Notes under the pieces: model-generated
The model's input: only the letters and a program-made list of their open reading frames with translations
What the model was told of the DNA's origin: nothing
The model's database searches: none
Shown here: positions 1 through 64,000 of the stretch, piece by piece
Numbering within the stretch: position 1 is the stretch's first letter
How the letters are laid out: each line of letters starts with the position of its first letter
Assembly: GCA_001898835.1 (NCBI GenBank)
Contig: MKVM01000001.1
Span: 1,358,466 to 1,422,465, forward strand
Length of the DNA: 64,000 nucleotides
Reading direction: 5' to 3'
From: Micrococcales bacterium 72-143
GTDB lineage: Bacteria; Actinomycetota; Actinomycetes; Actinomycetales; Microbacteriaceae
Translations under genes and position numbers: made by a program

Positions 1-80
1 ACCGGCTCCCGAACGGGCGCCGCACCCTGTCCCCCTACCCCACTGCGCCGTCCCCCCGGCGCCGCCATGGAGGCACCACC

Positions 81-1430
81 ATGACGTCTCTCGACACGCG
101 ACCCCTCATCGCACACCGCGCCCGGCCCGACATCGGATCCGCGGCCCTCCCCTCCGTCCCCCCGCTGCACGCCGACGAGTTCGACATCGCGATCGTGGGG
201 CTCGGCTACGTCGGCCTGCCCACGGCCCTCGCCTACCATCACGCCGGCGCCCGAGTGCTGGGGCTCGAGATCTCCCCGCAGCGCATCGCGAGCATCCGGG
301 CGGGGAGCGCCGACCTGCTCCCCTCCGACCACGCGCGCCTCGAGGAGGCGCTGCACGACCCGCGCTTCGCCATCAGCGACGACGCCGCGCTGCTGCGGCG
401 CGCGACGGCGGTCATCGTGTGCGTGCCGACGCCCGTCGACCACCACCTCGTGCCCGACCTGACGATCCTGCGCGCCGCCTGCGCCGACGTCGTCGCGAAC
501 GCCGTGCCCGGCCAGATCCTCATGCTCACCTCGACGAGCTACGTCGGGTGCACGCAGGACCTCCTGGTCGCGCCGCTGGCCGCGCGCGGCCTCGTGCCGG
601 GCGAGTCGATCTCGGTCGCCTTCAGCCCCGAGCGCATCGACCCCGGCAACGACTCCTACGAGCACGAGCTCGTGCCGCGCGTCGTGGGAGGCGCGACGCC
701 CAGCTGCGAGCTGCGCGCCTCCGCCGTGCTCTCCCGCTACACGGCGCGCGTGCACCGGGTCGACTCGCTCGCCGCGGCCGAGATGACGAAACTGCTCGAG
801 AACACCTTCCGGGCGGTCAACATCGCGCTCGCCAACGAGGTCGCCGACATCTGCCGCGAGCTCGACGTGCCCGTCACCCAGGTGATCGACGCGGCCGCGA
901 CGAAACCGTACGGCTTCATGCCGTTCCTGCCCGGTCCGGGCGTCGGCGGGCACTGCATCCCGTGCGACCCGCACTACCTGCTGTGGCAGCTGCGGGAGCG
1001 GCACGTCGCGGCACCCATGATCACCCAGGCGATGTCGGAGATCGCCGCGCGGCCCGCGCGCGTCGTGGAGCGGGCCGCGCAGGTGCTCTCCGACGAGGGC
1101 CGCGGGCTCGGCGGGGCGCGCATCCTCGTCGTGGGCATCTCGTACAAGCCGGATGTCGCCGACCTGCGCGAGTCACCCGCCCTCGAGATCATCCACGGCC
1201 TCGAACGCCGCGGCGCCGTCGTCGAGTTCCTCGACCCCCTGTGCCCGCAGGCGCGGATGCTCGACGGCCGCATCGCGGAGACGGTGCGCGACCCGCTCGC
1301 CTTCGACCCGCACCTCGTCGTGCTCCACACGCGGCACCGCGACCTGGACCTCTCGTGGGTCGAGGAGCGCCACCTCGTGCTCGACGCCAGCTACCGCGAG
1401 CTCGCCGTGCCGCGGCGCGTCACCCTGTGA
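81..1430 (+). CDS. Nucleotide-sugar 6-dehydrogenase (UDP-GlcNAc/ManNAc type)
   Basis: Oxidises C6 of a UDP-sugar to a uronic acid in the cytoplasm, feeding surface polysaccharide synthesis. The 449-residue protein has the NAD-binding loop GLGYVG near residues 40-45, a conserved ENTFRAVNIALANE helix, and the catalytic cysteine in GGHCIPCDP at about residue 292, followed by the C-terminal UDP-binding domain. Length and motifs fit the WecC/TuaD/WbpA family; the substrate cannot be read from sequence. The ATG follows GGAGG with suitable spacing. It is followed 8 bp later by a sugar epimerase, so the two are probably one operon with the deacetylase downstream. Confidence 0.9.
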   Translation: MTSLDTRPLIAHRARPDIGSAALPSVPPLHADEFDIAIVGLGYVGLPTALAYHHAGARVLGLEISPQRIASIRAGSADLLPSDHARLEEALHDPRFAISDDAALLRRATAVIVCVPTPVDHHLVPDLTILRAACADVVANAVPGQILMLTSTSYVGCTQDLLVAPLAARGLVPGESISVAFSPERIDPGNDSYEHELVPRVVGGATPSCELRASAVLSRYTARVHRVDSLAAAEMTKLLENTFRAVNIALANEVADICRELDVPVTQVIDAAATKPYGFMPFLPGPGVGGHCIPCDPHYLLWQLRERHVAAPMITQAMSEIAARPARVVERAAQVLSDEGRGLGGARILVVGISYKPDVADLRESPALEIIHGLERRGAVVEFLDPLCPQARMLDGRIAETVRDPLAFDPHLVVLHTRHRDLDLSWVEERHLVLDASYRELAVPRRVTL

Positions 1431-1438
1431 GGCCCGCC

Positions 1439-2488
1439 ATGCGCAGCACGGTCACCGGTGGAGCCGGATTCCTGGGCAGCCACCTCGTCGAGCTCCTGCT
1501 CGATGCGGGCGACGAGGTCGTCGTGCTCGACGACGAGTCGACGGGGCGACCCGACAACCTCCGGGACGTCATCGACGATCCCCGGCTCGAATATCGCGTC
1601 GGATCGATCCTCGATCCCGACGCGGTCCGCGCGGCGGTCAGGGGAAGCGATCGGGTGTTCCACCTGGCCGCCGCGGTGGGGGTGCGTCGCATCGTCGAGC
1701 ACCCGCTCGAGGGCCTGCGCGTCAACGTGCACGGCACCGAGAACGTGCTCGACGCCTGCGTCGCGCACGACGCCCGCCTGCTGCTCGTCTCGACGAGCGA
1801 GATCTACGGCAAGAACACGGCGGATGCGCTCTCCGAGACCGCCGACCGCATCCTCGGCTCGCCGCTCGTGGCGCGCTGGACCTACGCCGCCGCGAAGGGG
1901 CTCGACGAGTCGTTCGCGCACGCCTACATGCAGGAGTACGGCCTCGAGGTCGCGATCGCCCGGCCGTTCAACACGGTCGGCCCGCGGCAGACCGGACGCT
2001 ACGGCATGGTCGTGCCGAACCTCGTCGGGCAGGCCCTGCGCGAGGAGCCGCTCACGGTGTTCGGCGACGGGCAGCAGTCCCGCTGCTTCTCCTCCGTGTA
2101 CGACGTCGTGCCGGCGTTCGTGAGGCTCATCGAGGAGCCGCACGCGCTCGGGCAGGCCGTCAACCTGGGCGGCGGCACCGAGATCTCCATCCTCGAGCTC
2201 GCGGAGCGCATCCTGAGCATCACCGGCAGCCGCAGCCGGATCCGCCTCGTGCCCTACGAGGAGGCGTACGGCGACGGCTTCGAGGACATGCGCCGGCGTG
2301 TGCCGGACAACTCGCTCGCGCACGAGCTCATCGGCTTCGTGCCGCGGACCGGCGTCGACGAGATCGTGTGGAGCGTCGCCTCCACGCTGGAAGACCCGGG
2401 CGTCGCGCGGTCGGCGGAGTGGGGTGCCTTCCGCGCGTACGCCCGAGCACGCAGAACCCACATCCCCGCAATCAGCACATCGAGGTGA
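1439..2488 (+). CDS. NAD-dependent sugar epimerase/dehydratase (extended SDR)
   Basis: Acts on a nucleotide sugar, probably the product or a relative of the substrate of the preceding dehydrogenase. The 349-residue protein starts with the Rossmann motif TGGAGFLGS at residues 6-14 and has the catalytic YAAAK at about 149-153, with ARPFNTVGPRQ typical of UDP-glucose epimerase and UDP-glucuronate decarboxylase relatives. The ATG at 1439 puts the glycine motif at the N-terminus as expected; the reading frame stays open far upstream, but that part is a shadow of the dehydrogenase. Its stop lies 5 bp before the deacetylase start, which supports an operon. Exact reaction unknown. Confidence 0.88.
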   Translation: MRSTVTGGAGFLGSHLVELLLDAGDEVVVLDDESTGRPDNLRDVIDDPRLEYRVGSILDPDAVRAAVRGSDRVFHLAAAVGVRRIVEHPLEGLRVNVHGTENVLDACVAHDARLLLVSTSEIYGKNTADALSETADRILGSPLVARWTYAAAKGLDESFAHAYMQEYGLEVAIARPFNTVGPRQTGRYGMVVPNLVGQALREEPLTVFGDGQQSRCFSSVYDVVPAFVRLIEEPHALGQAVNLGGGTEISILELAERILSITGSRSRIRLVPYEEAYGDGFEDMRRRVPDNSLAHELIGFVPRTGVDEIVWSVASTLEDPGVARSAEWGAFRAYARARRTHIPAISTSR

Positions 2489-2493
2489 CCATC

Positions 2494-4419
2494 ATGAACA
2501 GACGACGCCTGTACGGTTTCGGAGGTCTCGCCGCAGCCGTGGCGCTCCTGATCTCCTTCGTCGCCGGCAACCACGTGATCCGGCATCCGTCGACGCCGCC
2601 CGCGGCGCAGCCGACGGCGAGCGCCCCCGCGGATCCGGATCCCTCTCCCCCCGCGGATCCGGATCCCGGCACGGGCGGGTCGACGGACCCCGCGCCGACC
2701 GATCCGGGCGATCCGCCGGCGAACCCGCCGACCACGCCGACCACGCCGGTCGTCGACACGACCCCGACGACCCCGAGCACCCCGACGACCCCGAGCACGC
2801 CGACGACCCCGACGACGCCGAGCACCCCGACGACGCCCACGACGCCGACCGAGCCGACGGCCCCGACCACGCCCACCGAGCCGACGACGCCCACCGGGCC
2901 CACCGAGCCGACGACCCCGACCACGCCCACCGAGCCGACGACCCCCACCGAGCCGACCGGGCCCACGCCGCCCGTCGTCAAGACCGGCCCGCTGACCTAC
3001 GTGAGCCTGACCTTCGACGACGGCAACGCCGGCCAGGCGCTCGCGGGCAGCATCCTCGGCGCCCACGGCCTGCCCGCGACGTTCTACGTCAACTCGGGCA
3101 CGATCGGCACCCCCGGCAAGCTCACCCTCGACCAGCTGCACGCGCTCGCCGCGGCCGGCAACGAGATCGGCGGGCACACCGTGACCCACGTCGACCTCAC
3201 GACCGTCCCGCAGGACGAGGTGCTGCGGCAGGTCTGCGACGACCGCGTCCAGCTGAGCAACTGGGGCTTCTCGGTGCGCAGCTTCGCCTACCCCTTCGCC
3301 GAGGTCTCCGATCCGGTCGCGCAGGCGGTGACCGACTGCGGCTACAACAGCGGCCGGCTGCTGGGCGACATCCGCTCGCGCTTCGGGTGCGCCGACTGCG
3401 ACTGGGCCGAGAACGTGCCACCCGCACGGCCCGCGATCACCCAGGCGCTCGACCAGTTCGACACGGACTGGACCCTCGCCGACCTCGAGGGCATCGTCAC
3501 GGCCGCCGAGCAGCACGGGGGTGGGTGGCTGCAGTTCACCTTCCACGACGTGTGCACGAGCAGCTGCGAATCGCTCGCCATCGGCTCCGACATGCTCGAG
3601 GCCTTCGCGAACTGGCTCGATGAACGCGGCGACACCCGCAACACCGTCGTCCGAACGGTCGGAGACGTCGTCGGAGGCGCCGTCGAGCCGCTCGTGAACG
3701 GCCCGGCCGTCCCGCCGCCGACCGACGAGAACACGGTCGTCAACCCCGACCTCGAGACCATGCAGAACGGCTTCCCGGCCTGCTGGTACCGGGCTCCCTG
3801 GGGCGACAACGACGCGACGTTCTCGCTCGTCAGCCCCGGCCACTCGGGCTCCGTCGCGAGCCAGGTGACGATCACGAGCTACACCTCCGGCGAGGGGAAG
3901 ATCATCCCGACCCTCGACCTCGGGTCGTGCGCGCCGAGCGTCGCCACCGGTCACAGCTACGTGCTCTCCGGCTGGTACACCTCCACCTCCGTCACCCAGT
4001 TCGCGGTCTACCTGCGCACGACGACGGGGTCCTGGATCTACTGGACGTCGAGCCCGTGGTTCGCGGCCGCCTCCGAGTGGACCCAGGCGGTCTGGCAGAC
4101 GGATGCGATCCCGCCCGGGTACACCGGCATCAGCTTCGGGCTCAACATCTTCGCCCCGGGCACGCTCGTGACCGACGACTACTCGATGGTCGACGCGGCG
4201 CCGCCCGTGGCGGAGAGCGTGGCGGAGCCGCTCGCGGCGCCCGCCGCCGAGACGCCCGTGACCGAGCTCGTTCCGGCCGACCCGCCGGCGGAGAGCGTCG
4301 AGGAGGCGCCGGCAGCCGAGGCGCCGGCCGAGGCGGCTCCTCCGGCCGGGTCGACCACCCCGCCCGCGGCCGACCCGGCGCCGCCCGCGGAGGAGGCCGC
4401 ACCTCCGGCAGAATCCTGA
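2494..4419 (+). CDS. Secreted Pro/Thr-rich polysaccharide deacetylase (NodB/CE4 domain)
   Basis: Predicted to remove N- or O-acetyl groups from an extracellular or wall polysaccharide. Order of parts in 641 residues: a basic N-terminus and one hydrophobic segment (about 8-25, signal peptide or anchor); a long Pro/Thr/Asp-rich linker (about 35-165); a NodB domain with TFDDG at about 173-177, metal-binding HTVTH at 228-232 and a later FTFHD; a beta-sandwich carbohydrate-binding-like domain (about 409-565); and an Ala/Pro/Glu tail. Metal ligands Asp and two His are present, so it looks active. It directly follows the two nucleotide-sugar genes and precedes a lipoprotein by 2 bp, suggesting tailoring of the polymer they help make. 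Confidence 0.87.
   Translation: MNRRRLYGFGGLAAAVALLISFVAGNHVIRHPSTPPAAQPTASAPADPDPSPPADPDPGTGGSTDPAPTDPGDPPANPPTTPTTPVVDTTPTTPSTPTTPSTPTTPTTPSTPTTPTTPTEPTAPTTPTEPTTPTGPTEPTTPTTPTEPTTPTEPTGPTPPVVKTGPLTYVSLTFDDGNAGQALAGSILGAHGLPATFYVNSGTIGTPGKLTLDQLHALAAAGNEIGGHTVTHVDLTTVPQDEVLRQVCDDRVQLSNWGFSVRSFAYPFAEVSDPVAQAVTDCGYNSGRLLGDIRSRFGCADCDWAENVPPARPAITQALDQFDTDWTLADLEGIVTAAEQHGGGWLQFTFHDVCTSSCESLAIGSDMLEAFANWLDERGDTRNTVVRTVGDVVGGAVEPLVNGPAVPPPTDENTVVNPDLETMQNGFPACWYRAPWGDNDATFSLVSPGHSGSVASQVTITSYTSGEGKIIPTLDLGSCAPSVATGHSYVLSGWYTSTSVTQFAVYLRTTTGSWIYWTSSPWFAAASEWTQAVWQTDAIPPGYTGISFGLNIFAPGTLVTDDYSMVDAAPPVAESVAEPLAAPAAETPVTELVPADPPAESVEEAPAAEAPAEAAPPAGSTTPPAADPAPPAEEAAPPAES
2725..2970 (+). repeat. Low-complexity TPTTP/TEPTTP-coding tandem repeat
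   Basis: Degenerate repeats of acgccgacc/ccgacgacc units encode Thr-Pro-Thr and Thr-Glu-Pro steps in the linker between the membrane segment and the NodB domain. Such linkers cross the cell wall, and the tract is likely to vary in length between strains. A second small direct repeat just upstream (about 2627-2667) encodes PADPDP twice. Confidence 0.8.
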
Positions 4420-4421
4420 GC

Positions 4422-5276
4422 ATGCGCGCGGCGAGGATCGCGGCCGTCGGCGTTCTGGGCGCCGCGGCGGCGGTCCTCGTCGCGTGCTCGCCGCCGGTAT
4501 CCGCTCCGACGGCGAGCCCGCATCCGACGGGTGGCGTGCGCGTGACGCCCGGAAGCCCCGCCCCGACGCCGACCCCGAGCGACACGGCTACCACCCCGCC
4601 GCCGGCCGGTGGCGGGGGGACGGCCTCCGGCTACCCGTGGCACCGCGACATCGTCTCGACGACCTTCTGGGTCGGCGAGATCTTCGATCCGGGGGCCGAC
4701 GACGGCAGCCAGGAGCTCTCCACCTACGACTCCGACTGGCTCGGCAGCTACGGCGGATGCGACGGCGTCGTCGCGGGCGGGGGCTGCCGCACGGAGGCCC
4801 GTACGGCCGCGAACGACTACTTCCCGACGAGCATGACCCCGCGCGAGAACCCCTTCTACCTCGACCTCCCGTACGACGACGTCAACGACCCGACGGGGTT
4901 CGCGCAGCGCGACGCCGTCGTCCCCTGGGCCGGCCAGGAGCCCTACCGCTCGCACCGCGGCGACCACAACTTCAGCTACCTCAAGAACCGCTGGGTGCAG
5001 CTCGTCCGGGGCGACCGCGTCTGCTACGGCCAGATCGAGGACGCGGGCCCCGGCGAGTACCACGACGCGCGCTACGTGTTCGGCGCGGACGACGCGCGGC
5101 CCGTCAACACGCGCTACGGCGGGGCGGGGATGGACGTCTCCCCCGCCCTCACCGGATGCCTCGGCTTCCCCGAGCTCGACGGCATCGCGCCCGGCGTCTC
5201 CTGGCGCTTCGTGGAGGCCTCGGAGGTTCCGGCGGGCCCGTGGACGCGTCTCGTCACGACGAGCGGCGTGCGCTGA
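4422..5276 (+). CDS. Lipoprotein of unknown function
   Basis: I do not recognise a named function. The 284-residue protein has a signal peptide ending in the lipobox LVAC (Cys about 22) and a short Pro/Thr-rich spacer, so it should be anchored outside the membrane. The remaining compact domain is rich in Trp, Tyr, Gly and Asp and has several cysteines, with a region around NRWVQLVRGDRVCYGQIEDAG and DARPVNTRYGGAGMDVS reminiscent of double-psi barrel proteins of the RlpA type, though that is inference only. It starts 2 bp after the deacetylase stop and is clearly in the same operon. A wall or exopolysaccharide role is plausible. Confidence 0.7.
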   Translation: MRAARIAAVGVLGAAAAVLVACSPPVSAPTASPHPTGGVRVTPGSPAPTPTPSDTATTPPPAGGGGTASGYPWHRDIVSTTFWVGEIFDPGADDGSQELSTYDSDWLGSYGGCDGVVAGGGCRTEARTAANDYFPTSMTPRENPFYLDLPYDDVNDPTGFAQRDAVVPWAGQEPYRSHRGDHNFSYLKNRWVQLVRGDRVCYGQIEDAGPGEYHDARYVFGADDARPVNTRYGGAGMDVSPALTGCLGFPELDGIAPGVSWRFVEASEVPAGPWTRLVTTSGVR

Positions 5277-5277
5277 C

Positions 5278-6351
5278 TCAGGTGGCGGCCACCGGTCCCG
5301 GTGCGTGCTCCGTCGCCTCGGCGTCCTCGAGGGCGCCGCGCGTCGCACCGCCCGCCTGGCGGAAGTGGCCGAGCACCGCGAGCAGGAGACCGCCGACGGC
5401 CCAGCCCGCGAGCACGAGCCATGGGAAGCGCGCGTCCGCCGCGGGGAAGTAGGCGAGGTCGCGCACGAGCGTCGCCGCGGCCCCCGGCGGGAACCACTGA
5501 CCGATCGCGCCCCAGGGCTCGGGCAGGAACTCGACGGGCTGCGTCGCCGAGGAGATCGGGTTGGCGAACAGCAGGAAGACGACGGGCCCGATCGCGACGC
5601 CGGCGCGGCCGACGAGCGAGGCGAAGCCCACGATGGGGGCGCCGATGGCGGCGAATGCGAGGCTGTAGGCGAGCGCGTTCAGGAGGTAGTCGCCCGGCAG
5701 CACGCCGAACCAGCCCTGCAGCACAGCGGCGGCCGCGAAGCCGGCCGCGAGCGCGTAGACGAGCAGCGCCCCGACGCGGCGCCAGACCCCGATGAGCGCG
5801 AAGGTGAGCGCGATGCCGCCGATCATGCCGCCGAGCACGAGCGGGAAGGATGCGGCGGCGAGCCCCGCACCCCGCGGGTCGGCGTCGACGAGGGGCACGA
5901 CGTCGGTGACCGCCACCGTGACCGTCGGCGCGGGCACCCCCATCGCGGCGGCCTGCGCGTCGGCTGCCGCCTGCAGCTGCGCCTGGAGAGAGGTGGCGAG
6001 GGTGCCGAGCAGCTGAGAGGCGACGGGGCCGCCCGCGGATGCCGTGAGCACCTCGGGGCTCTCCCCCACGACGATCGCGCCGTACACCGCGCGCGTCTCG
6101 ATGAGCTCGACCGCCTCCTCGCGGTCGTCGGCCGCGACGAGGTCGAACGCGCCCGGCGCCTTCTCGTCGAGCGCGCTCTCGAGCTGCTCGGCGACGGCAT
6201 CCGGGGCGACGAGCGCCACGGGCAGGTCGCGGACCTCGGAGGTGACGGCGGGCCAGGAGAATGCCGCGACGAGCACGCCGACGAGCAGGGCGAGGCCGAG
6301 GGAGACCGCGACGACGCGCGGCCAGGGGGTGTGGGGTGCTGTGGTGGACAT
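5278..6351 (-). CDS. YhgE/Pip-like integral membrane protein
   Basis: The 357-residue protein has one N-terminal transmembrane helix, an extracytoplasmic domain of about 130 residues, then five or so helices near the C-terminus, the layout of YhgE/Pip and ABC-2-type permease relatives. No ATPase is adjacent, so the transported substrate, if any, is unknown. It is divergent from a TetR regulator with a palindrome between them, so it is probably the regulator's target, as often seen for drug- or solvent-induced permeases. Its 3' end meets the upstream lipoprotein gene within 1 bp in convergent orientation. A second protein of the same length and layout is encoded at 57422-58495. Confidence 0.72.
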   Translation of the reverse strand: MSTTAPHTPWPRVVAVSLGLALLVGVLVAAFSWPAVTSEVRDLPVALVAPDAVAEQLESALDEKAPGAFDLVAADDREEAVELIETRAVYGAIVVGESPEVLTASAGGPVASQLLGTLATSLQAQLQAAADAQAAAMGVPAPTVTVAVTDVVPLVDADPRGAGLAAASFPLVLGGMIGGIALTFALIGVWRRVGALLVYALAAGFAAAAVLQGWFGVLPGDYLLNALAYSLAFAAIGAPIVGFASLVGRAGVAIGPVVFLLFANPISSATQPVEFLPEPWGAIGQWFPPGAAATLVRDLAYFPAADARFPWLVLAGWAVGGLLLAVLGHFRQAGGATRGALEDAEATEHAPGPVAAT

Positions 6352-6371
6352 GACGACTCCTGGATAAGAAA

Positions 6372-6409
6372 AACGAATGCTCGTTCTTTATAGCACGCAA
6401 CGGTAGAGT
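6372..6409 (+). promoter_or_regulatory. TetR-type operator and leaderless promoter
   Basis: AACGA-ATGC-TCGTT (6372-6385) is a perfect 5-bp-arm palindrome in an AT-rich patch between the divergent membrane protein and TetR genes. A -10 box TAGAGT (6404-6409) ends 6 nt before the TetR ATG, so that transcript is probably leaderless. The operator overlaps the expected -35 position, consistent with autorepression. Confidence 0.6.
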
Positions 6410-6415
6410 CGCACC

Positions 6416-7006
6416 ATGCCCAAGGTCTCCGAGGCGCACCGCCAATCGCGCCGCACACAGATCGTGGACGCCGCCCTGCGCTGCTTCGCCGAGAAAGGCT
6501 TCCAGCGCACCTCCATGGCGGACATCATCCAGGCATCCGGGCTCTCCGCAGGCGCCATCTACCTGCAGTTCGAGTCCAAGCAGGACATCGCCGTCGCCGC
6601 AGCCCGCATCGTCGTCGAACACCGGCAAGACGACCTCGTGCAACGCCTCCAGCGGGAGCCCCTCCCCGACCCCGACGAGCTCATCGGCGTCGTCATGGCC
6701 GGGCTGCGCACCGAACTGCCCGACCAGCGCCTGCTCGTGCAGCTGTGGGGTGAAGGCGTCGTCGACCACGCCATCGGCGAGATCGTGCTCGAGATCATGG
6801 ACCGGCTGCGCGCCGTCTTCCTGCCGTACCTCGCCGAATGGGCCGCCGAGCGTCGCGGCGCCACCCCCGCCGAGGCCGAGGCATGGGCCGAGACGACCCT
6901 CCCCGCCCTGCTCGGCCTCGCCCAGGGCTACATCGTGCAGTCCGCCATCCTCCCCGCCTTCCGGCCCGAGGCCTACCTCGCCGCGGTGCGCGCCCTCTTC
7001 AGCTGA
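6416..7006 (+). CDS. TetR/AcrR family transcriptional regulator
   Basis: Ligand-responsive DNA-binding repressor of 196 residues. The N-terminal helix-turn-helix is clear (RTSMADIIQASGLSAGAIYLQF, positions about 32-53 of the protein), followed by an alpha-helical ligand domain that could not be matched to a specific inducer. It is divergent from the YhgE/Pip-like gene, and the palindrome between them probably controls both. It has a -10 box 6 nt before the ATG and no Shine-Dalgarno sequence. Confidence 0.87.
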   Translation: MPKVSEAHRQSRRTQIVDAALRCFAEKGFQRTSMADIIQASGLSAGAIYLQFESKQDIAVAAARIVVEHRQDDLVQRLQREPLPDPDELIGVVMAGLRTELPDQRLLVQLWGEGVVDHAIGEIVLEIMDRLRAVFLPYLAEWAAERRGATPAEAEAWAETTLPALLGLAQGYIVQSAILPAFRPEAYLAAVRALFS

Positions 7007-7071
7007 GCGGGTGAGGAGTCACTTCGTGTCGCCGCCGCGCCGGCGCAGGCGACACGACCTGACGCCTCAGT

Positions 7072-8058
7072 TCACCAGCGGGGGTGGATGGCCGCGCGCA
7101 GGCGGCGATCGTAGAGCTCGCGGACAGACGCCGAGAACGCCTCCCCCAGCTCGGGCACCGAGCCCGCCGCCGCATTCGCCTCCGCCTGGGCCACGTTGCG
7201 CGCCCCCGGGATGACCGTCGAGACGCCCGGCCGCTGCGCGACCCAGGCGAGCGCAGCCGTCGCAGGCGCCAGCCCCGCATCCGCCGCGAGCGCGGAGAAC
7301 TCCCGCGCCGCCTCGACGCCCTCGTCGAAATCGACGCCCGAGAAGGTCTCGCCCTGGTCGAACGCCTCACCGTGCCGGTTGAAGCTGCGGTGGTCGTCGG
7401 CCGCGAACGCCGTCTCGTGCGTGTAGCGACCCGACAGCAGACCGCTCGCGAGCGGCACGCGCGCGATGATGCCGACCCCCGCATCCTGCGCCGCCGGCAG
7501 CACGGCATCGAGCGGCTTCAGACGGAAGGCGTTGAGGATGATCTGCACCGTCGCGACGTGCGGGCGCGCGATCGCGGTGAGCGCCTCGTCGACCGTCTCG
7601 ACGCTCACGCCGTAGTTCGCCATGACCCCCTCCTCGACGAGGGTGTCGAGCGCGTCGAACACCGCGTCGCTCGAGTAGACGGCCGACGGCGGGCAGTGCA
7701 GCTGCACGAGGTCGAGCGTGTCGACGCCCAGATTGCGACGGCTGCGGTCGGTCCACGCGCGGAAGTCGGCCATCACATAGTTCTCGGGAAGCTGCTCCAC
7801 GCGGCGACCCATCTTCGTGGCCACCGTGATGTCGGCATCCGGATGCTCGCGACGCCAGCCGCCGATGATCGACTCGCTGCGACCGTCGCCGTACACGTCG
7901 GCCGTATCGAAGAAGGTGACACCCGCCGCGAGGCTCGCATCGAGCACGGCGCGCGCATCAGCCTCGCTCACCTGCCCCCAGTCGGCACCGAGCTGCCAGG
8001 TGCCGAGACCGATGACGGAGACGGTGCGGCCGGTGCGGCCCAGGGTGCGATGCTGCAT
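7072..8058 (-). CDS. Aldo/keto reductase
   Basis: NADPH-dependent carbonyl reductase of 328 residues with the AKR barrel. The catalytic tetrad can be followed: Asp and Tyr in [11 protein letters not shown] (about residues 49-59), Lys in VATKMGRR, His in VQLHCPP. The family tag [10 protein letters not shown] near the N-terminus resembles sugar or general stress AKRs. It is a single gene, convergent with the TetR gene and with its own -10 box (TAGGCT on the minus strand, 6 nt before ATG). Substrate unknown. Confidence 0.85.
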
Positions 8059-8103
8059 GTCCCGAGCCTACGGGCAGCACCGACGCTGGGGCTGAGTTCC
8101 GCC

Positions 8104-8901
8104 TCAGTTCGGTGCCGCAGCGGGGGGATCCACGGCGGCGGCGACCGCCCTCGCCAGGCGCTTGCCGATGAGGTGGTCGGCGCTGCGCACGCGCGTCACC
8201 TCGACGCCGCGGATCCGCTCCGCGATCCGGATGCCGCCCGGCGAGGCGAACTCGTCGAGCGTGCCGTAGACGATCTCCACGGGGATGCGCAGCGCCGCGA
8301 GGTCGCTGATCGTCGTCTGCGACTCGATCGTGTGCTCGAGCGACTTCACGAACGGCACCCAGGTGCGCTCGTTGATGTCCATGACCTTCGGGATCTCGAG
8401 CATCCGCCCCACGATGCCGCCGTTGCGCAGCGTGAAGTCGCGATTCTCGCGGATGTAGCGGTACGCCTTCAGGTAGAAGTCCTGCACGAGGCGGTCGCGG
8501 TCGTCGGAGAGCGCGGAGGGGTTCACGTAGATGGGCGGGCTCACGAGCACGAGCCGCCTCACCCGCCTCGGATGCCGGGCCGCGTAGCGCGGCGCGATGA
8601 GCGCCCCCATCGAGTGCCCGGCGAGCACGAACGGCTCCCGCAACCGGAGCGAGTCGATCGTGCGGGCAACCGCGTCCACGTGCTCCTCGAGGGTGTATTC
8701 GGCCTTCTCGGGGATCGGCGAACCTCCGAAGCCGAGCAGGTCGATGCAGATGCAGCGGTACCGCTCCTGCAGCAGCGGCACGACGAAGGTCCAGGTGAGC
8801 GACGACGAGGCGATGCCGTGCAGGAACACCACAACGGGCCCCTCGCCGACGTCCTGTGCGACGTGCAGCAGCGGCGCGCGCCGGAACGGATTCCACCCCA
8901 T
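8104..8901 (-). CDS. Alpha/beta-fold hydrolase
   Basis: Cytoplasmic serine hydrolase or esterase of 265 residues. Oxyanion region VVFLHGIASS, nucleophile elbow GHSMG (Ser near residue 96), and a late catalytic Asp/His region (VYGTLDEFASP, then RSADHLIGK) are visible. No signal peptide. The substrate cannot be assigned; similar proteins are annotated as lipases or C-C hydrolases. Its start codon lies inside one arm of a perfect 14-bp inverted repeat that flanks its -10 box, so expression is probably controlled by a factor binding there. Confidence 0.83.
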   Translation of the reverse strand: MGWNPFRRAPLLHVAQDVGEGPVVVFLHGIASSSLTWTFVVPLLQERYRCICIDLLGFGGSPIPEKAEYTLEEHVDAVARTIDSLRLREPFVLAGHSMGALIAPRYAARHPRRVRRLVLVSPPIYVNPSALSDDRDRLVQDFYLKAYRYIRENRDFTLRNGGIVGRMLEIPKVMDINERTWVPFVKSLEHTIESQTTISDLAALRIPVEIVYGTLDEFASPGGIRIAERIRGVEVTRVRSADHLIGKRLARAVAAAVDPPAAAPN

Positions 8902-8930
8902 GCCCCGAGGCTATCCGGGCATGGGGTGGA
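8892..8930 (-). promoter_or_regulatory. 14-bp perfect inverted repeat flanking a leaderless -10 box
   Basis: Arms TCCACCCCATGCCC (8892-8905) and its exact complement (8917-8930) are separated by 11 bp. The spacer and adjoining bases carry the minus-strand -10 box TAGCCT (8908-8913), 6 nt before the hydrolase ATG at 8901. One arm therefore includes the first codons. It could be an operator, a terminator for the small gene upstream, or both. Confidence 0.6.
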
Positions 8931-8945
8931 TAGGGGAGCGGCGGG

Positions 8946-9143
8946 TCAGTCCTCCCGCAGCTTCTCCTTGTACTCGTTCTTCGCGTGGACGCGGTCGCGG
9001 TCGGCCTCGGCGCGCTTCACGTCGGCGTCGGCCTTCAACTCGTCGACCTTGTCGCCGATGCGCTCCTTGGTGTCGTCGGCCCACTCGCCGACCTTCTTGC
9101 CGGTGGCCTCGGCCGCATCCTTCGCGTCGTCCAGGAAACCCAT
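8946..9143 (-). CDS. Small highly charged CsbD/YtxH-like protein
   Basis: Sixty-five residues, almost entirely helical and rich in Lys, Asp, Glu and Ala, with no membrane segment. It starts MGFLDDAKDAAEATGKKVG, which resembles small stress proteins (CsbD/YtxH-like) and the MT0933-type proteins of mycobacteria, but no toxin partner lies next to it. The ATG is preceded by a strong GAGGAGG ribosome binding site. It is followed by the hydrolase on the same strand with a 44-bp gap holding a large palindrome. Function unknown; a stress role is inference. Confidence 0.65.
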   Translation of the reverse strand: MGFLDDAKDAAEATGKKVGEWADDTKERIGDKVDELKADADVKRAEADRDRVHAKNEYKEKLRED

Positions 9144-9355
9144 GTCGTCCTCCTCGTGGCAGGAATCTCGCGAGAGTCGGTTCGCCCCCGCACGCCTCCA
9201 TGCAACCCCGGATGCGGTCGCGACGCCACGGGGTTGACAGCGGCGGCCGGGCGTCCTAACCCGCCGCGGGCGTGACGGAATCGTGACCGGTCGACGACCG
9301 AATCGTGATGAAAGTTGGGTGGTGCTCGCATCCCTGCGCTCCTAGCGTGACGAGC

Positions 9356-10255
9356 ATGAGGCACATCCCCCGAACCACAGCAGCCCTCGCCGCGGTGCTC
9401 GCGGCAGGGATCGCCCTCGCCGGATGCTCCGCCGGGTCCTCCGGCGCATCCGATCGGAGCGTGGAGATCCAGCAGGCTCCGCAGGCCGTCGACGGCAGCG
9501 GCGTCTCGATGGAGGACGGGGCCGTCGCGACCCCCGAGGACCAGGCGCTCGTCATCACCGGAACCGTCACGATCACGGCGGAGGACCCCATCGCGGCGGC
9601 CGAGAAGGCCACGGCGATCGCCCTCGCCGCGGGCGGCCGCGTGGACGCGCGCACCGAGTACGCGCCGCGTGACGGCGACGCGGGGAGCGCGACGCTCACC
9701 CTCCGTATCCCCGCCGCCGCCGTCGAGGACGTGCGCGGACGCTTCACAGAGCTCGGCTCCGTCGACGAGACCGACTTCGAGACGGTCTCGGTGGGCGAGC
9801 GGCAGCGCGACCTGGACAGCCGCATCACGACCCTGCGCACCTCGATCGCCCGCTACACGACGTGGCTCGCCGACGCGGACACCACGGCCGACCTCATCGC
9901 GCTCGAGTCGGCCATCTCGGACCGCCAGAGCGAGCTCGAGTCGCTCGAGGCACAGCAGCGCGCCCTCGCCGACCAGGTGGCGATGTCGACGATCACCGTG
10001 ACCCTGCGCTCGGAGGCGCTCGCCCCGCCGCCCGAGGGACCGACATCCTTCTGGGAGGGTCTCGTCGCGGGGTGGAACGCGTTCGCCGGCTTCTGGGCGG
10101 CCGTCGCGGTCGGCCTGGGGGTCGCGCTGCCCTGGCTCGTGCTGCTCGTGATCGTGACGGCGGTCGTCGTCGTGCTCGCGCGGCGGGCCGGCCGCGCGAC
10201 GCCGGTGCCCGCCCCGGCGGTGCGTCCCGCATCCGGAGACGACGCGCCGGCATGA
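9356..10255 (+). CDS. DUF4349 domain lipoprotein
   Basis: Envelope lipoprotein of 299 residues: signal peptide with lipobox LAGC (Cys about 23), a short acidic spacer, a DUF4349 domain, a coiled-coil stretch (about 155-205), and one transmembrane helix near the C-terminus followed by a basic tail. A reading frame open from a GTG at 9305 would spoil the signal peptide, and a -10 box TAGCGT (9343-9348) lies 7 nt before the ATG at 9356, so the latter start is chosen. Two copies of GAATCGTGA lie upstream near 9276-9310. Function in the family is not established. Confidence 0.8.
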   Translation: MRHIPRTTAALAAVLAAGIALAGCSAGSSGASDRSVEIQQAPQAVDGSGVSMEDGAVATPEDQALVITGTVTITAEDPIAAAEKATAIALAAGGRVDARTEYAPRDGDAGSATLTLRIPAAAVEDVRGRFTELGSVDETDFETVSVGERQRDLDSRITTLRTSIARYTTWLADADTTADLIALESAISDRQSELESLEAQQRALADQVAMSTITVTLRSEALAPPPEGPTSFWEGLVAGWNAFAGFWAAVAVGLGVALPWLVLLVIVTAVVVVLARRAGRATPVPAPAVRPASGDDAPA

Positions 10256-10265
10256 TGCACCCGCG

Positions 10266-10314
10266 CCCCCGACATGTGGACACCGTTCACATGTCGGGGG
10301 TTTCCGGCTAGCCT
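10266..10314 (+). promoter_or_regulatory. 13-bp palindrome overlapping the -35 of the MFS promoter
   Basis: CCCCCGACATGTG (10266-10278) and its exact complement (10288-10300) are separated by 9 bp. A promoter TTCACA (10286-10291), 17-bp spacer, TAGCCT (10309-10314) ends 6 nt before the GTG of the MFS gene. The palindrome overlaps the -35 and also follows the DUF4349 stop by 10 bp, so it may act as operator, terminator or both. Confidence 0.6.
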
Positions 10315-10320
10315 GAGCCG

Positions 10321-11694
10321 GTGCGCACCTTCCTGCAGGTCCTCCTCAACACCGGGATAGCGAACGTCACCACGAGCTACCTGTGGTTCGCGCTCACCTT
10401 CTGGGTGTACCTCGAGACGCGCTCCGTGCTCGCGACGGGCATCATCGGCGGCGCCTACATGCTGCTCGTCGCCCTGTTCTCCATGGCGTTCGGCACCATC
10501 GTCGACCGCCACCGCAAGCACCGGGTCATGGTGTTCGCGAGCATCGTCACGCTCATCGCCTTCGGCATCGCGGGCGGCCTCTACCTGCTCTACCCGGAGG
10601 CGCAGCTCGTCGACATCGGCGGGCCGGCGTTCTGGTTCTTCACCACCATCATCCTCATCGGCGCGGTCGTCGAGAACATGCGCAACATCGCGCTCTCGAC
10701 GACCGTCACCCTGCTCGTCCCCGAGGAGCGCCACGCCAACGCCAACGGCATGGTCGGCACCGTGCAGGGCCTCGCCTTCACGGTCACGAGCGTCTTCAGC
10801 GGCCTCTCCATCGGGCTGCTGGGGATGGGGTGGACGCTCGCGATCGCGCTCGTGCTGACCGCGGGGTCGCTGCTGCACCTGCTGTTCCTGCGCATCCCCG
10901 AGGAGGAGCCCGCCCGCGACGCCGCCCGCACGGGGCTCGTCGACCTCCGCGGCAGCATCGCCGCCGTGCGCGCCGCCACGGGGCTCTTCGCCCTCATCAT
11001 CTTCTCGACCTTCAACAACCTCATCGGCGGCGTCTACATGGCCCTCATGGACCCGTACGGCCTCGAGCTGTTCCCCGTCGAGTGGTGGGGCGTCGTGCTC
11101 GGCATCACCTCGACGGGGTTCATCATCGGCGGCATCGTCATCGCGCGGTTCGGGCTCGGGCGCAACCCCATCCGCACGATGCTGTTGCTCGTGATGGCGA
11201 TGGGCGTGCTCGGCGCGGTCTTCACGCTCCGCGACTGGTGGTGGCTCTATGCGGGCGGCATCTGGCTCTACATGATGCTCATCCCGGCGGTCGAGGCCTC
11301 CGAGCAGACCGTCATCCAGCGGGTCGTGCCGTTCGCGACCCAGGGACGCGTGTTCGGCTTCGCCGCCGCGTTCGAGTCCGCCGCGGCCCCCGTCACGGCG
11401 TTCCTCATCGCCCCGATCGCGGAGTTCCTCATCATCCCGTACATGGACTCCGAGGCGGGGCGGCAGCAGTGGGGGTGGCTGCTCGGCGACGGCGAGGCGC
11501 GCGGGATCGCGCTCGTGTTCCTCGTGGCGGGGCTCGTCATGGTGGTCGCCGCGGGCGCGGCGTTCCTCACCCGCTCCTACCGGCGGATCTCTGCCCTCTA
11601 CCTCGACCAGCGCGAGTCGGTGGCCGCCGAGGAGTCGGAGCTGCCCCCGTCGAGCCGCGCCGCCGTCAGCGGGAGCGACGGATCGCCGAGTTGA
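10321..11694 (+). CDS. MFS transporter
   Basis: Membrane carrier of 457 residues with about 12 hydrophobic segments and a DRHRKHR-type basic loop between helices 2 and 3, which marks the major facilitator superfamily; overall it resembles DHA3-type exporters. The C-terminal 35 residues are polar and acidic. Substrate unknown. The GTG start has no Shine-Dalgarno sequence but has a full -35/-10 promoter ending 6 nt before it, suggesting a leaderless transcript. Its 3' end overlaps the convergent next gene by 29 bp. Confidence 0.83.
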   Translation: MRTFLQVLLNTGIANVTTSYLWFALTFWVYLETRSVLATGIIGGAYMLLVALFSMAFGTIVDRHRKHRVMVFASIVTLIAFGIAGGLYLLYPEAQLVDIGGPAFWFFTTIILIGAVVENMRNIALSTTVTLLVPEERHANANGMVGTVQGLAFTVTSVFSGLSIGLLGMGWTLAIALVLTAGSLLHLLFLRIPEEEPARDAARTGLVDLRGSIAAVRAATGLFALIIFSTFNNLIGGVYMALMDPYGLELFPVEWWGVVLGITSTGFIIGGIVIARFGLGRNPIRTMLLLVMAMGVLGAVFTLRDWWWLYAGGIWLYMMLIPAVEASEQTVIQRVVPFATQGRVFGFAAAFESAAAPVTAFLIAPIAEFLIIPYMDSEAGRQQWGWLLGDGEARGIALVFLVAGLVMVVAAGAAFLTRSYRRISALYLDQRESVAAEESELPPSSRAAVSGSDGSPS

Positions 11695-12037
11695 GCCAGA
11701 GCGCGGCGGCGCCCGTGGCGAGGGCGAGCACGAGCGGCACGACGATGAAGAGCGCGTCGCCGCGGATGACGCCCACGATCGTGTCGAGCACGTCGACGAC
11801 GGCGAGCGCGGCCGCCGCGAGCACGGCGCCCGCCGGCCAGCGGGCGATCGAGACGGCGATCGCGATGAAGAGGAACACGAGGCTGCGGCCCGTCGCGTAC
11901 AGGAAGCTCTCGCTCCACCCGGACGCCACCAGGTCGTAGATCGCGAGCCCGAGCCCCGCGAACGCGGTCACGAGCGTGATGCCGACCGTGACGCGGAACG
12001 GCACGGCGACCGAGGGCACGAGCGCGGGGATGTCCAT
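11666..12037 (-). CDS. Small multi-pass membrane protein, unknown
   Basis: A 123-residue protein with four hydrophobic segments separated by short loops and a basic C-terminus (RRSR). No recognised domain. An ATG at 12046 would add MGA, but the -10-like CACAAT lies 7 nt before the ATG at 12037, matching the leaderless spacing seen elsewhere here, so the shorter form is preferred. It overlaps the 3' end of the MFS gene antisense by 29 bp. Confidence 0.65.
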   Translation of the reverse strand: MDIPALVPSVAVPFRVTVGITLVTAFAGLGLAIYDLVASGWSESFLYATGRSLVFLFIAIAVSIARWPAGAVLAAAALAVVDVLDTIVGVIRGDALFIVVPLVLALATGAAALWLNSAIRRSR

Positions 12038-12098
12038 GGCGCCCATTGTGCACCGCCGGTGCGGCCCGGCGGCAGGGGCGCGCCCCGATCGGGTCGCC

Positions 12099-12515
12099 TC
12101 AGGCGGCCGCTCGCACGAGGGCGAGCAGCGCCTCGCCGTAGGCCTCCGTCGCGTCCTCCGCCTCGAACACCGTGACCAGACCCGCGCGCTCGGTGGTCAC
12201 CCGGTAGCGCGCACCGGCGCCCTCCGGGATCCGCTCCAGCGACCGGAAGGCGCCGCGCAGCAGCTCCCGCAGCTGCTCCTCGCGCGGCAGCCACAGGGCG
12301 TCGTCGAGGGCGACGGAGTCGAGCGCCCACTCGGTCGTGCCGTTGAAGCCGAGCACCGTGCCGGTCGGATAGTGGTGGGCCTCGATCGTCATGTCGCTCA
12401 CCGTGAACACGTCGCCCTCGAACTCGCCACCCTCCAGTTGGAAGGCGTCGCCGGAGGCGGGGGTCCAGATCACCCCCGCCTCGCGCAGCTCACGGGCGAG
12501 ACGCGTCGAGATCAC
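12099..12515 (-). CDS. Hypothetical cytoplasmic protein
   Basis: A 138-residue soluble protein with no signal or membrane segment. It opens ISTRLARELREAGVIWTPA and continues with a sequence that looks like a small alpha/beta domain; I recognise it only as an uncharacterised actinobacterial protein. The GTG at 12515 is chosen; an upstream GTG at 12554 would overlap the preceding lipoprotein gene by 23 bp. It follows that gene on the same strand and may be its operon partner. Confidence 0.55.
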   Translation of the reverse strand: MISTRLARELREAGVIWTPASGDAFQLEGGEFEGDVFTVSDMTIEAHHYPTGTVLGFNGTTEWALDSVALDDALWLPREEQLRELLRGAFRSLERIPEGAGARYRVTTERAGLVTVFEAEDATEAYGEALLALVRAAA

Positions 12516-12531
12516 GTCTCCAGTCTGCCGC

Positions 12532-14073
12532 TCAACCGCGGGGAGCGGGTCCACCCTGGCCGCTGCCCGGCTGCGGTCCCCCGGCCGGGCCGCCGCCCAT
12601 GCCGCCTGAGGCCTCCCCCGCGCTGCCCGTTCCGGCGGAGACGCCGTCGACGAGGGCCGTGTAGCTCTGCCCGTCGACCACGTCGGCCGTGCTCACGACG
12701 ACGCTCGCGAAGCGCTTCGCGGCGGTGACCTCTGCGACGACGTCGCCGTCTGCATCCGTCACCTGCACGACCGCCCCGGCCTCGCCCGACGCGGCGATCG
12801 CGACGAAGCCCTGGGCCGAGTCGGCGTCCGGCGTCTCGGCCATGCCCGCGCTGCCGATCGCGATGAGCGTGCCGCCCGAGATCGTGAACGCGCCGTTGGT
12901 GTCGAGCGCGCCGTTGCCGTCGTCGGTCGGACCCTGCACGGTGACCGTGCCGCCGGTCATCTCGAGCGAGCCGTTCGAGTCGAGGCCGTCGCCCTGCGCG
13001 TTCACGGTGAGGGTGCCGCCGGAGATCGAGAGCAGCTGACCGCCGTCGGCCATGTCGCCGCCCATGCCGCCCGCGGCCGAGGTGGCGCCGGATGCGTTGA
13101 GGCCGTCGTCCGACGAGGTCACGTCGATCTCTCCGCCGGCGATCGAGATCGTGAAGCTCTCGATCCCCTCGTCCGAGTTCGCGACCACGACGCGGCCGCC
13201 CTCGATGACGAGCACGACCTCCGAATGCAGGCCGTCGCCCGTCGCGTCGACCGTGAGCTCGCCGTCGGTCACGACGATGTCGGTCTGCGCGTCGAGGCCG
13301 TCGTCGCCCGCAGTGAGGTCGAGGGTGCCGCCGGCGATCTCGATCCAGCCCTGCGTCTCGTCGCCGTCCTGGTCGGACTTCAGGGCATCGCCGCCCGCCT
13401 CGACGGTGAGCTCCCCGCCCTTCACGACGAGCGCGTCGTGGCCGCGGAGCCCGTCGTCGCCCGCCGTGACCTCGATCGTGCCGGACAGGACGACGAGGTC
13501 GTCGCTCGTCGAGATGCCGTCGTCGGATGCCGTCACGGTGAGCGCGCCCGACCCCGAGATCGTGAGGTCCGCGTCGGATGCGATCGCGGCGTGGAACTCG
13601 GCGTCGGCGGCGTAGCTCGCCCCCGCGTCCGAGACCGTGTTCGAGCTGCCGTCCTCGAGGTGGATGCCGACGTCGTCGGCGCTCGTCACCTGGATGGCGG
13701 GACCGTCGGAGCCCCCGATGTCGGCGCCGTCGAGGATGAGAACGACGAGCGCGTCGTCGCCGGCGTCGATCACGACACCGCCCGCGTAGTCGCCGGAGAG
13801 CCGGTAGACGCCCGCCTCGGTGATGGTGACGGTGTCGTCGGATGCGGCGAGCGGGGTCGCGGCCGAGGCGTCCCACTCGTCGTCGTTCACCGTCGTGGCA
13901 TCCGAGTCGGCGGCGAGGATCGCGTCCGCCGACAGCTCGGCGGGACGTTCGATCGTGGATGCGCTGGTCGCGGTGCCGTCCTGGCTCGTCGCGGCGACGG
14001 CGCAGCCGGTGAGGCCGAGGGCGGCGGCGAGCGCCGCGGCGGACAGCAGGGCTGTGGTTCGACGGGTGGGCAT
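12532..14073 (-). CDS. Cthe_2159-like beta-helix carbohydrate-binding lipoprotein
   Basis: Surface lipoprotein of 513 residues with lipobox LTGC (Cys about 26). The body is about ten imperfect repeats of the form GDDGLxAxxxIxVxxGxLTV, rich in Asp and Gly, the pattern of the Cthe_2159 calcium-binding beta-helix family, which in Clostridium thermocellum binds acidic polysaccharide. The C-terminus is a Gly/Pro tail. The ATG at 14073 follows AAGGAGA. It is the last gene of a run with a VTC-domain protein and a DUF4956 membrane protein on the same strand, 34 bp after the former, so a shared function at the cell surface is likely. Confidence 0.8.
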   Translation of the reverse strand: MPTRRTTALLSAAALAAALGLTGCAVAATSQDGTATSASTIERPAELSADAILAADSDATTVNDDEWDASAATPLAASDDTVTITEAGVYRLSGDYAGGVVIDAGDDALVVLILDGADIGGSDGPAIQVTSADDVGIHLEDGSSNTVSDAGASYAADAEFHAAIASDADLTISGSGALTVTASDDGISTSDDLVVLSGTIEVTAGDDGLRGHDALVVKGGELTVEAGGDALKSDQDGDETQGWIEIAGGTLDLTAGDDGLDAQTDIVVTDGELTVDATGDGLHSEVVLVIEGGRVVVANSDEGIESFTISIAGGEIDVTSSDDGLNASGATSAAGGMGGDMADGGQLLSISGGTLTVNAQGDGLDSNGSLEMTGGTVTVQGPTDDGNGALDTNGAFTISGGTLIAIGSAGMAETPDADSAQGFVAIAASGEAGAVVQVTDADGDVVAEVTAAKRFASVVVSTADVVDGQSYTALVDGVSAGTGSAGEASGGMGGGPAGGPQPGSGQGGPAPRG

Positions 14074-14107
14074 CGGGGTCTCCTTCCGGGAGGGGGTCGG
14101 GGGTCGT

Positions 14108-14863
14108 TCAGGCGGCGCGGTCGAAGTGCCGCCGCAGCACGCGGTTCCACTTGTGGGAGGGCAGCTCGGGCCGCAGCGCCGCGAGCCCCGTGCCGAACTT
14201 CGACACGGTCGCCGGCCGGTGGCCGCTCCGCCAGAGCAGGCGGTCGAGCTCGGATGCGGCGCCCGCCGACTTGGTCTCGACGATCGCGAGACCGGGGAGC
14301 GCGAGCTCGTCGCCCGCCGCGTCCTCCCACGACAGCTCGGTGTCGACGGTGGCGCGGCTGCCGGAGCCCGGCAGGTAGAGCGTCTCCCGCACGTAGCGGG
14401 TGACGAGCGTGGGCTGCAGCCGGTCGGGCTCGTGCAGCCCGAGCTCGTCGAGCGGCGGGCCGGCGTAGGCGAGCCCCGCCTCGGTGAGTTCGGCGCGGTG
14501 CTCGATCTCGTACGCGAGCCGCTCCTTGACGGTCGCGCTGCGGGCACCCTTGGTCTTGAGCTCGAGGTAGGCGTCGCCCGTGTCGAGGTAGGCGCGCGTG
14601 CGCAGCTTGAAGCGGCGGCGGCGGCCGAGGGCGGCCATCCGGTAGCTCAGCAGGTCGTCGGTGTCGAAGTACACCGACTCGTAGAGAGAGCCGCGGGCGC
14701 CGTCGATCTCGAGCACCCGCGCGTCGGGGACGGAGGCGAGCACCCGCGCCGCGTCGCCGCACGGCAGCACGTACTTGCGGTCGATGCGGGTCTGCAGGGC
14801 GGCGAGCTCGAGCAGCTCGGCGAGGGCGATCGGGTCGAGGGAGGCGGGGGCGAGCGGCGACAT
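14108..14863 (-). CDS. VTC/polyphosphate-polymerase-fold protein
   Basis: Cytoplasmic protein of 251 residues with the VTC tunnel fold: TRIDRKYVLP near residues 23-32, SVYFDTDDLLSYR, the basic strand FKLRTRAYL, ELKTKG, and ETKSAG near the C-terminus. These Lys, Arg and Glu positions match residues that bind phosphate and metal in the eukaryotic Vtc4 polymerase and the triphosphate-tunnel superfamily. Whether it makes polyphosphate is inference; bacterial members are usually only annotated. Its ATG overlaps the stop of the DUF4956 gene by 1 bp (TGATG), so the two are translated together. Confidence 0.82.
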   Translation of the reverse strand: MSPLAPASLDPIALAELLELAALQTRIDRKYVLPCGDAARVLASVPDARVLEIDGARGSLYESVYFDTDDLLSYRMAALGRRRRFKLRTRAYLDTGDAYLELKTKGARSATVKERLAYEIEHRAELTEAGLAYAGPPLDELGLHEPDRLQPTLVTRYVRETLYLPGSGSRATVDTELSWEDAAGDELALPGLAIVETKSAGAASELDRLLWRSGHRPATVSKFGTGLAALRPELPSHKWNRVLRRHFDRAA

Positions 14864-15468
14864 CAGCGGACCTCGCTCCCTGCGGTGTGGTGATCTCGAG
14901 CCGCGTCGGCCTCCGACCGGCGCCCCTCGACCACCTCGTACCGCACCTCGACGAGCGTCGAGTCGTCGACCAGGTCGAGCTCGCGCACGCTCACGCGGTG
15001 CACGCGGGCGCCGAGCGTGCGCTCGAGCGCGGCGCGCAGGGCGAGCTCGTCGGGGTAGGCCTGGTCGAGCCGCACGAGCTGCTGCCGGTAGCGACGCAGC
15101 ACGAGGCGGCTGTCGCCGGCCGCCAGCACGAGCACGACGACGGCCATGAGCCCGAGCGAGACCCACGGGGCACCCGAGCCGAGGCCGCCGACGAGACCCA
15201 GCGCGAGGGCGGCGAAGTAGTAGGCGACCTCGTGCTGCTCGATCTCGGAGGAGCGCAGGCGGATGATCGACAGCACCCCGAAGAGGCCGAGCCCGATCCC
15301 GAGCCCCACCGCCGAGGTGCCGAGCACGATCGACACGGCGAGCACGCCCACGTTGACCGTGAGGAAGGCCACGACGAGGTCGCGCCGGCGGTGCCGAGGA
15401 ACGTACAGCGCGAACACGAGCACGGCGATGCCGACGAGGTCGGCGGCGATGAGGAGCAGGGCGTCCAT
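14863..15468 (-). CDS. DUF4956 membrane protein
   Basis: A 201-residue protein with about four membrane helices in the first 120 residues, including the conserved GLGLFGVLSIIRLRSSEI segment, then a soluble C-terminal domain (about 125-200). This matches DUF4956, whose function is unknown but which commonly sits beside VTC-domain and CotH-kinase genes. It heads the three-gene unit and overlaps the VTC gene by 1 bp. The ATG follows GGGAGACCCC. No promoter element could be assigned with confidence in the 222-bp gap upstream. Confidence 0.8.
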   Translation of the reverse strand: MDALLLIAADLVGIAVLVFALYVPRHRRRDLVVAFLTVNVGVLAVSIVLGTSAVGLGIGLGLFGVLSIIRLRSSEIEQHEVAYYFAALALGLVGGLGSGAPWVSLGLMAVVVLVLAAGDSRLVLRRYRQQLVRLDQAYPDELALRAALERTLGARVHRVSVRELDLVDDSTLVEVRYEVVEGRRSEADAARDHHTAGSEVR

Positions 15469-15690
15469 GGGGTCTCCCGGATGACGGTGGGTGTGCGACT
15501 CCCCCAGTACGCCAGCCCCGCCTCGTCCGTCCCCTGGTCGCGGCTATGCCGTTCCTGGGAATCCGCACGATCGGATGCGGCGCAATACGAAGTCATGAAC
15601 CGCAACGTCGGGACGCAAACGGGGCCCGCATCCGTCGGCGATGACAGGATCGGCAGGTCGCCGTGAGGTCCGCGGCGGGAGGAGGTGCGC

Positions 15691-16272
15691 ATGAGCGAGA
15701 CGATCCGCGTGGTCGGGGTGAGCGGAAGCCCGACCGACCCCTCGCGCACGAGCGCGCTCGTGCGGCGCGTGACGGAGGCGTTCGCCGAGAGGCTCGACGG
15801 ACGCGCGGAGGTCATCGAGCTCGCGAACGTGCTGCCCGCCCTCGCCGCGGGTGGCTACCGCCCGAACCTCGGCCCCGCGGCCCAGGAGGCGCTCGACGCC
15901 GTGGAGACCGCCGACGTGCTCGTCGTCGGCTCGCCCGCCTACCGCGCCACCTACTCGGGGCTGTTCAAGCTGTTCTTCGACTACGTGGGGCAGTACGCGC
16001 TCGTCGACACCCCGATCGTGCTCACCGCCACCGGCGGCTCCGACCGCCACGCGCTCCTCGTGGAGCACCAGATGCGTCCGCTGTTCGGCTTCTTCCAGGC
16101 ACTCACGCTGCCGCTCGGCATCTTCGCGAACGAGCGCGACTTCACCGACTACCAGGTGACCTCCGACGACCTGGAGGAGCGCATCGCGACCTCGCTGACG
16201 CGCGCCCTGCCGCTCGTGCGCAGCCAGCTCGCGGCGAACCGCGCGACGCGCGAGCCGGCGCTGCTCGGCTGA
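15691..16272 (+). CDS. NADPH-dependent FMN reductase
   Basis: Flavodoxin-like reductase of 193 residues. The FMN-binding loop GVSGSPTDPSRTSAL is at about residues 8-22 and SPAYRATYSGLFK at about 83-95, matching MsuE/SsuE-type FMN reductases that supply reduced flavin to two-component monooxygenases. No monooxygenase is adjacent. The ATG at 15691 follows GGGAGGAGG; an upstream GTG would remove proper spacing. A small inverted repeat follows its stop. Confidence 0.85.
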   Translation: MSETIRVVGVSGSPTDPSRTSALVRRVTEAFAERLDGRAEVIELANVLPALAAGGYRPNLGPAAQEALDAVETADVLVVGSPAYRATYSGLFKLFFDYVGQYALVDTPIVLTATGGSDRHALLVEHQMRPLFGFFQALTLPLGIFANERDFTDYQVTSDDLEERIATSLTRALPLVRSQLAANRATREPALLG

Positions 16273-16297
16273 GAGCTCGTCTCCTCCCGAGAGCTCT
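16272..16297 (+). terminator. Short inverted repeat after FMN reductase
   Basis: AGAGCTC (16272-16278) and GAGCTCT (16291-16297) form 7-bp arms with a 12-nt loop, starting at the FMN reductase stop codon. No T-run follows, so termination strength is uncertain. Confidence 0.35.
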
Positions 16298-16379
16298 ACC
16301 TATCGAGTTCTCCACGGATCCGTGCGAGGCCCGGCATCCGGGCGCAGAACGCTTCGTAATGTGGGCGTGGCGCGAGAGG

Positions 16380-16670
16380 ATGGAGGCGATGTACGTGTCG
16401 ATCGAGGTGCTGACGACGATCGGCAGCTTCACGGGGCTGCTGGTCGCCATCGTCGCGGGCTTCGGGTGGACGATCCGCCGCTCGGACGCACAGCTCCAGC
16501 AGCTCGGCGACCGGCTGGACGGCCGGATCGACCGGCTCGAGGAACGCCTGGACGCTCGGATCGATCGCCTGGAGGAACGGTTCGACGTCCTGACGCACGA
16601 GGTCATCGAGATCAAGATCGCCGTCGCCCGGCTCGAGGGTCCGCTACCGCGACTCGTTCCCGCGCGCTGA
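16380..16670 (+). CDS. Small membrane-anchored coiled-coil protein
   Basis: A 96-residue protein: one transmembrane helix (about 10-30), then a coiled coil built from an 11-residue repeat, RLDGRIDRLEE followed by RLDARIDRLEE, then RFDVLTHEVIEIKIAVARLEG. The repeat period of 11 suggests a right-handed or mixed coiled coil. Similar proteins are uncharacterised. Start codons at 16359, 16380 and 16389 are all in frame; 16380 has the best upstream purine run. It is convergent with the siderophore-interacting protein gene. Confidence 0.6.
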   Translation: MEAMYVSIEVLTTIGSFTGLLVAIVAGFGWTIRRSDAQLQQLGDRLDGRIDRLEERLDARIDRLEERFDVLTHEVIEIKIAVARLEGPLPRLVPAR

Positions 16671-16681
16671 CGCCGCGCGGG

Positions 16682-17482
16682 TCACATGTAGGCCTTGCCC
16701 TCCCGCCAGTAGCCCACGAAGGCGATGCGGTCCTTGGGCACGTGGTGCTCGGCGACGAGCCAGCGGCGCAGGGTCGTCGGCAGCGACTGCTCGCCGACGA
16801 GGTAGGCCGTGAAGGGCTCCCCGGGAAGCGCGGCGCCCTGCACCGCCGCGAGCACCGTCGCGCCGGGCTTCGCCCCGTCCTCCCGCACGACCCAGCGCAC
16901 CTCGACACCGTCGGGCGCCTCGTGCGGCTGGGCGTCGGCGGCATCCGGCACCTCGACCCAGGCGGCGCCGCGGTGGTGCCGGGGCAGCGAGCGGAGGATG
17001 CCGAGCACGGCCGGCAGGCCCGTGTCGTCGGCGACGAGCAGATGGCTCTCGATGCCGTCGCGCAGGTCGTAGCCGGGACCCTGGTCGATGATCGCGAGGC
17101 GCTCGCCCGGCTGGGCCGAGCGCGCCCACGGGGCGGCGACGCCGGCATCCCCGTGCACGACGAAGTCGATGTCGAGCTCCTTCTGCTCGCGGCGCAGCTC
17201 GCGCACCGTGTAACAGCGCATGACGGGGCGGGTGTCCTGGGCCATGCCCATGAACTTGAGGGTGCCGAGCACGTCGACCTTCTTCGGCAGGCGACCGAGC
17301 GCGTCGTCGTGGGCCGGGCGCGGGAGGAAGAGCCGGAACCACTGGTCGAAGCCGTGGTCGGGGTAGGCGGCGAGGTCCTCCCCCGCGACGGTGACGCGCA
17401 CCATGTGGGGGCTCACCTGCTCGGTGCGCACGACCTCCAGCAGGGCGTGGGCGTCGTACTTGCGGGCATCGCGGAAACTCAT
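16682..17482 (-). CDS. Siderophore-interacting protein (ferric-siderophore reductase type)
   Basis: Cytoplasmic FAD/NAD(P)H oxidoreductase of 266 residues that releases iron from siderophores or heme-like ligands by reduction. N-terminal FAD domain with MRCYTVREL and DFVVHG; C-terminal SIP domain with LLVADDTGLPAVLGIL, YLVGEQS and the closing VGYWREGKA. It is the last gene of a four-gene unit behind an ECF importer, its ATG overlapping the EcfT stop by 4 bp (ATGA). The iron box before the first gene supports an iron role. Family members include YqjH/ViuB. Confidence 0.88.
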   Translation of the reverse strand: MSFRDARKYDAHALLEVVRTEQVSPHMVRVTVAGEDLAAYPDHGFDQWFRLFLPRPAHDDALGRLPKKVDVLGTLKFMGMAQDTRPVMRCYTVRELRREQKELDIDFVVHGDAGVAAPWARSAQPGERLAIIDQGPGYDLRDGIESHLLVADDTGLPAVLGILRSLPRHHRGAAWVEVPDAADAQPHEAPDGVEVRWVVREDGAKPGATVLAAVQGAALPGEPFTAYLVGEQSLPTTLRRWLVAEHHVPKDRIAFVGYWREGKAYM

Positions 17483-18294
17483 GGCAGCTCCAGGGTCGGG
17501 ACGGTGAGGAGGATCGCAGCGGTCGCCGCGAGGAACAGGACGAGGTACACGACGTCGCGCGCACGGAACGGCACGAGGTGCCGCTCGGTGCGGGTGGGAT
17601 GGGCGCCGAAGGCACGGGAATCCATGGCGAGCGCGACCCGCTCGGCGTGCCGGATGCCGCCCGCCAGCAGCGGCACGGCATAGCCGAGGACGCGACGCGG
17701 TCCGGCGAGCGGTCCGCGGCCGCCTGCCATGCCGCGGACGCGGTGCGCCTGGCGGATCACGTCGAGCTCGTGCGCGAATCGCGGCACGAAGCGGAAGGCG
17801 GCGAGCGCCGTGTAGCCGATCCGGTACGGCACGCGCAGCTGCTGGACGAGCGCGCGGGCGACGTCCGGTCCCGTCGTGGTGAGCCCCGCGGTGAGGGACA
17901 GCACGACGATCGCCGCGAGCCGCAGCGCCGTGGCCGCGCCCACCTGCCACATCCCGAGGGTGAAGCGGTAGTCGCCCACCGCGAGCAGCACGACGGAGCC
18001 GTCGACGCGCGAGCCGTCGACCCACAGGCCGAAGCCGAGCGACAGCAGGAACGCCGCCGCGGGCACCACGAGGAACACGAGCGCCGCGGCACGGGCGGTG
18101 AGCGGGGCGCCGACGAGCAGCAGGACCCAGCCGAGCAGCAGGAACGCGAGGGGGACGGCGAGGTCTCGCGCGAACAGCAGTAGCGCGATCGCCGGCAGGG
18201 GCGCGGTGAGCTTGGCGATCGGGTTGAGCGCCGGCAGGAAGCGGACGCCGCCCCCCGGACGGGCTGCCGCGTAGGGGTCGACGGCCGCGCTCAT
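17479..18294 (-). CDS. ECF transporter transmembrane component (EcfT)
   Basis: Membrane coupling subunit of an energy-coupling-factor importer, 271 residues with about six hydrophobic segments. The Ala-Arg-Gly-type coupling helices are visible as AHRVRGMAGGRG and MDSRAFGAH, which contact the ATPases. It lies between the ATPase gene (4-bp overlap) and the siderophore-interacting protein gene (4-bp overlap), so all are co-translated. It most resembles YkoC/CbiQ proteins. The context suggests iron or a metal complex, not thiamine, as substrate; that is inference. Confidence 0.87.
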   Translation of the reverse strand: MSAAVDPYAAARPGGGVRFLPALNPIAKLTAPLPAIALLLFARDLAVPLAFLLLGWVLLLVGAPLTARAAALVFLVVPAAAFLLSLGFGLWVDGSRVDGSVVLLAVGDYRFTLGMWQVGAATALRLAAIVVLSLTAGLTTTGPDVARALVQQLRVPYRIGYTALAAFRFVPRFAHELDVIRQAHRVRGMAGGRGPLAGPRRVLGYAVPLLAGGIRHAERVALAMDSRAFGAHPTRTERHLVPFRARDVVYLVLFLAATAAILLTVPTLELP

Positions 18295-19997
18295 CCCGGT
18301 CCCCCGGCCGGCAGTTCGGCGAGACGCGTGATGCCGCGCCAGCGGGGATGGTGCCGCAGCGCGCGCGTCGCGCGAGCGAGCGGCGGATGCCGCAGCCCGG
18401 CCCGTTCGAGAGCGTCGCCCGCGAGCACCTCGCGGGTCGTGCCGTGGGCCACGAGCCGTCCCGCGCGCAGCACCGCGACGTGACTCGCGTAGTCGGCGAC
18501 GAGTTGCATGTCGTGGGTGACGACGAGCACGGTCGTCCCCTCGCGGCGGAGTCCCTCGAGCAGCTCGAGCAGCTCCACGGCGCGCTCGCGATCCTGCCCG
18601 AAGGTCGGCTCGTCGAGGGCGATCACGGGCGCGCCCGCGACGAGCGCGGTGCCGACCGAGAGCCGGCGCTTCTGACCTCCCGAGAGCAGGAACGGATGCT
18701 GCTCCCGCAGCTCGGCGAGCCCGAAGCGCCCAAGCAGCTCCTCGACGCGCGCGGCGACCTCCGCCTCCGGCAGCCGCTGGAGCTCGAGCCCGTGGGCGAG
18801 CTCGGCAGCGACGGTGTGGCGGATGAACTGGTGCTCGGGGTTCTGGAACACGAAGCCGACCGTGCGGGCGAGGGTGCGGGCGTCGACGCGGGCGGGGTCC
18901 AGCCCGGCGATCCGGATGCGTCCCCGCGGGGGCGCCTGGACCCCGGCGATCGCCTGCAGCAGGGTGGTCTTGCCCGCTCCGTTCTCGCCGACAATCGCGA
19001 GCAGCTCTCCCCGACGCACCTCGAGGTCGACGCGATCGAGGAGAGTCGCGCCGCGGCGCTGCACGGTGAGCCCCGAGACCCGCACCACGACCTCGCTCCC
19101 GGGGGCGGCATCCGCGGGCGCGGGGGGATCGGGCAGCGCCGCGATCGCGTCCAGCCCGTCGGCGAGCTCCCCCAGGGTCAGCGGCAGCGGCTCGAGCCGG
19201 ATGCCGGCGGCGCGCAGCCGGAGTCCGGCGAGGGCCGCGACCGGCAGCCACACCCCGAGCGCATGAAGCTCGTCGGCGCGGTCGCGCAGCACCGCGTCGA
19301 CCGTGCCGGACGCGGCGGGCCGCCCGTCCCGGTCGAGCACGACGACCCGGTCGACGAGCCCCGCGAGCTGGTCGAGGTTGTGCTCGACGAGCACGATCGC
19401 GACGTCGTGGGCGGCGACCACCTCGGCGAGCGCCGCGTAGACCTCCTCGATGCCGACCGGGTCGAGGTTCGCGGTCGGCTCGTCGAGCACGATGACCCGG
19501 GGACGGAGGGCGAGGGCGCAGGCGATCGCGAGGCGCTGCCGTCCTCCACCGGAGAGGCGGTCGGGGTTCTCCTCCCGGCGCTCCCAGAGACCCACGCGCC
19601 GCAGCGCCTCCTCCGCGCGCACGAGCACCTCGTCCACGGGCACGAGCAGGTTCTCGGGGCCGAAGCACACCTCGTCGAGCACGGTCCCCGTGACGAGCTG
19701 GCTGTCGGGGTCCTGGAATACCATCCCGACCTGGGCGCTCAGCCTACCCGGGGTGCTCTCGCGGGTGTCGACGCCCGACACCCGCACGACCCCCTCGAAC
19801 TCGGCGGGCAGCGCGTGCGGGATGAGGCCGTCGAGCGCGAGCGCGAGCGTCGACTTGCCCGAGCCCGACGGCCCGAGCAGCAGCACGACCTCGCCCGCCG
19901 CGACCTCGAGGTCCGCGCCGTCGGGAGTGTGTCGCGCCGCGCCGTCGTGACGGATGCGCACCCCGTGCGCCGCGAGCGGGGGGACGGCGGCGGTCAC
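18291..19997 (-). CDS. ECF transporter fused double ATPase (EcfA-EcfA')
   Basis: A 568-residue protein with two ABC ATPase domains in tandem, like YkoD. First domain: Walker A GPSGSGKST (42-50), signature LSGGGRQ, Walker B VIVLDEP. Second: Walker A GENGAGKTT near 333-341, signature LSGGQKRR, Walker B VIALDEP. Both sites keep the catalytic Glu. The GTG at 19997 overlaps the S-component stop by 4 bp. It powers the importer from the cytoplasmic side. The frame remains open upstream, but that part only shadows the S-component gene. Confidence 0.9.
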   Translation of the reverse strand: MTAAVPPLAAHGVRIRHDGAARHTPDGADLEVAAGEVVLLLGPSGSGKSTLALALDGLIPHALPAEFEGVVRVSGVDTRESTPGRLSAQVGMVFQDPDSQLVTGTVLDEVCFGPENLLVPVDEVLVRAEEALRRVGLWERREENPDRLSGGGRQRLAIACALALRPRVIVLDEPTANLDPVGIEEVYAALAEVVAAHDVAIVLVEHNLDQLAGLVDRVVVLDRDGRPAASGTVDAVLRDRADELHALGVWLPVAALAGLRLRAAGIRLEPLPLTLGELADGLDAIAALPDPPAPADAAPGSEVVVRVSGLTVQRRGATLLDRVDLEVRRGELLAIVGENGAGKTTLLQAIAGVQAPPRGRIRIAGLDPARVDARTLARTVGFVFQNPEHQFIRHTVAAELAHGLELQRLPEAEVAARVEELLGRFGLAELREQHPFLLSGGQKRRLSVGTALVAGAPVIALDEPTFGQDRERAVELLELLEGLRREGTTVLVVTHDMQLVADYASHVAVLRAGRLVAHGTTREVLAGDALERAGLRHPPLARATRALRHHPRWRGITRLAELPAGGPG

Positions 19998-20587
19998 CCC
20001 TCGACCGCGGGCGGGGCGGGCGCCGGGGGCGGCACTGACGGGGTGCGCCGCGGACGTGCGACGCCCGCGGCCTGCAGGCGGCCCGCGAGGAACTGCGCGA
20101 GCCAGGTGAAGAACGCGGCGCTCGCGAGCGTCAGCACGGCGAAGACGCCGAGCACCCACCACGCAAAGGCCGCGAGGTCGAAGCCCACGACGTAGAAGGG
20201 GATGACGAGCAGCTGGGAGAGCGGATGCGCGATCCAGAACATCCGCCGCGACCCGAAGCGGTACAGCGTGACGGCGAACGGCAGCTCGAGGATGACCCCG
20301 AAGATGACGGTGCTCCAGATCTGCGCGACCCCGTATGGCGTGAAGGGCGCGTTGACGAGCGCCGCGACGAGGAGCGTGAAGAGGCCGATCCCGGGGGCCT
20401 TGAAGAGCACCTGGGACAGCATCCCGGGCAGCACCCACACGCCGAACACGGCGACGATGAGCAGGGTCGCGAGGGGCGTCGTGTTGATCGCGATGAAGAC
20501 CCAGTTCAGGGCGATGGCGAGCACGCCGCCCGCCGCGCCGATCGCGGCGGCGCTCAGGAAGACGCGGGTCGAGTACGGGTTGCGCAT
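19994..20587 (-). CDS. ECF transporter substrate-binding S component (YkoE-like)
   Basis: Substrate-specific membrane subunit of 197 residues with about six helices and a Pro-rich C-terminal tail. The overall pattern fits the YkoE family, which in Bacillus is linked to thiamine precursor uptake. Here there is no TPP riboswitch; instead an IdeR/DtxR-like iron box lies 20-37 bp before the ATG and a siderophore-interacting protein closes the operon, so the cargo is more likely heme, a siderophore or another iron-linked compound. First gene of the operon. Confidence 0.83.
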   Translation of the reverse strand: MRNPYSTRVFLSAAAIGAAGGVLAIALNWVFIAINTTPLATLLIVAVFGVWVLPGMLSQVLFKAPGIGLFTLLVAALVNAPFTPYGVAQIWSTVIFGVILELPFAVTLYRFGSRRMFWIAHPLSQLLVIPFYVVGFDLAAFAWWVLGVFAVLTLASAAFFTWLAQFLAGRLQAAGVARPRRTPSVPPPAPAPPAVEG

Positions 20588-20606
20588 GCGGGTCGATTCT
20601 CGAGGA

Positions 20607-20624
20607 GGTTAGGCAAGCCTAACC
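20607..20624 (-). promoter_or_regulatory. IdeR/DtxR-type iron box
   Basis: GGTTAGGC-AA-GCCTAACC is a perfect palindrome with 8-bp arms, matching the core of the actinobacterial iron box (TTAGGTTAGSCTAACCTAA) around TTAGGC/GCCTAA. It lies 20-37 bp upstream of the ECF S-component ATG, where it would cover the promoter. IdeR with Fe(II) would repress the operon when iron is plentiful. Confidence 0.8.
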
Positions 20625-20648
20625 GACTCGTACGCGCCGTGGGACGGC

Positions 20649-20909
20649 TCAGCCGGATGCGGGCTCCGGGCAGTAGAGGAGCGTGCGCCCGTCGCTGGTC
20701 CCCTTGGCGTGCTCGGCCATGGGCGCACCGCACAGCGGGCAGGCGCGCTCGCGGGCGGGCGCCTGGGCGGGCTCGTCGTAGGGGCCGAGGGGCGGCGGCC
20801 CGAGCCACGGGAAGAGGCGGCGGTTGAGCCGGTTGAAGAAACCCTGGCCCCCCGCGAAGTCGTTGCCGCGGCTGAAGCCGCCGCTCGCGCCCGCATTCCT
20901 TCGTGTCAT
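20649..20909 (-). CDS. Small zinc-ribbon-like protein
   Basis: An 86-residue protein: a Gly/Asn/Arg-rich N-terminal half, a FPWLGPPPLGPYD segment, then CPLCGAPM and a later YCP that look like three ligands of a zinc ribbon. I do not recognise a function. The ATG at 20909 has a minus-strand -10 box TACACT ending 7 nt upstream, suggesting leaderless transcription. It is divergent from an OhrR-like MarR gene, and the operator between them covers its -10 box, so it is probably that regulator's target. Confidence 0.6.
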   Translation of the reverse strand: MTRRNAGASGGFSRGNDFAGGQGFFNRLNRRLFPWLGPPPLGPYDEPAQAPARERACPLCGAPMAEHAKGTSDGRTLLYCPEPASG

Positions 20910-20914
20910 AATCA

Positions 20915-20926
20915 TTAGTGTACTAA
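20915..20926. promoter_or_regulatory. MarR/OhrR-type operator
   Basis: TTAGT-GT-ACTAA has perfect 5-bp arms and is flanked by partly symmetric ATCA/TGAT. It sits between the divergent zinc-ribbon and MarR genes and overlaps the -10 box of the former (20917-20922, minus strand). The MarR -10 box TACGAT is at 20936-20941. Confidence 0.6.
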
Positions 20927-20948
20927 CTGATTGCATACGATGAGACCC

Positions 20949-21383
20949 ATGGCCGACTCCCCCGATCTGCTCGCCCTCGAGAACCAGGTGTGCTTCGCGC
21001 TCGCCGTCGCCTCGCGCGGCGTCAACGCCGTGTACCGCCCGCTGCTCGAGCCGCTCGGCCTCACGCATCCGCAGTACCTCGTGATGCTGGCGCTCTGGGA
21101 GCACAGCCCGCGCTCGGTCCGAGAGCTCGGCGAGGAGCTGCAGCTCGACCCCGCGACGCTCTCGCCGCTGCTCAAGCGACTCGAGGCGCTCGGCTACGTG
21201 AGCCGCCGGCGCCGCCCCGCCGACGAGCGCGTGCTCGAGATCGCCACGACGGATGCCGGCGCCGCCCTCCGCGCGCAGGCCGAGACCATCCCGCCCCGCA
21301 TCGTCGACCGGCTCGGCATGAGTCACGAGGAGCTGGACGCGCTGCGCCGGGCGCTCCACCGCGTGATCGCCGCCGCGCGCTGA
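20949..21383 (+). CDS. MarR family regulator, OhrR-like
   Basis: Winged-helix repressor of 144 residues. The N-terminal ENQVCFALAVASRGVNAVYRP matches OhrR, in which that cysteine (here about residue 14) senses organic peroxides. The wing and recognition helix follow (SVRELGEELQLDPATLSPLL, RRRPADERV). The ATG at 20949 is preferred to 20940 because the -10 box TACGAT ends 7 nt before it. No ohr gene is adjacent; the divergent zinc-ribbon gene may be the target instead. Peroxide sensing is inferred from the cysteine. Confidence 0.83.
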   Translation: MADSPDLLALENQVCFALAVASRGVNAVYRPLLEPLGLTHPQYLVMLALWEHSPRSVRELGEELQLDPATLSPLLKRLEALGYVSRRRRPADERVLEIATTDAGAALRAQAETIPPRIVDRLGMSHEELDALRRALHRVIAAAR

Positions 21384-21393
21384 GCTGTATCCG

Positions 21394-21422
21394 TTGCATT
21401 AGTGTGCGTCGCACACTATGGT
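21394..21422 (+). promoter_or_regulatory. PadR promoter with operator in the spacer
   Basis: TTGCAT (21394-21399), 17-bp spacer and TATGGT (21417-21422) form a promoter ending 7 nt before the PadR ATG. The 17-bp palindrome AGTGTGCG-T-CGCACACT (21401-21417) fills the spacer, so bound PadR would block RNA polymerase. A smaller GTGTGACAC symmetry (21421-21429) runs up to the start codon. Confidence 0.75.
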
Positions 21423-21429
21423 GTGACAC

Positions 21430-21765
21430 ATGTACGACGACGAGGTGCTCGCCACCCACCTGCAGGAGCTGCGGCGGGGCACCATCGTGCTCGCCTGCCT
21501 CCTGCTGCTGAAGCGGCCCGACTACGGCTACGCGCTCATCGAGGCGCTCGACGCGCGCGGCTTCGCCACCGACGCCAACACGCTCTACCCGCTGCTGCGC
21601 CGGCTCGAGAAGCAGGGCCTGCTCGTCTCGGAGTGGGACACCGCCGAGGCACGGCCCCGCAAGTTCTACCGCACGAGCGACGACGGGGCGGCCCTCGCCG
21701 AGCTCCTCACCGCCGAGTGGCGCTCGCTCGACACCGCGTTCGACACGCTGAAGGAGCTGTCATGA
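21430..21765 (+). CDS. PadR family transcriptional regulator
   Basis: Winged-helix repressor of 111 residues with the typical LRRGTIVLACLLLLKRPDYGY opening, the NTLYPLLRRLEKQGLL recognition and wing region, and RKFYRTSDDGAA. Short PadR-s2 type without a long C-terminal domain. Its stop overlaps the start of a DUF1700-like membrane protein by 4 bp (ATGA), the usual PadR and DUF1700 pairing. The palindrome in its own promoter implies autorepression. Confidence 0.87.
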   Translation: MYDDEVLATHLQELRRGTIVLACLLLLKRPDYGYALIEALDARGFATDANTLYPLLRRLEKQGLLVSEWDTAEARPRKFYRTSDDGAALAELLTAEWRSLDTAFDTLKELS

Positions 21766-22709
21766 CCTCGTCCACCCTCACCGACCGCTACGTCTCCGCC
21801 GTCATCCGCGGGGTCCCCGCGAAGCAGCGCGCCGACCTCGAGCAGGAGCTGCGCGCATCCCTCGCCGACGCGATCGACGACCGGCGCGAGGCCGGCGCCG
21901 ACGCGAAGACCGCCGAGCACGACGCGATCGTCGAGCTCGGCGACCCGATCGTGCTCACAGCCCGCTACACCGGACGGCCCCTCACGCTCGTCGGCCCGGC
22001 GCTCTACGCGGACTGGAAGCGCCTGCTCACCGTGCTCGAGCTCATCGTGGTGCCCATCGTGTTCGCGACCCTCGTGATCGTCGGGATCGTGAAGGGCGAC
22101 ACGCTCGGCGGCGTGATCGGCGGCGCCGTGTGGACCGCGTTCTCGGTGGCCGTGCAGCTCGCCTTCTGGGTCACGGCGACCTTCGCGCTCATCGAGCGGA
22201 TGCCGTCGACAGCCGAGCGGAAGCTCGTGCGGTGGACACCCGACATGCTGCCCGAGACCTCCGCGAAGCTCACGAGCCGCACCGAGTTCATCGTCGAGAC
22301 GACGCTCGCCGCCCTGCTCGTCACCGCGTTCCTGCTCTCGCCGTTCGTGAGCCCCTTCGCCGACGCGGCGGGCGCGCCCGTCCCCTTCTTCGACCCGTGG
22401 ATCTGGCAGACCGGGCTCGCGGTCGTGCTCGTCGTCGTGCCGCTGCTGCAGGTCGGCGCCAACGCCCTCAAGCTGCGCGGGCGGTGGACGATGCCCCTCG
22501 CCGTCGGCGCGACCCTCGTCGACGTGGTCGGCGCGGTCGTGCTCATCGTGCTCGGCGCGACCGACCACCTCCTGAACCGGGCGTTCTTCACGGCGGCGGG
22601 ATGGCCGCTCGAAGCGGTCGGCGTCGTGAACGTCATCGTGATCGTCGTCGGCGCGCTCGCGATCGCCACCTCGGCCTGGGAGAACATCCGCTCCGTGCGG
22701 AAGGTCTGA
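21762..22709 (+). CDS. DUF1700/permease-prefix membrane protein
   Basis: A 315-residue protein: cytoplasmic N-terminal helical domain (YVSAVIRGVPAKQRADLEQEL, then a charged helix) of the DUF1700 or permease-prefix type, followed by about six hydrophobic segments in three pairs. It overlaps the PadR gene by 4 bp and is surely co-translated. In other bacteria this pair controls membrane stress or antibiotic responses, but no direct function can be read here. Confidence 0.78.
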   Translation: MTSSTLTDRYVSAVIRGVPAKQRADLEQELRASLADAIDDRREAGADAKTAEHDAIVELGDPIVLTARYTGRPLTLVGPALYADWKRLLTVLELIVVPIVFATLVIVGIVKGDTLGGVIGGAVWTAFSVAVQLAFWVTATFALIERMPSTAERKLVRWTPDMLPETSAKLTSRTEFIVETTLAALLVTAFLLSPFVSPFADAAGAPVPFFDPWIWQTGLAVVLVVVPLLQVGANALKLRGRWTMPLAVGATLVDVVGAVVLIVLGATDHLLNRAFFTAAGWPLEAVGVVNVIVIVVGALAIATSAWENIRSVRKV

Positions 22710-22741
22710 GGGCCCCGCGGTCCCGAGCGCACCGACGCGCG

Positions 22742-23977
22742 TCAGCGAGCGCGCGGCGTGAGCCGTTCGAGTTGGGTCACGTGGGCGGGTTCGAGTTCGG
22801 CGAGGGTCGAGGTGCCGAGGAGTTTCATGGTGCGGATGAGCTCTCCGGTGAGGATCTCGATCGTGCGGTCGACGCCGGCGCGTCCGCCGGCCATGAGCCC
22901 GTAGAGGTAGGCGCGGCCGATCATCGTGAACCTCGCCCCGAGGGCGATGCAGGCGACGATGTCGGCGCCGTTCATGATGCCGGTGTCGACGCCGATCTCG
23001 ACATCCGCCCCCACCTCGCGCACCACATCCGGAAGCAGGTGGAACGGGATGGGCGCCCGATCGAGCTGGCGGCCGCCGTGGTTGGAGAGCACGATGCCGT
23101 CGACGCCGCGGTCGGCGAGCGCCCGCGCGTCATCGACGTTCTGCACCCCCTTGATGACGATCTTGCCGGGCCACATCCCGCGGATGACGTCGAGGTCGTC
23201 GAAGGAGATCGTCGGATCCATGGCGGCGTCGAGCAGTTCCCCGACCGTGCCGCCCGTCGTCGACAGCGACGCGAACTCGAGCTTCGGGGTCGTGAGGAAG
23301 TCGAACCACCACCACGGCCGCGGGATCGCGTTGACGATCGTGCCGAGGGTGAGCTGCGGGGGGATCGAGAAGCCGTTGCGCTTGTCGCGCAGCCGCGCAC
23401 CGGCGACGGGGGTGTCGACCGTGAAGTGCAGGGTGTCGAAGCCCGCCGCGGCGGCCCGCTCGACGAGCCCGTAGGAGATCGACCGGTCGCGCATGACGTA
23501 GAGCTGGAACCAGTTGCGGCCATCCGGGTTCGCCGCCTTGACGTCCTCGATCGAGGTCGTGCCGAGCGTCGACAGCGTGAACGGGATGCCCGCCGCGCCC
23601 GCGGCGCCCGCTCCAGCGACCTCGCCCTCGGTCTGCATGAGGCGCGTGAAACCGGTCGGCGCGATCGCGAGTGGGAAGGCGGACGGTCCGCCGAGGATCG
23701 TCGAGCTCGTGTCGACGTCGGCCGCCGGGCGCAGGATGCGGGGGCTGAACTCGACGTCCTCGAACGCCTGACGCGCGCGCGCGAGCGACAGCTCGCCCTC
23801 GGCGGCTCCGTCCGTGTAGTCGAAGGCCGCCTTCGGGGTGCGGCGCTTGGCGATGTCGCGGAGGTCGGAGATGGTGAGCGCCTTCGAGAGCCGGCGCTTG
23901 CGCGCGTCGAACTCGGGCCTCTTGAACTTCATGAGCTCGAAGAGCTCGACGGGGCGGGGGAACTGACGCTTGACCAC
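22742..23977 (-). CDS. lldD: L-lactate dehydrogenase (FMN-dependent, quinone-linked)
   Basis: Oxidises L-lactate to pyruvate at the inner face of the membrane, passing electrons to quinone. The 411-residue protein has the FMN alpha-hydroxy-acid oxidase barrel; the active-site signature SNHGGRQLD with catalytic His is near residue 298, and [16 protein letters not shown] and WFQLYV are conserved. It starts 6 bp after a GntR regulator gene, forming a two-gene lactate operon. Nearby glpX and pckG would send the resulting carbon into gluconeogenesis. Other 2-hydroxy acids cannot be excluded. Confidence 0.9.
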
Positions 23978-23983
23978 CGTGGG

Positions 23984-24634
23984 TCACCTTCCGTGGGTGT
24001 CGAGATGCGCGAGCAGGCGGTCGCGCGACGCGAGGATGTGGGCGCGGGTGAGGTGCTCGGCGAGCGCCGGGTCGCCCTCGGCGACGGCGGCGAGGATGCG
24101 GCCGTGCTCGGCGGCCACCTCGCGCGTCGAACGCAGCCGGTGCGCGTCGACCTGGGCGAGCGCGAACTCGATCTCGCCCATGAGCTGGTCGTGCAGGCGC
24201 GGCAGCCGCGTCGTGGGGGCGCCCTGCACGAGGGCTCGATGGAAGGCCAGGTCGATCGCCCAGTAGGAGGCATCGGCGTCGAGCGCGAGCAGCCGATCGT
24301 GCGCGGCGGATGCGGCGTCCGGCACGACGGCGGTGGCCGCGAGGAGGGCGACGGCGGCGGATTCCACGGCCGCCCGCGCCGCGAACAGGTCGGCGATGTC
24401 GTCACGGCCGAGTCGGCGCACGCGGGCCGCGTGATGCGGCTCCCGCTCGAGGATGCCGTCCGCGACGAGCCTGTCGATCGCGATGCGCGCCGTGGGGCGA
24501 GCGACGCCGAAGCTGTCGGAGACGAGGGCCTCGGTGACGGCCGCGCCGGGGGCGATGGTGCCCGCGAGGATCGCGGTGCGGAGTGCCGCGAACACGGCGT
24601 CGGGGCGCACCGTGCCCGCGGCATCCGTCGTCAT
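23984..24634 (-). CDS. GntR/FCD-family regulator, LldR-like
   Basis: DNA-binding regulator of 216 residues: N-terminal winged helix (ALVSDSFGVARPTARIAIDRL) and all-helical FCD effector domain with the metal-binding pattern ending in HGRILAAV and AHILASRDR. It precedes lldD by 6 bp, so lactate is the likely effector. A double palindrome right before its ATG matches the FadR/LldR operator form, indicating autoregulation of the operon. Confidence 0.87.
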   Translation of the reverse strand: MTTDAAGTVRPDAVFAALRTAILAGTIAPGAAVTEALVSDSFGVARPTARIAIDRLVADGILEREPHHAARVRRLGRDDIADLFAARAAVESAAVALLAATAVVPDAASAAHDRLLALDADASYWAIDLAFHRALVQGAPTTRLPRLHDQLMGEIEFALAQVDAHRLRSTREVAAEHGRILAAVAEGDPALAEHLTRAHILASRDRLLAHLDTHGR

Positions 24635-24635
24635 G

Positions 24636-24666
24636 ATTGTTAGACAATATCAGATTGTCTAACAAT
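24636..24666 (-). promoter_or_regulatory. GntR (LldR-like) operator
   Basis: ATTGTTAGACAAT (24636-24648) and its exact complement ATTGTCTAACAAT (24654-24666) form 13-bp arms with a 5-bp spacer. Each arm is itself a palindrome, ATTGT-N3-ACAAT, fitting the FadR-subfamily consensus TNGTNNNACNA, so two dimers could bind side by side. It ends 1 bp before the regulator's ATG and 4 bp after the glpX stop. Confidence 0.8.
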
Positions 24667-24670
24667 CCAG

Positions 24671-25648
24671 CTACTCCCAGCGGGAGGCGCGGTAGTCGGC
24701 CGTGATGCGGCGCACGGTGCCCGAGCGGCCGCGCACCACGATCGACTCGGTGCGGATCACCGGCCCGAGCTTGCGCACCCCGTCGAGCAGAGCCCCGTCC
24801 GTGACGCCGGTAGCGACGAAGAAGGTGTTCTCGCCGCGCACGAGCTCGTCGGCCTCGTAGACGTGGTCGAACAGCAGACCCGCCGCCTCCCCGCGCTCGC
24901 GCTCCGCGTCGTCGCCCGGCGCGAGCCGCCCCTGGATGAGCCCGCCGAGCGCCTTCACGGCGCACGCCGTCGCGACGCCCTCGGGGCTGCCGCCGATGCC
25001 GACGCACATGTCGAGTCCGCCGTCGAGCGAGGCCGCCGCGATGCCGCCCGCGACATCCCCGTCGAGCAGCAGCCGCACCCCGGCGCCCGCCGCACGGATG
25101 TCCGCCACCAGACCCTCGTGCCGGGGCCGGTCGAGCACGCCCACCGCGAGGTCGCCGACCCTCTTGCCGGACGCCTTCGCGAGGGCCCGCAGGTTGTCGC
25201 CGATGGGGCGCCGGATGTCGACCACGCCGACCCCCGCCTCCCCCGTCACGATCTTGTCCATGTAGAAGACGCTCGACGCGTCGAGCATCGTGCCGCGGTC
25301 GGACGCGGCGATCATCGAGATCGCGTTCGGCCGGCCCCCCGCGGTGAGCGAGGTGCCGTCGATGGGGTCGACGGCGATGTCGCACTCGGGCCCGTCGCCC
25401 GTGCCGACCACCTCGCCGTTGAACAGCATGGGCGCCTTGTCCTTCTCGCCCTCGCCGATGACGACCGTGCCGCGGAAGGCCACCGTGCCGAGGAAGGCGC
25501 GCATGGCATCCACCGCGGCCCCGTCTGCAGCGTTCTTGTCGCCGAGCCCGACGAAGGCCGAGGCGCGGATCGCCGCCGCCTCCGTCGCGCGCACGAGCTC
25601 GAGGGCGAGGTTGCGGTCGGGCACCGCGGTGCCGAGGACGAAGCTCAC
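24671..25648 (-). CDS. glpX: Fructose-1,6-bisphosphatase class II
   Basis: Gluconeogenic phosphatase converting fructose-1,6-bisphosphate to fructose-6-phosphate, 325 residues. Metal and substrate motifs [15 protein letters not shown] and DPIDGTS are present, with the closing [11 protein letters not shown] region. The GTG at 25648 overlaps the pckG stop by 4 bp (GTGA), showing translational coupling to PEP carboxykinase. Actinobacteria generally rely on this class of FBPase, so it is likely essential for growth on lactate or acetate. Confidence 0.92.
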
Positions 25649-27483
25649 GCGACGGCCTTCTTCCCGCTGCGCGGCTGACCGCCGAGCCGCTCGCGCAGCC
25701 CCGCGAGCTGACGGCGCAGCGCCTCCGGCAGCCGCTCGCCGAAGCCGTCGAGGAAGTGCTCCGTGTCGTCCGCCTCCGCGAGCAGCGCGGACTCGTCGAT
25801 GCGGAACAGCTCCCGCCACTGCTCGTCCGTGACCCCCGCCGCACGGAAGTCGACGGCGCCGACGGCCGGCACCTTGCCGAGCGGGGTGTCGGATGCGGCG
25901 GCCTCCCCCGCGATCCGCTCCACGATCCAGGCGAGCACCCGGCCGTTCTCGCCGAAGCCGGGCCACAGCCACGAGCCGTCGGCGTCCTTGCGGAACCAGT
26001 TCACCTGGTAGACCGCGGGCACCCCGCCCGTGCGGCGCAGGCGCGTGCCGACCTCGAGCCAGTGCTGGAAGTAGTCGGCCATGTTGTAGCCGCAGAACGG
26101 CAGCATCGCGAACGGGTCGCGGCGCAGCTCGCCGAGCTCGCCCTCCGCGGCCGCCGTGCGCTCGGACGCGATCGTCGCGCCGAGGAAGACCCCGTGCTCC
26201 CAGTCACGCGCCTCCACGACGAGCGGCACGTTCGTGGCGCGCCGCCCGCCGAAGATGATCGCGTCGATCGGCACGCCGTTCGGGTCGTCCCAGTCGGGCG
26301 CGATCGAGGGGCACTGGGATGCCGCCACGGTGAACCGCGAGTTGGGGTGCGCGGCCGGGTGCCCGGCATCCGGGGTCCACGGCTCGCCCCGCCAGTCGAC
26401 GAGGCCGTCGGGCGGTGTCGGGGTGAGACCCTCCCACCAGACGTCGCCGTCGGGGCGCAGCGCCACGTTCGTGAAGATCGTGTTGCCCCACAGGGTGTCG
26501 ATCGCGGTCGGGTTGGTGTCGGGGCCGGTGCCGGGTGCGACGCCGAAGAAGCCGGCCTCGGGGTTGATGGCGCGCAGGCGCCCGTCGGAGCCGGGGGCGA
26601 GCCAGGCGATGTCGTCGCCGAGCGTCTCGACCTGCCAGCCGGGCAGCGCCGAGCGCAGCATCGCGAAGTTCGTCTTGCCGCACGCCGACGGGAACGCCGC
26701 CGCGATGTGGAAACGCCGCCCGCGCGGGTCGGTGACGCGCAGCAGCAGCATGTGCTCGGCGAGCCAGCCCTCGTCGCGCGCCATGACGGAGGCGATGCGC
26801 AGCGCGAACGACTTCTTCGCGAGGATGGCGTTGCCCCCGTACGCCGAGCCGTACGAGACGATCTCGCGCGTCTCGGGGAAGTGGCAGATGTACTTGACCG
26901 GGTTGGACGGCCAGGCGACGTCCTCCTGGCCCGGCTCGAGCGGAGCGCCGACCGAGTGCAGGGCCGGCACCCAGCGAGCCCCCGCGCGAATGCGCTCGAG
27001 CACAGCGTCGCCGACGCGCGTCATGATCGACATCGACGCCACGACGTAGGCCGAGTCGGTCAGTTGCACGCCGTACCGCGACAGGGCGCCGCGCACCGGC
27101 CCCATCGAGAACGGCAGCACGTACATCGTGCGCCCCCGCATCGCGCCGGCGAACAGCTCGCGCAGCTCGGCGCGCATGGCCTCCGGCTCGCGCCAGTTGT
27201 TGGTGGGGCCGGCGTCGTCCTCGCGCTCGGAGCAGATGAAGGTGCGCGCCTCGACCCGCGCCACGTCGTCGGGGTCGCTGCGGGCGAGGAAGCTGTACGG
27301 CCGGTGGTCGGGGTTGAGGCGGATGATGCGCCCCTCCTCGACCATCTCGTGCAGCAGCGCGTCGAGCTGGGCGCGCGAGCCGTCGATCCAGACGACGCGG
27401 TCGGGCTGCAGCAGCCGGACGTTCTCGGCCACCCACTCGTCGAGCGAGCGGACGGGGGCGACGGGGGCGGGCGACGCGACCAT
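25645..27483 (-). CDS. pckG: Phosphoenolpyruvate carboxykinase (GTP)
   Basis: Converts oxaloacetate and GTP to PEP, the first committed step of gluconeogenesis. The 612-residue protein has the GTP-PEPCK P-loop FPSACGKTN near 265-273, followed by [13 protein letters not shown] and the [11 protein letters not shown] motif near the C-terminus. The ATG at 27483 follows AGGAGG; the frame remains open upstream without support. It is divergent from a RamB-like regulator across a 106-bp AT-rich gap and overlaps glpX at its 3' end. Confidence 0.95.
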
Positions 27484-27589
27484 GGCATCCTCCTGAAGAA
27501 TCGGCGTGATTCCACTCTGGGCCGCATCCGGGGCCGCGATTCCCCTCATTCGCTGGAAATTTTCGAGAGAATTGCCATATCGTGCATTC

Positions 27590-29023
27590 ATGTCCGATCT
27601 CTCGACCCTGGGTCAGCGGATGCGCCACTTCCGCGCCGCCGCCGGCCTCACCCTCGGCGAGCTCGGCGACGCCGTCGGCGTCTCGGCGAGCCAGCTCTCC
27701 CTCATGGAGAACGGCCGACGCGAGCCGCGGCTCTCGCTGCTCTCCGCGGTCGCGGAGCGCCTCGGCATCCCCGTCGGCGAGCTGCTCGACGATGCGCCGC
27801 CCTCCGCGCGCGCCGCCCTCGAGATCGAGCTCGAGCGCGCCCAGGCGGGCGCCCTCTACGGCGAGCTCGGCCTCCCCGCGCTCCGCCCCGGCCGCACGAT
27901 GCCCGACGAGGTGCTCGAGACGCTCGTCGGGCTGCACCGCGAGCTCGACCGCCGCTCGCGCGAGAAGATCGCCACCCCCGAGGAGGCGCGGCGCGCCAAC
28001 ACCGAGCTGCGCGCGCGGATGCGCGAGGCCGACAACCACATACCCGAGATCGAGGAGCTCGCCGAGGGCGTCATGCGCGACGTCGGGTACGACGGCGGTG
28101 CCGTCACCCACCGCCAGGTCGCGGTCATCGCCCAGCGGCTCGGCTTCGAGCTCGTGCACGTGGGCGACCTGCCGCACTCCGCGCGCTCGGTGACCGACCT
28201 GGAGAACGGTCGGATCTACCTGCCGCCGGCGTCCATCCCGGGCGGCCACGGCCTCCGATCGATGGCGCTGCAGGCGATCGCGCACCGGCTGCTCGAGCAC
28301 CGGCCGCCGCGCGACTACGCCGAGTTCCTGCGGCAGCGGCTCGAGATCAACTACTTCGCGGCCGCGTGCCTCATGCCGCGCGGCCACGCCGTGCGCCACC
28401 TCACCCAGGCGAAGACGGATCGCGACATCGCGATCGAGGACTTCCGCGACGCCTTCGGGGTCACCCACGAGGCGGCCGCACTGCGCTTCACCAACCTCGC
28501 GGCGGCGCACCTCGACATGCGGGTGCACTTCCTGCGGGTGGGCGACGACGGTGCGGTTGCGAAGGCCTACGAGAACGACGGGCTGCGGCTGCCGAAGGAC
28601 GTCACGGGCGGCGTCGAGGGCCAGATCGTGTGCCGCTACTGGGCGGCACGCACCGCCTTCGCGCGCACCAACCGCACGACCGAGTTCTACCAGTACACCG
28701 ACACCCCCGAGGGCACCTTCTTCGAGTCGGCGCAGACCGGCACGGGCACGGGGACCGAGTTCTCGATCGCGGTGGGTGTTCCGTTCGCGGAGTCGAAGTG
28801 GTTCCGCGGGCGCGAGGCGACCCGGCGCGAGCAGTCGCGCTGCCCGGATGCGAGCTGCTGCCGGCGGCCGCCCGCCGAGCTCGCCTCACGCTGGGCGGGC
28901 AAGGCGTGGACGAGCGCGAAGGTGCACGCGCACATCTTCAGCCCGCTGCCATCCGGCACCTACCCGGGCGTCGACGACCGCGAGCTCTACGAGTTCCTCG
29001 AGACCCATCGCGCGAGCGACTGA
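27590..29023 (+). CDS. RamB/ScfR-type XRE regulator of acetate/short-chain fatty acid metabolism
   Basis: A 477-residue regulator: N-terminal Cro/CI helix-turn-helix (about 8-60), a central linker, an ImmA/IrrE-like zincin domain with a degenerate [10 protein letters not shown] motif in place of HExxH, and a C-terminal DUF2083 region with CPDASCC. This is the layout of RamB in Corynebacterium and PrpC-regulating relatives in mycobacteria, which sense acyl-CoA or acetate state. Divergent position next to pckG suggests it controls gluconeogenesis. A TATCGT -10 box ends 6 nt before the ATG. Confidence 0.87.
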
Positions 29024-29042
29024 GCCTTCACCCGCTGAGTGG

Positions 29043-29756
29043 TCAGCGATCGCTGTCCCGAGGGGGCGCGGATGCGGGGGCCGGGGTGCGGAAGAGGCGC
29101 CCCATCCAGAGCCACACGACGATGCCCGTCGCGACGGTCACGATGGCCGCCCCGATCGTCGTGAGGGCGATGCCGAGGGCCGCGTTGCCGAGCACCTGGG
29201 CGACGGTGCGCGCCGTGCCGAAGATGAGACCCGTGAGAGCGCCGACCGTGGCCGTCAGGATGGCCGAGATGACGAGGCCGACGGTCACGCCGAAGCCCGT
29301 CACGTAGCCGGGGCGGTCGACCCGGTGCGCGCGCAGCACGAAGTAGCTCACGAGGCATCCGGCCACCACGAACACGGCCCCCACGATCGCGAAGCCGAGG
29401 GTCACGCCGCCGAGCGCGGCGGGGTCGATCTGCCCGAGCGTCGCGTTGGCGTCCTTCGCGGCGCCGCTGCCGCTCACGATGTTCGCCACCACCACGACGA
29501 GGGTGCGGATGACGGTGCTCAGATACCAGACCGCGAGCGGCACGGCGAGCAGGATGACGCCGAGCGTGACGAGCGGCAGCGCGAGGGCGCCCGCGATGAC
29601 CGTGCCGCGGCGCGCCTTCTTCTGGGCGGCGGCGGGCTCGACCTCGGGCGTCTTCTTCGCGGGCTCGGCCGTCGCCGTATCCGGCTTCTTCGCGGATGCC
29701 GGCGGTGCGGCGGGCGCGGTGGTCTCGACGGGCGGGGGCGTGGTGGGGTCGCTCAC
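29043..29756 (-). CDS. Membrane protein with Pro/Ala/Lys-rich N-terminus
   Basis: A 237-residue protein: a disordered N-terminal 50 residues rich in Pro, Ala, Lys and Thr, ending in basic QKKARRG, then five or so membrane helices. Helix 2 lies before an Ala/Asp loop. No recognised domain. It is convergent with the RamB-like gene (19 bp between stops) and divergent from the DHFR-like gene. Function unknown. Confidence 0.62.
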   Translation of the reverse strand: MSDPTTPPPVETTAPAAPPASAKKPDTATAEPAKKTPEVEPAAAQKKARRGTVIAGALALPLVTLGVILLAVPLAVWYLSTVIRTLVVVVANIVSGSGAAKDANATLGQIDPAALGGVTLGFAIVGAVFVVAGCLVSYFVLRAHRVDRPGYVTGFGVTVGLVISAILTATVGALTGLIFGTARTVAQVLGNAALGIALTTIGAAIVTVATGIVVWLWMGRLFRTPAPASAPPRDSDR

Positions 29757-29798
29757 GCCCTCACCCTACTCACGCCGCCCCGCGGGTACTCTCGCGCT

Positions 29799-30440
29799 AT
29801 GGCTGTGCGTGTCGACCTCAACATCTCGCTCGACGGATTCGCGACGACGACGGACCAGACGCCCGAGAACCCCTTCGGCGACGACTGGGGCCGGCTGACG
29901 GCGGCGTACGTCGGCACCCGCACCTTCCGCGAGCGCGTGCTGCACGACACGAGCGGGGCGGGCACGACGGGCGTCGACGACCGCTACGCCGCCGCCTACT
30001 TCGCGGGGGTCACCGCCGAGATCATGGGTGCCGGGATGTTCGGGCTGCACGACCACGCGGGCGACCCCGACTGGCGCGGCTGGTGGGGCGACGAGCCGCC
30101 GTTCCACTGCCCCGTGTTCGTGCTGACGCACACCCCGCGCGCGTCCATCGAGTTCGCGAACGGCACCGTGTTCCACTTCCTCCAGGCGACTCCGGACGAC
30201 GCGCTCGCGCGGGCCACGGCGGCCGCCGCGGGCGGCGACGTGCGCATCGGCGGCGGGCCCACCACCATCCGCCCGTTCCTTCGGGCCGGGCTCGTCGACC
30301 GCCTGCACGTGGGGATCGCGCCCCTCCTGCTCGGGGACGGCATCCGCCTCTGGGACGAGCTGCGCGGGCTCGAGGACGGGTACCGCGTCACGAGCGAGAC
30401 CGCCGAGAGCGGCACGATCCACCTGACCTTCGCCCGCTGA
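29799..30440 (+). CDS. Dihydrofolate-reductase-fold protein (RibD-C-like)
   Basis: A 213-residue oxidoreductase-like protein of the DHFR/RibD C-terminal family. The N-terminal VDLNISLDGF, the central CPVFVLTHTPR and the nucleotide-binding GGGPTTIRPFLRAGLVDRLH are characteristic. These stand-alone proteins probably reduce an unknown heterocycle with NADPH. The ATG has a -10 box TACTCT 6 nt upstream and no ribosome binding site. An inverted repeat follows 30 bp after its stop. Confidence 0.8.
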   Translation: MAVRVDLNISLDGFATTTDQTPENPFGDDWGRLTAAYVGTRTFRERVLHDTSGAGTTGVDDRYAAAYFAGVTAEIMGAGMFGLHDHAGDPDWRGWWGDEPPFHCPVFVLTHTPRASIEFANGTVFHFLQATPDDALARATAAAAGGDVRIGGGPTTIRPFLRAGLVDRLHVGIAPLLLGDGIRLWDELRGLEDGYRVTSETAESGTIHLTFAR

Positions 30441-30470
30441 CGGGTGCGGGACTGTCCAGCCCTCGCCCGC

Positions 30471-30528
30471 GAGTAGTCGTATTCCTGGCCGAGAACCGCG
30501 GTCTACGGCCCGAAATACGACTACTCGA
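30471..30528. repeat. Extragenic palindrome, copy 1
   Basis: Perfect 14-bp arms CGAGTAGTCGTATT (30471-30484) and its complement (30515-30528) enclose 30 nt that contain a second stem, GGCCG (30488-30492) with CGGCC (30507-30511). The flanks are also roughly complementary (ccctcgcccg against acgggggagg). It lies between convergent genes and is matched in size and layout by the element at 37756-37818. Confidence 0.75.
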
Positions 30529-30537
30529 CGGGGGAGG

Positions 30538-31017
30538 CTAGGGCTGCACCCAGGGCGAGGGCGCCGGGGGCGCCACCACGGAGGGCCGGTCGTCGCACGT
30601 GATCGTGTTGGGCAGCTCCCAGCTCGCCATCCACGGCCCCGTCGTGCCGCCGCCGTCGTTGCCCCCGAGATCCGTCACCGAGAACTCGCTGCCCGTGGCG
30701 GGGAAGTTGAAGCTGCCGCAGTTGTTGATGCCGACGGCCCCGACGTTCCGGGCGTCCACGTTCTCGAAGCTCGCCGAGCCCGTCGCGCGTGCGCTGAGCA
30801 CCGAGGTGCCCGTGCCGTCGACGCGGATGTCGCTGAAACGGACGCCGATGATCGTGTAGAGGTCCTTCACCGGCCAGTCCGACACGAGCATGATCGCGTT
30901 GTAGGTGCTGTCGAGGAGGTGGTCGCCGCGCACCCGGATGTCGGCGTCGATCGAGCGGTCGCGCGCCGCAAGATCCGTCATCCGCCCGGCGAGAACACAC
31001 ACCCTCGCGGACGGCAT
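30538..31017 (-). pseudogene. C-terminal remnant of a secreted beta-helix protein (GH87/mycodextranase-like)
   Basis: An open frame of 159 codons whose residues from about 20 on read like the last rungs of a right-handed parallel beta-helix (IRVRGDHLLDSTYNAIML, ASFENVDARNVGAVGINNCG) followed by a Pro-rich end. I associate this with the C-terminus of mycodextranase-type secreted hydrolases, which are several hundred residues longer. There is no signal peptide, and the start of a real gene lies just 50 bp upstream on the other strand, so the 5' part is missing. Best read as a truncated, probably dead gene. Confidence 0.55.
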
Positions 31018-31067
31018 CCCCCGGATGGGCGCTCCCGCGCGTCGGGGGCGCTTGCTAGCGTGACCGC

Positions 31068-31805
31068 ATGCCGGCGTACCCCCGCAGCGACGCGCATCTG
31101 ATCTGCGATGCGCTCGTTCCGCTGCCCGCCGGCAGCGGGGCCGCCGCCGTCACCTCTAGTCTCCTCGACCTCTTCACGAGCGGCTCGGTCGCGCCCGGCA
31201 CGCGCCTCCCGCCGGAGCGCCGACTCGCCGAGGTGCTCGCCGTCAGCCGGTCCGCCGTGCGCGAGGCGCTCGCCACCCTCGACACGCTCGGCGTCGTCGA
31301 GGCGCGACCCGGCGCCGGCACCTACCTGCGGGCCCAGCGCAGCGCGGTGCTGCCCGAGAGCATCCGCTGGAGCATGCTCGTCGGCGAACGCGACCTCGAC
31401 GAGCTCGTCGAGCTGCGCAGCGCCCTCGAGATCCACGCCGCCTGGCTGGCGGCCGAGAGCGCGGCCGGTCCCACGGCCGCGCGCCTCGCACCGCAGCTGG
31501 CCCGCGCGGCGGCCAGCCTCGACGACCTCGGCGCCTTCCTGGAGGCCGACCGCGAGTTCCACCGCGAGCTCGCGCGGGCGTGCGGCAACACGACCCTGCA
31601 GGACCTGCTCGACATCACGCACGGGCTCGTCGGCTCGCTCGTGGGTGCCAGCGCCGACGCGCGCCACCACGCCGCGATCGCCCTCGCGGAGCACCGCGAG
31701 GTGCACGCCGCCATCGCCGCGGGCGACCCGGAGGCCGCATCCGCCGCCATGCGCTCGCACATGCGCACCTCGGCGGCGCTGCTGCGCGGCGGGGCGGCCG
31801 CGTGA
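31068..31805 (+). CDS. GntR/FadR-family regulator
   Basis: Regulator of 245 residues with a winged helix (RLPPERRLAEVLAVSRSAVREAL, split around residues 44-66) and a helical FCD domain ending in HREVHAAIAAGDPEAA. Its stop overlaps the start of a PfkB-type kinase by 4 bp (GTGA), so it probably responds to the kinase substrate or product. A -10 box TAGCGT (31056-31061) lies 6 nt before the ATG. Confidence 0.85.
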   Translation: MPAYPRSDAHLICDALVPLPAGSGAAAVTSSLLDLFTSGSVAPGTRLPPERRLAEVLAVSRSAVREALATLDTLGVVEARPGAGTYLRAQRSAVLPESIRWSMLVGERDLDELVELRSALEIHAAWLAAESAAGPTAARLAPQLARAAASLDDLGAFLEADREFHRELARACGNTTLQDLLDITHGLVGSLVGASADARHHAAIALAEHREVHAAIAAGDPEAASAAMRSHMRTSAALLRGGAAA

Positions 31806-32641
31806 GCCGCATCCTCGTCGTCGGTCCCGTCTCGTGGAACCGGATGGTGGTGCTCGACGAGCTCCCCGCCCCCGTGCCGCACATGGAGTTCGCCCGCGAC
31901 TGGTTCGACGCGCTCGGGGGCACCTCGGCCGGCAAGTCCCTCCACCTGCACGCGCTCGGGCGCGATGTCGTGCTCGACGCCCTCGCCGGGCCGGACGAGG
32001 CGGGCGACCGCATCCGCGCGACACTCGAGCGGGCGGGTGTCCCCGCCCGGCTGCATCGCGCCGCCCGCAGCGAGCAGCACCTCAACCTCATGACGCCGGC
32101 CGGCGCCCGACTCTCGCTGTACCTCGCGACGCCCGACGAGCCCGAGGCCGCCGCGACCGCGGCATCCGTGCTCGACGGCGCCGCGCTCGCGGTGCTCGAC
32201 CTGGCGCCGCGCTGCGTCGGGCTCCTCTCCGCGGCGCGGGCGGCCGGCATCCCGGTGTGGACCGACCTGCACGACTACGACGGCGTGAGCGAGTTCCACC
32301 GCCCCTTCCTCGAGGCGGCGGAGGTCGTGTTCATGAACGCGGACCGCACCGACGACCCGTGGGCGCTGCTGACGCGTTGCGTCGCCGCAGGCCCCCGCGT
32401 CGCCGTCTGCACGCTCGGCGCCGAGGGTGCGATCGCGCTCGACGCCGAGGGAGGGCGGTGGTCGGTGCCCGCGGAGCCCGCCCGGGTGGTCGACACGAAC
32501 GGCGCCGGCGACGCGTTCTTCGCCGGCTTCCTCGACGCGCACCTCGCCGGCGCGGGTGTCGGCGAGAGCCTCACGCGGGGCGCACGCCAGGCGGTCGACG
32601 CGCTCGCGAGCCGCGGGCTGCATCCGGCGCTCGACGCCTGA
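31802..32641 (+). CDS. PfkB-family carbohydrate kinase
   Basis: Sugar or nucleoside kinase of 279 residues. The ribokinase-type C-terminal motif DTNGAGDAFFAGF carries the catalytic Asp and anion hole, and the N-terminal GGTSAGKSLHLHALG takes the place of the usual GGxxxN motif. Substrate unknown. The GTG is coupled to the GntR regulator upstream. A decayed glycan-hydrolase-like gene lies on the other side of the regulator, so the pair may once have served a sugar catabolic locus; that is inference. Confidence 0.82.
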   Translation: MSRILVVGPVSWNRMVVLDELPAPVPHMEFARDWFDALGGTSAGKSLHLHALGRDVVLDALAGPDEAGDRIRATLERAGVPARLHRAARSEQHLNLMTPAGARLSLYLATPDEPEAAATAASVLDGAALAVLDLAPRCVGLLSAARAAGIPVWTDLHDYDGVSEFHRPFLEAAEVVFMNADRTDDPWALLTRCVAAGPRVAVCTLGAEGAIALDAEGGRWSVPAEPARVVDTNGAGDAFFAGFLDAHLAGAGVGESLTRGARQAVDALASRGLHPALDA

Positions 32642-32737
32642 GCCCGGCGGCCACCCGTGGTTCTCCCAGGCGGCTCCCACCCGCTTTGGTACCCTGGGGT
32701 GCGCGCCGACCCCCGTTCGGGCGACGCCGGAACGCCT

Positions 32738-33451
32738 ATGACGCAGCTCCCCCCGCTCTATCGCACGCTCCGCGAGAGGTTCGACGCCTCCCGTGCCGAT
32801 CGGCGCACCCGGGGGACGCTCGTCGCCGGCTCGCTCGTCGCGACCTTCGGCCTGATGGCCTCCTTCGCGCTCGCGCCACCGGCCCCGCCGAGCGAGGCCG
32901 CCGCCCTCGCCGCCTACGCCTCCGACCACGCCCAGGAGGTCGACGTGTCGAGCTACGCGGCGGTGCAGCACCTCGAGGCCACCGGCGCCGTCACCCGCGA
33001 CGAGTACGACGCGACGAGCGGCGAGGAGACCTTCATCGCGGGCGGCACCAACTACGACTGGGCGAAGCTCGTGCTGCTCTACGCGGGCTTCCCGGTGAGC
33101 GACACCAACGTGACCGTGATCACCCGGTGGATGCGCCAGGAGAACTACATCGACAGCTGGTGGCTGCGCAACAACCCGCTCAACAACGGATGGGGCGCGA
33201 GCTACGGTCCCGGCGGCACCGGATCGAACTCCGACCTCGTGGCCGCGGCCCACAACGCGGCGGGCGCGCTGCTCAGCCGTGGCGGCTACGCGGGCATCGT
33301 GGCGGCGTTCCAGGACGGCACCTCGAGCGAAGCGGTCGAGTCGGCGATCTGGGCCTCGAACTGGGCCTCCGGCCACTACGCGAACGGCTCGCACTGGCAC
33401 TACACGCCCGTACCGGTCGTGAAGGCGCCCGCCTCCGCCTGGGGGCGGTAG
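32738..33451 (+). CDS. Secreted lysozyme-like-fold protein, unknown
   Basis: A 237-residue protein with one hydrophobic signal segment (about 28-50) after a basic N-terminus. The exported part includes VITRWMRQENY and NNPLNNGWGASYG, a pattern seen in phage-tail and wall-associated lysozyme-like domains in which a Glu is catalytic; the GluAsn here could fill that role, but this is inference. The ATG at 32738 gives a normal signal region. A wall-active role is likely but unproven. The 96-bp upstream gap shows no riboswitch. Confidence 0.6.
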   Translation: MTQLPPLYRTLRERFDASRADRRTRGTLVAGSLVATFGLMASFALAPPAPPSEAAALAAYASDHAQEVDVSSYAAVQHLEATGAVTRDEYDATSGEETFIAGGTNYDWAKLVLLYAGFPVSDTNVTVITRWMRQENYIDSWWLRNNPLNNGWGASYGPGGTGSNSDLVAAAHNAAGALLSRGGYAGIVAAFQDGTSSEAVESAIWASNWASGHYANGSHWHYTPVPVVKAPASAWGR

Positions 33452-33454
33452 GCC

Positions 33455-34438
33455 TCAGCCGAGCGCCTTCTCCACCGCGGCGAGGTTGGCGGCCATCCAG
33501 CTCAGGTAGTCGTCGCCGTCGGGCAGCAGCTCGGTGAACGAGACGACGGGCGTACCGGCGTCCTTCGCGGCGGCGAGCACCTCCTCGGTCTGCGGGCCGA
33601 CGGTCTGCGCGTTGTAGGCGAGGAAGGCGACCGAGCCGTTGCTCACGAGAGTCACGACGTCCCGCAGCACGAGGGCGGGCGCATCCGTCCCCTCCTCCAC
33701 GGCCTCGCTGAACTCGGCGGGCGTCGCGTTCTCGAGTCCGGCCGCCTCGAGCAGGTAGAGCGGCACGGGCTCGGTGATCGCGAAGCGCTCGCCCCCGTGC
33801 GCCGCGGCGATCCCGGATGCCGTGGTGGTCAGGCCGTCGAGCCCCTCCGCGAAGGCCTTCGCGTTCGCGGTGAAGGTGGCCGCGGCCCCCGGGTCGAGAG
33901 TGCCGAGCCGCTCGGCGATCGCGTCCGCGAGCTTCGCCATGGCGTCGAAGCTGTACCAGACGTGCTCGTTGAACTCGCCGTGGTCGTGGTCGTGGTCGTG
34001 CTCGCCCTCGTCGGCGTGATCGTCGCCGTCCTCGGACTCCGCCTCGTCGTGGTCCTCGGGCTCGAGGCCCGAGAGCTCGACCGCGTCGAGCACGACCGCG
34101 TCGCCGCCGTGGGCGTCGAGGAGCTTCTGCATGAAGTCGTCGTAGCCGCCGCCGTTGACGATCACGAGGTCGGCGTCGGCGAGGGCGAGCGCGTCGCGCG
34201 AGGTCGCCTCGTACTCGTGGGGGTCCTGGGTGCTGTCGTGGATGATCGAGGTCACCTCGGCCGCGTCGCCGGCGATGGTGTGGGCGATGTCGCCGTAGAC
34301 GTTCGTCGAGGCGACGATGCGGATCGCGGTGTCGCCGGCCCCCCCGTCCGACGGCGTCCCGGTTGCGCAGCCGGCGAGGGCGACGGCGGACGCCGCGAGC
34401 AGGGTGACGGGCAGGGCGATGCGGGCGCGGAAGGTCAT
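33455..34438 (-). CDS. Zinc ABC transporter substrate-binding lipoprotein (ZnuA/AztC-like)
   Basis: Cluster 9 metal-binding lipoprotein of 327 residues. Lipobox LAGC (Cys about 23), metal-ligand stretches STQDPHEYEAT and NEHVWYSFDAM, and an acidic His-rich loop (HADEGEHDHDHDHGE) that marks zinc binding. The ATG at 34438 gives a proper signal peptide and has a TACGGT -10 box 6 nt upstream. A Zur-type palindrome overlaps its promoter. No ABC permease or ATPase is adjacent, so it depends on one elsewhere. It is divergent from the YcgR-like permease. Confidence 0.88.
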   Translation of the reverse strand: MTFRARIALPVTLLAASAVALAGCATGTPSDGGAGDTAIRIVASTNVYGDIAHTIAGDAAEVTSIIHDSTQDPHEYEATSRDALALADADLVIVNGGGYDDFMQKLLDAHGGDAVVLDAVELSGLEPEDHDEAESEDGDDHADEGEHDHDHDHGEFNEHVWYSFDAMAKLADAIAERLGTLDPGAAATFTANAKAFAEGLDGLTTTASGIAAAHGGERFAITEPVPLYLLEAAGLENATPAEFSEAVEEGTDAPALVLRDVVTLVSNGSVAFLAYNAQTVGPQTEEVLAAAKDAGTPVVSFTELLPDGDDYLSWMAANLAAVEKALG

Positions 34439-34444
34439 GGAGCG

Positions 34445-34474
34445 ACCGTAACTCTTATTGATAATGATTGTCAA
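34445..34474 (-). promoter_or_regulatory. Zur box and promoter of the zinc-binding lipoprotein
   Basis: On the plus strand TTGATAAT-G-ATTGTCAA (34458-34474) is a 17-bp palindrome with one mismatch, fitting the Zur consensus TGANAATNATTNTCA. On the minus strand TTGACA (34469-34474), an 18-bp spacer and TACGGT (34445-34450) form a promoter 6 nt before the lipoprotein ATG, so bound Zur would cover the -35 and spacer. Confidence 0.8.
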
Positions 34475-34534
34475 AACGGATAACACCCCCGAGTCTCAGG
34501 TGAGCCCTCGGCCGCGCTCGCATACCCTGACCCG

Positions 34535-35542
34535 GTGGAGACCCGAGCCGCCGCGCGCACGAGCCCCGTGCGGTGGGGCGCCGCCGCACTCGGCGTGCTC
34601 GCCGCCCTCCTCGGCCTCCGCGTCGCGACCGGCTCGCTCCCCGTCGACGCGCTGCCGAACGCCGTGCGTGACCTCATCACGCTCTCCGTGAGCGTGCTCG
34701 TCGAGTCGCTGCCCTTCGTCTTCCTCGGCGTGCTGCTGTCGGTGCTCGTGCAGGTATGGGTGCCGAGCTCGGTCTTCGACCGGCTGCTGCCGCGCATCCC
34801 CGTGCTGCGCCGGGCCGTCATGTCGCTGCTCGGCGTGCTGCTGCCGGTGTGCGAGTGCGGCAACGTGCCCCTCGCGCGGGGCCTCCTCATCCGCGGCCTC
34901 ACCGTGCCCGAGACGATGACCTTCCTGCTCGCCGCACCCATCCTCAACCCGGTCACCATCACCACGACGTACCAGGCCTTCGGCTGGGACCACGGCATCC
35001 TCGTGGGCCGCATCGCGGGCGGATTCGTCATCGCGAACCTCGTCGGGTGGCTGTTCAGCCGCCACCCCCGCCCCACCGAGCTGCTCACGCCCAGCTTCGA
35101 GGCGAGCTGCCGCGCCCACCGCGACCACCCGGTCGCCGGACACCGGATGCGGCGCAGCGCTCTCGGGTTCGCCGAGGAGTCGACGGCGATGCTGCCGGCC
35201 CTCGTGGTCGGCTCGTTCATCGCCGGCGCCATCCAGGTGGGGGTTCCGCGCGAGGTGCTCGTGGCGCTCGGCTCCAACCCGGTCTGGTCGGTGCTCGCGC
35301 TCATGGTGCTCGCGTTCGTGATCGCGATCTGCTCCAACGTCGACGCCTTCTTCATCCTCTCGTTCGGCTCGACGTTCATGCCCGGCGCGATCGTCGCCTT
35401 CCTCGTGTTCGGCGCGATGATCGACGTCAAGATGCTGGCGCTCATGCGCACGACCTTCACGACGGCGACGCTCGCGCGGATGACGGCGGTCGTGGCGCTC
35501 GCGGCCCTCGTGCTCGGATTCGGGGTGAACGTCCTTGCGTGA
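34535..35542 (+). CDS. YcgR/UPF0718-type permease
   Basis: Membrane protein of 335 residues with about eight helices in two related halves. The conserved loop PVCECGNVPLARG in the first half, and its counterpart ICSNVDAFF in the second, mark the UPF0718 (YraQ/YcgR) family. B. subtilis YcgR is a Zur-regulated partner of YcgQ. The GTG start lies 6 nt after a TACCCT -10 box, and the Zur-type palindrome 61 bp upstream may also act on it. It overlaps the next gene by 8 bp. Confidence 0.83.
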   Translation: METRAAARTSPVRWGAAALGVLAALLGLRVATGSLPVDALPNAVRDLITLSVSVLVESLPFVFLGVLLSVLVQVWVPSSVFDRLLPRIPVLRRAVMSLLGVLLPVCECGNVPLARGLLIRGLTVPETMTFLLAAPILNPVTITTTYQAFGWDHGILVGRIAGGFVIANLVGWLFSRHPRPTELLTPSFEASCRAHRDHPVAGHRMRRSALGFAEESTAMLPALVVGSFIAGAIQVGVPREVLVALGSNPVWSVLALMVLAFVIAICSNVDAFFILSFGSTFMPGAIVAFLVFGAMIDVKMLALMRTTFTTATLARMTAVVALAALVLGFGVNVLA

Positions 35543-36293
35543 GCGCTTCCTCTCCCACGGCCGCGGGCTGCTGCTCGTCCTCGTCGGCGTCGCCGCGATC
35601 CTGTGGCTCGCCGTCGCGGGCAAGCTCGCGCTCTACATCCACCCGCGGTACATCGAGTTCACCGTCGTCATGGCCGTGATCGCGGGCGTCGTGGCGATCG
35701 TCGCCGCCGCACTGCTGCCGCGCGCCGACGAGCACGAGGGCGACCACGAGCACGCGCCGCGATCCCGGCGCCGTGCGACGCTGCTGACCGCCGCGTCGGT
35801 CGCCCTCATCGTGGCGACGACGGCCGTGCTGCTCGTCATGCCGCCGTCGACGCTCACGAGCGGAACGGCCGCGCAGCGCGACATCAACGCGAGCGCGGGC
35901 GGCGGTGCGGGCGACGCCCCCGTGCTGGTCGCGGGCGACGGCAGCGGCTTCACGGTGAAGGACTGGGCCGGCCTGCTGCGGCAGGGCGCCGACGAGCAGT
36001 ACCTGGCCGACGCGCGTCCCGACGTCACGGGCTTCGTGATGGCCGACCCCGACGACCCCGACGACGTCTTCTACGTCGCCCGGTTCGTCATCACCTGCTG
36101 CGCCGTCGACGCGCAGCCCGTGGGCGTGCCCGTCTACTCCCCCGGCTGGCGCGACGCCCACCCCGTCGACAGCTGGGTGCAGGTGACGGGACGCTTCGTC
36201 GCGAACCCCTCGACGTCGAGCATGCAGGCCGTCGCCCTCGAGCCGGCCGACGTGACCTCCATCGACGAGCCGGCGGATCCCTATGTCTACTGA
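35535..36293 (+). CDS. YcgQ/TIGR03943-family protein
   Basis: Two N-terminal membrane helices, a His-rich cytoplasmic stretch (DEHEGDHEHAPR), a third helix, then an exported domain with ITCCAVDAQPVGVPVY, whose double cysteine is typical of TIGR03943/YcgQ, 252 residues in all. It works with the preceding permease in zinc-limited cells by analogy with B. subtilis; transport direction and cargo are not established. It starts at TTG, overlapping the permease by 8 bp. The next gene overlaps its end by 11 bp. Confidence 0.83.
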   Translation: MRERFLSHGRGLLLVLVGVAAILWLAVAGKLALYIHPRYIEFTVVMAVIAGVVAIVAAALLPRADEHEGDHEHAPRSRRRATLLTAASVALIVATTAVLLVMPPSTLTSGTAAQRDINASAGGGAGDAPVLVAGDGSGFTVKDWAGLLRQGADEQYLADARPDVTGFVMADPDDPDDVFYVARFVITCCAVDAQPVGVPVYSPGWRDAHPVDSWVQVTGRFVANPSTSSMQAVALEPADVTSIDEPADPYVY

Positions 36294-37716
36294 GCCGGGA
36301 CGGGAGGAGCGGATGCCGGGGAGCCCGGCCGAGGTGCGCGCCGCCCTGCGCGACACGGCGGCACGGCGCCGGTTCCGGCGCAGCTGGGTCGCGGTCGTCG
36401 CCGTGCTCGCGGTCGCCGCCGCGGGCCTCGGCGCGGCGAGCGTCGCCCAGGGGCCGAAGCTCAGCTCCGCGACCGTGAACGCCTCGGCCGCCATCGAGCG
36501 CCCCGGCCAGCGCCTCGTGCTGCAGGCGGACCAGCCGCTCGCGGCAGTGCCGGCCTCCGCGGTGTCGGTCGAGCCCGCCGCGCCGCTCGAGCTGACCGCC
36601 GACGGGGCGCAGCTCACGGTGCGCTTCACCGGCATCCTGCGCTACGCGACCGAGTACCGCGTCGAGATCCCGGTCGCGAGCGCCGCGACGGGTGCGGGCG
36701 CGGTGCTGCGCTACAACTTCACGACGCCCGACGTGAGCACCGCATCCCTCGAACGCGACCCGGGCGGCGCGGACCGCGTCGTGCGCCACTCGCTGGCCGG
36801 CACGGCGCCGGATGCGGTGCTCGCCGAGGCGCCGCGGATCCAGCAGTACGCGCTCCTCGGCGGTGACGCCGTTGCGCTCATCACGCTCGACGAGGCGGGG
36901 GTCCCGTCGCTCGCGATCGCCGCCGACGGCACGAGCGCGGTCGTGCCGACCCCCGCGGCGCGCGCCATCCGCACGCTGCACGCTGCGTCCGGCGGCGACC
37001 TGCTCGGCTACGTGCTCGACGCGGACGGCACGACCGGCACGGGCACCCTGTACCTGCTCGACCTCACCGACTCCTCGTGGACGCCGATCGAGGTACGCGG
37101 TCCCGGCGGCACCCCGCTCGCCGCCCTCGACTGGACCTTCGTGCCGGGCACGACCTCCGTGATCGTGCAGTCGGACGACCTGCAGCTCTACCTCGTCGAC
37201 CCCGTCGCGGGCACCGAGGCGGCCCCGCTCGGGCAGCACGCCGAGCTGCGCGGCTTCCTGCCGGGCACGCTGCAGCTCGTCGTCGCCGACCCCTCCAGCG
37301 GCGGCCTCGTGAACCTCGCCGACGGCACGACGACCGCGCTCGAGCTGCCGCAGGCCGACGCCCCCGTCGAGCTGTACCCGGCCGCGTTCGTGCTCACAAG
37401 CCCCACGAGCTACGTGCAGCTCTACCTCGACCCGATGGGCTACGCGGATGCCGGAGCCCGCGCGATCCTGTACGCGGTCGACGCATCCGGGACCCGGGAG
37501 CTTTACCGTCCGGCGACCGCCACGAGCCGCATCGGGGCGGTCTGCCTCTCCCCCAACGGGCAGTACCTCGCGCTCGAGGAGATCCCCGGGAGCGCCGAGC
37601 CCGACGACTACCCGAGCGAGCCGGGCTGGTCGGGTACCACGATCTACTACCTCGACACGGTCACGGGCGAGACCACGCGCGGCGTCACCGGGATGGCGCC
37701 CGACTGGTGCTCGTAG
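36283..37716 (+). CDS. Membrane-anchored beta-propeller-like protein
   Basis: A 477-residue protein: cytoplasmic basic N-terminus, one transmembrane helix (about 35-56), an Ig-like segment (about 65-150), then repeated four-stranded blades with Gly-Thr and Leu-Tyr-Leu patterns that look like a beta-propeller (about 165-470). No enzyme motif. It is translationally coupled to the YcgQ-like gene by an 11-bp overlap, so it probably belongs to the zinc unit. I do not recognise a described zinc protein of this form. Confidence 0.68.
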   Translation: MSTEPGREERMPGSPAEVRAALRDTAARRRFRRSWVAVVAVLAVAAAGLGAASVAQGPKLSSATVNASAAIERPGQRLVLQADQPLAAVPASAVSVEPAAPLELTADGAQLTVRFTGILRYATEYRVEIPVASAATGAGAVLRYNFTTPDVSTASLERDPGGADRVVRHSLAGTAPDAVLAEAPRIQQYALLGGDAVALITLDEAGVPSLAIAADGTSAVVPTPAARAIRTLHAASGGDLLGYVLDADGTTGTGTLYLLDLTDSSWTPIEVRGPGGTPLAALDWTFVPGTTSVIVQSDDLQLYLVDPVAGTEAAPLGQHAELRGFLPGTLQLVVADPSSGGLVNLADGTTTALELPQADAPVELYPAAFVLTSPTSYVQLYLDPMGYADAGARAILYAVDASGTRELYRPATATSRIGAVCLSPNGQYLALEEIPGSAEPDDYPSEPGWSGTTIYYLDTVTGETTRGVTGMAPDWCS

Positions 37717-37755
37717 CGGGGCTTCCTCTGCCCTCGGGTTCGCCGAGCCTCCGAT

Positions 37756-37818
37756 CGCTGAGTGGTCGGTTCCTGGCCTCATCTCCCGGTTTTCGGGCTG
37801 GGAACCGACCACTCAGCG
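37756..37818. repeat. Extragenic palindrome, copy 2
   Basis: Perfect 18-bp arms CGCTGAGTGGTCGGTTCC (37756-37773) and its complement (37801-37818) enclose 27 nt with a second stem, CCCG (37785-37788) and CGGG (37794-37797). It lies between convergent genes. Arms align with copy 1 (GAGTGGTCGGTT against GAGTAGTCGTATT) and every difference is compensated in the opposite arm. Confidence 0.75.
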
Positions 37819-37842
37819 GATGAAGGGGGGAGCTGGGCGCGG

Positions 37843-38502
37843 TCAGTAGCCGAACTGGCTCATGATCCAGGTGAGCAGCTCGTGCTGCTCCCGCGCGCAG
37901 GTATCCGTGTCGGGGATCGGCATCCCCAGGAAGTCGAAGCTCACGGGCGCCGTCGTCGGGCTGGAGTGCTCCTTGCCCGGCGTGCTGTCGACCTCGATGG
38001 AGACGTCGAACGACGGCACGACCACATGCGTGCCCTGCGGATCGCTCGGCAGCGAGTAGGTGCCGATTCCGGTGAAAAGGATGTACGGGTCGCCGCGCAT
38101 CGCGTCGACGTCCACGTCGACGTCGCTCTGGAAGTTGACGGTCACGTAGGTGCCGTCGGTGCCGTACGCCCAGCCGTCGGTGTTGCCGTCGAACCCGCAC
38201 AGGAAGCCCATGACGTCGTGCCCGTCGGCCGTGCCGGTGATGAAGTAGTCGTCGTTGTCGAGGTCGTCGGCGAGCCACGGCAGGTTCTTGTAGCGCGCCT
38301 TCCAGCCGTCGAGGCTCGTCGGGTAGTCGTAGGGGAACGGGTCGCCCCCACCCCCGTCACCGCCGTCATCGCCCGTTCCCCCGCCCCCGTCGCCGCCGTT
38401 CAGGGTCGTGGTCGTGGGCGACGGCGCGGGCGCGATGACGCATCCGCTCAACGCGAGCGCGGCCGCGAGGGCGGTCGCGACGATCGTCAGGGCTCGTCTC
38501 AT
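37843..38502 (-). CDS. Lipoprotein of unknown function
   Basis: A 219-residue protein with lipobox LSGC (Cys about 20), a Gly/Asp-rich low-complexity spacer, and a globular domain with paired Cys, many Asp and aromatic residues (GWKARYKNLPWLADDLDND). No family recognised. The ATG at 38502 follows AGAGG; a GTG at 38523 would overlap the preceding gene further. It begins just inside the stop region of the next lipoprotein gene on the same strand, so the two form an operon. Confidence 0.65.
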   Translation of the reverse strand: MRRALTIVATALAAALALSGCVIAPAPSPTTTTLNGGDGGGGTGDDGGDGGGGDPFPYDYPTSLDGWKARYKNLPWLADDLDNDDYFITGTADGHDVMGFLCGFDGNTDGWAYGTDGTYVTVNFQSDVDVDVDAMRGDPYILFTGIGTYSLPSDPQGTHVVVPSFDVSIEVDSTPGKEHSSPTTAPVSFDFLGMPIPDTDTCAREQHELLTWIMSQFGY

Positions 38503-38513
38503 GGGTTCGCCTC

Positions 38514-40151
38514 TCATCCGCACACCGAGGCGTCGTCGCTCGGTGCGATGTCGAAGTGGATCGTCTGCATCACGATCGGCGAGATCTTCGGGTACATCGT
38601 CCCGGCGCCGGTCGCCTCCATGCCGCTCACGTTCGCGTCGATGCCGGTGGGGGCGCCGTCCTCATCCGTCGCGAGCGTCCAGCTGCCCTGGAGACCCAGG
38701 ATGTGGCCGTCGCCGCCGTCGTAGGAGAGGCCGATCGTCGCGCCGCTGAAGGCGTAGCCACCGCCCCCGCCCGCCAGCTGGAGGCCCCAGGCCGGCGTCG
38801 AGAAGATGTCGGCGCCGCAGATCGTCTCGTCGACCGGATACCCGCCCCAGCCCCCGGTCACCCGGTACACCGCCTGGGTGGTGAAGGTGTGGGTCTTCTT
38901 CGCGCCGCCCTGCCGGGAGGTCGCGACGATCGCGAGCTCGCCCTTCGTGCCCTGCTTGCCTGCGGTGTAGTGGAACCCGCCGGTCGACACGCTCTCGGTC
39001 GGGTTCACCTCCTTCTCGCCCGCGAGCGTCAGGTGCAGCGGCCCCCGCACCTCCTCGTGCGTCACCTTGCGCAGCACCCGGATGGTGAAGTCGGTCGTGC
39101 TCTTCGGCTTCACCTGCACCGGCGCATCCGTCTCGATGGTGACGCAGCCGCCGTCGGCCCACTTGCGGTACAGGTTGGTGACCAGGCCGAGCGCGATCGC
39201 GTCGCCCTGCGACTGACCGTCGGTGACGAGCTGCTTCACGTCCTCCGACGAGCCCATCGAGTCCTCGGTCTTGCGGGGCGGGTTGCCGCCCGGTTCGAGG
39301 CCGCGGCTGCCGCCCCCGTCGAGCCAGTCGGCGCCCTGCGCGGTGGCGACCGCGGTCGTCGTGCCCGCGGCGTCCGTGCGGGTGGTGCGCTGGCTCACGA
39401 CGACGTCCATCGACTCGGGCATCGCGTCCTCGCCGAGCACCCCCTGGGCCTCGACGCGGATGTCCTGCTGGTAGCTGGCGTTCCCGGCCCCGCCCGAGCC
39501 GGTGACGTTGCGCGAGGTCTGCACGATGGCGTCGAATTTGCCGTCGGGTCCGGGGCAATAGGTGCCGTCGTAGCGAACGCTCTCCTTCGCGGTCGCCGAG
39601 GCTCCCCCGCCTCCCGCGTTCGCCTCGCGCTCGAGCGTGACGCTCACGTCGCCGTTCTCGTCGCGGGTGACGGTCTGGCCGTTGCTCGTCTTCGAGTCCT
39701 CGTCGCCGAGCGCGCCGTTGTCGACCTCGTCCATCGCGGAGCCCACGGCATCCGGCGCGAAGCCGCCGATCAGGACGTTGCCGAGCACCTGGTTGTCGGT
39801 GAGCGCGCGCAGCGGCCGGCTCTGCTTGCCCCCGCCGGCCGTCAGCACGAGCGCGGAGGCGTCGAGTCCGAACCGCTCGGTGACGCTCTGCCCGAACGCG
39901 GTGTCGTCGGCCGCGAGCTGCTCCCGCAACGGGGCGAGCTCGGGGAGCAGCTCGGCGACCTCGTCGAAGGCGAACATCACGCCGGAGCTCCAGGTGGCGT
40001 CGCCGAGGGAGGCCAGCAGGCCCGGATCGGGCAGGGTGAAGTCGACGTCGACCGGCTCGCCGTCGATGCGCGGACCGTTCGTGGCCGTGCAGGCGGAGAG
40101 CAGGAGCGCTGTCGCGACCGCGATCGCGCCGGCACCGAGGCGGGTGGGCAT
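38514..40151 (-). CDS. Large lipoprotein of unknown function
   Basis: A 545-residue protein with lipobox LSAC (Cys about 21). The first half contains an all-helical stretch and a Gly/Ala/Asn linker; the middle has a KSTTDFTIRVLRK Ig-like beta-sandwich; the end is rich in Gly, Thr and Ile. No catalytic motif. Upstream of the ATG, TACCGT lies 6 nt away, suggesting a leaderless transcript. It is co-directional with a smaller lipoprotein whose gene starts 12 bp before its stop codon's end. Function unknown. Confidence 0.68.
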   Translation of the reverse strand: MPTRLGAGAIAVATALLLSACTATNGPRIDGEPVDVDFTLPDPGLLASLGDATWSSGVMFAFDEVAELLPELAPLREQLAADDTAFGQSVTERFGLDASALVLTAGGGKQSRPLRALTDNQVLGNVLIGGFAPDAVGSAMDEVDNGALGDEDSKTSNGQTVTRDENGDVSVTLEREANAGGGGASATAKESVRYDGTYCPGPDGKFDAIVQTSRNVTGSGGAGNASYQQDIRVEAQGVLGEDAMPESMDVVVSQRTTRTDAAGTTTAVATAQGADWLDGGGSRGLEPGGNPPRKTEDSMGSSEDVKQLVTDGQSQGDAIALGLVTNLYRKWADGGCVTIETDAPVQVKPKSTTDFTIRVLRKVTHEEVRGPLHLTLAGEKEVNPTESVSTGGFHYTAGKQGTKGELAIVATSRQGGAKKTHTFTTQAVYRVTGGWGGYPVDETICGADIFSTPAWGLQLAGGGGGYAFSGATIGLSYDGGDGHILGLQGSWTLATDEDGAPTGIDANVSGMEATGAGTMYPKISPIVMQTIHFDIAPSDDASVCG

Positions 40152-40261
40152 ACGCTCACGGTAGGACCGGGGCGACCCCGCGACCCCGGGATCCCCACCC
40201 CGGAAAACAGAACTAGGGCACGTCGGCCGAGGTCGGCTCGCGCCTCGGAGAGGACGGATGC

Positions 40262-40723
40262 GTGGCCGAGGTCTCGCAGATCGAGTTCCCGATCGCGGCG
40301 CCCCCGCGGGCGGTGATCGAGCACCTGAGCGACCCGCGCAGCTACGTGGGGCTGTCGCCGCTCGTCGTGGAGGTGCGCGACATCCGCCGCGAGGACGCCG
40401 GCACGGTGCACTACGTCGCGGTCGAGCGGTTCCGCTTCCTGGGCGTGCTGCGCTACGACAACGCGATCCGCGTGACGATCCGCACCGAGGCGCGCGCCGA
40501 CGGCGGCTGGGTCGGCGGCGACGTCGACAGTCCGGGCGGGGTGACGCTGCGCTACGGCTACACGGTGGTTCCGGATGGCGCGGGCCGCTCCGCCGTGACC
40601 GACCGCATCGAGGTGTCGGCCCCGTTCGGGCTGCGTCGATTCAGCATCCGTCGCGCCTCGGAGGTGCAGGCCGCACGCGCCCGCATCCTCGCCGAGCGCC
40701 TCGAGGCTCCCATCGCCCGCTGA
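40262..40723 (+). CDS. SRPBCC/polyketide-cyclase-like protein
   Basis: A 153-residue START/SRPBCC fold protein: an N-terminal strand (SQIEFPIAAPPRAVIEHLSD), a long middle beta-sheet, and a C-terminal amphipathic helix (RRASEVQAARARILAERLE). Such proteins bind hydrophobic ligands in a helix-grip cavity; no ligand can be predicted. The GTG start follows GGAGAGGA. It is divergent from the lipoprotein pair and convergent with the 13E12-family gene. Confidence 0.75.
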   Translation: MAEVSQIEFPIAAPPRAVIEHLSDPRSYVGLSPLVVEVRDIRREDAGTVHYVAVERFRFLGVLRYDNAIRVTIRTEARADGGWVGGDVDSPGGVTLRYGYTVVPDGAGRSAVTDRIEVSAPFGLRRFSIRRASEVQAARARILAERLEAPIAR

Positions 40724-40765
40724 CACCGGCGACGTTTCGGCAGCGCTCGTCCGGCGATCGTGGTA

Positions 40766-42130
40766 TCACGACGCGGTCGAGTGGAGTCGGGCGCGCACGG
40801 GGCTGCGGGAGGGCAGGGGGATGCGACGGAGGGTGTCGTCGGGGTCGGGTCGCTCGAGGAAGTAGTCGCCCCCTCGCCGCCGGATGCGCGACCGGTTGTT
40901 GTGCACGTTGAGGTGGCAGAACCTGCACAGCAGTACCCCGTCGTCGGCATCGGTTCTGCCGTGGTGCTGGTCCCAGTGGTCGATGTGGTGTGCTTCGCAC
41001 CAGGATGGTGGTGCCCCGCACATCAGGCACCCGCCGTCGCGGGCGGCCAACGCGATCCGCTGCTTCTCCGAGAACAGCCGCTGCTCACGCCCCAGATTCA
41101 GCACACGCCCGTCTCCGTCGAACAGGATCGGGACTGCACCACCCGCACACACGAACCGTTCCGCCGTGTCGATCGAGACCGCGTCCGGGTGTCCTTCGAA
41201 GAACGCCGCACCTTCACGTCGGTCGAGGTCGGCTTGGGTGACCAGGATGCGGACGGCGGGCTTGCGGTCCCCGAGGAGCTTCCCGTCATCCACCCGGGCG
41301 CCCGCCCTCAGCAGTTCGACGAGGACGTCGAGAGTGAGCTGCTCGGTGGTGCGCTCATCCCGCACCAGATCCTCAGCACGCTGGGCGGCGTCCGGGTTCA
41401 CGAACCGGGGACCACCTCGCCGAGGTGAGGTCGCCGCATCCAACACCGGCACCACGATCGCCGCAGACTCCGGATCCAACAAACCGTTGATCCGGGTCAT
41501 GCCGTCCAGTTGCTGCGTCACGCGGAGGTAGCGCTTGTCCCGCAACGCGCTCTCCCGCCCCGCGATGCCCGCGAGGTCGAGCTCGTCACGGGCACGCGAT
41601 GCGCGGGTCGCCAGGTCTTCGATGCTCAGCATCGGCGCCACCTCGATGAGCGCGGTCGCCGAATCCAGCAGCGCCTCCTCGGGGGCACCCTCGGATGCCT
41701 GGGCGAGCCGGGTGCGGATGATCTCCGCCGCCTCGACCGAGATCGCGGCGGACGCCACGGCATCCCCGATCACCACCCACCACCGCGGCGCCGGCGGGAT
41801 ATCGGTGCGCGCCGGTGCCGGCAGCAGTTCTGCGGCCTTCACCAGGGTGTGCGCATCCCGCCGGGAGCTCGCGGTGACCCTCGCGATGAGGTCCTCCGCC
41901 GAGCGCACCCCATTCGCCTGCGCCAACCCGGTATGTCCGAGCTCCCGCCGCGAGCGGTGCGCGATCTCACCCGCGAACACCGCAGCCACCGCCTCCACCC
42001 GACGCCGCAACTCCGCCACCGCACGTTGCCCCTCCAGCAGCTCCGCATCCGCCAACCCGGCGACCTCGGGCACGGCGAAGACCGTGGCCGGGTCGCCCAG
42101 GGTGGCGAGATAGGAGGGGATCGAGGTCAT
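40766..42130 (-). CDS. 13E12/DUF222 family HNH endonuclease
   Basis: A 454-residue protein: DUF222 region (about 1-300) and a C-terminal HNH nuclease with CLMCGAPPSWCEAHHIDHW and DDGVLLCRFCHLNVHNN, so two zinc-type Cys pairs and the catalytic His are intact. The family, called REP13E12 in mycobacteria, is multicopy and damage-inducible; its cellular role is not settled. The ATG at 42130 is chosen because the upstream frame (to 42241) includes the SOS box. A near-consensus LexA site lies 20 bp before this start. Confidence 0.85.
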   Translation of the reverse strand: MTSIPSYLATLGDPATVFAVPEVAGLADAELLEGQRAVAELRRRVEAVAAVFAGEIAHRSRRELGHTGLAQANGVRSAEDLIARVTASSRRDAHTLVKAAELLPAPARTDIPPAPRWWVVIGDAVASAAISVEAAEIIRTRLAQASEGAPEEALLDSATALIEVAPMLSIEDLATRASRARDELDLAGIAGRESALRDKRYLRVTQQLDGMTRINGLLDPESAAIVVPVLDAATSPRRGGPRFVNPDAAQRAEDLVRDERTTEQLTLDVLVELLRAGARVDDGKLLGDRKPAVRILVTQADLDRREGAAFFEGHPDAVSIDTAERFVCAGGAVPILFDGDGRVLNLGREQRLFSEKQRIALAARDGGCLMCGAPPSWCEAHHIDHWDQHHGRTDADDGVLLCRFCHLNVHNNRSRIRRRGGDYFLERPDPDDTLRRIPLPSRSPVRARLHSTAS

Positions 42131-42149
42131 GCCCCATTCTCCCCCCGAA

Positions 42150-42165
42150 TCGAACGTGTATTCGA
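42150..42165 (-). promoter_or_regulatory. LexA/SOS box
   Basis: TCGAACGTGTATTCGA differs by a single base from the actinobacterial SOS box TCGAAC-N4-GTTCGA. It lies 20 bp upstream of the 13E12-family ATG, where bound LexA would block the promoter. This agrees with the known DNA-damage control of that family in mycobacteria. Confidence 0.75.
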
Positions 42166-42301
42166 GAACCGTGGAGAAGTCGCATCCACAGATTCGTCGT
42201 GGAGAGGAATCCGGCATCGCGAAGGCGCATCGGCTCATCACGCCGGACCGCGCCGCCCCCGGTCGCCACGCCTCGTCCGCCGACCCCGCCCGGCCCGCGG
42301 A

Positions 42302-42763
42302 TCACCGCCCGCCGGGCGGCCCGATCAGCAGCAGCAGGACGAAGAGCGCGGCGACCGCCAGGAGGATGAGCAACGCGAGCACCCACGGTCGCCGCAGGAA
42401 CCAGCGCAGCGGTGTGTCGTACCAGCGCGCGTCGTCCACGCGCGGCGCGGCGTCTACGCGCCACTCCCCCGCCAGGCGGCGCGTGCGCGCGAGCCAGAGC
42501 TCCGCGGGGATGGTGGCGTACGGCACGACGGCGCTCGCGAGGGCGACGATGGTGGGCCGGGCGCGCCAGCGGTTGTTGAGCGCGACGAGCACGACGGTGG
42601 CGCCGTAGGACAGGAAGACGAAGCCGTGGATGGCTCCGCCGACCGTGACGGCGAGATCGAGACCGGCCGTGGCGCGCAGCACGAGGCCGGTGATGAGGAG
42701 CGTCCAGGTGATCGCCTCGGCGATCGCGAGCACGCGGAAGAGGGATGCGGGGGTTCGGAACAC
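42302..42763 (-). CDS. DUF3817 family membrane protein
   Basis: A 153-residue protein with four hydrophobic segments, the first three forming the DUF3817 core (FRVLAIAEAITWTLLITGL and IHGFVFLSYG). Function not established. The C-terminal helix ends in PPGGR. The GTG start has a -10 box TAGGCT 6 nt upstream and no ribosome binding site; a palindrome covers its -35 region. It is separated from the DyP peroxidase operon on the same strand by 45 bp. Confidence 0.75.
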   Translation of the reverse strand: MFRTPASLFRVLAIAEAITWTLLITGLVLRATAGLDLAVTVGGAIHGFVFLSYGATVVLVALNNRWRARPTIVALASAVVPYATIPAELWLARTRRLAGEWRVDAAPRVDDARWYDTPLRWFLRRPWVLALLILLAVAALFVLLLLIGPPGGR

Positions 42764-42769
42764 ACCTTC

Positions 42770-42801
42770 AGCCTAGTTGAAACTCTTCAGTTCGACTGAA
42801 G
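42770..42801 (-). promoter_or_regulatory. Leaderless promoter with palindrome on the -35 region
   Basis: Minus-strand -10 TAGGCT (42770-42775) lies 6 nt before the DUF3817 GTG. CTTCAGT-TCG-ACTGAAG (42785-42801) is a perfect 7-bp-arm palindrome at the expected -35 position. It could be an operator for a nearby regulator or a terminator of the DyP operon, which ends 7 bp upstream. Confidence 0.55.
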
Positions 42802-42808
42802 GTTGCGC

Positions 42809-43756
42809 TCAGCCGTCCGCGAGCGACGCCAGCAGCTCGGCGGTCGGCACGAAGAAGGTCGTGCCCGTCTGCGGGGTCGAGAAGTCGAGCAGCCGGTCGT
42901 GCAGGCCCGGCGGATCGCCCACGAACATGCGCTCCAGCATCCGCTCGATCACCCACAGGTGGCGGGAGTAGCCGATGAAGTAGGTGCCGAACTCGCCCTG
43001 GCCGGGGCGCCCGAACGGCATGTTGTCGCGCACGATGTCGTGCTCGCCCGCGTCGTCCTCGATGGTCGCGAGGGTCTTGTGGGCCTTCTGCCCGTCGACC
43101 ACGTCGTCGAGCTCGACGCCGTCCAGCTTCCGGCGGCCCATGACCGCCTCCTGCTGCTCGGTCGTCAGCGCGTTCCAGGCGTCGAGGGCGTGCAGATACC
43201 GCTGCACGACGACGTAGCTGCCGCCCGCGAACTCCGGGTCCTCGTCGCCGACGATCGCCGACGCGGGGATGTCGGGCCCCACCGGGTTCGCCGTGCCGTC
43301 GACGAAGCCGAGCAGGTCGCGCGAGTCGAAGTAGCGGAAGCCCGACACCTCGTCCACGACCGCGACCGCCGAGCCGAGCGCCTCGAGCAGCAGCCTCTCC
43401 AGCTCGAAGCACAGGTCCGGCCGGTCGGCGCGGATGTGGAACAGCAGGTCGCCGGGCGTCGCGATCGCCGTGTGCACGGCGCCGACGACCGGGCGGAACG
43501 GATGCAGCTCCGCCGGCATCCCGCGGCCCGTCACCTCGTGCCAGACGCGGCTGCCGATACCGACCGTGCAGGAGAGCCCCGCCGGCGCGTCGCGGAAGCC
43601 GACCGTCTTGACGAGGTCCTCGATGCCACCGAGGGCGTCGCGCACGGCAGCCGCACCGCCGTCGGCGACAGTCACGACGAGGAAGATCGCGGCGCGGCTG
43701 AGGGGCGCCTCCACCCGCTGGGTGCCGCTCGGCACATCCCCTGCCGTCGCTCGCAT
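42809..43756 (-). CDS. DyP-type heme peroxidase
   Basis: Heme peroxidase of 315 residues, cytoplasmic since there is no signal peptide (type B). The defining GFVDGTANP motif carries the distal Asp; the proximal-side HIRADRPDLCFEL and distal Arg region YFIGYSRHL are present. Oxidises dyes, phenols or porphyrin-like substrates with H2O2. Its ATG overlaps the stop of the MarR gene (TGATG) and follows AGGAGG. It is the last gene of a DDN-MarR-DyP operon. No encapsulin gene or cargo tail is seen. Confidence 0.87.
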   Translation of the reverse strand: MRATAGDVPSGTQRVEAPLSRAAIFLVVTVADGGAAAVRDALGGIEDLVKTVGFRDAPAGLSCTVGIGSRVWHEVTGRGMPAELHPFRPVVGAVHTAIATPGDLLFHIRADRPDLCFELERLLLEALGSAVAVVDEVSGFRYFDSRDLLGFVDGTANPVGPDIPASAIVGDEDPEFAGGSYVVVQRYLHALDAWNALTTEQQEAVMGRRKLDGVELDDVVDGQKAHKTLATIEDDAGEHDIVRDNMPFGRPGQGEFGTYFIGYSRHLWVIERMLERMFVGDPPGLHDRLLDFSTPQTGTTFFVPTAELLASLADG

Positions 43757-44208
43757 CACGCCTCCTGTCCCGCGGCGTGCTCCCGCTCGCCGAACGGCTC
43801 CTCGTGCAGCCCCTCGAGCGCGGCGCTCAGCCGCGGCGCGCCGGCGCCGAACTCCCTGTCGAGCCCCGCGAGCATCCGGTCGGCGTCGCCGAGCACCCGC
43901 ACGCCCTCGTCGGTCACCCGCAGCACGGATGCCGCGCCCGCGTGCGCCGTCGCATCCGCCACGAACCCGCCGTCGACGAGTGCGCGCACCGCGGTGTGGG
44001 CCGACTGGACGGTGATCTGCGAGCGGCGCGCCAGCTCGGAGAACGAGATGCCGGGCGTGCCGCGGATGTGCGCGAGCAGCCCGTACTTGCGCGTCGTGAG
44101 GCCGAGCTCGCGCAGCTCCGCGTCGAGCCGCGCCTCCCACACCGCCGAGACGGTGAGCAGCGACACCACCGGGCTGAACGGCGGACGCGCGAGGCCCGGC
44201 TCGCTCAT
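43756..44208 (-). CDS. MarR family transcriptional regulator
   Basis: Winged-helix regulator of 150 residues (FSELARRSQITVQSAHTAVRA recognition region, split around residues 55-75). It lies between a deazaflavin-type reductase and a DyP peroxidase, overlapping both (4 bp and 1 bp), so it is co-translated with them and probably controls the operon in response to oxidants or phenolic compounds. No cysteine sensor is obvious. Confidence 0.83.
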   Translation of the reverse strand: MSEPGLARPPFSPVVSLLTVSAVWEARLDAELRELGLTTRKYGLLAHIRGTPGISFSELARRSQITVQSAHTAVRALVDGGFVADATAHAGAASVLRVTDEGVRVLGDADRMLAGLDREFGAGAPRLSAALEGLHEEPFGEREHAAGQEA

Positions 44209-44612
44209 CGACGCCGCAGCTCCACGACGGGGATCGTGCGGCTCGTGCGCTGCTCGTACTGCGAGAACGCGGGACTCTTCGCGAGGAAGAGCTGCCACGC
44301 CGCTTCGCGCGCCGCGCCCTCGAGCTGCACCGCGTGCACCTCGACCTCGTCGCCGTCCGGGGTCTCCACCCGGGCATCCGGATGCGCGACGAGGTTGTGG
44401 AACCACGCGGGGTTCTCGGGCGCGCCGCCCTTCGACGCGGCCACGAGCCATCCGTGCTCGCTCGGGATGGCCATGACGGGCGAGACGCGCTCCACGCCCG
44501 ACTTCGCGCCCACGTGGTGCAGCAGCACCAGGCTCCGGCCGAAGCCGGCGGTCTCGACCGTGCCGCCGTTCGCACGGAACTCGTCGATGATCCGCTCGTT
44601 GAAGTCGGTCAC
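44205..44612 (-). CDS. Deazaflavin (F420)-dependent nitroreductase family protein
   Basis: A 135-residue split-beta-barrel flavin/deazaflavin enzyme. GRSLVLLHHVGAKSG near residues 25-39 and a later NPAWFHNLVAHPD are the DDN signatures; F420 is the usual cofactor in actinobacteria. Substrate unknown. It is the first gene of the DDN-MarR-DyP unit and overlaps the MarR gene by 4 bp. The GTG start has GGAGGGAG upstream. Linked to redox or xenobiotic handling by context. Confidence 0.83.
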   Translation of the reverse strand: MTDFNERIIDEFRANGGTVETAGFGRSLVLLHHVGAKSGVERVSPVMAIPSEHGWLVAASKGGAPENPAWFHNLVAHPDARVETPDGDEVEVHAVQLEGAAREAAWQLFLAKSPAFSQYEQRTSRTIPVVELRRR

Positions 44613-44708
44613 GCTGGCTCCCTCCGCCGGTGCCAGCCTATCCGGGCGTGGTCGCCGCGGACGGGCCCGGACAGCAGAGAACCCCGGCGAACCGGGGCTC
44701 TGTCACGG

Positions 44709-44781
44709 TGGACCCAGGGGGATTCGAACCCCCGACCTTCTCATTGCGAACGAGACGCGCTACCAACTGCGCCATGGGCCC
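44709..44781 (-). tRNA. tRNA-Ala (CGC)
   Basis: A cloverleaf reads clearly on the minus strand: acceptor GGGCCCA with TGGGTCC, including the G3-U70 pair that identifies alanine tRNA; D-arm GCGCAGTTGGTAGCGC; anticodon loop TTCGCAA with anticodon CGC; and a T-arm GGGGGTTCGAATCCCCC. The discriminator is A, and CCA is not encoded. It decodes GCG, a very frequent Ala codon in this GC-rich sequence. Confidence 0.95.
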
Positions 44782-44835
44782 GGACTGCCTGAACACGATA
44801 TCACCTCGCGAGGAGGCCGCCTGACGGGGTGACGC

Positions 44836-45819
44836 TCAGCCGGAGCGGCGGCGGCGCAGCACCTCGTCGAGGTCGGGCAGGGCGGAGCCCGCCTCCTCGA
44901 CGATGCCCATCGAGGCGAAGCGACTGGGCGCGGATGCCGGGGCCGGCGGGGCGGATGCCGCGGGCGCGGCGGTCTCCCGGCGGCGGAACGGCACCACCTC
45001 GGGCTCCGCGTGGGCGGCGACGAGCGCACGCTCGGCCTCCTCCCGCGCAGCGCGCAGCAGCTCCTCCGAGCTCGCGGGCGGCGCGACAGGCACGCGCGGC
45101 GCCTCGCCGCGCTCGAGGTAGAGGGGCTTCGGCACCGGAACGGGCGTCCACTCGCGCGGGGCGGCCGCGGGGGGCGTCGCGACATCGACGAGCGCGGACG
45201 ATCGGCGGGCGGGCGCGGCCGGAGCCTCACCCGCGAGCGCGCGGGCCCGCGCGGCGATACGGCCCTGCAACCGCACGGAGGTCACGGTCGCGACGACGCA
45301 TCCGCCGATCACGAGCCAGGAGCCGAGCGCGACGCCGGTCGTCGCCATGAGCCAGAGCTGCACCGCGCCGACGACGACGGCCGCGAGCAGCAGCAGGCCG
45401 GCCACGCGGCGGGCACGGCGGAGGCGAGCGAACGCGGCCGGGGCCGACGGAGGCGCGACGGGTGCACCGCGGGTCGCGGCCCGGCTCACGCGCGCGAGCT
45501 CGGCCGCCTGAGCCTCGGCCGCGCGGGCGCGCAGCTCGGCGGCGTGGAGCTCGGCGCGGGCGGTGGCGTCGGCACGACGGCGCTCCTGCTCGAGCAGGCG
45601 CTCGGTGCGGACGACGTCCCGGGCGGTGGCCTCGACGCGCAGCTCCTCGGGCGCCTCTGCCGACTCCGCCATCACCCGGATGGCGCGCTGCAGTCGCGTC
45701 GCGTTGCGCTCGGTGGCGAGGAACTCGCGGCGCCGCATCCAGTTCGGCAGCAGGTACAGGAACCACAGCACGGCGGCGAGCGCGAGCATGATCGCCGTGC
45801 CCGCACCCGAGAAGTCCAT
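44836..45819 (-). CDS. Membrane protein with two central helices and coiled-coil linkers
   Basis: A 327-residue protein: one N-terminal membrane helix (about 8-27), a long Arg/Glu/Ala helical region (about 40-120), two further helices (about 135-190), then a Pro/Ala-rich tail. Not matched to a family. The ATG at 45819 has a TACCCT box 7 nt upstream (minus strand), giving a leaderless start. It may be an actinobacterial envelope or cell-division factor, but this is inference only. Confidence 0.6.
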   Translation of the reverse strand: MDFSGAGTAIMLALAAVLWFLYLLPNWMRRREFLATERNATRLQRAIRVMAESAEAPEELRVEATARDVVRTERLLEQERRRADATARAELHAAELRARAAEAQAAELARVSRAATRGAPVAPPSAPAAFARLRRARRVAGLLLLAAVVVGAVQLWLMATTGVALGSWLVIGGCVVATVTSVRLQGRIAARARALAGEAPAAPARRSSALVDVATPPAAAPREWTPVPVPKPLYLERGEAPRVPVAPPASSEELLRAAREEAERALVAAHAEPEVVPFRRRETAAPAASAPPAPASAPSRFASMGIVEEAGSALPDLDEVLRRRRSG

Positions 45820-45875
45820 GCCGTTCAGGGTAGGAGCGGATGCGCGCGAAGCACGGGAGGCGGGGCCGGTGCGAC

Positions 45876-46520
45876 TCAGAACCGCAGCGGACGCGTCGCC
45901 GCCTGCAGGTCCGCGTCGGGGATGCGGGCGGCCGACTCGAGCGCGCGCCCGTCCTTCCAGCGCCGCAGCACGCCGGTGGGCACCTCCTCGACGACGAGCG
46001 CGAAGCAGAAGTGGTCGCGCCAGTCCCCGTTGATGTGGATGTAGCGCCGCCGCAGCCCCTCGTAGCGGAAGCCGAGCTTCTGCACGACCCGCAGGCTCGG
46101 CGCGTTCTCGGGCCGGATGCAGATCTCCATGCGGTGCAGCCCCAGCCCGAAGAAGCAGTGGTCGGTGGCGAGCGCGACCGCGGTCGGCGTCACCCCGCGG
46201 CCCGCGAACCGCTCCGCCACCCAGTAGCCGATCGTGGCGGACGACAGCGAGCCGTAGGCGATGCCCGACACGTTGAGCTGCCCCGCGAACTCGCCGTCGT
46301 GCTCGACGATGAACGGCAGGCCGGCACCCGACCGGGCGTGGGCCTGCAGCGAGCGGATCGACGCCTTCACGTCGAAACCGGCCGGCCCGTGCGGGTTGGT
46401 GGCCTCCCACTGACGCAGCCATGCCCGGTTGCCCATGAGCTCGTTCTCGAGCGGGCGCGCGTCGCGGATGCGGATGGGGCGGATCGTGACGCGTCCGTCG
46501 GTCAATGTCGGTGTGGCCAT
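45876..46520 (-). CDS. GNAT-family N-acetyltransferase (RimJ-like)
   Basis: A 214-residue acetyltransferase with conserved GYWVAERFAGRGVTPTAVALA as the acetyl-CoA-binding segment and ENAPSLRVVQKLGFRYEG at the C-terminus. It is closest to RimJ/RimL enzymes, which acetylate the N-termini of ribosomal or other proteins. The -10-like TAGTCT is 9 nt upstream. It is the next gene after galU on the same strand, but with its own promoter region. Confidence 0.85.
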   Translation of the reverse strand: MATPTLTDGRVTIRPIRIRDARPLENELMGNRAWLRQWEATNPHGPAGFDVKASIRSLQAHARSGAGLPFIVEHDGEFAGQLNVSGIAYGSLSSATIGYWVAERFAGRGVTPTAVALATDHCFFGLGLHRMEICIRPENAPSLRVVQKLGFRYEGLRRRYIHINGDWRDHFCFALVVEEVPTGVLRRWKDGRALESAARIPDADLQAATRPLRF

Positions 46521-46568
46521 CTCGGCGTCAGACTACTGCGCCGGACGGCCCCCGCAGCGGAGGGCGCG

Positions 46569-47504
46569 TCAGCCGTCCTCGCCGCCCTGCCACTCCTGCT
46601 CGTCGCCGGGCATCGTCTGCACGAACTCCCGCAGCCAGGGACGGAAGTCCGGTCCCAGATCCTCGCGGTCGGTCGCGAGCCGCACGATCGCCTTCAGGTA
46701 GTCGAGCCGGTCGCCCGTGTCGTAGCGGCGCCCGCGGAACACGACCCCGTAGACGCCGCCCGCCCAGGTCGGGCCGGTGGCGAGCTCCTGGAGAGCGTCG
46801 GTCAGCTGGATCTCGCCGCCCTTGCCGGGCGCGGTGCGCTCGAGCACCTCGAAGATCTCGGGACGCAGCACGTAGCGGCCGATGATCGCGTAGTTCGACG
46901 GCGCCTCGCCGGGCGGGGGCTTCTCGACGAGCCCGGTGATGCGCACGATGTCGTCCTCGTCCGTGCCCTCGACGGTGGCGATGCCGTAGAGGTGGGTCTG
47001 CGAGGGGTCGACCTCGAGCAGCGCCACGACGGTCGTGTTCTCGCGCTGCTGCACCTCGAGCATCCGCGACAGCAGCGGGTCGCGCACGTCGATGATGTCG
47101 TCGCCCAGCAGCACCGCGAACGGCTCGTGGCCGACGTGCATCTTGGCGCGCAGCACCGCGTGACCGAGGCCCTTGGGGTCGCCCTGACGCACGTAGTGCA
47201 CGTCGGCGAGGTGGGTGGAGTAGTCCACCTTCTGCAGCTTCTCGTCGTCGCCCTTGCTCGTGAGCACGGCCTCGAGCTCGCCCACGCGGTCGAAGTGGTT
47301 CTCGAGCGCGTTCTTGTTGCGGCCGGTGATCATGAGCACGTCGTCGAGGCCCGCGGCGACCGCCTCCTCGACGACGTACTGGATGGCCGGCTTGTCGACG
47401 ACGGGCAGCATCTCCTTCGGCATCGCCTTGGTCGCGGGCAGGAACCTGGTGCCCAATCCGGCGACGGGGATGACGGCCTTGGTGACGGTGACGGGGGAAG
47501 CCAT
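46569..47504 (-). CDS. galU: UTP-glucose-1-phosphate uridylyltransferase
   Basis: Makes UDP-glucose for exopolysaccharide, cell wall and glycogen-related synthesis. The 311-residue protein has the nucleotidyl-transferase start AGLGTRFLPATKAMPKEMLP (residues 15-34), the catalytic Lys in VDKPAIQYV, GLGHAVLRA and the VEKP motif. The ATG has a minus-strand TAGCCT box 7 nt upstream and no ribosome binding site. It is divergent from the 5-formyl-THF cyclo-ligase gene across a 60-bp gap. Confidence 0.93.
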   Translation of the reverse strand: MASPVTVTKAVIPVAGLGTRFLPATKAMPKEMLPVVDKPAIQYVVEEAVAAGLDDVLMITGRNKNALENHFDRVGELEAVLTSKGDDEKLQKVDYSTHLADVHYVRQGDPKGLGHAVLRAKMHVGHEPFAVLLGDDIIDVRDPLLSRMLEVQQRENTTVVALLEVDPSQTHLYGIATVEGTDEDDIVRITGLVEKPPPGEAPSNYAIIGRYVLRPEIFEVLERTAPGKGGEIQLTDALQELATGPTWAGGVYGVVFRGRRYDTGDRLDYLKAIVRLATDREDLGPDFRPWLREFVQTMPGDEQEWQGGEDG

Positions 47505-47511
47505 ACGTTTC

Positions 47512-47557
47512 AGGCTAACCACTGCGACCCACATCCGGGTTACGCGTCTTTTACAAT
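47512..47557. promoter_or_regulatory. Divergent leaderless promoters of galU and 5-FCL
   Basis: On the minus strand TAGCCT (47512-47517) lies 7 nt before the galU ATG. On the plus strand TACAAT (47552-47557) lies 7 nt before the GTG of the cyclo-ligase. There is no Shine-Dalgarno sequence before either gene, so both messages should begin at the start codon. Confidence 0.7.
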
Positions 47558-47564
47558 CGGTCGC

Positions 47565-48152
47565 GTGCCTGATGAACCGGAGAACCGGAAACGCGCCCTG
47601 CGCGCCGAGCTCCGCGAGCGTCGGCGCATCCGCACCACGACCGAACGCGAGCGGGCGTCGGCGGCGATCACGCAGCACCTCGTGCAGCTCGCGAGCGACC
47701 TCGACGCGGGGTTCATCGCCGCCTACCTCTCGACGCCCGACGAGCCGGAGACCCGCGGGTTCCTGCGCTGGGCGGACGAGCGAGGCATCCGGATCCTGCT
47801 GCCGGTGTCGCGCGAGGACGGCCTGCTCGACTGGGCGCCCTACGACGGGGCGGACGAGGAGCAGGACATCCTCGGGATGCCGACCCCCACGAGCGAGCTG
47901 CTGGGGCCGATCGCGATCAACGGCGTCGACCTGATCCTCGTGCCGGCCGCGTGCGTGGCCCGCGACGGGATGCGGCTCGGGTGGGGGCGCGGCTACTTCG
48001 ACAAGACGCTCGGCTCGATGGAGGGGTGCCCGCCCGTCTACGCGGTGATCTTCGACGACGAGCTCGTCGACGAGGTGCCGACCGAGCGCCACGACATGCC
48101 GGTGGACGGCGTCGTCACGCCGAGCGGTCTGGTCTCGTTCGCGACGCGCTGA
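47565..48152 (+). CDS. 5-formyltetrahydrofolate cyclo-ligase
   Basis: ATP-dependent enzyme that returns 5-formyl-THF to 5,10-methenyl-THF, 195 residues. Conserved motifs: ENRKRALRAELRERRR at the N-terminus (substrate binding), the PAYLST-like IAAYLSTPDE, and GWGRGYFDKTL near 145-155. The GTG start follows TACAAT by 7 nt, a leaderless arrangement. Divergent from galU. Confidence 0.92.
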   Translation: MPDEPENRKRALRAELRERRRIRTTTERERASAAITQHLVQLASDLDAGFIAAYLSTPDEPETRGFLRWADERGIRILLPVSREDGLLDWAPYDGADEEQDILGMPTPTSELLGPIAINGVDLILVPAACVARDGMRLGWGRGYFDKTLGSMEGCPPVYAVIFDDELVDEVPTERHDMPVDGVVTPSGLVSFATR

Positions 48153-48213
48153 TCTCGTAGCCTGGGGGCACGGCTCCGGCCACCACCATCCCCCGAGAGA
48201 TCAGGAGCACCCC

Positions 48214-48621
48214 GTGAAGGGCTTCAGGGACTTCATCCTGCGCGGCAACGTCATCGACCTCGCGGTCGCCGTCGTGATCGGCGCCGCGTTCACCACGATC
48301 GTGAACCAGATCGTGAACGCCGTCATCAACCCGGCGATCGGGGCGCTCTTCAAGGCGGACTCGCTCGACAAGGCACTCGGCGTTCCGCTGCCGACCACCG
48401 ATGGCGGCACGACCTACATCTACTTCGGCGCGGTCATCGGCGCGGTCATCAACTTCCTCATCATCGCCGCCGTCGTGTACTTCGTGCTCGTGCTGCCCGT
48501 CAACAAGCTCCGCGAGCGGCAGGCCGCGAAGAAGGGCATCGCGGAGGAGGAGGCCGGGCCCACCGAGACCCAGCTGCTCGCCGAGATCCGAGACCTGATC
48601 GCCGAGCAGAAGAGGCCCTAG
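48214..48621 (+). CDS. mscL: Large-conductance mechanosensitive channel
   Basis: Emergency osmotic valve, 135 residues: FRDFILRGNVIDLAVAVVIG is the hallmark N-terminus and first helix, and a second helix (about 69-92) ends in the KLRERQAAK cytoplasmic helix. Slightly longer tail than E. coli MscL, as usual in actinobacteria. The GTG start follows AGGAG. A tandem hairpin element lies between its stop and the convergent gene downstream. Confidence 0.93.
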   Translation: MKGFRDFILRGNVIDLAVAVVIGAAFTTIVNQIVNAVINPAIGALFKADSLDKALGVPLPTTDGGTTYIYFGAVIGAVINFLIIAAVVYFVLVLPVNKLRERQAAKKGIAEEEAGPTETQLLAEIRDLIAEQKRP

Positions 48622-48654
48622 CCGCCGACGCCCCCCTGAGGAGCTCCGCGACCG

Positions 48655-48804
48655 CCTTCCGGACGGCGCCGCACCGGAGATCGGGCGCGACCACGCTCGT
48701 GCCCGATCTCTGCGCAGCGCGGCGGACCCCGCCCCTTCCGGGCGGCGCGCACCGGAGATCGGGTACGACCACGCTCGTGCCCGATCTCTGCGCAGCGCGG
48801 CGGA
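48655..48804. repeat. Tandem 71-72 bp repeat, each carrying a strong hairpin
   Basis: Copy A spans about 48655-48726, copy B about 48734-48804, differing at only a few positions. Each holds GAGATCGGGyrCGA, a CCACGC loop and TCGTGCCCGATCTC: 14-bp arms with one wobble pair. In A the wobble is G-T at the eleventh pair; in B it is T-G at the tenth. It lies between convergent genes (mscL and the small gene at 48822). Confidence 0.8.
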
Positions 48805-48821
48805 TTACCGCCGCGCCGAGA

Positions 48822-48995
48822 CTAATAGTGCGGGGGCTTCTCGCGCCGCATCCGCTCGTCGTTCTCCGTGCGCGAGTGGCGCGGCGGCTCGGGTGCGGGA
48901 TGCGGATCGCTGCCGGGCGGCGGCTCCGTCGTCACCCGGCGCCCGCGGCGCGGACGCGGGGCGGGCTGCTCGTCAGGGCGCGGTGTGTCCGGCAA
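48822..48995 (-). CDS. Small charged protein ending in KPPHY
   Basis: A 57-residue Pro/Arg/Glu-rich protein ending TENDERMRREKPPHY, a C-terminus I recall in many small uncharacterised actinobacterial proteins (NDERxxxDxPPHW form). No fold or function known. The TTG at 48995 overlaps the end of the helicase-like gene by 23 bp, suggesting translational coupling; a GTG at 48932 would give only 36 residues. Moderate confidence that it is a real gene. Confidence 0.5.
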   Translation of the reverse strand: MPDTPRPDEQPAPRPRRGRRVTTEPPPGSDPHPAPEPPRHSRTENDERMRREKPPHY

Positions 48996-51900
48996 CGACG
49001 GGGATCTCCTCGGTGATGGGCCCGCCCGCGAGTCCCACCATCCGTGCGATGCGGTCGGCGACGCCGTCCGGGTCGGTGAACAGCTCGAAGGCGTGCACAC
49101 GCGCGTAGTGCCACCCGAGCCTGCGCAGCACCTCGGGCCGCAGCCGCAGCGCCTCGCGCAGGCCGCGACCGGTGAACACCGAGTCGGTGTCGACCACGAC
49201 GCACATGCCGCCGTTGGCCGCGACGAGGCCGAGCTTGCCGCGGTGCCCGAGGGCGACGCGCATGCCGCGGGCCTCGAGGCGCCGCGAGAGGTCGACGAGC
49301 ATCGGGTCGGAGTCGTCGGGCAGCGGCGGCTCCGCGCGCCGCGAGGCGATCTCGCCGAGCAGCTCGGCGAGGGCGACGGCGCCGTGCTTCATCCGCGTCT
49401 CGTCGAGGTCGGACGGCTGCACGCACGTGACGATCACGAGCGAGCGGCGGGCGCGCGTCATGGCGACCGCGAGCAGCCGCTCGCCGCCGGGACGACCGAG
49501 CGCCCCGAAGTCGCTCAGCACGCGGCCGTGCGGGGTGCGCCCGTAGCCGAGCGAGAAGACGACGCGGTCGCGGCTCTGGGCGACGGCCCGTTCGACGGGC
49601 AGCACCGCGAACGGCTCGGCCCGCTCGCCGAGCACGAACTCGCTGAGCGCCGGATGCGTGCCCATCGTGGTCAGCACCGCGTTCATGACGCGCACGGCGT
49701 GCTTCTCCGACGCGGTCACGACCATGAGCGATTCGCGCGGGCGCGTCTCGGCGTGGTCGACGACGAGCTCGAGCACCCGCGCCACCTCGGCGTCGACCGA
49801 CTCGACCGCCCCGGTGCTGGGGTCGGGCAGGCCCGTACCGTTCTCGATGTAGTCGAGGGAGAGGCTGCCGTGCCCGAGGAAGGAGCCCGCCCACGGGAGG
49901 GCGTCGATGCGGCCGCCGTAGAAGCGGCGGTTGACGAGCTCGGCGAGGTCCTCGCCGCCGGCGCGGTAGCTGCGTGTGAGGCTCAGGGTGGGCAGCACGG
50001 ATGCGAGCTGCGCGAACGCGGAGCGGCCGTGCAGGTCCGCCTCGGCGGGCGCGGGCGCGGGCTCCGCATCCGCCTCGTCGTCACCGGCGGCGTCCGAGGG
50101 CGCGGCGGGCATGTCGAGCTCGGCGGCATCCGCGGCGCTCTCGACGTCCGCATCCGCGTCGTCGTCGGCCTCGGCGACCACCCGCACCGGCATCGTGATC
50201 GACGAGGGGTACGCCACCGCGACGGGCGACTCCTCCCCCTCCTCGAGCCCGATGCGGAACGGGGCCGGGGTCTGCGTGACCGGGTCGCCGAAGGCGATCA
50301 CCTGGCGGGCCCGCCGGATGGCGCCCACGTTCTCGGCGATCGTCGTCGCACCCGCGTCGACGAGGATGACGACGTCGACGGGCATCGTGTCGCTCACCTG
50401 GTCGACCTCGTAGGGCGAGACGAGCCAGACCGGCGCAACCGTGCGCGACAGGTGCGGGGCGAGCCGCTGCAGCGACTCCGAGGTGAGGGCACCCGCGGTG
50501 ATGAGCTGCTTGAGCGCGGCGGCCTCGTCCGGCCAGTCGATGATGCCGATGCGCCAGCTCTCGGCGAGCTGCCAGGCGAGCAGGCCCGCGTTGCCCTGCT
50601 GGTGGGCCTCGTCGACGAGACGGAAGTCGGCCTCGAGACGCTGCAGCACATCCGTCTTCGCGCCGAGCAGGGCGCGGTCGTCGACGAGCAGGCCGTCGAG
50701 CGCCGAACGCCACCATGCGAGCTCGAGCTCCGCCGGCACCTCATCCTCGGGCACGTGGCGGGCGGCGAGGTCGGCGAGGAACTCGTCGAGGTCGAGGTCG
50801 CGCAGCTGCTGCATGAGGGCGCTGCGCTCCTGCAGGTTGTTGAGCACGTCGGACTCGGCGGAGAGCTGCTCGAGCAGCTCGGAGAGCTGGTGCAGCGGCA
50901 GCTCGGCCAGGTGGGAGCCCGGGGCGGTGCGGCCGAGCGGGGCGTCGAGCTCGCCGAGGTCGGCCGCCACCTGCTGCCACGCGACCTGCACGTCGGAGAT
51001 GCCGGTCGGCACCTCGGGCGTGACGCCCGCGGCGACGTAGCGCTGCCACAGGATGCGCTGCTGCTGGATGGCGGTGAGCGCCTCGTGCAGGTCGCCCACG
51101 TGCATGCCGGGGCGCACGTACTCGCGCGCGAGCTTCTTGAGCCGGCGGCGGTTGGCGCCCGACATCTCGGGGGCGTCGCGACGGGGGGCGGTCGCGACGA
51201 TGAGCTCGGCGAGCGAGCGGTCGAACACGGCGGGCTCGAACTTGTCGAGGGTGTCGCGCAGGTCGGAGAGCAGTCGCAGGTAGATGCCGAGCTCGGCGAC
51301 GGTCGTGAAGGGCCGCATCCGGGTCTTCCCGACGACCTCGTTCGCCTTCACGAGCAGGCGGGGGAACGTCTCGGCCTGCAGCTTCTTCGCGATCGCGTGG
51401 GCGCGCGCGGCGTCCTCGCCGGAGGTGAACTGCGCGCCGTACCAGGGCGAGTCACCCGGGCCGTAGCGGAACTCGCCGAGGCGCGCCGCCTCCACCATGG
51501 TTCCCGCGACGCTCGCGCGGTCGCCGGCGAGGGCCCGCACGGCGCGCGCGGACAGCCGCGCGGTCGTGGTGGGCGGATGCGGCAGCAGCGCGAGGCGGGA
51601 GAGCTCGGCCACGCAGTCGAACACCGACACCCAGAGGGTCTCGTCGGTGCGGGAGAGCGCCTCCCGGTAGTCGACGAGCACGCTGCGCAGGCGCACGAGA
51701 GCCTCGTCCACCTCGGACAGCTGCGGCTGGGTCGCCTTCTCGTTGCGGGCGATGCCGCGCACGACGTCGCGACGCAGCGTCGCCGGGGTGACCGCGAGGC
51801 CCGCCAGGCCGACGTCCCCGAGCCGCTGGGCGATCCCGCGCAGGCTCGCGCGACGCGGGCTCACGACGAGCACGCGCTTGTTCTGGCCGACGAGCATGCC

Positions 51901-52833
51901 GAGCGCGTTGACGATGGTCTGGGTGGCGCCCGTGCCGGGCATCGTGCGCACCACGAGCGAGTTGCCCGCGGCGAGCTGCGCCACGATGTGCTCCTGCTCG
52001 GCGTCGGCGTCGAGCAGGAGGGCGTCGACGGAGGGGTCGCGGCGGTCGGAGTCGACCTGCTCGACGGCCTGGTAGCCCTCCTCGAGCGCCCACTTGGCGG
52101 TCGCATCCCCCGCGACGGCGTCGAGCACCGGATGCTCGAGGCTCCGCGCGTCGGCGACAAGCGCCTGCGCGACCTCCTCGAAGGAGGAGACGACGAGGCG
52201 CGGCTGCACGGCGATCTCGCCGAGGTGGCCGGTGAGGCGGCGCAGCTGGTCGATGACGGCGTTCGGCTTGAAGGTGCCGTCGTCGTCGGAGAGCGCGACG
52301 AAGGTCGCGACGTCGAGCGAGATGCCGTACTGCTTCTCGAGCGCGCGGGCGAGGGCCGGGTTGAGCACGGCCGGCCCGCGGAGCCTCAGCTCGTAGTCGC
52401 GGCCGTGGCGGCGGATGGCGAGCGGACGCAGCAGCAGCGGCGCACAGTGGTCGACGCGCTCGTGGCGCCAGCGCACGATGCCGATGCCGAGGTGCACGCT
52501 GTCGAGACCGCGGGTGGTGGAGAGCTCGAGCCCCTTGGCGGTGATGCGCTCCGCGGCGACGCGGGCCGCACGCAGGGCGAGGTCGTCGCGGATGAGCTGC
52601 GAGAGCAGCGTCGGCTTGCCCGTGATGAAGCGGGCGAGGCCGCCGGGGTGCGTGGTGGAGAGCTCGATGCGCGTCGTCGGCGAGTCGACGAAGTGCAGGA
52701 GGGGCGAGCTGCCCCCGAGCTGCGCGAGCTCCTCGCGCCAGGCGTCGCGGACGGGGTCGGCGACCGCGCGGGCGGCGGGGGCGGGTGCGAGCGGCGGCGT
52801 CGTCGCCGGCTGCACGGATGCGTTTGAGATCAC
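48973..52833 (-). CDS. Large SF1-helicase-like protein with degenerate ATPase motifs
   Basis: A 1286-residue protein: an N-terminal module (about 20-260), a helicase-like core, and a C-terminal nuclease-like domain (about 1180-1265). The usual Walker A lysine is missing: TMPGTGATQT stands at about 297-306. The Walker-B-like strand ends VVILVDAGA, not DEA. Yet motif VI GGERLLAVAMTRARRS keeps its arginines. I recall this missing lysine as general in the family in Microbacteriaceae, so it may be a nucleic-acid-binding protein lacking normal helicase activity. The GTG at 52833 follows GGGGAG; an upstream in-frame start at 52902 is weaker. Confidence 0.75.
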   Translation of the reverse strand: MISNASVQPATTPPLAPAPAARAVADPVRDAWREELAQLGGSSPLLHFVDSPTTRIELSTTHPGGLARFITGKPTLLSQLIRDDLALRAARVAAERITAKGLELSTTRGLDSVHLGIGIVRWRHERVDHCAPLLLRPLAIRRHGRDYELRLRGPAVLNPALARALEKQYGISLDVATFVALSDDDGTFKPNAVIDQLRRLTGHLGEIAVQPRLVVSSFEEVAQALVADARSLEHPVLDAVAGDATAKWALEEGYQAVEQVDSDRRDPSVDALLLDADAEQEHIVAQLAAGNSLVVRTMPGTGATQTIVNALGMLVGQNKRVLVVSPRRASLRGIAQRLGDVGLAGLAVTPATLRRDVVRGIARNEKATQPQLSEVDEALVRLRSVLVDYREALSRTDETLWVSVFDCVAELSRLALLPHPPTTTARLSARAVRALAGDRASVAGTMVEAARLGEFRYGPGDSPWYGAQFTSGEDAARAHAIAKKLQAETFPRLLVKANEVVGKTRMRPFTTVAELGIYLRLLSDLRDTLDKFEPAVFDRSLAELIVATAPRRDAPEMSGANRRRLKKLAREYVRPGMHVGDLHEALTAIQQQRILWQRYVAAGVTPEVPTGISDVQVAWQQVAADLGELDAPLGRTAPGSHLAELPLHQLSELLEQLSAESDVLNNLQERSALMQQLRDLDLDEFLADLAARHVPEDEVPAELELAWWRSALDGLLVDDRALLGAKTDVLQRLEADFRLVDEAHQQGNAGLLAWQLAESWRIGIIDWPDEAAALKQLITAGALTSESLQRLAPHLSRTVAPVWLVSPYEVDQVSDTMPVDVVILVDAGATTIAENVGAIRRARQVIAFGDPVTQTPAPFRIGLEEGEESPVAVAYPSSITMPVRVVAEADDDADADVESAADAAELDMPAAPSDAAGDDEADAEPAPAPAEADLHGRSAFAQLASVLPTLSLTRSYRAGGEDLAELVNRRFYGGRIDALPWAGSFLGHGSLSLDYIENGTGLPDPSTGAVESVDAEVARVLELVVDHAETRPRESLMVVTASEKHAVRVMNAVLTTMGTHPALSEFVLGERAEPFAVLPVERAVAQSRDRVVFSLGYGRTPHGRVLSDFGALGRPGGERLLAVAMTRARRSLVIVTCVQPSDLDETRMKHGAVALAELLGEIASRRAEPPLPDDSDPMLVDLSRRLEARGMRVALGHRGKLGLVAANGGMCVVVDTDSVFTGRGLREALRLRPEVLRRLGWHYARVHAFELFTDPDGVADRIARMVGLAGGPITEEIPVVAGHTAP

Positions 52834-52952
52834 GGGAATCTCCCCGGAGTCGTCATCCCGACGGTTGGCAGGCCACACACGGCCACGATAGGTCGAGCGC
52901 ACCCCGGAACCCGGGAGCGAAACGCATCCGTTCCGCTACCCGCGGCGAGCGC

Positions 52953-53420
52953 CTACCCCAGCTCGATCGTGAGGTACACGGAGTTCGGGTCGAGCGTGTA
53001 GTCGGCGAACGGCACGGTCTCCGTGAAGCCGGCGCTCAGGTAGAGGGCGCGGGCCGGGGCGAAGAAGTCCTCCGTGCCGGTCTCGAGGCTCAGCCGCCGG
53101 TAGCCGCGCGCCCGCGCCTCGGCGAGCACGTGCCCGAGCAGCAGGCGACCGAGCCCGCGGCCGCGGGCGGCGGCATCCGTGCGCATCGACTTGAGCTCGC
53201 CGTGCTCCGGGTCGAGCTGCTTGAGGGCGACGCAGCCGAACAGCTGCTCACCGTCGCCCACGACCCAGAAGGTGACGGCGGGATCCTGCAGCCCGGTCAC
53301 GTCGAGCGCGTGCACGCTCTCGGGCGGCGAGGTTGCGTGCATGTCGGCGAGGTGGTCCTCGAGCAGGCGCAGCACGCGCGGGTCGGTCAGCTCGCCGGGG
53401 GCGATCAGGGGTGCGTTCAT
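52953..53420 (-). CDS. GNAT-family N-acetyltransferase
   Basis: A 155-residue acetyltransferase with VALKQLDPEHGELKSMRTDA and RGRGLGRLLLGHVLAEARARG, the acetyl-CoA pyrophosphate-binding loop near residues 86-92. It resembles YesJ-like or small-molecule acetyltransferases. The ATG at 53420 is favoured over 53429 because a CACAAT -10 box ends 7 nt before it. Divergent from the SLC13-type transporter gene. Substrate unknown. Confidence 0.83.
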   Translation of the reverse strand: MNAPLIAPGELTDPRVLRLLEDHLADMHATSPPESVHALDVTGLQDPAVTFWVVGDGEQLFGCVALKQLDPEHGELKSMRTDAAARGRGLGRLLLGHVLAEARARGYRRLSLETGTEDFFAPARALYLSAGFTETVPFADYTLDPNSVYLTIELG

Positions 53421-53476
53421 CCCCACCATTGTGGCGAGGCGAGTGTGACAGGCGTATGACGCCGTACGCTCATCCG

Positions 53477-54634
53477 GTGCGCCTCGCGATCGTGGGAGCC
53501 GGCCTGCTGTTGGTCGGCGGTGTCGCCGTCGCCACGGGCGTGCTCCCGGCGGCGGATGCGGTGGCTGTCGGCGCGCGCGTCTGGCCGGTGCTGCTGTTCG
53601 CGGTCGCTGTCACCGTCGTGGCGGAGCTGGCGGACCGGGCGGGGCTGTTCGCGGCGGTCGCCGAGCGGATGGCGCGCCTCGGCCGCGGGCACGGCTGGGT
53701 GCTGTGGATGCTCGTGGTGCTGCTCGCGGTCGCGTCGACGGTCTTCCTCTCGCTCGACACGACAGCGGTGCTGCTGACCCCCGTCGTGGTTCTGCTCGCC
53801 CGCCACCACGGCTACCCGCCGCTGCCGTTCGCTCTCACCACGGTGTGGCTCGCGAACACGGCGTCGCTGCTGCTGCCGGTCTCGAACCTGACCAATCTGC
53901 TCGCCGAGCACGCCCTCGGCTTCTCCGACCCCGGGCGCTTCGCGGCGCTCATGGCGGCGCCCGCGGTGGTCGCCGTGGTCGTGCCGTGCGCGATCATCGC
54001 GATCGTGTTCCGGCGGCAGCTCGGCACCCGCTACGAGCCGGTCGCGGCGGAGGTGCCGCACGACCCGGTGCTGTTCTGGGTCTCGGCCGCGGTCGTGGCG
54101 GTGCTCATCCCGCTGCTCGTGAGCGGGCTGCCGGTGTGGATCCCGGCCACCGCGGCGGCGCTCGTGCTGGTCGCCGCCTTCGCGGTCCGCGACCGCGTCG
54201 CGGTGCGCCCCGGGCTCGTGCCGTGGGGTCTGCTGCTGTTCGCCGGTGGCCTGTTCCTCGTCGTCGAGGCGGCGCACTCGCTCGGCCTCGCATCCGCGCT
54301 CGCCGCGCTGACCGGGTCGGGTGACGACCCGGCGGCGCTGCTGCGGCTCTCGGCGTCCGGGTTCCTCGGCGCGAACGCGGTCAACAACCTGCCGGCCTAC
54401 CTCACGCTGGAGCCCCTCGCGGACTCGCCGCTGCGCATCGCCGCCCTCCTCGTGGGCGTCAACGCGGGGCCGCTCGTCACGCCGTGGGCGTCGCTCGCTG
54501 TGCTGCTGTGGCACGACCGGCTGCGTGCCCTCGGCGTCGAGCTGTCGTGGCGCCGGTACATGCTGCTCGGGCTCGTCGCGGCGCCGCTCACGGTGCTGCT
54601 CGCGACGCTCGCGCTGGCATCCGCGACCGCCTGA
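53477..54634 (+). CDS. ArsB/NhaD/SLC13-type ion transporter
   Basis: A 385-residue membrane protein with about ten helices. TVWLANTASLLLPVSNLTNLL and FLGANAVNNLPAYLTLEPLA are the paired SNT and NNxP signatures of the ion transporter (IT) superfamily, nearest ArsB/YbiR-like exporters or dicarboxylate carriers. No arsenic regulator or arsC is adjacent, so the cargo is open. The GTG at 53477 lies 6 nt after TACGCT (53465-53470), a leaderless start; an ATG at 53456 is in frame but overlaps the promoter. Confidence 0.8.
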   Translation: MRLAIVGAGLLLVGGVAVATGVLPAADAVAVGARVWPVLLFAVAVTVVAELADRAGLFAAVAERMARLGRGHGWVLWMLVVLLAVASTVFLSLDTTAVLLTPVVVLLARHHGYPPLPFALTTVWLANTASLLLPVSNLTNLLAEHALGFSDPGRFAALMAAPAVVAVVVPCAIIAIVFRRQLGTRYEPVAAEVPHDPVLFWVSAAVVAVLIPLLVSGLPVWIPATAAALVLVAAFAVRDRVAVRPGLVPWGLLLFAGGLFLVVEAAHSLGLASALAALTGSGDDPAALLRLSASGFLGANAVNNLPAYLTLEPLADSPLRIAALLVGVNAGPLVTPWASLAVLLWHDRLRALGVELSWRRYMLLGLVAAPLTVLLATLALASATA

Positions 54635-54640
54635 GCGGGT

Positions 54641-55246
54641 TCAGCGGGCGGCGGTGGCGAGCAGGGCGTCGACGAGCACCTCGATCTCGTGCTCCGCGGT
54701 CGTGGGCCAGGGCTCGTCGCCCTTGTGCACGCGGAGGGAGGTGATGCCGTGCAGCGCCGTCCACAGGCGGATCGCGAGCACCTCGGCTGCGGAGATCCCG
54801 TGTGATGCGAGCCCGCGGGCGAGCAGTTCGATCATGTCCCAGCCGGGTGCCCCCGGCCCCGCGGGGTGGTTGAGGCGGTCGGCGCTCTCGAACAGCAGCC
54901 GGTAGGCGCCCGGGTTCGCGACCCCCCAGCGGAGGTACCTCCCCCCGAGCGTGATGAGGGCGGCACGGTCGAGCGCGCCCTCGCCCAGCTGGAGGGCCTC
55001 GCGCAGCTCGGCGTTGCCGTCGACGAGCACCGCCCCGATGAGCGCGTCGACCGAGTCGAAGTGCCGGTAGACGGCGGAGGGGGCGACGCCGACGGCTTTC
55101 GCGACGGCGCGCAGGGAGAAGGGGGCCGCATCCGGGGCCGTGGTGAGCAGCTCGCGGGCGGCGTTCACGAGGTCGTCGCGCAGGCGCTCTCCCTCGCCCC
55201 GCGGGTTGGGGGCGCGGGGCGTCCTCGCGGCTGCTGCTTGCGTCAT
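54641..55246 (-). CDS. TetR/AcrR family regulator
   Basis: A 201-residue repressor: helix-turn-helix FSLRAVAKAVGVAPSAVYRHF (about 43-63 of the protein) and a C-terminal TetR_C_33-like domain (LRWGVANPGAYRLLFE). It is divergent from an SDR gene and has a palindrome in between, so that gene is its probable target. The ATG at 55246 gives a typical short N-terminus; the frame open to 55339 overlaps the operator and the SDR gene. Confidence 0.83.
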   Translation of the reverse strand: MTQAAAARTPRAPNPRGEGERLRDDLVNAARELLTTAPDAAPFSLRAVAKAVGVAPSAVYRHFDSVDALIGAVLVDGNAELREALQLGEGALDRAALITLGGRYLRWGVANPGAYRLLFESADRLNHPAGPGAPGWDMIELLARGLASHGISAAEVLAIRLWTALHGITSLRVHKGDEPWPTTAEHEIEVLVDALLATAAR

Positions 55247-55256
55247 CGTGCGATTC

Positions 55257-55290
55257 AGTGTACACATGTTCACGTACTTAGGTGAACATG
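55257..55290. promoter_or_regulatory. TetR operator between divergent genes
   Basis: CATGTTCAC (55265-55273) and its exact complement GTGAACATG (55282-55290) are separated by 8 bp. The TetR -10 box TACACT (minus strand, 55257-55262) and a TTCACC -35 with an 18-bp spacer overlap the palindrome, and a plus-strand TACTTA (55275-55280) may serve the SDR gene. Confidence 0.7.
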
Positions 55291-55310
55291 CGTTCACAGA
55301 TGGAGGCCCC

Positions 55311-56084
55311 ATGTACCAGCCCACGCGTAGCGTCGTCACCGGCGCGAGCTCCGGACTCGGCGCCGCCTACGCGCGCGCCCTCGCCGCCCGCGGCTCCGAC
55401 CTCGTGCTCGTCGCGCGGAGAGCTGACCGCCTCGAGGCGCTCGCCGCCGAACTGGAGGCCGCACACGGCATCCGCGCGGAGGTGGTGCCGGCCGACCTCT
55501 CGCTGCCCGGCGCCGGACGCGCCCTCCGCGAGGCGGTCGAGGGCGGGGTCGACACCCTCGTCAACAATGCGGGCTTCGGAACCCACGACCTCCTCGTCGA
55601 CTCCGACCCGCGGCTGCTCGAACAGGAGATCGCCGTCGATGTCGCCGCCCTCGTCGACCTCACGCGCGCGTTCCTGCCCGGGATGCTCGCCGCCGGACGC
55701 GGGGCGATCGTCAACATCGCGAGCACCGCGGCGTTCCAGCCCATCCCCCGCATGGCCGTCTACGGCGCGGCGAAGGCGTTCGTGCTGAACTTCACGCGGG
55801 CGGTGTGGGCCGAGGCGCGACCGCACGGCGTGAAGGTGCTCGCCGTCGCCCCAGGAGCCACCCGCACCGAGTTCTTCGACGTCGTCGGCACGGAGGCCGC
55901 CGCGGTCGGACGCTTCCAGAGACCGGAGGACGTCATCCGCACGACCTTGCGCGCCCTCGATCGCACCCGCACCCCGTCGACCGCGGTCTCCGGCCGGGCG
56001 AACGCGTTCGCCGCCTGGATGACCCGGCTGGTTCCGGCCGACACCCTCACCCGGATGACCGGGCGGCTCGTCGAGCGCGACTGA
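55311..56084 (+). CDS. Short-chain dehydrogenase/reductase
   Basis: A 257-residue classical SDR: NADP-type glycine motif TGASSGLGAAYA (10-21), NNAGFG, catalytic Ser in VNIASTAAF and YGAAK at about 149-153. The Arg in VARRADRL after strand 2 suggests NADPH preference. Substrate unknown; resembles DltE/YqjQ-like oxidoreductases. The ATG follows TGGAGG. Divergent from its TetR regulator with a shared operator. Confidence 0.87.
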   Translation: MYQPTRSVVTGASSGLGAAYARALAARGSDLVLVARRADRLEALAAELEAAHGIRAEVVPADLSLPGAGRALREAVEGGVDTLVNNAGFGTHDLLVDSDPRLLEQEIAVDVAALVDLTRAFLPGMLAAGRGAIVNIASTAAFQPIPRMAVYGAAKAFVLNFTRAVWAEARPHGVKVLAVAPGATRTEFFDVVGTEAAAVGRFQRPEDVIRTTLRALDRTRTPSTAVSGRANAFAAWMTRLVPADTLTRMTGRLVERD

Positions 56085-56093
56085 GAGCGCCGC

Positions 56094-56495
56094 TCAGAGG
56101 CGCTCGAGCAGCTGCGACACCTTGGCGAGCCGCTCACGCGGCATCGCGGCCGCGGCCTCGCTCGGCGCGCTCTTCACGGCGCTCGCGAGGATGTCGTAGA
56201 TGACGAGCTGCGCCCACCGCGGCGCGTCCTCGTCCGACTGGGCGCGGATCTGGTGCTCCATCGTGGAGGTGACCTGCCCCGTCGCGGGGTCGTACTGCAC
56301 GAGGAGGCCGCGCCAGCTGTCGCCGTCGGGGAAGCACACGGCCTTGATGCCCGGCAGCACCTCGAACTCGGCGGCGTGCTCGAGACCGTCCGGGTTCGGC
56401 GGCAGCGCGCCGACGCGCGGCGACATCTCGGGCAGGTCCCAGGCGAGGGTGTCGACGAGGTCTCTCGCACGCTTCTTGTCCGCCCGGGTCGCCAT
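56094..56495 (-). CDS. Hypothetical soluble protein
   Basis: A 133-residue soluble protein with a basic N-terminus (MATRADKKRARDL), a DGDSWRGLLVQYDPATGQ beta-hairpin and a helical end. I do not recognise the family beyond an actinobacterial hypothetical. A TACCTT box lies 6 nt before the ATG on the minus strand, giving a leaderless start. It is convergent with the SDR gene (9 bp between stops). Confidence 0.6.
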   Translation of the reverse strand: MATRADKKRARDLVDTLAWDLPEMSPRVGALPPNPDGLEHAAEFEVLPGIKAVCFPDGDSWRGLLVQYDPATGQVTSTMEHQIRAQSDEDAPRWAQLVIYDILASAVKSAPSEAAAAMPRERLAKVSQLLERL

Positions 56496-56535
56496 GCGAT
56501 AAAGGTAGCCGATCGACCCCCCTCCGGGATGCCGC

Positions 56536-57366
56536 TCAGAACTCCTCGTAGTGGGCGGGATCCTGGCCCGCGAGGCGACCGTCGGGGCGCCCGAGCGCGG
56601 TGATCTCATCCACCTCGTCCGCCTCGAGCACCAGCTCGGCCGCGGCGAGGTTCTCGCGCTGCCGCTCGACCGACGCGGCCTTCGGCAGCGGGATTGCTCC
56701 CCGTGCGATCGACCAGGCCAGGAGCACCTGCCCCGGGGTGGCGTCGTGCCGCTCCGCCACCCGCGTGACGATCGGGTTGGCCAGCAGGTCGTTGCCGCGT
56801 CCGAGCGGGCTCCACGCCTCGGTGAGGATGCCGTGCCGGCGATGGAACTCCAGCATGTCCGCCTGGGGGAAGTACGGATGCAGCTCGATCTGGTTCACCT
56901 CGGGCATGACACCGGTCTCGGCCGCGAGCCGCTCCAGGTGCTCGGGAAGGAAGTTGCACACCCCGATCGCCGTCACCCACCCCTCGGCCTTGGCCGCGAT
57001 GAGCGCCCTCCAGGCCTCGACGTAGCGGTCGACGCCGGGATTCGGCCAGTGGATCAGATACAGGTCGATCTGGTCGAGCCCCGTGCGATAGACGCTCTCC
57101 TGGATGGTGTCCATCGCCTCGTCGAAGGCATGATGCCGCCCGGGCAGCTTCGAGGTGACGATCGTGTCGGCGCGGCGCCCGCTGTCGCGGATCGCGCGTC
57201 CGACCACCCCCTCGTTCTCGTAGTTGAAGGCCGAGTCGACGAGCGTGTAGCCCACGTCGACGGCACCCTGGATGGGCGCGATGCCGTCGGCCCCTGTGAG
57301 CCGGTACGTCCCGAACCCGATGACCGGGAGGGTGAGTCCGCCGTGGGCGGTCCTGGTGGGAAGCAT
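56536..57366 (-). CDS. Aldo/keto reductase (2,5-diketogluconate-reductase type)
   Basis: A 276-residue AKR5-like reductase. Tetrad: Asp in VDSAFNYENE (Tyr in the same segment), Lys in VTSKLPG, His in YLIHWPNP; the C-terminal PLPKAASVERQRENLAA binds the NADPH phosphate. Sugar or methylglyoxal-like carbonyls are likely substrates. The ATG follows AAGGAG. It comes 55 bp after the YhgE/Pip-like gene on the same strand and may be its operon partner. Confidence 0.87.
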   Translation of the reverse strand: MLPTRTAHGGLTLPVIGFGTYRLTGADGIAPIQGAVDVGYTLVDSAFNYENEGVVGRAIRDSGRRADTIVTSKLPGRHHAFDEAMDTIQESVYRTGLDQIDLYLIHWPNPGVDRYVEAWRALIAAKAEGWVTAIGVCNFLPEHLERLAAETGVMPEVNQIELHPYFPQADMLEFHRRHGILTEAWSPLGRGNDLLANPIVTRVAERHDATPGQVLLAWSIARGAIPLPKAASVERQRENLAAAELVLEADEVDEITALGRPDGRLAGQDPAHYEEF

Positions 57367-57421
57367 GGAGTGCTCCTTCCGTTGTCGAGGATGGGTGATC
57401 GGGGGTTTCAGCGTCGTCCTG

Positions 57422-58495
57422 TCACGTCGCCCGACCCTCCACGCCGCCGTCGACCGCGACGGCCGCCGTCGGCCGGATGATGAGCGCTCGCTCGCGCCGG
57501 CTCCGCACCTCGCGGGCGACGATGAACGCCGCGGTCGAGACGACGAGCCACACCGCCAGCACGACGAGGGCCTCGGGGTGCACCTCGTCGGGGAAGTAGG
57601 TGATGTCGCGGAGCACCCGGACGGTGGCGCCGCTCGGCAGCCAGCGCCCGACGAACTCGTAGAACGGGGGGAGCAGTTGCGGGGCGACGGCACCACCCGA
57701 GGAGGGGTTGGCGATGACGACGAAGGTGATCCAGGTCGGCAGCAGCGCCCACCTGCCTCCGATCGCGACTCGCCAGAAGCTGTACACCATCGCCGAGACG
57801 AACATCGTCGTCCCGAGCAGCAGCCACGCGGGCGCGACCGGGAACGACTCCAGCCCGAGCACGGGACCGATGACGACCGTCATCGACCCGGCGACGACGA
57901 GGGAACGCACGACATCCCAGCCGAGGATCGCGCGGAGGCTCATGTCGGTCGAGTTGATGCGGGTCTGGATGGCGCCGATGAAGCCGAGGATCGTCGCCCC
58001 GAGTGCGAGGTAGAAGAGCACGAGCCCCTGGGGATCGCGCTCCGCGAGCGGGTGCCGGTCCACCAGCTCGAGCTTCGCCCCGAGGAGCGACTCGATCCGG
58101 TCCTGCCGGAGCTCGACCGATCGCGCGATCGAGGCACCCGATGCGGTCGAGATCGTGAGGCGGGCCGGCGAGGCGTCCGCGTCGAGGACGGCGTAGACCT
58201 GCTGCTGATCGAGCGCGTGGAGCGCGGTCGACGCGCTCGCGAACTCCTCGACCCGGTACTCGTCGCCGGAGGCGTCGAGACCGTTCGCGAGCGCCTCGTC
58301 CGCCGCCCGGCCGACCGCGGCGACGGGCACGGCCCGCGGAACAGGGTCGCCCATCGCGAGACTGTAGGAGGCCACGAACAGCGGGCCGACGAGGGCGATC
58401 ACGATCGTGACCACCAGCGCGGGCAGATGGGCGCGCGGCACGCGGGGAGATCCGGCTGGCCCCCGCGCGTTCGCGCCCTCCGCCATCGACGTCAC
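57422..58495 (-). CDS. YhgE/Pip-like integral membrane protein (second copy)
   Basis: A 357-residue protein with the same layout as the one at 5278-6351: one N-terminal helix, a large exported domain, then about five C-terminal helices. Sequence identity is modest, but PEPWGAIGQWFPPGAAATLVRDL of the first copy has an equivalent segment here (FVGRWLPSGATVRVLRDI, near residue 280). The GTG start overlaps the stop of the dehydrogenase gene upstream by 4 bp. Role unknown; transport of a hydrophobic compound is plausible. Confidence 0.7.
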   Translation of the reverse strand: MTSMAEGANARGPAGSPRVPRAHLPALVVTIVIALVGPLFVASYSLAMGDPVPRAVPVAAVGRAADEALANGLDASGDEYRVEEFASASTALHALDQQQVYAVLDADASPARLTISTASGASIARSVELRQDRIESLLGAKLELVDRHPLAERDPQGLVLFYLALGATILGFIGAIQTRINSTDMSLRAILGWDVVRSLVVAGSMTVVIGPVLGLESFPVAPAWLLLGTTMFVSAMVYSFWRVAIGGRWALLPTWITFVVIANPSSGGAVAPQLLPPFYEFVGRWLPSGATVRVLRDITYFPDEVHPEALVVLAVWLVVSTAAFIVAREVRSRRERALIIRPTAAVAVDGGVEGRAT

Positions 58496-59373
58496 CTCCG
58501 GGCGAATGCGGTCGCGACCGCGGCGATGTCCTCGTCGCCGCGCCCCGCGTCGACGGTGCTTCCGTAGAGCCGCTCGAGGGCGTCGAGGAGCACGGGAGCG
58601 ACCGCGCTCTCCTCGCGGGCGAGCCGGATGTCCTTGAGCAGCCCGGTGACCTCGAACTGGGTGCGATAGTCCCCCTCGAGTGCGGCCGTCCCCTTGAGCT
58701 GCGCGTAGGGGCTGTCCGCGGCGGTTCCCGTCAACGCGGCCAGCACGAGGTGCGGGTCGATGTCGAGCTCGCGGGCGATCGCGAGCGACTGCCCGATGCC
58801 GGCGGTGATCGTCGCGATCCAGCTGTTGACCGCGAGCTTGAGAGCGGATGCCGCGGGTGCGGCCCGACCCGCAACGACGATCCGGGAGGCCACCGCGCCG
58901 AGCACACCCCGGGCGGCATCGATCGTCGACGGGTCACCGGCGACGAGCGCCGACAGGGTGCCTTCGATCGCCGGCCCCCGCGTGCCGAGCATCGGCGAGT
59001 CGAGGAACCGGAGGCCGGCCTTCTCGGCGTCCGCTGCGAACTCTCGCGCGGCGACGACCCCGACCGTCGACGCCTGCAGCCAGACGGCACCGGGTCGCAT
59101 CGCGGGAAGCACCTCCCGCATGACGGAGCGGACCGCATCCGCGTCGAACAGCATCGTGAGCACCACGTCGGCACCGGCTACCGCGCTCTGCGCGGTCTCG
59201 GCGATACGCGCGGACGAGCCGGCCCGGTACGCCTCACGCCGTGCGGGCGATCTGTTCCAGACGGCGAGATCGAAGCCGTGGGATTCGATCCGCCGGGCCA
59301 TCGCCGCACCCATGGTGCCGAGCCCGAGTATCGCCACCGACGGGTCTCGCGTGCCGCTCTCGATCGTCGTCAT
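58492..59373 (-). CDS. NAD(P)-dependent beta-hydroxyacid dehydrogenase family protein
   Basis: A 293-residue enzyme of the 3-hydroxyisobutyrate dehydrogenase family: LGLGTMGAAMARR (16-28), DSPMLGTRGPAIEGTLSALVAG, and the catalytic Lys in LKLAVNSW. Substrate could be a small hydroxy acid or a succinic semialdehyde. It heads a unit with the YhgE/Pip-like gene (4-bp overlap) and is divergent from a TetR gene. A TACCGT box lies 7 nt before the ATG, inside a partial palindrome. Confidence 0.83.
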   Translation of the reverse strand: MTTIESGTRDPSVAILGLGTMGAAMARRIESHGFDLAVWNRSPARREAYRAGSSARIAETAQSAVAGADVVLTMLFDADAVRSVMREVLPAMRPGAVWLQASTVGVVAAREFAADAEKAGLRFLDSPMLGTRGPAIEGTLSALVAGDPSTIDAARGVLGAVASRIVVAGRAAPAASALKLAVNSWIATITAGIGQSLAIARELDIDPHLVLAALTGTAADSPYAQLKGTAALEGDYRTQFEVTGLLKDIRLAREESAVAPVLLDALERLYGSTVDAGRGDEDIAAVATAFARR

Positions 59374-59377
59374 GTAC

Positions 59378-59401
59378 TAAACGGTACACGCTGTTCAGTT
59401 A
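59378..59401. promoter_or_regulatory. TetR operator candidate
   Basis: TAAACGGTACA-CGC-TGTTCAGTTA is an imperfect palindrome between the divergent dehydrogenase and TetR genes. It covers the -10 box (TACCGT on the minus strand, 59381-59386) of the dehydrogenase, the position expected for a repressor site. Confidence 0.5.
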
Positions 59402-59407
59402 TTTGCA

Positions 59408-60010
59408 ATGAATATGATGAACGCCATGTCCACGAAAGACGTCGGCGCCGCGACGAAGCGGCCGCGCGGCAGGCCGCGCGACACGGCGCTGCGGAACCGG
59501 ATCCTGGCCACCGCCGCGGAGCTGGCGGCCGGCGAGGGGGTCGAGATCGGCTTCGATCGGATCGCGCAGGCCGCGGGCGCCAGCCGCACGACCCTCTACC
59601 GCTGGTGGCGCAGCCCCCACGAGCTGTTCCTCGACGCGCTGCTCGAGTCGGCTCGCACCCCGCCCGACCCCGCGGACTCGCCCGTGCTCGAGCGCATCCG
59701 CGCACAGCTCGAGGCGGCGGCCGTCGTCCTCGTCGACCGCCCGACGGCCGCCCCCCTGCGAGTGCTCGCGGCCGGTGCGCTGACCTCGGCGCCCGACGCC
59801 GACTCCTTCCGCACGCACTGGCTCGCACCCCGCCGGGGGCTGGCCCGGGAGCTCATCCGCCTGGGGATCGACGAGGGCGTGATCGTCGACGAGGATCCCG
59901 AGCTCCTCATCGACCTCCTCTTCGCGCCGCTCTACCATCGCGCCTTCTTCACGGGGGCGCCGATCGACGACGACCTCATCGACGCGCTCCTCGCCCGGGT
60001 CCGGCGCTGA
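59408..60010 (+). CDS. TetR/AcrR family regulator
   Basis: A 200-residue repressor: RGRPRDTALRNRILATAAEL and the recognition helix IAQAAGASRTTLYRWW, near residues 52-67, followed by a TetR_C_11-like effector domain. Basic N-terminus with KRPRGRPR. It is divergent from the dehydrogenase unit and probably represses it. Several ATG codons (59408, 59414, 59417, 59426) are possible; the exact start is uncertain. Confidence 0.82.
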   Translation: MNMMNAMSTKDVGAATKRPRGRPRDTALRNRILATAAELAAGEGVEIGFDRIAQAAGASRTTLYRWWRSPHELFLDALLESARTPPDPADSPVLERIRAQLEAAAVVLVDRPTAAPLRVLAAGALTSAPDADSFRTHWLAPRRGLARELIRLGIDEGVIVDEDPELLIDLLFAPLYHRAFFTGAPIDDDLIDALLARVRR

Positions 60011-60017
60011 CCCAGGA

Positions 60018-60046
60018 TTGACGATTTTCGATACGCGCCGTACCGT
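60018..60046 (+). promoter_or_regulatory. Leaderless promoter of the PoxB-like gene
   Basis: TTGACG (60018-60023), a 17-bp spacer and TACCGT (60041-60046) end 6 nt before the ATG at 60053. This is the best sigma-70-like promoter in the window and leaves no room for a ribosome binding site. Confidence 0.8.
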
Positions 60047-60052
60047 TAATCC

Positions 60053-61780
60053 ATGAACGTCGCCGAACACTTCGTCCGTGAGCTCGAGCGCGCCGGGGTG
60101 CGCCGCGTCTGGGGGCTCCCCGGCGACTCCCTCAACGCCTTCACCGATGCGCTGCGTCACAGCACGCAGATCGACTGGATGCACGTCCGCCACGAGGAGG
60201 CGGCCGCCTTCGCGGCGGCGGCGGAGGCCGCGGTCACCGGCGAGCTCGCCGTCGTCGCCGGCAGTTGCGGGCCGGGCAACCTGCACTTCATCAACGGACT
60301 GTTCGACGCGCAGCGCAGCCGCGTGCCGGTGCTCGCGATCGCGTCCCACATCCCGTCCGAGCAGATCGGCAGCGGGTACTTCCAGGAGACCCACCCGCAG
60401 GAACTGTTCCGCGAATGCAGCGTCTACTCCGAGCTCATCGGCGACCCGGCGCAGCTGCCCTGGGTCCTCGAGATCGCGATGCGCACCGCCATCGAGAAGC
60501 GCGGCGTCGCGGTCGTGGTCGTGCCGGGCGACGTCTTCTTCGCCACGGCTCCCGAACGCCGTCAGGGCTCACCGATCGCGGCGGCCTCGCCGCGCGTCAT
60601 CCCCGCGGCGGGAGAGCTGGAGGCGGCGGCCGGGATCCTCGACGGAGCGGATCGCGTGACGATCCTCGCCGGCTCGGGGGTCGCCGGGCACCACGACGCC
60701 GTCCTCGCCCTCGCCGAGCGGCTTCAGGCGCCGATCGTCCACGCACTCCGCGGCAAGGAGCACATCGAGTACGACAACCCGTACGACGTCGGGATGACCG
60801 GGCTGCTCGGGTTCTCGTCAGGCTACCGCGCCATGGAGCGGTGCGACGCGCTGCTCATGCTCGGCACCGACTTCCCGTACCGGCAGTTCTATCCCTCGCG
60901 CGCCCGCGTGATCCAGGTCGACATCCGTGGCGAGCAGCTGGGCCGGCGCACCCCGCTCGACCTCGGCCTGGTGGGCGACGTCGGGGAGACGGCCAGCGCG
61001 CTGCTGCCGCTGCTCCGGGAGGGCAGGTCCTCCCGCCACCTCGACGAGAGCCGCGCCCACTACGTCTCGGCCCGCAAGGGACTCGACGACCTCGCCCGCG
61101 ACGACGGTCGCGGCCCCGTGCACCCGCAGTACCTCACGCGGCTGATCGACGAGCTCGCCGACGACGACGCCGTCTTCACGGCGGATGTCGGCACCCCGGT
61201 GGTGTGGGCGGCGCGCTACCTGCACATGAACGGCACGCGGCGGCTCCTCGGATCCTTCACGCACGGATCGATGGCGAACGCGCTCCCCCAGGCGCTCGGC
61301 GCGCAGGCCGTCGACCGCTCCCGGCAGGTGATCGCGCTCGCCGGCGACGGCGGGCTGTCGATGCTGATGGGCGACCTCATCTCGATCGGACAGAACAAGC
61401 TGCCGGTGAAGATCGTCGTCTACGACAACTCGGCCCTCGGTTTCGTGGAGCTGGAGATGAAGGCCGCCGGCATCGTGAACTTCGGAACCGAACTCGAGAA
61501 TCCGGACTTCGCCCGCGTCGCGGAGGCCCTCGGCATCCGCGGCATCCGCGTCGAGGAGGGAGCGGGGCTCGAGGACGCCCTGCGCGACGCGTTCGCGACC
61601 GACGGGCCCGCGCTCGTCGACGTGCGGTGCGCGCGGCAGGAGCTGTCGGTGCCCCCGGCCATCACCGTCGCGCAGGCGAAGGGCTTCACCCTCTGGGCGC
61701 TCCGGACGGTGCTCTCGGGACGCGGCAGCGAACTGCTCGACCTCGCCGACACGAACGTGCTGCGGCGATTGCTGGGCTGA
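60053..61780 (+). CDS. Thiamine-diphosphate-dependent pyruvate oxidase/dehydrogenase (PoxB-like)
   Basis: A 575-residue ThDP enzyme: N-terminal Pyr domain with the catalytic Glu in VRHEEAAAFAA (about 46-56), central FAD-type domain, and C-terminal PP domain with GDGGLSMLMGDL near 431-442 and YDNSALGF. The profile matches PoxB, which decarboxylates pyruvate to acetate and CO2 with electrons to quinone, but the C-terminal lipid-binding segment of E. coli PoxB is not evident. Acetolactate-synthase-like activity cannot be excluded. Single-gene unit with a strong leaderless promoter. Confidence 0.87.
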   Translation: MNVAEHFVRELERAGVRRVWGLPGDSLNAFTDALRHSTQIDWMHVRHEEAAAFAAAAEAAVTGELAVVAGSCGPGNLHFINGLFDAQRSRVPVLAIASHIPSEQIGSGYFQETHPQELFRECSVYSELIGDPAQLPWVLEIAMRTAIEKRGVAVVVVPGDVFFATAPERRQGSPIAAASPRVIPAAGELEAAAGILDGADRVTILAGSGVAGHHDAVLALAERLQAPIVHALRGKEHIEYDNPYDVGMTGLLGFSSGYRAMERCDALLMLGTDFPYRQFYPSRARVIQVDIRGEQLGRRTPLDLGLVGDVGETASALLPLLREGRSSRHLDESRAHYVSARKGLDDLARDDGRGPVHPQYLTRLIDELADDDAVFTADVGTPVVWAARYLHMNGTRRLLGSFTHGSMANALPQALGAQAVDRSRQVIALAGDGGLSMLMGDLISIGQNKLPVKIVVYDNSALGFVELEMKAAGIVNFGTELENPDFARVAEALGIRGIRVEEGAGLEDALRDAFATDGPALVDVRCARQELSVPPAITVAQAKGFTLWALRTVLSGRGSELLDLADTNVLRRLLG

Positions 61781-61800
61781 GCGGTGCGGGGCTCCCCACC

Positions 61801-63129
61801 TCAGGGGATGCCCGGTGTCGCTCGGAACGCGTTCACCGTCGGGTCGATGCGCACCTGCGCCTCGGTCCCGGAGTCGAGGACCGTGTTGCCGGTCGACGCG
61901 GTGTCGACCAGCACCGCGGTGACCGGGATCCTCCGCGCCTCCTCGGTCGACAGGAGCGCCTCCACCTGCGCCTCGAACGCGGAGCCGCCCGTCGCGCTCC
62001 GCACCTCCCGCGCCACGACGTGGTTGGACGCGATGTAGTTGCCCTCGCCCTCCGCCACCCGGATGATGACGGGCGTCGCACCCGCCGGGCGGATGCTCGC
62101 CGGGTCGAGCACCTCGGAGAAGTGGTTGCCGATGACCGAGTTGTCGTTCCCGCTCACCCGGAGCAGGCCGAAGGTGTCGTCGAGCCCGTTGTCGGTGCCG
62201 ACGAAGGGCTCCCACGGCTCGTGGTCGCGCAGGAAGTGGTTCGACCCGACGAGGACCTCGGAGCTCGCCGCGAGCACGACCATCCCGGGGTAGAAGGAGT
62301 GCAGCCGGTTGTTGGTGAGGCTCGAGCGGGTGACGCCCTCGAAGCGCACGCTGCTCGCGCCGCGCGGGAAGACGTTGTTGGCGGTGACCAGCAGGCCGCC
62401 GTGGTTCTCGGCGTAGATCGAGTGCCCCCGGAATCCGGCCCCGATGAGGTTGTCGGTGACCTTGGACGCCTGCCCCCACCCGCGCAGCTCGATGCAGTTG
62501 CCGCACTCGGCGATGAAGTTGTCGTGGATCGAGAGCGCGTCGGCGTTGTGGATGGTGAGCGCGTGCTCGAGGTAGACGAAGCCCATGCCGGTGATGCGGA
62601 AGGAGTCGTTGGCGCTCGCGACGTGGATTCCGGTGCGGCCGTTGAGGTAGCTGTTCTCCGGATGCCGTCCCGACCCGTCCGCCGCGAAGTGCAGCCCGTC
62701 GATGCAGAAGCCCGAGAACTCGACCGAGCTGATCCGCGGACTCCCTTCGCGCTCGACGAGGAACGCCGCGCCCGCGCGCTCGTCGGCCCCCGCGGGCAGG
62801 TCGACGAGGACGCGGCTGCCGCCGGGCCACAGCTCGTGCAGCTGGGCCCACTCGTCCTCGGGCACGTTGAACCGGATGCTCGACGAGGTGAAGCCGTGGC
62901 CCGACCCCTCGATCCGGAGGAAGCTGAGGTCGATGCGCACCTGCGTGCGGAGGCGGTAGTCCCCGGGCGGCAGGGAGATGACGGCGCCCGGCTTCCCGCC
63001 GTCGTTCTCGTCGGTCGCGGTCTGGCGGGCCCGGATGTCGGCGATGATGCTGTTGATCACCTCGCCGATGTCGTCGAAGGGGTCGCCGACGGGCCACTCG
63101 GTGACGTCGTAGCGGTTCGTGCGTGACAT
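61801..63129 (-). CDS. Inulin fructotransferase-like protein (GH91, DFA-forming)
   Basis: A 442-residue right-handed beta-helix. Matches remembered inulin fructotransferases over its length: DDIGEVINSIIADIRARQT, GAVISLPPGDYRLRTQV, GHGFTSSSI, VYLEHALTIHNADAL, NFIAECGNCIEL with the acidic residues at the active site, and NNVFPRGAS. Such enzymes cut inulin into difructose anhydrides (I or III). Unlike known secreted forms, there is no signal peptide: it starts MSRTNRYDVTEW and the frame is closed upstream. It follows a PfkB kinase gene with a 39-bp gap, consistent with a fructan operon. Confidence 0.82.
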   Translation of the reverse strand: MSRTNRYDVTEWPVGDPFDDIGEVINSIIADIRARQTATDENDGGKPGAVISLPPGDYRLRTQVRIDLSFLRIEGSGHGFTSSSIRFNVPEDEWAQLHELWPGGSRVLVDLPAGADERAGAAFLVEREGSPRISSVEFSGFCIDGLHFAADGSGRHPENSYLNGRTGIHVASANDSFRITGMGFVYLEHALTIHNADALSIHDNFIAECGNCIELRGWGQASKVTDNLIGAGFRGHSIYAENHGGLLVTANNVFPRGASSVRFEGVTRSSLTNNRLHSFYPGMVVLAASSEVLVGSNHFLRDHEPWEPFVGTDNGLDDTFGLLRVSGNDNSVIGNHFSEVLDPASIRPAGATPVIIRVAEGEGNYIASNHVVAREVRSATGGSAFEAQVEALLSTEEARRIPVTAVLVDTASTGNTVLDSGTEAQVRIDPTVNAFRATPGIP

Positions 63130-63168
63130 GGATCTCGTCTCTCGGTGTCGTCTTCGGGTTGAGCGCGC

Positions 63169-64000
63169 TCAGACCGCCTGGCGTTGCGCGCCGAGCTCGT
63201 GCAGCTCCGGCAGATCGGCGCCCGCGCGCGAGACGGTGACCGCGGCGGCCCGCGCCGCCCATCCGCCGATCTCCTGGAGGCGCCGCGAGGAGACCGGCCG
63301 CCCGTCCCCCCCGTCGGGCCCGAAGACGAGTCCTCGGATGAGCGCCGCCATGAAGGAGTCTCCGGCGCCGACGGTGTCCGCGACGGTCGTCGTCACGGAC
63401 GGCACGCTGACGCGCTCGGCCGCGCTCGCGAGGTACGCCCCACGGCTCCCCCGCGTGATCCCGGCCACAGCGGCTCCTCCTGCGATGAGGAGGTCGAGCA
63501 CCTCGTCGAGGGGCCGCCCGGGGAACAGGAACTCGGCATCTTCGTCGCTGAGCTTGATGAGCTGGGCGACGAGCGCGAGCTCCGTGAACCGCGCCCGCGC
63601 CTCGCGGGGGTCGCCGATGAGACCCGCGCGGATGTTCGGGTCGAAGGTGATGAACGCGCCGGCCGCGCGAGCCCGGCGGAGGATATCGCTCGTCACCTCG
63701 CGCCCGGGCTCGAGGAACGCGCCGAGCGAGCCGGTGTGCACGACCGTCGGCGATCCGAGGTCGGCGAGCTCGCGCGGGTTCCAGCTCACCGCGAAGTCGT
63801 AGCGCGCCGACCCGTCGTCCGCGAGGGTCGCGACGGCGGTGGACGTCGGCGCGTCGGTCACGGATTCCGGGGTGAGGGCGACCCCGGAGCGGTCGAGGTG
63901 CGCCCGGATCAGCTCCCCGTCGTCGTCGGCACCGATCGCCGTGTGCAGGCGGGTCGCGATGCCCAGCCGCGCGAGCCCCAGCGCCACGTTCGCGGGCGAT
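63169..64000 (-). CDS. PfkB-family fructokinase (5' end outside window)
   Basis: At least 277 residues of a ribokinase-family sugar kinase whose start lies beyond 64000. The in-window sequence begins inside the SPANVALGLARLG substrate-binding motif and ends with the catalytic GAGDSFMAALIRGL segment near the C-terminus. It is the gene before the inulin fructotransferase on the same strand, so fructose from inulin or difructose anhydride is the expected substrate. An internal GTG at 63987 is not the true start. Confidence 0.87.
   Translation of the reverse strand, partial: SPANVALGLARLGIATRLHTAIGADDDGELIRAHLDRSGVALTPESVTDAPTSTAVATLADDGSARYDFAVSWNPRELADLGSPTVVHTGSLGAFLEPGREVTSDILRRARAAGAFITFDPNIRAGLIGDPREARARFTELALVAQLIKLSDEDAEFLFPGRPLDEVLDLLIAGGAAVAGITRGSRGAYLASAAERVSVPSVTTTVADTVGAGDSFMAALIRGLVFGPDGGDGRPVSSRRLQEIGGWAARAAAVTVSRAGADLPELHELGAQRQAV

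Follow-up and report, generated by a model that had tools for sequence, protein, structure and literature searches.

REP-type palindromes are common repeats in bacteria, and the dedicated enzyme known to us for them is RAYT. The window analysed here, a stretch of 64,000 nucleotides from Micrococcales bacterium 72-143 (Microbacteriaceae), holds two palindromes between convergent genes whose arms differ in sequence, each remaining perfectly self-complementary. This raises the question of what kind of element they are, and how their arms came to differ in pairs. The reading favoured here, with reasonable rather than high confidence, is that both are solo copies of the end or target sequence of a small selfish unit, composed of a palindrome, a nuclease gene and a second palindrome.

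The two palindromes of the window

Element 1 (30470..30527, no strand assigned) is a solo palindrome of type B with GAGTAGTCGTATT arms and a 56-bp core at 30471-30526; its perfect 14-bp arms, CGAGTAGTCGTATT and AATACGACTACTCG, enclose an interior of 30 nt. It lies between a plus-strand gene (29805..30440), which ends in a stop codon 29 nt short of the palindrome, and a convergent minus-strand gene (30538..30981). Element 2 (37756..37818, likewise unstranded) is a solo palindrome of type A with a 55-bp core at 37760-37814 and perfect 18-bp arms, CGCTGAGTGGTCGGTTCC and GGAACCGACCACTCAGCG, around an interior of 27 nt, placed between a plus-strand gene (36313..37716) and a convergent minus-strand one (37843..38502). 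The gene starts are approximate, because the genes were called with our own finder, a small one trained on the codon usage of the window. The preliminary description had given these arm lengths, the interiors of 27-30 nt, the convergent placement and the string CCTGGCC just after the left arm, all of which hold for both elements, the CC of element 2 falling within its arm; the palindrome that it placed at 30471-30528 is real, but those coordinates are off by one base. Among 23 listed palindromes of about 54 bp in the window (at least 18 of 27 pairs), elements 1 and 2 have the most complete outer arms, with 12 and 13 of 13 outer pairs against 6-11 in the other 21. In the Rfam search of the window only a tRNA reached the gathering score, and the palindromes match no family.

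A genome-wide family at gene ends

A covariance model finds the family at 46 sites of the genome at E<=1, all but one of which reach E<=0.021, and the sequence pattern of the elements occurs at 28 places against none for the reversed-pattern control, this search being directed at one palindrome family. The copies fall into two types, A (GAGTGGTCGGTT..., 55 bp) and B (GAGTAGTCGTAT..., 56 bp). Their length is 55-56 bp here and 54-56 bp in relatives, with GAGT/ACTC at the ends, and intact outer arms are found in 14 of 18 type B copies and 11 of 28 of type A. The flanks are C-rich before the palindrome and G-rich after it, and their pairing exceeds that of shuffles solely at -1, -2 and, to a lesser degree, -10. 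As to position, 41 of the 46 sites lie at most 60 nt from the 3' end of a gene, 44 fall outside called genes (bar a few bases at gene ends), 24 are between convergent genes and 3 between divergent ones (chi-square p ~1e-7 against the window's intergenic bases), the three divergent and two intragenic cases depending on the window-trained gene finder. The earlier proposal of one REP-like family of extragenic short palindromes, with further copies enriched at convergent sites, is thus borne out. Its suggestion of a REP-associated transposase is not: PF01797 has no match in the genome, although the same search was positive in 5 of 14 control genomes, which leaves these palindromes without a RAYT partner.

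Replacement of whole palindromes

It had been argued that the paired arm changes reflect selection on structure or a common mobile origin. A covariation count over the first 27 copies does give a score of 0.284 against 0.162 when shuffled; as proof of RNA structure it was rejected, since the pattern by which these copies were chosen itself sets much of the two outer arms, and since the signal is partly the difference between types A and B. The 17 co-directional copies have, when read on the transcript strand, 15 G-U mismatches against 20 of A-C, and so show no trace of pairing at the RNA level. The orthologous sites give another account of the two types. Where the own genome holds type B, its relative G007 holds type A at all nine occupied counterparts, of which two are palindromes at the nuclease gene described below, and four further counterparts are empty; in G002 the counterpart is type A in five of five. 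One G007 match of this comparison, at C5:485465, is doubtful. Orthology here means that one neighbouring gene, not always both, is at least 55% identical, and an empty site is one with no such element within 300 nt. Because type B sites hold type A in both relatives, whole palindromes have been replaced, and the paired changes are the swapping of two discrete types instead of point compensation.

Two further sites lie in the window itself. At 29033..29048 (no strand), CGCTGAGTGG|TCAGCG resembles, by eye, the joined outer ends of type A, and G007 carries a full element (L066 1501-1555) between the same two orthologous genes; this is likely the deletion scar of a third copy. The 32-bp gap at 22710..22741 has no element, while the orthologous gaps of G007 and G004 (L072, L085) hold type A.

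A nuclease gene between two copies

One gene is flanked by two copies of the palindrome in five of nine genomes of the genus, namely the own genome (G000), G002, G003, G005 and G007; in G004 the contig ends inside the nuclease gene after one palindrome. In the own genome the unit spans ~1.1 kb (G000:C5:868867-870003), with the nuclease gene at 869003-869935, and has type B palindromes. This partner gene, which lies outside the window, had been missed by the preliminary description. The unit of G003 adjoins a gene that in the own genome and in G007 has a solo copy at its side (orthology seen on one side). The products, of 313-330 aa, combine an AbiEi-like N-terminus with a C-terminal nuclease similar to Vsr, DUF559 and MTES_1575 domains. 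Among 19 homologs, PF18741 is found in 15, PF04480 in 6 and the PADLOC AbiEi model in 13 (best E 5e-11), the bracketed protein of the own genome matching PF18741 below the cut-off only. Residues E205 and D239 are invariant, and many members have an EYEGDHH motif. Profile matches to PDB are insignificant, including 3r3p, a 'mobile intron protein' (E 0.39), and a single-sequence AlphaFold2 model of a homolog from Acaricomes is too poor for use (mean pLDDT 37). Beside the own-genome gene lie genes for a PspC-domain protein, an FAD-binding protein and a small protein of no significant family; none of these three neighbours at that locus is an AbiEii nucleotidyltransferase toxin.

Within the genus, the own nuclease is 67-72% identical to those of G003 and G005, whose palindromes read TCGTAT/TCGCAT, and 58-59% identical to those of G002 and G007, with TCGGTT. 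G001 and G008 give no palindrome match and one weak match, respectively, and their best nuclease homologs are 36-38% identical; G006 carries type B copies, yet its best homologs are equally distant from the bracketed nuclease (36-38%).

Homologs with palindromes of their own

Homologs were found in 123 of 160 Microbacteriaceae genomes and 113 of 148 genomes of the class, and many are bracketed in the same manner by other palindromes, scored in windows of 54-55 bp (28 pairs in the genus comparison) that are not to be read as true lengths. Among 24 more distant loci of homologs within the genus, 7 carry matching palindromes, of other sequences, at the two ends (at least 20 of 28 pairs, by eye). 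At 69 loci of Microbacteriaceae, a count that omits L165 at a contig edge, 67 of 138 flanks bear a palindrome in which 19 or more of 27 positions pair; among shuffles the count is 4 of 414, and at the ends of neighbouring genes it is 10 of 160. Where both flanks reach at least 17 pairs (40 loci), the outer arms are equal at 12-13 of 13 positions in 26, against 5 of 1560 non-cognate pairs, and outside the family 19 of 29 loci have agreeing arms, the figure for comparison being 15 of 812. Pooled, 66 of 120 homolog loci have a matched pair (17 of 24 in the genus, 32 of 66 in the family and 17 of 30 outside it) and 54 have none by the criteria used, while only 2 of 392 control genes are bracketed, one being the nuclease itself and the other lying between two solo copies. 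Most of the 69 family loci and all 29 outside loci fall within this pool, which omits pieces of broken genes (L117, L122), partial matches (L135-L137, L142), repeats of earlier loci (L143-L145), L165, and L243 and L254, the last two being Microbacteriaceae rows of the class search that were also left out of the 29, with rows already counted. It includes the Acaricomes locus L101, which fails the pooled criteria and has, by eye, GAGCGGTCAG and GAGTGGTCGG palindromes on its two sides.

Closely related nucleases mostly share their arms: 10 of 12 pairs at least 60% identical have them in common, against 76 of 2126 pairs below 50%. Over all distances the correlation of protein and arm similarity is weak (Spearman 0.175, a value reached in 2 of 2000 permutations). 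A second family in G007 has seven solo copies in the stretches examined, where none was found for the own-genome homologs L127, L135 and L141 or for the G007 homolog L142. With the homolog L120 as query, four plasmid records and no phage record were retrieved, and two annotated plasmid homologs, one of them from an Arthrobacter plasmid, bear no other name than 'DUF559 domain-containing' or 'hypothetical'. Searches of the open-access literature in PubMed Central turned up no account of palindromes on both sides of such nucleases, which is no proof of novelty.

The proposed unit and its rivals

Palindromes and nuclease together have the look of a selfish repeat system of a kind not recognised before. 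The family, its length and position, the bracketing of the nuclease gene and of many homologs, and the replacement of types at fixed sites are shown; from these we infer binding, cutting, a copying route and selfishness as follows. Through its AbiEi-like part at the N-terminus, a dimer of the nuclease would probably bind the palindrome, whose two arms of ~21 bp enclose a centre of ~12 bp, and the Vsr-like PD-(D/E)XK part would probably cut or nick it. Repair of the break from other copies would then spread the palindrome and overwrite older ones with the current type. If the specificity of the nuclease changed, or the nuclease was replaced, the old copies (type A here) would decay. Most surviving copies would be those directly after a stop codon, where the harm is smallest, and these may then act as transcript ends.

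That last role is the whole of a rival, and unlikely, explanation, by which each palindrome marks transcript ends in both directions, as a hairpin terminator or 3' stabiliser under selection on RNA structure, and the nuclease merely lies between two of them. The crowding behind stop codons and between convergent genes speaks for it, as does the stability of the hairpins, all four strands of elements 1 and 2 folding far below shuffles (z -5.9 to -9.6). However, the stem is not followed by the T-run of an intrinsic terminator in the sequences of the copies, and a terminator scan, which admits loops of 3-8 only, is blank at both elements. It is the sequence and length of the arms that are conserved, while the innermost pairs are poorly kept (0.33-0.39 at positions 23-26); G-U mismatches show no excess, and the matched bracketing of one gene family is left unexplained. 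Paired changes in palindromes are known to arise by template switching, and such neutral copying errors could match the arms of repeats that now have no active partner. The likely deletion scar fits this account, which does not explain dispersal, constant length, bracketing or the replacement of entire types together with their outer flank, and it is very improbable.

The nuclease may also be seen as a mere passenger, the palindromes being non-autonomous copies (MITEs) of an ordinary transposon that has them as its ends. They are indeed short, dispersed inverted-repeat elements, present at some orthologous sites and absent at others, and direct repeats of at least 6 bases surround 6 of 66 units, a frequency mildly above the ~2% of non-cognate pairs, though no target-site duplication is clear. 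Yet the only other bracketed gene among 392 is itself between two solo copies, and nuclease homologs with different palindromes are likewise bracketed, which makes the MITE explanation highly unlikely. Quite unlikely, too, is that the palindrome is the autoregulatory site of the AbiEi-like domain, solo copies being its regulon or stray sites. AbiEi antitoxins are described in parts of PMC7319586 as binding inverted repeats and regulating their own operon, and the AbiEi matches of the homologs agree with this, but the second copy sits behind the nuclease gene, and copies between divergent genes are rare.

Returning to the selfish unit, a wider claim can be made only tentatively, and we rate it somewhat below an even chance: that these are a new class of mobile DNA across Actinomycetes, autonomous palindrome-nuclease-palindrome units that home palindromes into palindromes, by break repair and not by single-strand transposition, each new specificity overwriting older gene-end palindromes, with the solo palindromes as both target and product, a trait in common with REP/RAYT. 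Already by the favoured reading, a widespread actinobacterial nuclease family gains a probable role, and many of its members a candidate recognition site in the bracketing palindrome, so that assays of binding and cutting could be run directly on many proteins. The family could supply long-site endonucleases with natural targets, and the unit would account for gene-end palindromes otherwise labelled terminators.

Comparison with known systems

I-Bth0305I is an example of the EDxHD homing endonucleases, which have the Vsr fold. The nuclease family described here possibly shares this fold, given the non-significant 3r3p match, and has conserved E and D residues, often within EYEGDHH; spread by breaks, as in those enzymes, is the working model. 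In contrast to them, no intron or intein is seen, an intact palindrome stands on either side of the gene, and the N-terminal part is AbiEi-like. That part recalls the antitoxins of the type IV system AbiE, but the C-terminus here is a nuclease. The nuclease domain itself is like those of MTES_1575 and DUF559 Vsr-like REases. Passages of PMC3710099 term MTES_1575 a Vsr REase, which there forms one domain within a HEPN protein of very large size, and mention no palindromes with it; a Caulobacter DUF559 Vsr-like nuclease is the subject of PMC12907096, whose main text has no occurrence of the word stem 'palindrom'.

A close likeness is to REP/REPIN and RAYT (TnpA-REP), whose 'REPtrons' likewise combine a dedicated enzyme gene, lying between the same repeats, with extragenic palindromes that are short and number in the tens or above, as described in parts of PMC3733652, PMC3116915 and PMC8266576; one REP class apparently has no dedicated transposase, according to a passage of PMC3733652. 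Unlike in REP, the palindromes here measure 54-56 bp and not 20-40 bp, GAGT/ACTC ends take the place of the GTAG (or CGTC) foot, and the enzyme is Vsr-like, not an HUH Y1 transposase, the genome being without Y1_Tnp. The best reading is of a selfish system whose layout resembles that of REP and RAYT, with an unrelated nuclease as its enzyme.

The two window palindromes and their dispersed family

Element 1, a solo palindrome of type B (30470–30527, perfect 14-bp arms), and element 2, a solo palindrome of type A (37756–37818, perfect 18-bp arms), both have the features ascribed to them in the preliminary description, with the coordinates of element 1 shifted by one base, and both lie, as it held, between convergent genes called by a finder trained on the window. 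Of 23 palindromes in the window where 18 or more of 27 positions pair, they have the fullest outer arms, with 12 and 13 of the 13 outer positions paired, and all four of their strands fold well under dinucleotide shuffles. The further copies expected in this genome are present: the pattern GAGTNGTCG N20-50 CGACNACTC matches 28 places in 3.33 Mb (none for the reversed pattern over the same genome), and a covariance model built from 27 of these finds 46 sites at E ≤ 1, every one on both strands and 45 of them at E ≤ 0.021. Type A measures 55 bp (GAGTGGTCGGTT..AACCGACCACTC) and type B 56 bp (GAGTAGTCGTAT..ATACGACTACTC).

By the calls of the same gene finder, 24 of the 46 sites are convergent, 17 co-directional and 3 divergent, while 2 overlap a called gene; the 44 sites outside called genes were compared with the intergenic bases of the window (p ~1e-7). 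The 3' end of a gene is at most 60 nt away at 41 of the 46 sites and 10–50 nt away at 26. Eleven sites run a few bases into the gene end, so that the palindrome arm provides the stop.

The model matches at E ≤ 0.1 in 8 of 9 genomes of the genus; counting both strands, the own genome (G000) has 89 matches, G007 75, G002 49, G004 12, G006 9, G005 and G003 5 each, G008 1 and G001 none. A stricter pattern run over the genome_contigs collection retrieves 13 stretches, of which seven belong to Acaricomes phytoseiuli (Micrococcaceae), two to Protaetiibacter mangrovi, and one each to Homoserinibacter gongjuensis, a Microbacteriaceae MAG, Brevibacterium aurantiacum and Frigoribacterium faeni. The Acaricomes copies are identical in the outer arm and not in the interior. 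A pattern match occurs in 23 of 398 Microbacteriaceae genomes, part of these being chance as judged by eye.

Across 132 palindromes of bracketed loci, which had been selected for pairing, the pairing rate is 0.83–0.95 at positions 1–8, 0.72–0.91 at 9–19 and 0.33–0.39 at 23–26, a plan of two arms, each some 21 bp long, with an unconserved centre between them. When the co-directional copies of the own genome are read in the direction of transcription, G-U (15) is not in excess of A-C (20), which gives no indication of an RNA signature.

Other palindromes occur in the window. The one at 7012–7069, between convergent genes (TGAGGAGTCACTTCGTGTCGCC..., 20 of 27 pairs), has an arm that by eye resembles the GAGGTGTCACTT palindromes near two nuclease homologs (L119 and L121), and may therefore belong, as a decayed copy, to a second family. 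A palindrome of about 34 nt, GAGATCGGG(C/T)..CCCGATCTC, is present twice within 48677–48801, at least once between convergent genes, and another, TGTACACATGTTCACGTA..TAGGTGAACATGCGTTCACA, lies between divergent genes at 55251–55304 and resembles an operator.

Replacement, gain and loss at orthologous sites

The differences between arms had been read as compensated, paired changes; they are instead explained by the exchange of one type for the other. At positions orthologous to own type B sites, G007 carries type A at nine, nothing at four and type B at none. Elsewhere, such sites hold type A in G002 (five) and G004 (one), type B in G003 (three), G005 (two, plus one unclear) and G006 (one, plus two unclear), one unclear case in G008 and nothing at two in G001. 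Own type A sites hold type A in G007 (nine, with five empty), G002 (four) and G004 (one), and one is empty in G005. At C3:445909 and C5:873496, flank comparison finds the entire palindrome, outer flank included, unlike that of G007, and the outer 12 pairs are perfect in 14 of 18 own type B copies versus 11 of 28 of type A, the type B arms thus being less decayed. These data fit a course in which the type belonging to the current nuclease has overwritten older palindromes.

Gain and loss also occur. The window has no element at 22710–22741, where G007 and G004 have one, and a probable deletion scar at 29033–29048 of an element kept by G007; the own genome has an element at C3:365335 and G007 none between the same genes. 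Upstream of this last site lies, in the own genome and in G007 (stretch L230) alike, a GGTGACGTTAACATGTGAACGTCACC palindrome unrelated to the A/B family. Behind the G007 ortholog of the left gene of element 1 there is no element, and the right gene is a different one. The left gene of element 2 is missing from G007; at its orthologs in G001, G003, G005 and G008 the element is missing, and the right neighbour is not the same. Some copies are clustered: G000:C3:509000-522000 holds five in 7.4 kb (one type B, four type A), and stretch L233 of G007 holds four.

The bracketed nuclease and its homologs

The partner enzyme proposed in the preliminary description, a REP-associated transposase (RAYT), did not materialise, as PF01797 has no match in the genome and is positive in 5 of 14 control genomes. 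Instead, in G000, G002, G003, G005 and G007 a pair of copies about 1,080 bp apart encloses one gene; in G004 one palindrome is followed by the contig end within this gene. The G005 gene (G005:C1:705261-706207) is broken, with one TGA and two overlapping matches, and both its palindromes are still there. For the bracketed proteins (313–330 aa), the match to PF18741 is weak, at E 2e-4 to 6e-3. As 19 aligned homologs match PF18741 in 15 cases (best 1.5e-8), DUF559 in 6, AbiEi_1 in 2 and the PADLOC AbiEi model in 13 (best 5e-11), with E205 and D239 invariant, the protein is predicted to join an AbiEi-like N-terminus to a Vsr-like nuclease.

This unit of palindrome, nuclease gene and palindrome sits behind a PspC-domain operon in G000, G002, G005 and G007. 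By eye, this position is occupied by another palindrome in G003 and by a solo GAGGGG-family palindrome in G008; G001 and G006 have no palindrome there. The G003 unit adjoins a gene beside which the own genome and G007 carry a solo copy, orthology being apparent on that side only.

Bracketing extends to remoter homologs. Seven of 24 such loci in the genus have matching palindromes of other sequence at both ends (at least 20 of 28 pairs; for example GAGGGG(A/T)CGCAAA, GAGGTGTCAGTTT, AGAGTACGCACTTCTGCG and CTACCGAAACCGGCGACCGC), and several have a single palindrome or none. With the nuclease profile as query, homologs are detected in 123 of 160 Microbacteriaceae genomes (E ≤ 1e-8) and in 113 of 148 genomes of the class (E ≤ 1e-12). 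At 69 Microbacteriaceae loci, 67 of the 138 flanks carry a palindrome in which 19 or more of 27 positions pair; the corresponding figures are 4 of 414 for shuffled sequences and 10 of 160 for the ends of neighbouring genes. Both flanks reach at least 17 pairs at 40 of these loci, and in 26 of the 40 the arms agree at 12–13 of 13 positions, versus 5 of 1560 non-cognate pairs. Outside the family, agreement of at least 11 is found in 19 of 29 loci, among them two of the three from Arthrobacter plasmids and one from a Tsukamurella plasmid, versus 15 of 812. Pooled, 66 of 120 homolog loci have a matched pair (genus 17/24, family 32/66, outside 17/30), against 2 of 392 control genes taken from the window plus 400 kb of G007 sequence, namely the nuclease itself and a gene flanked by two solo copies. 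G007 has a second dispersed family, with arm AAGTACGTRCTTTTGGGC, which has seven solo copies in the stretches examined (L222, L224, L230, L233, L238, L240, L241) and also encloses nuclease homolog L129.

Arms are held in common (at least 13 of 18) by 10 of 12 pairs of homologs at least 60% identical and by 76 of 2126 pairs below 50%, and over all pairs the Spearman correlation between protein and arm similarity is just 0.175 (2 of 2000 permutations as high). Palindrome type therefore tracks the nuclease across short distances, with fast turnover. The own nuclease is closer to those of G003 and G005, with TCGTAT/TCGCAT palindromes, than to the G002 and G007 proteins, whose palindromes have TCGGTT.

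Mechanism and known relatives

The layout, the co-distribution and the replacement of types are established. In the mechanism proposed here, the nuclease would bind and cut the palindrome, repair would make the palindrome copies, and the unit would be selfish. Counting against it, the matched pair is missing at 54 of 120 homolog loci, G006 has copies without a close nuclease homolog, no clear target-site duplication was seen, and several nuclease homologs have no solo copies in the stretches examined.

The nuclease domain is already known (PMC3710099); no earlier report of its association with palindromes was found in the open-access literature searched. Measured against the REP/RAYT system (PMC3733652), the Y1 transposase and the GTAG foot are missing here and the unit is longer, so that membership is rejected; the likeness lies in the layout of the unit.
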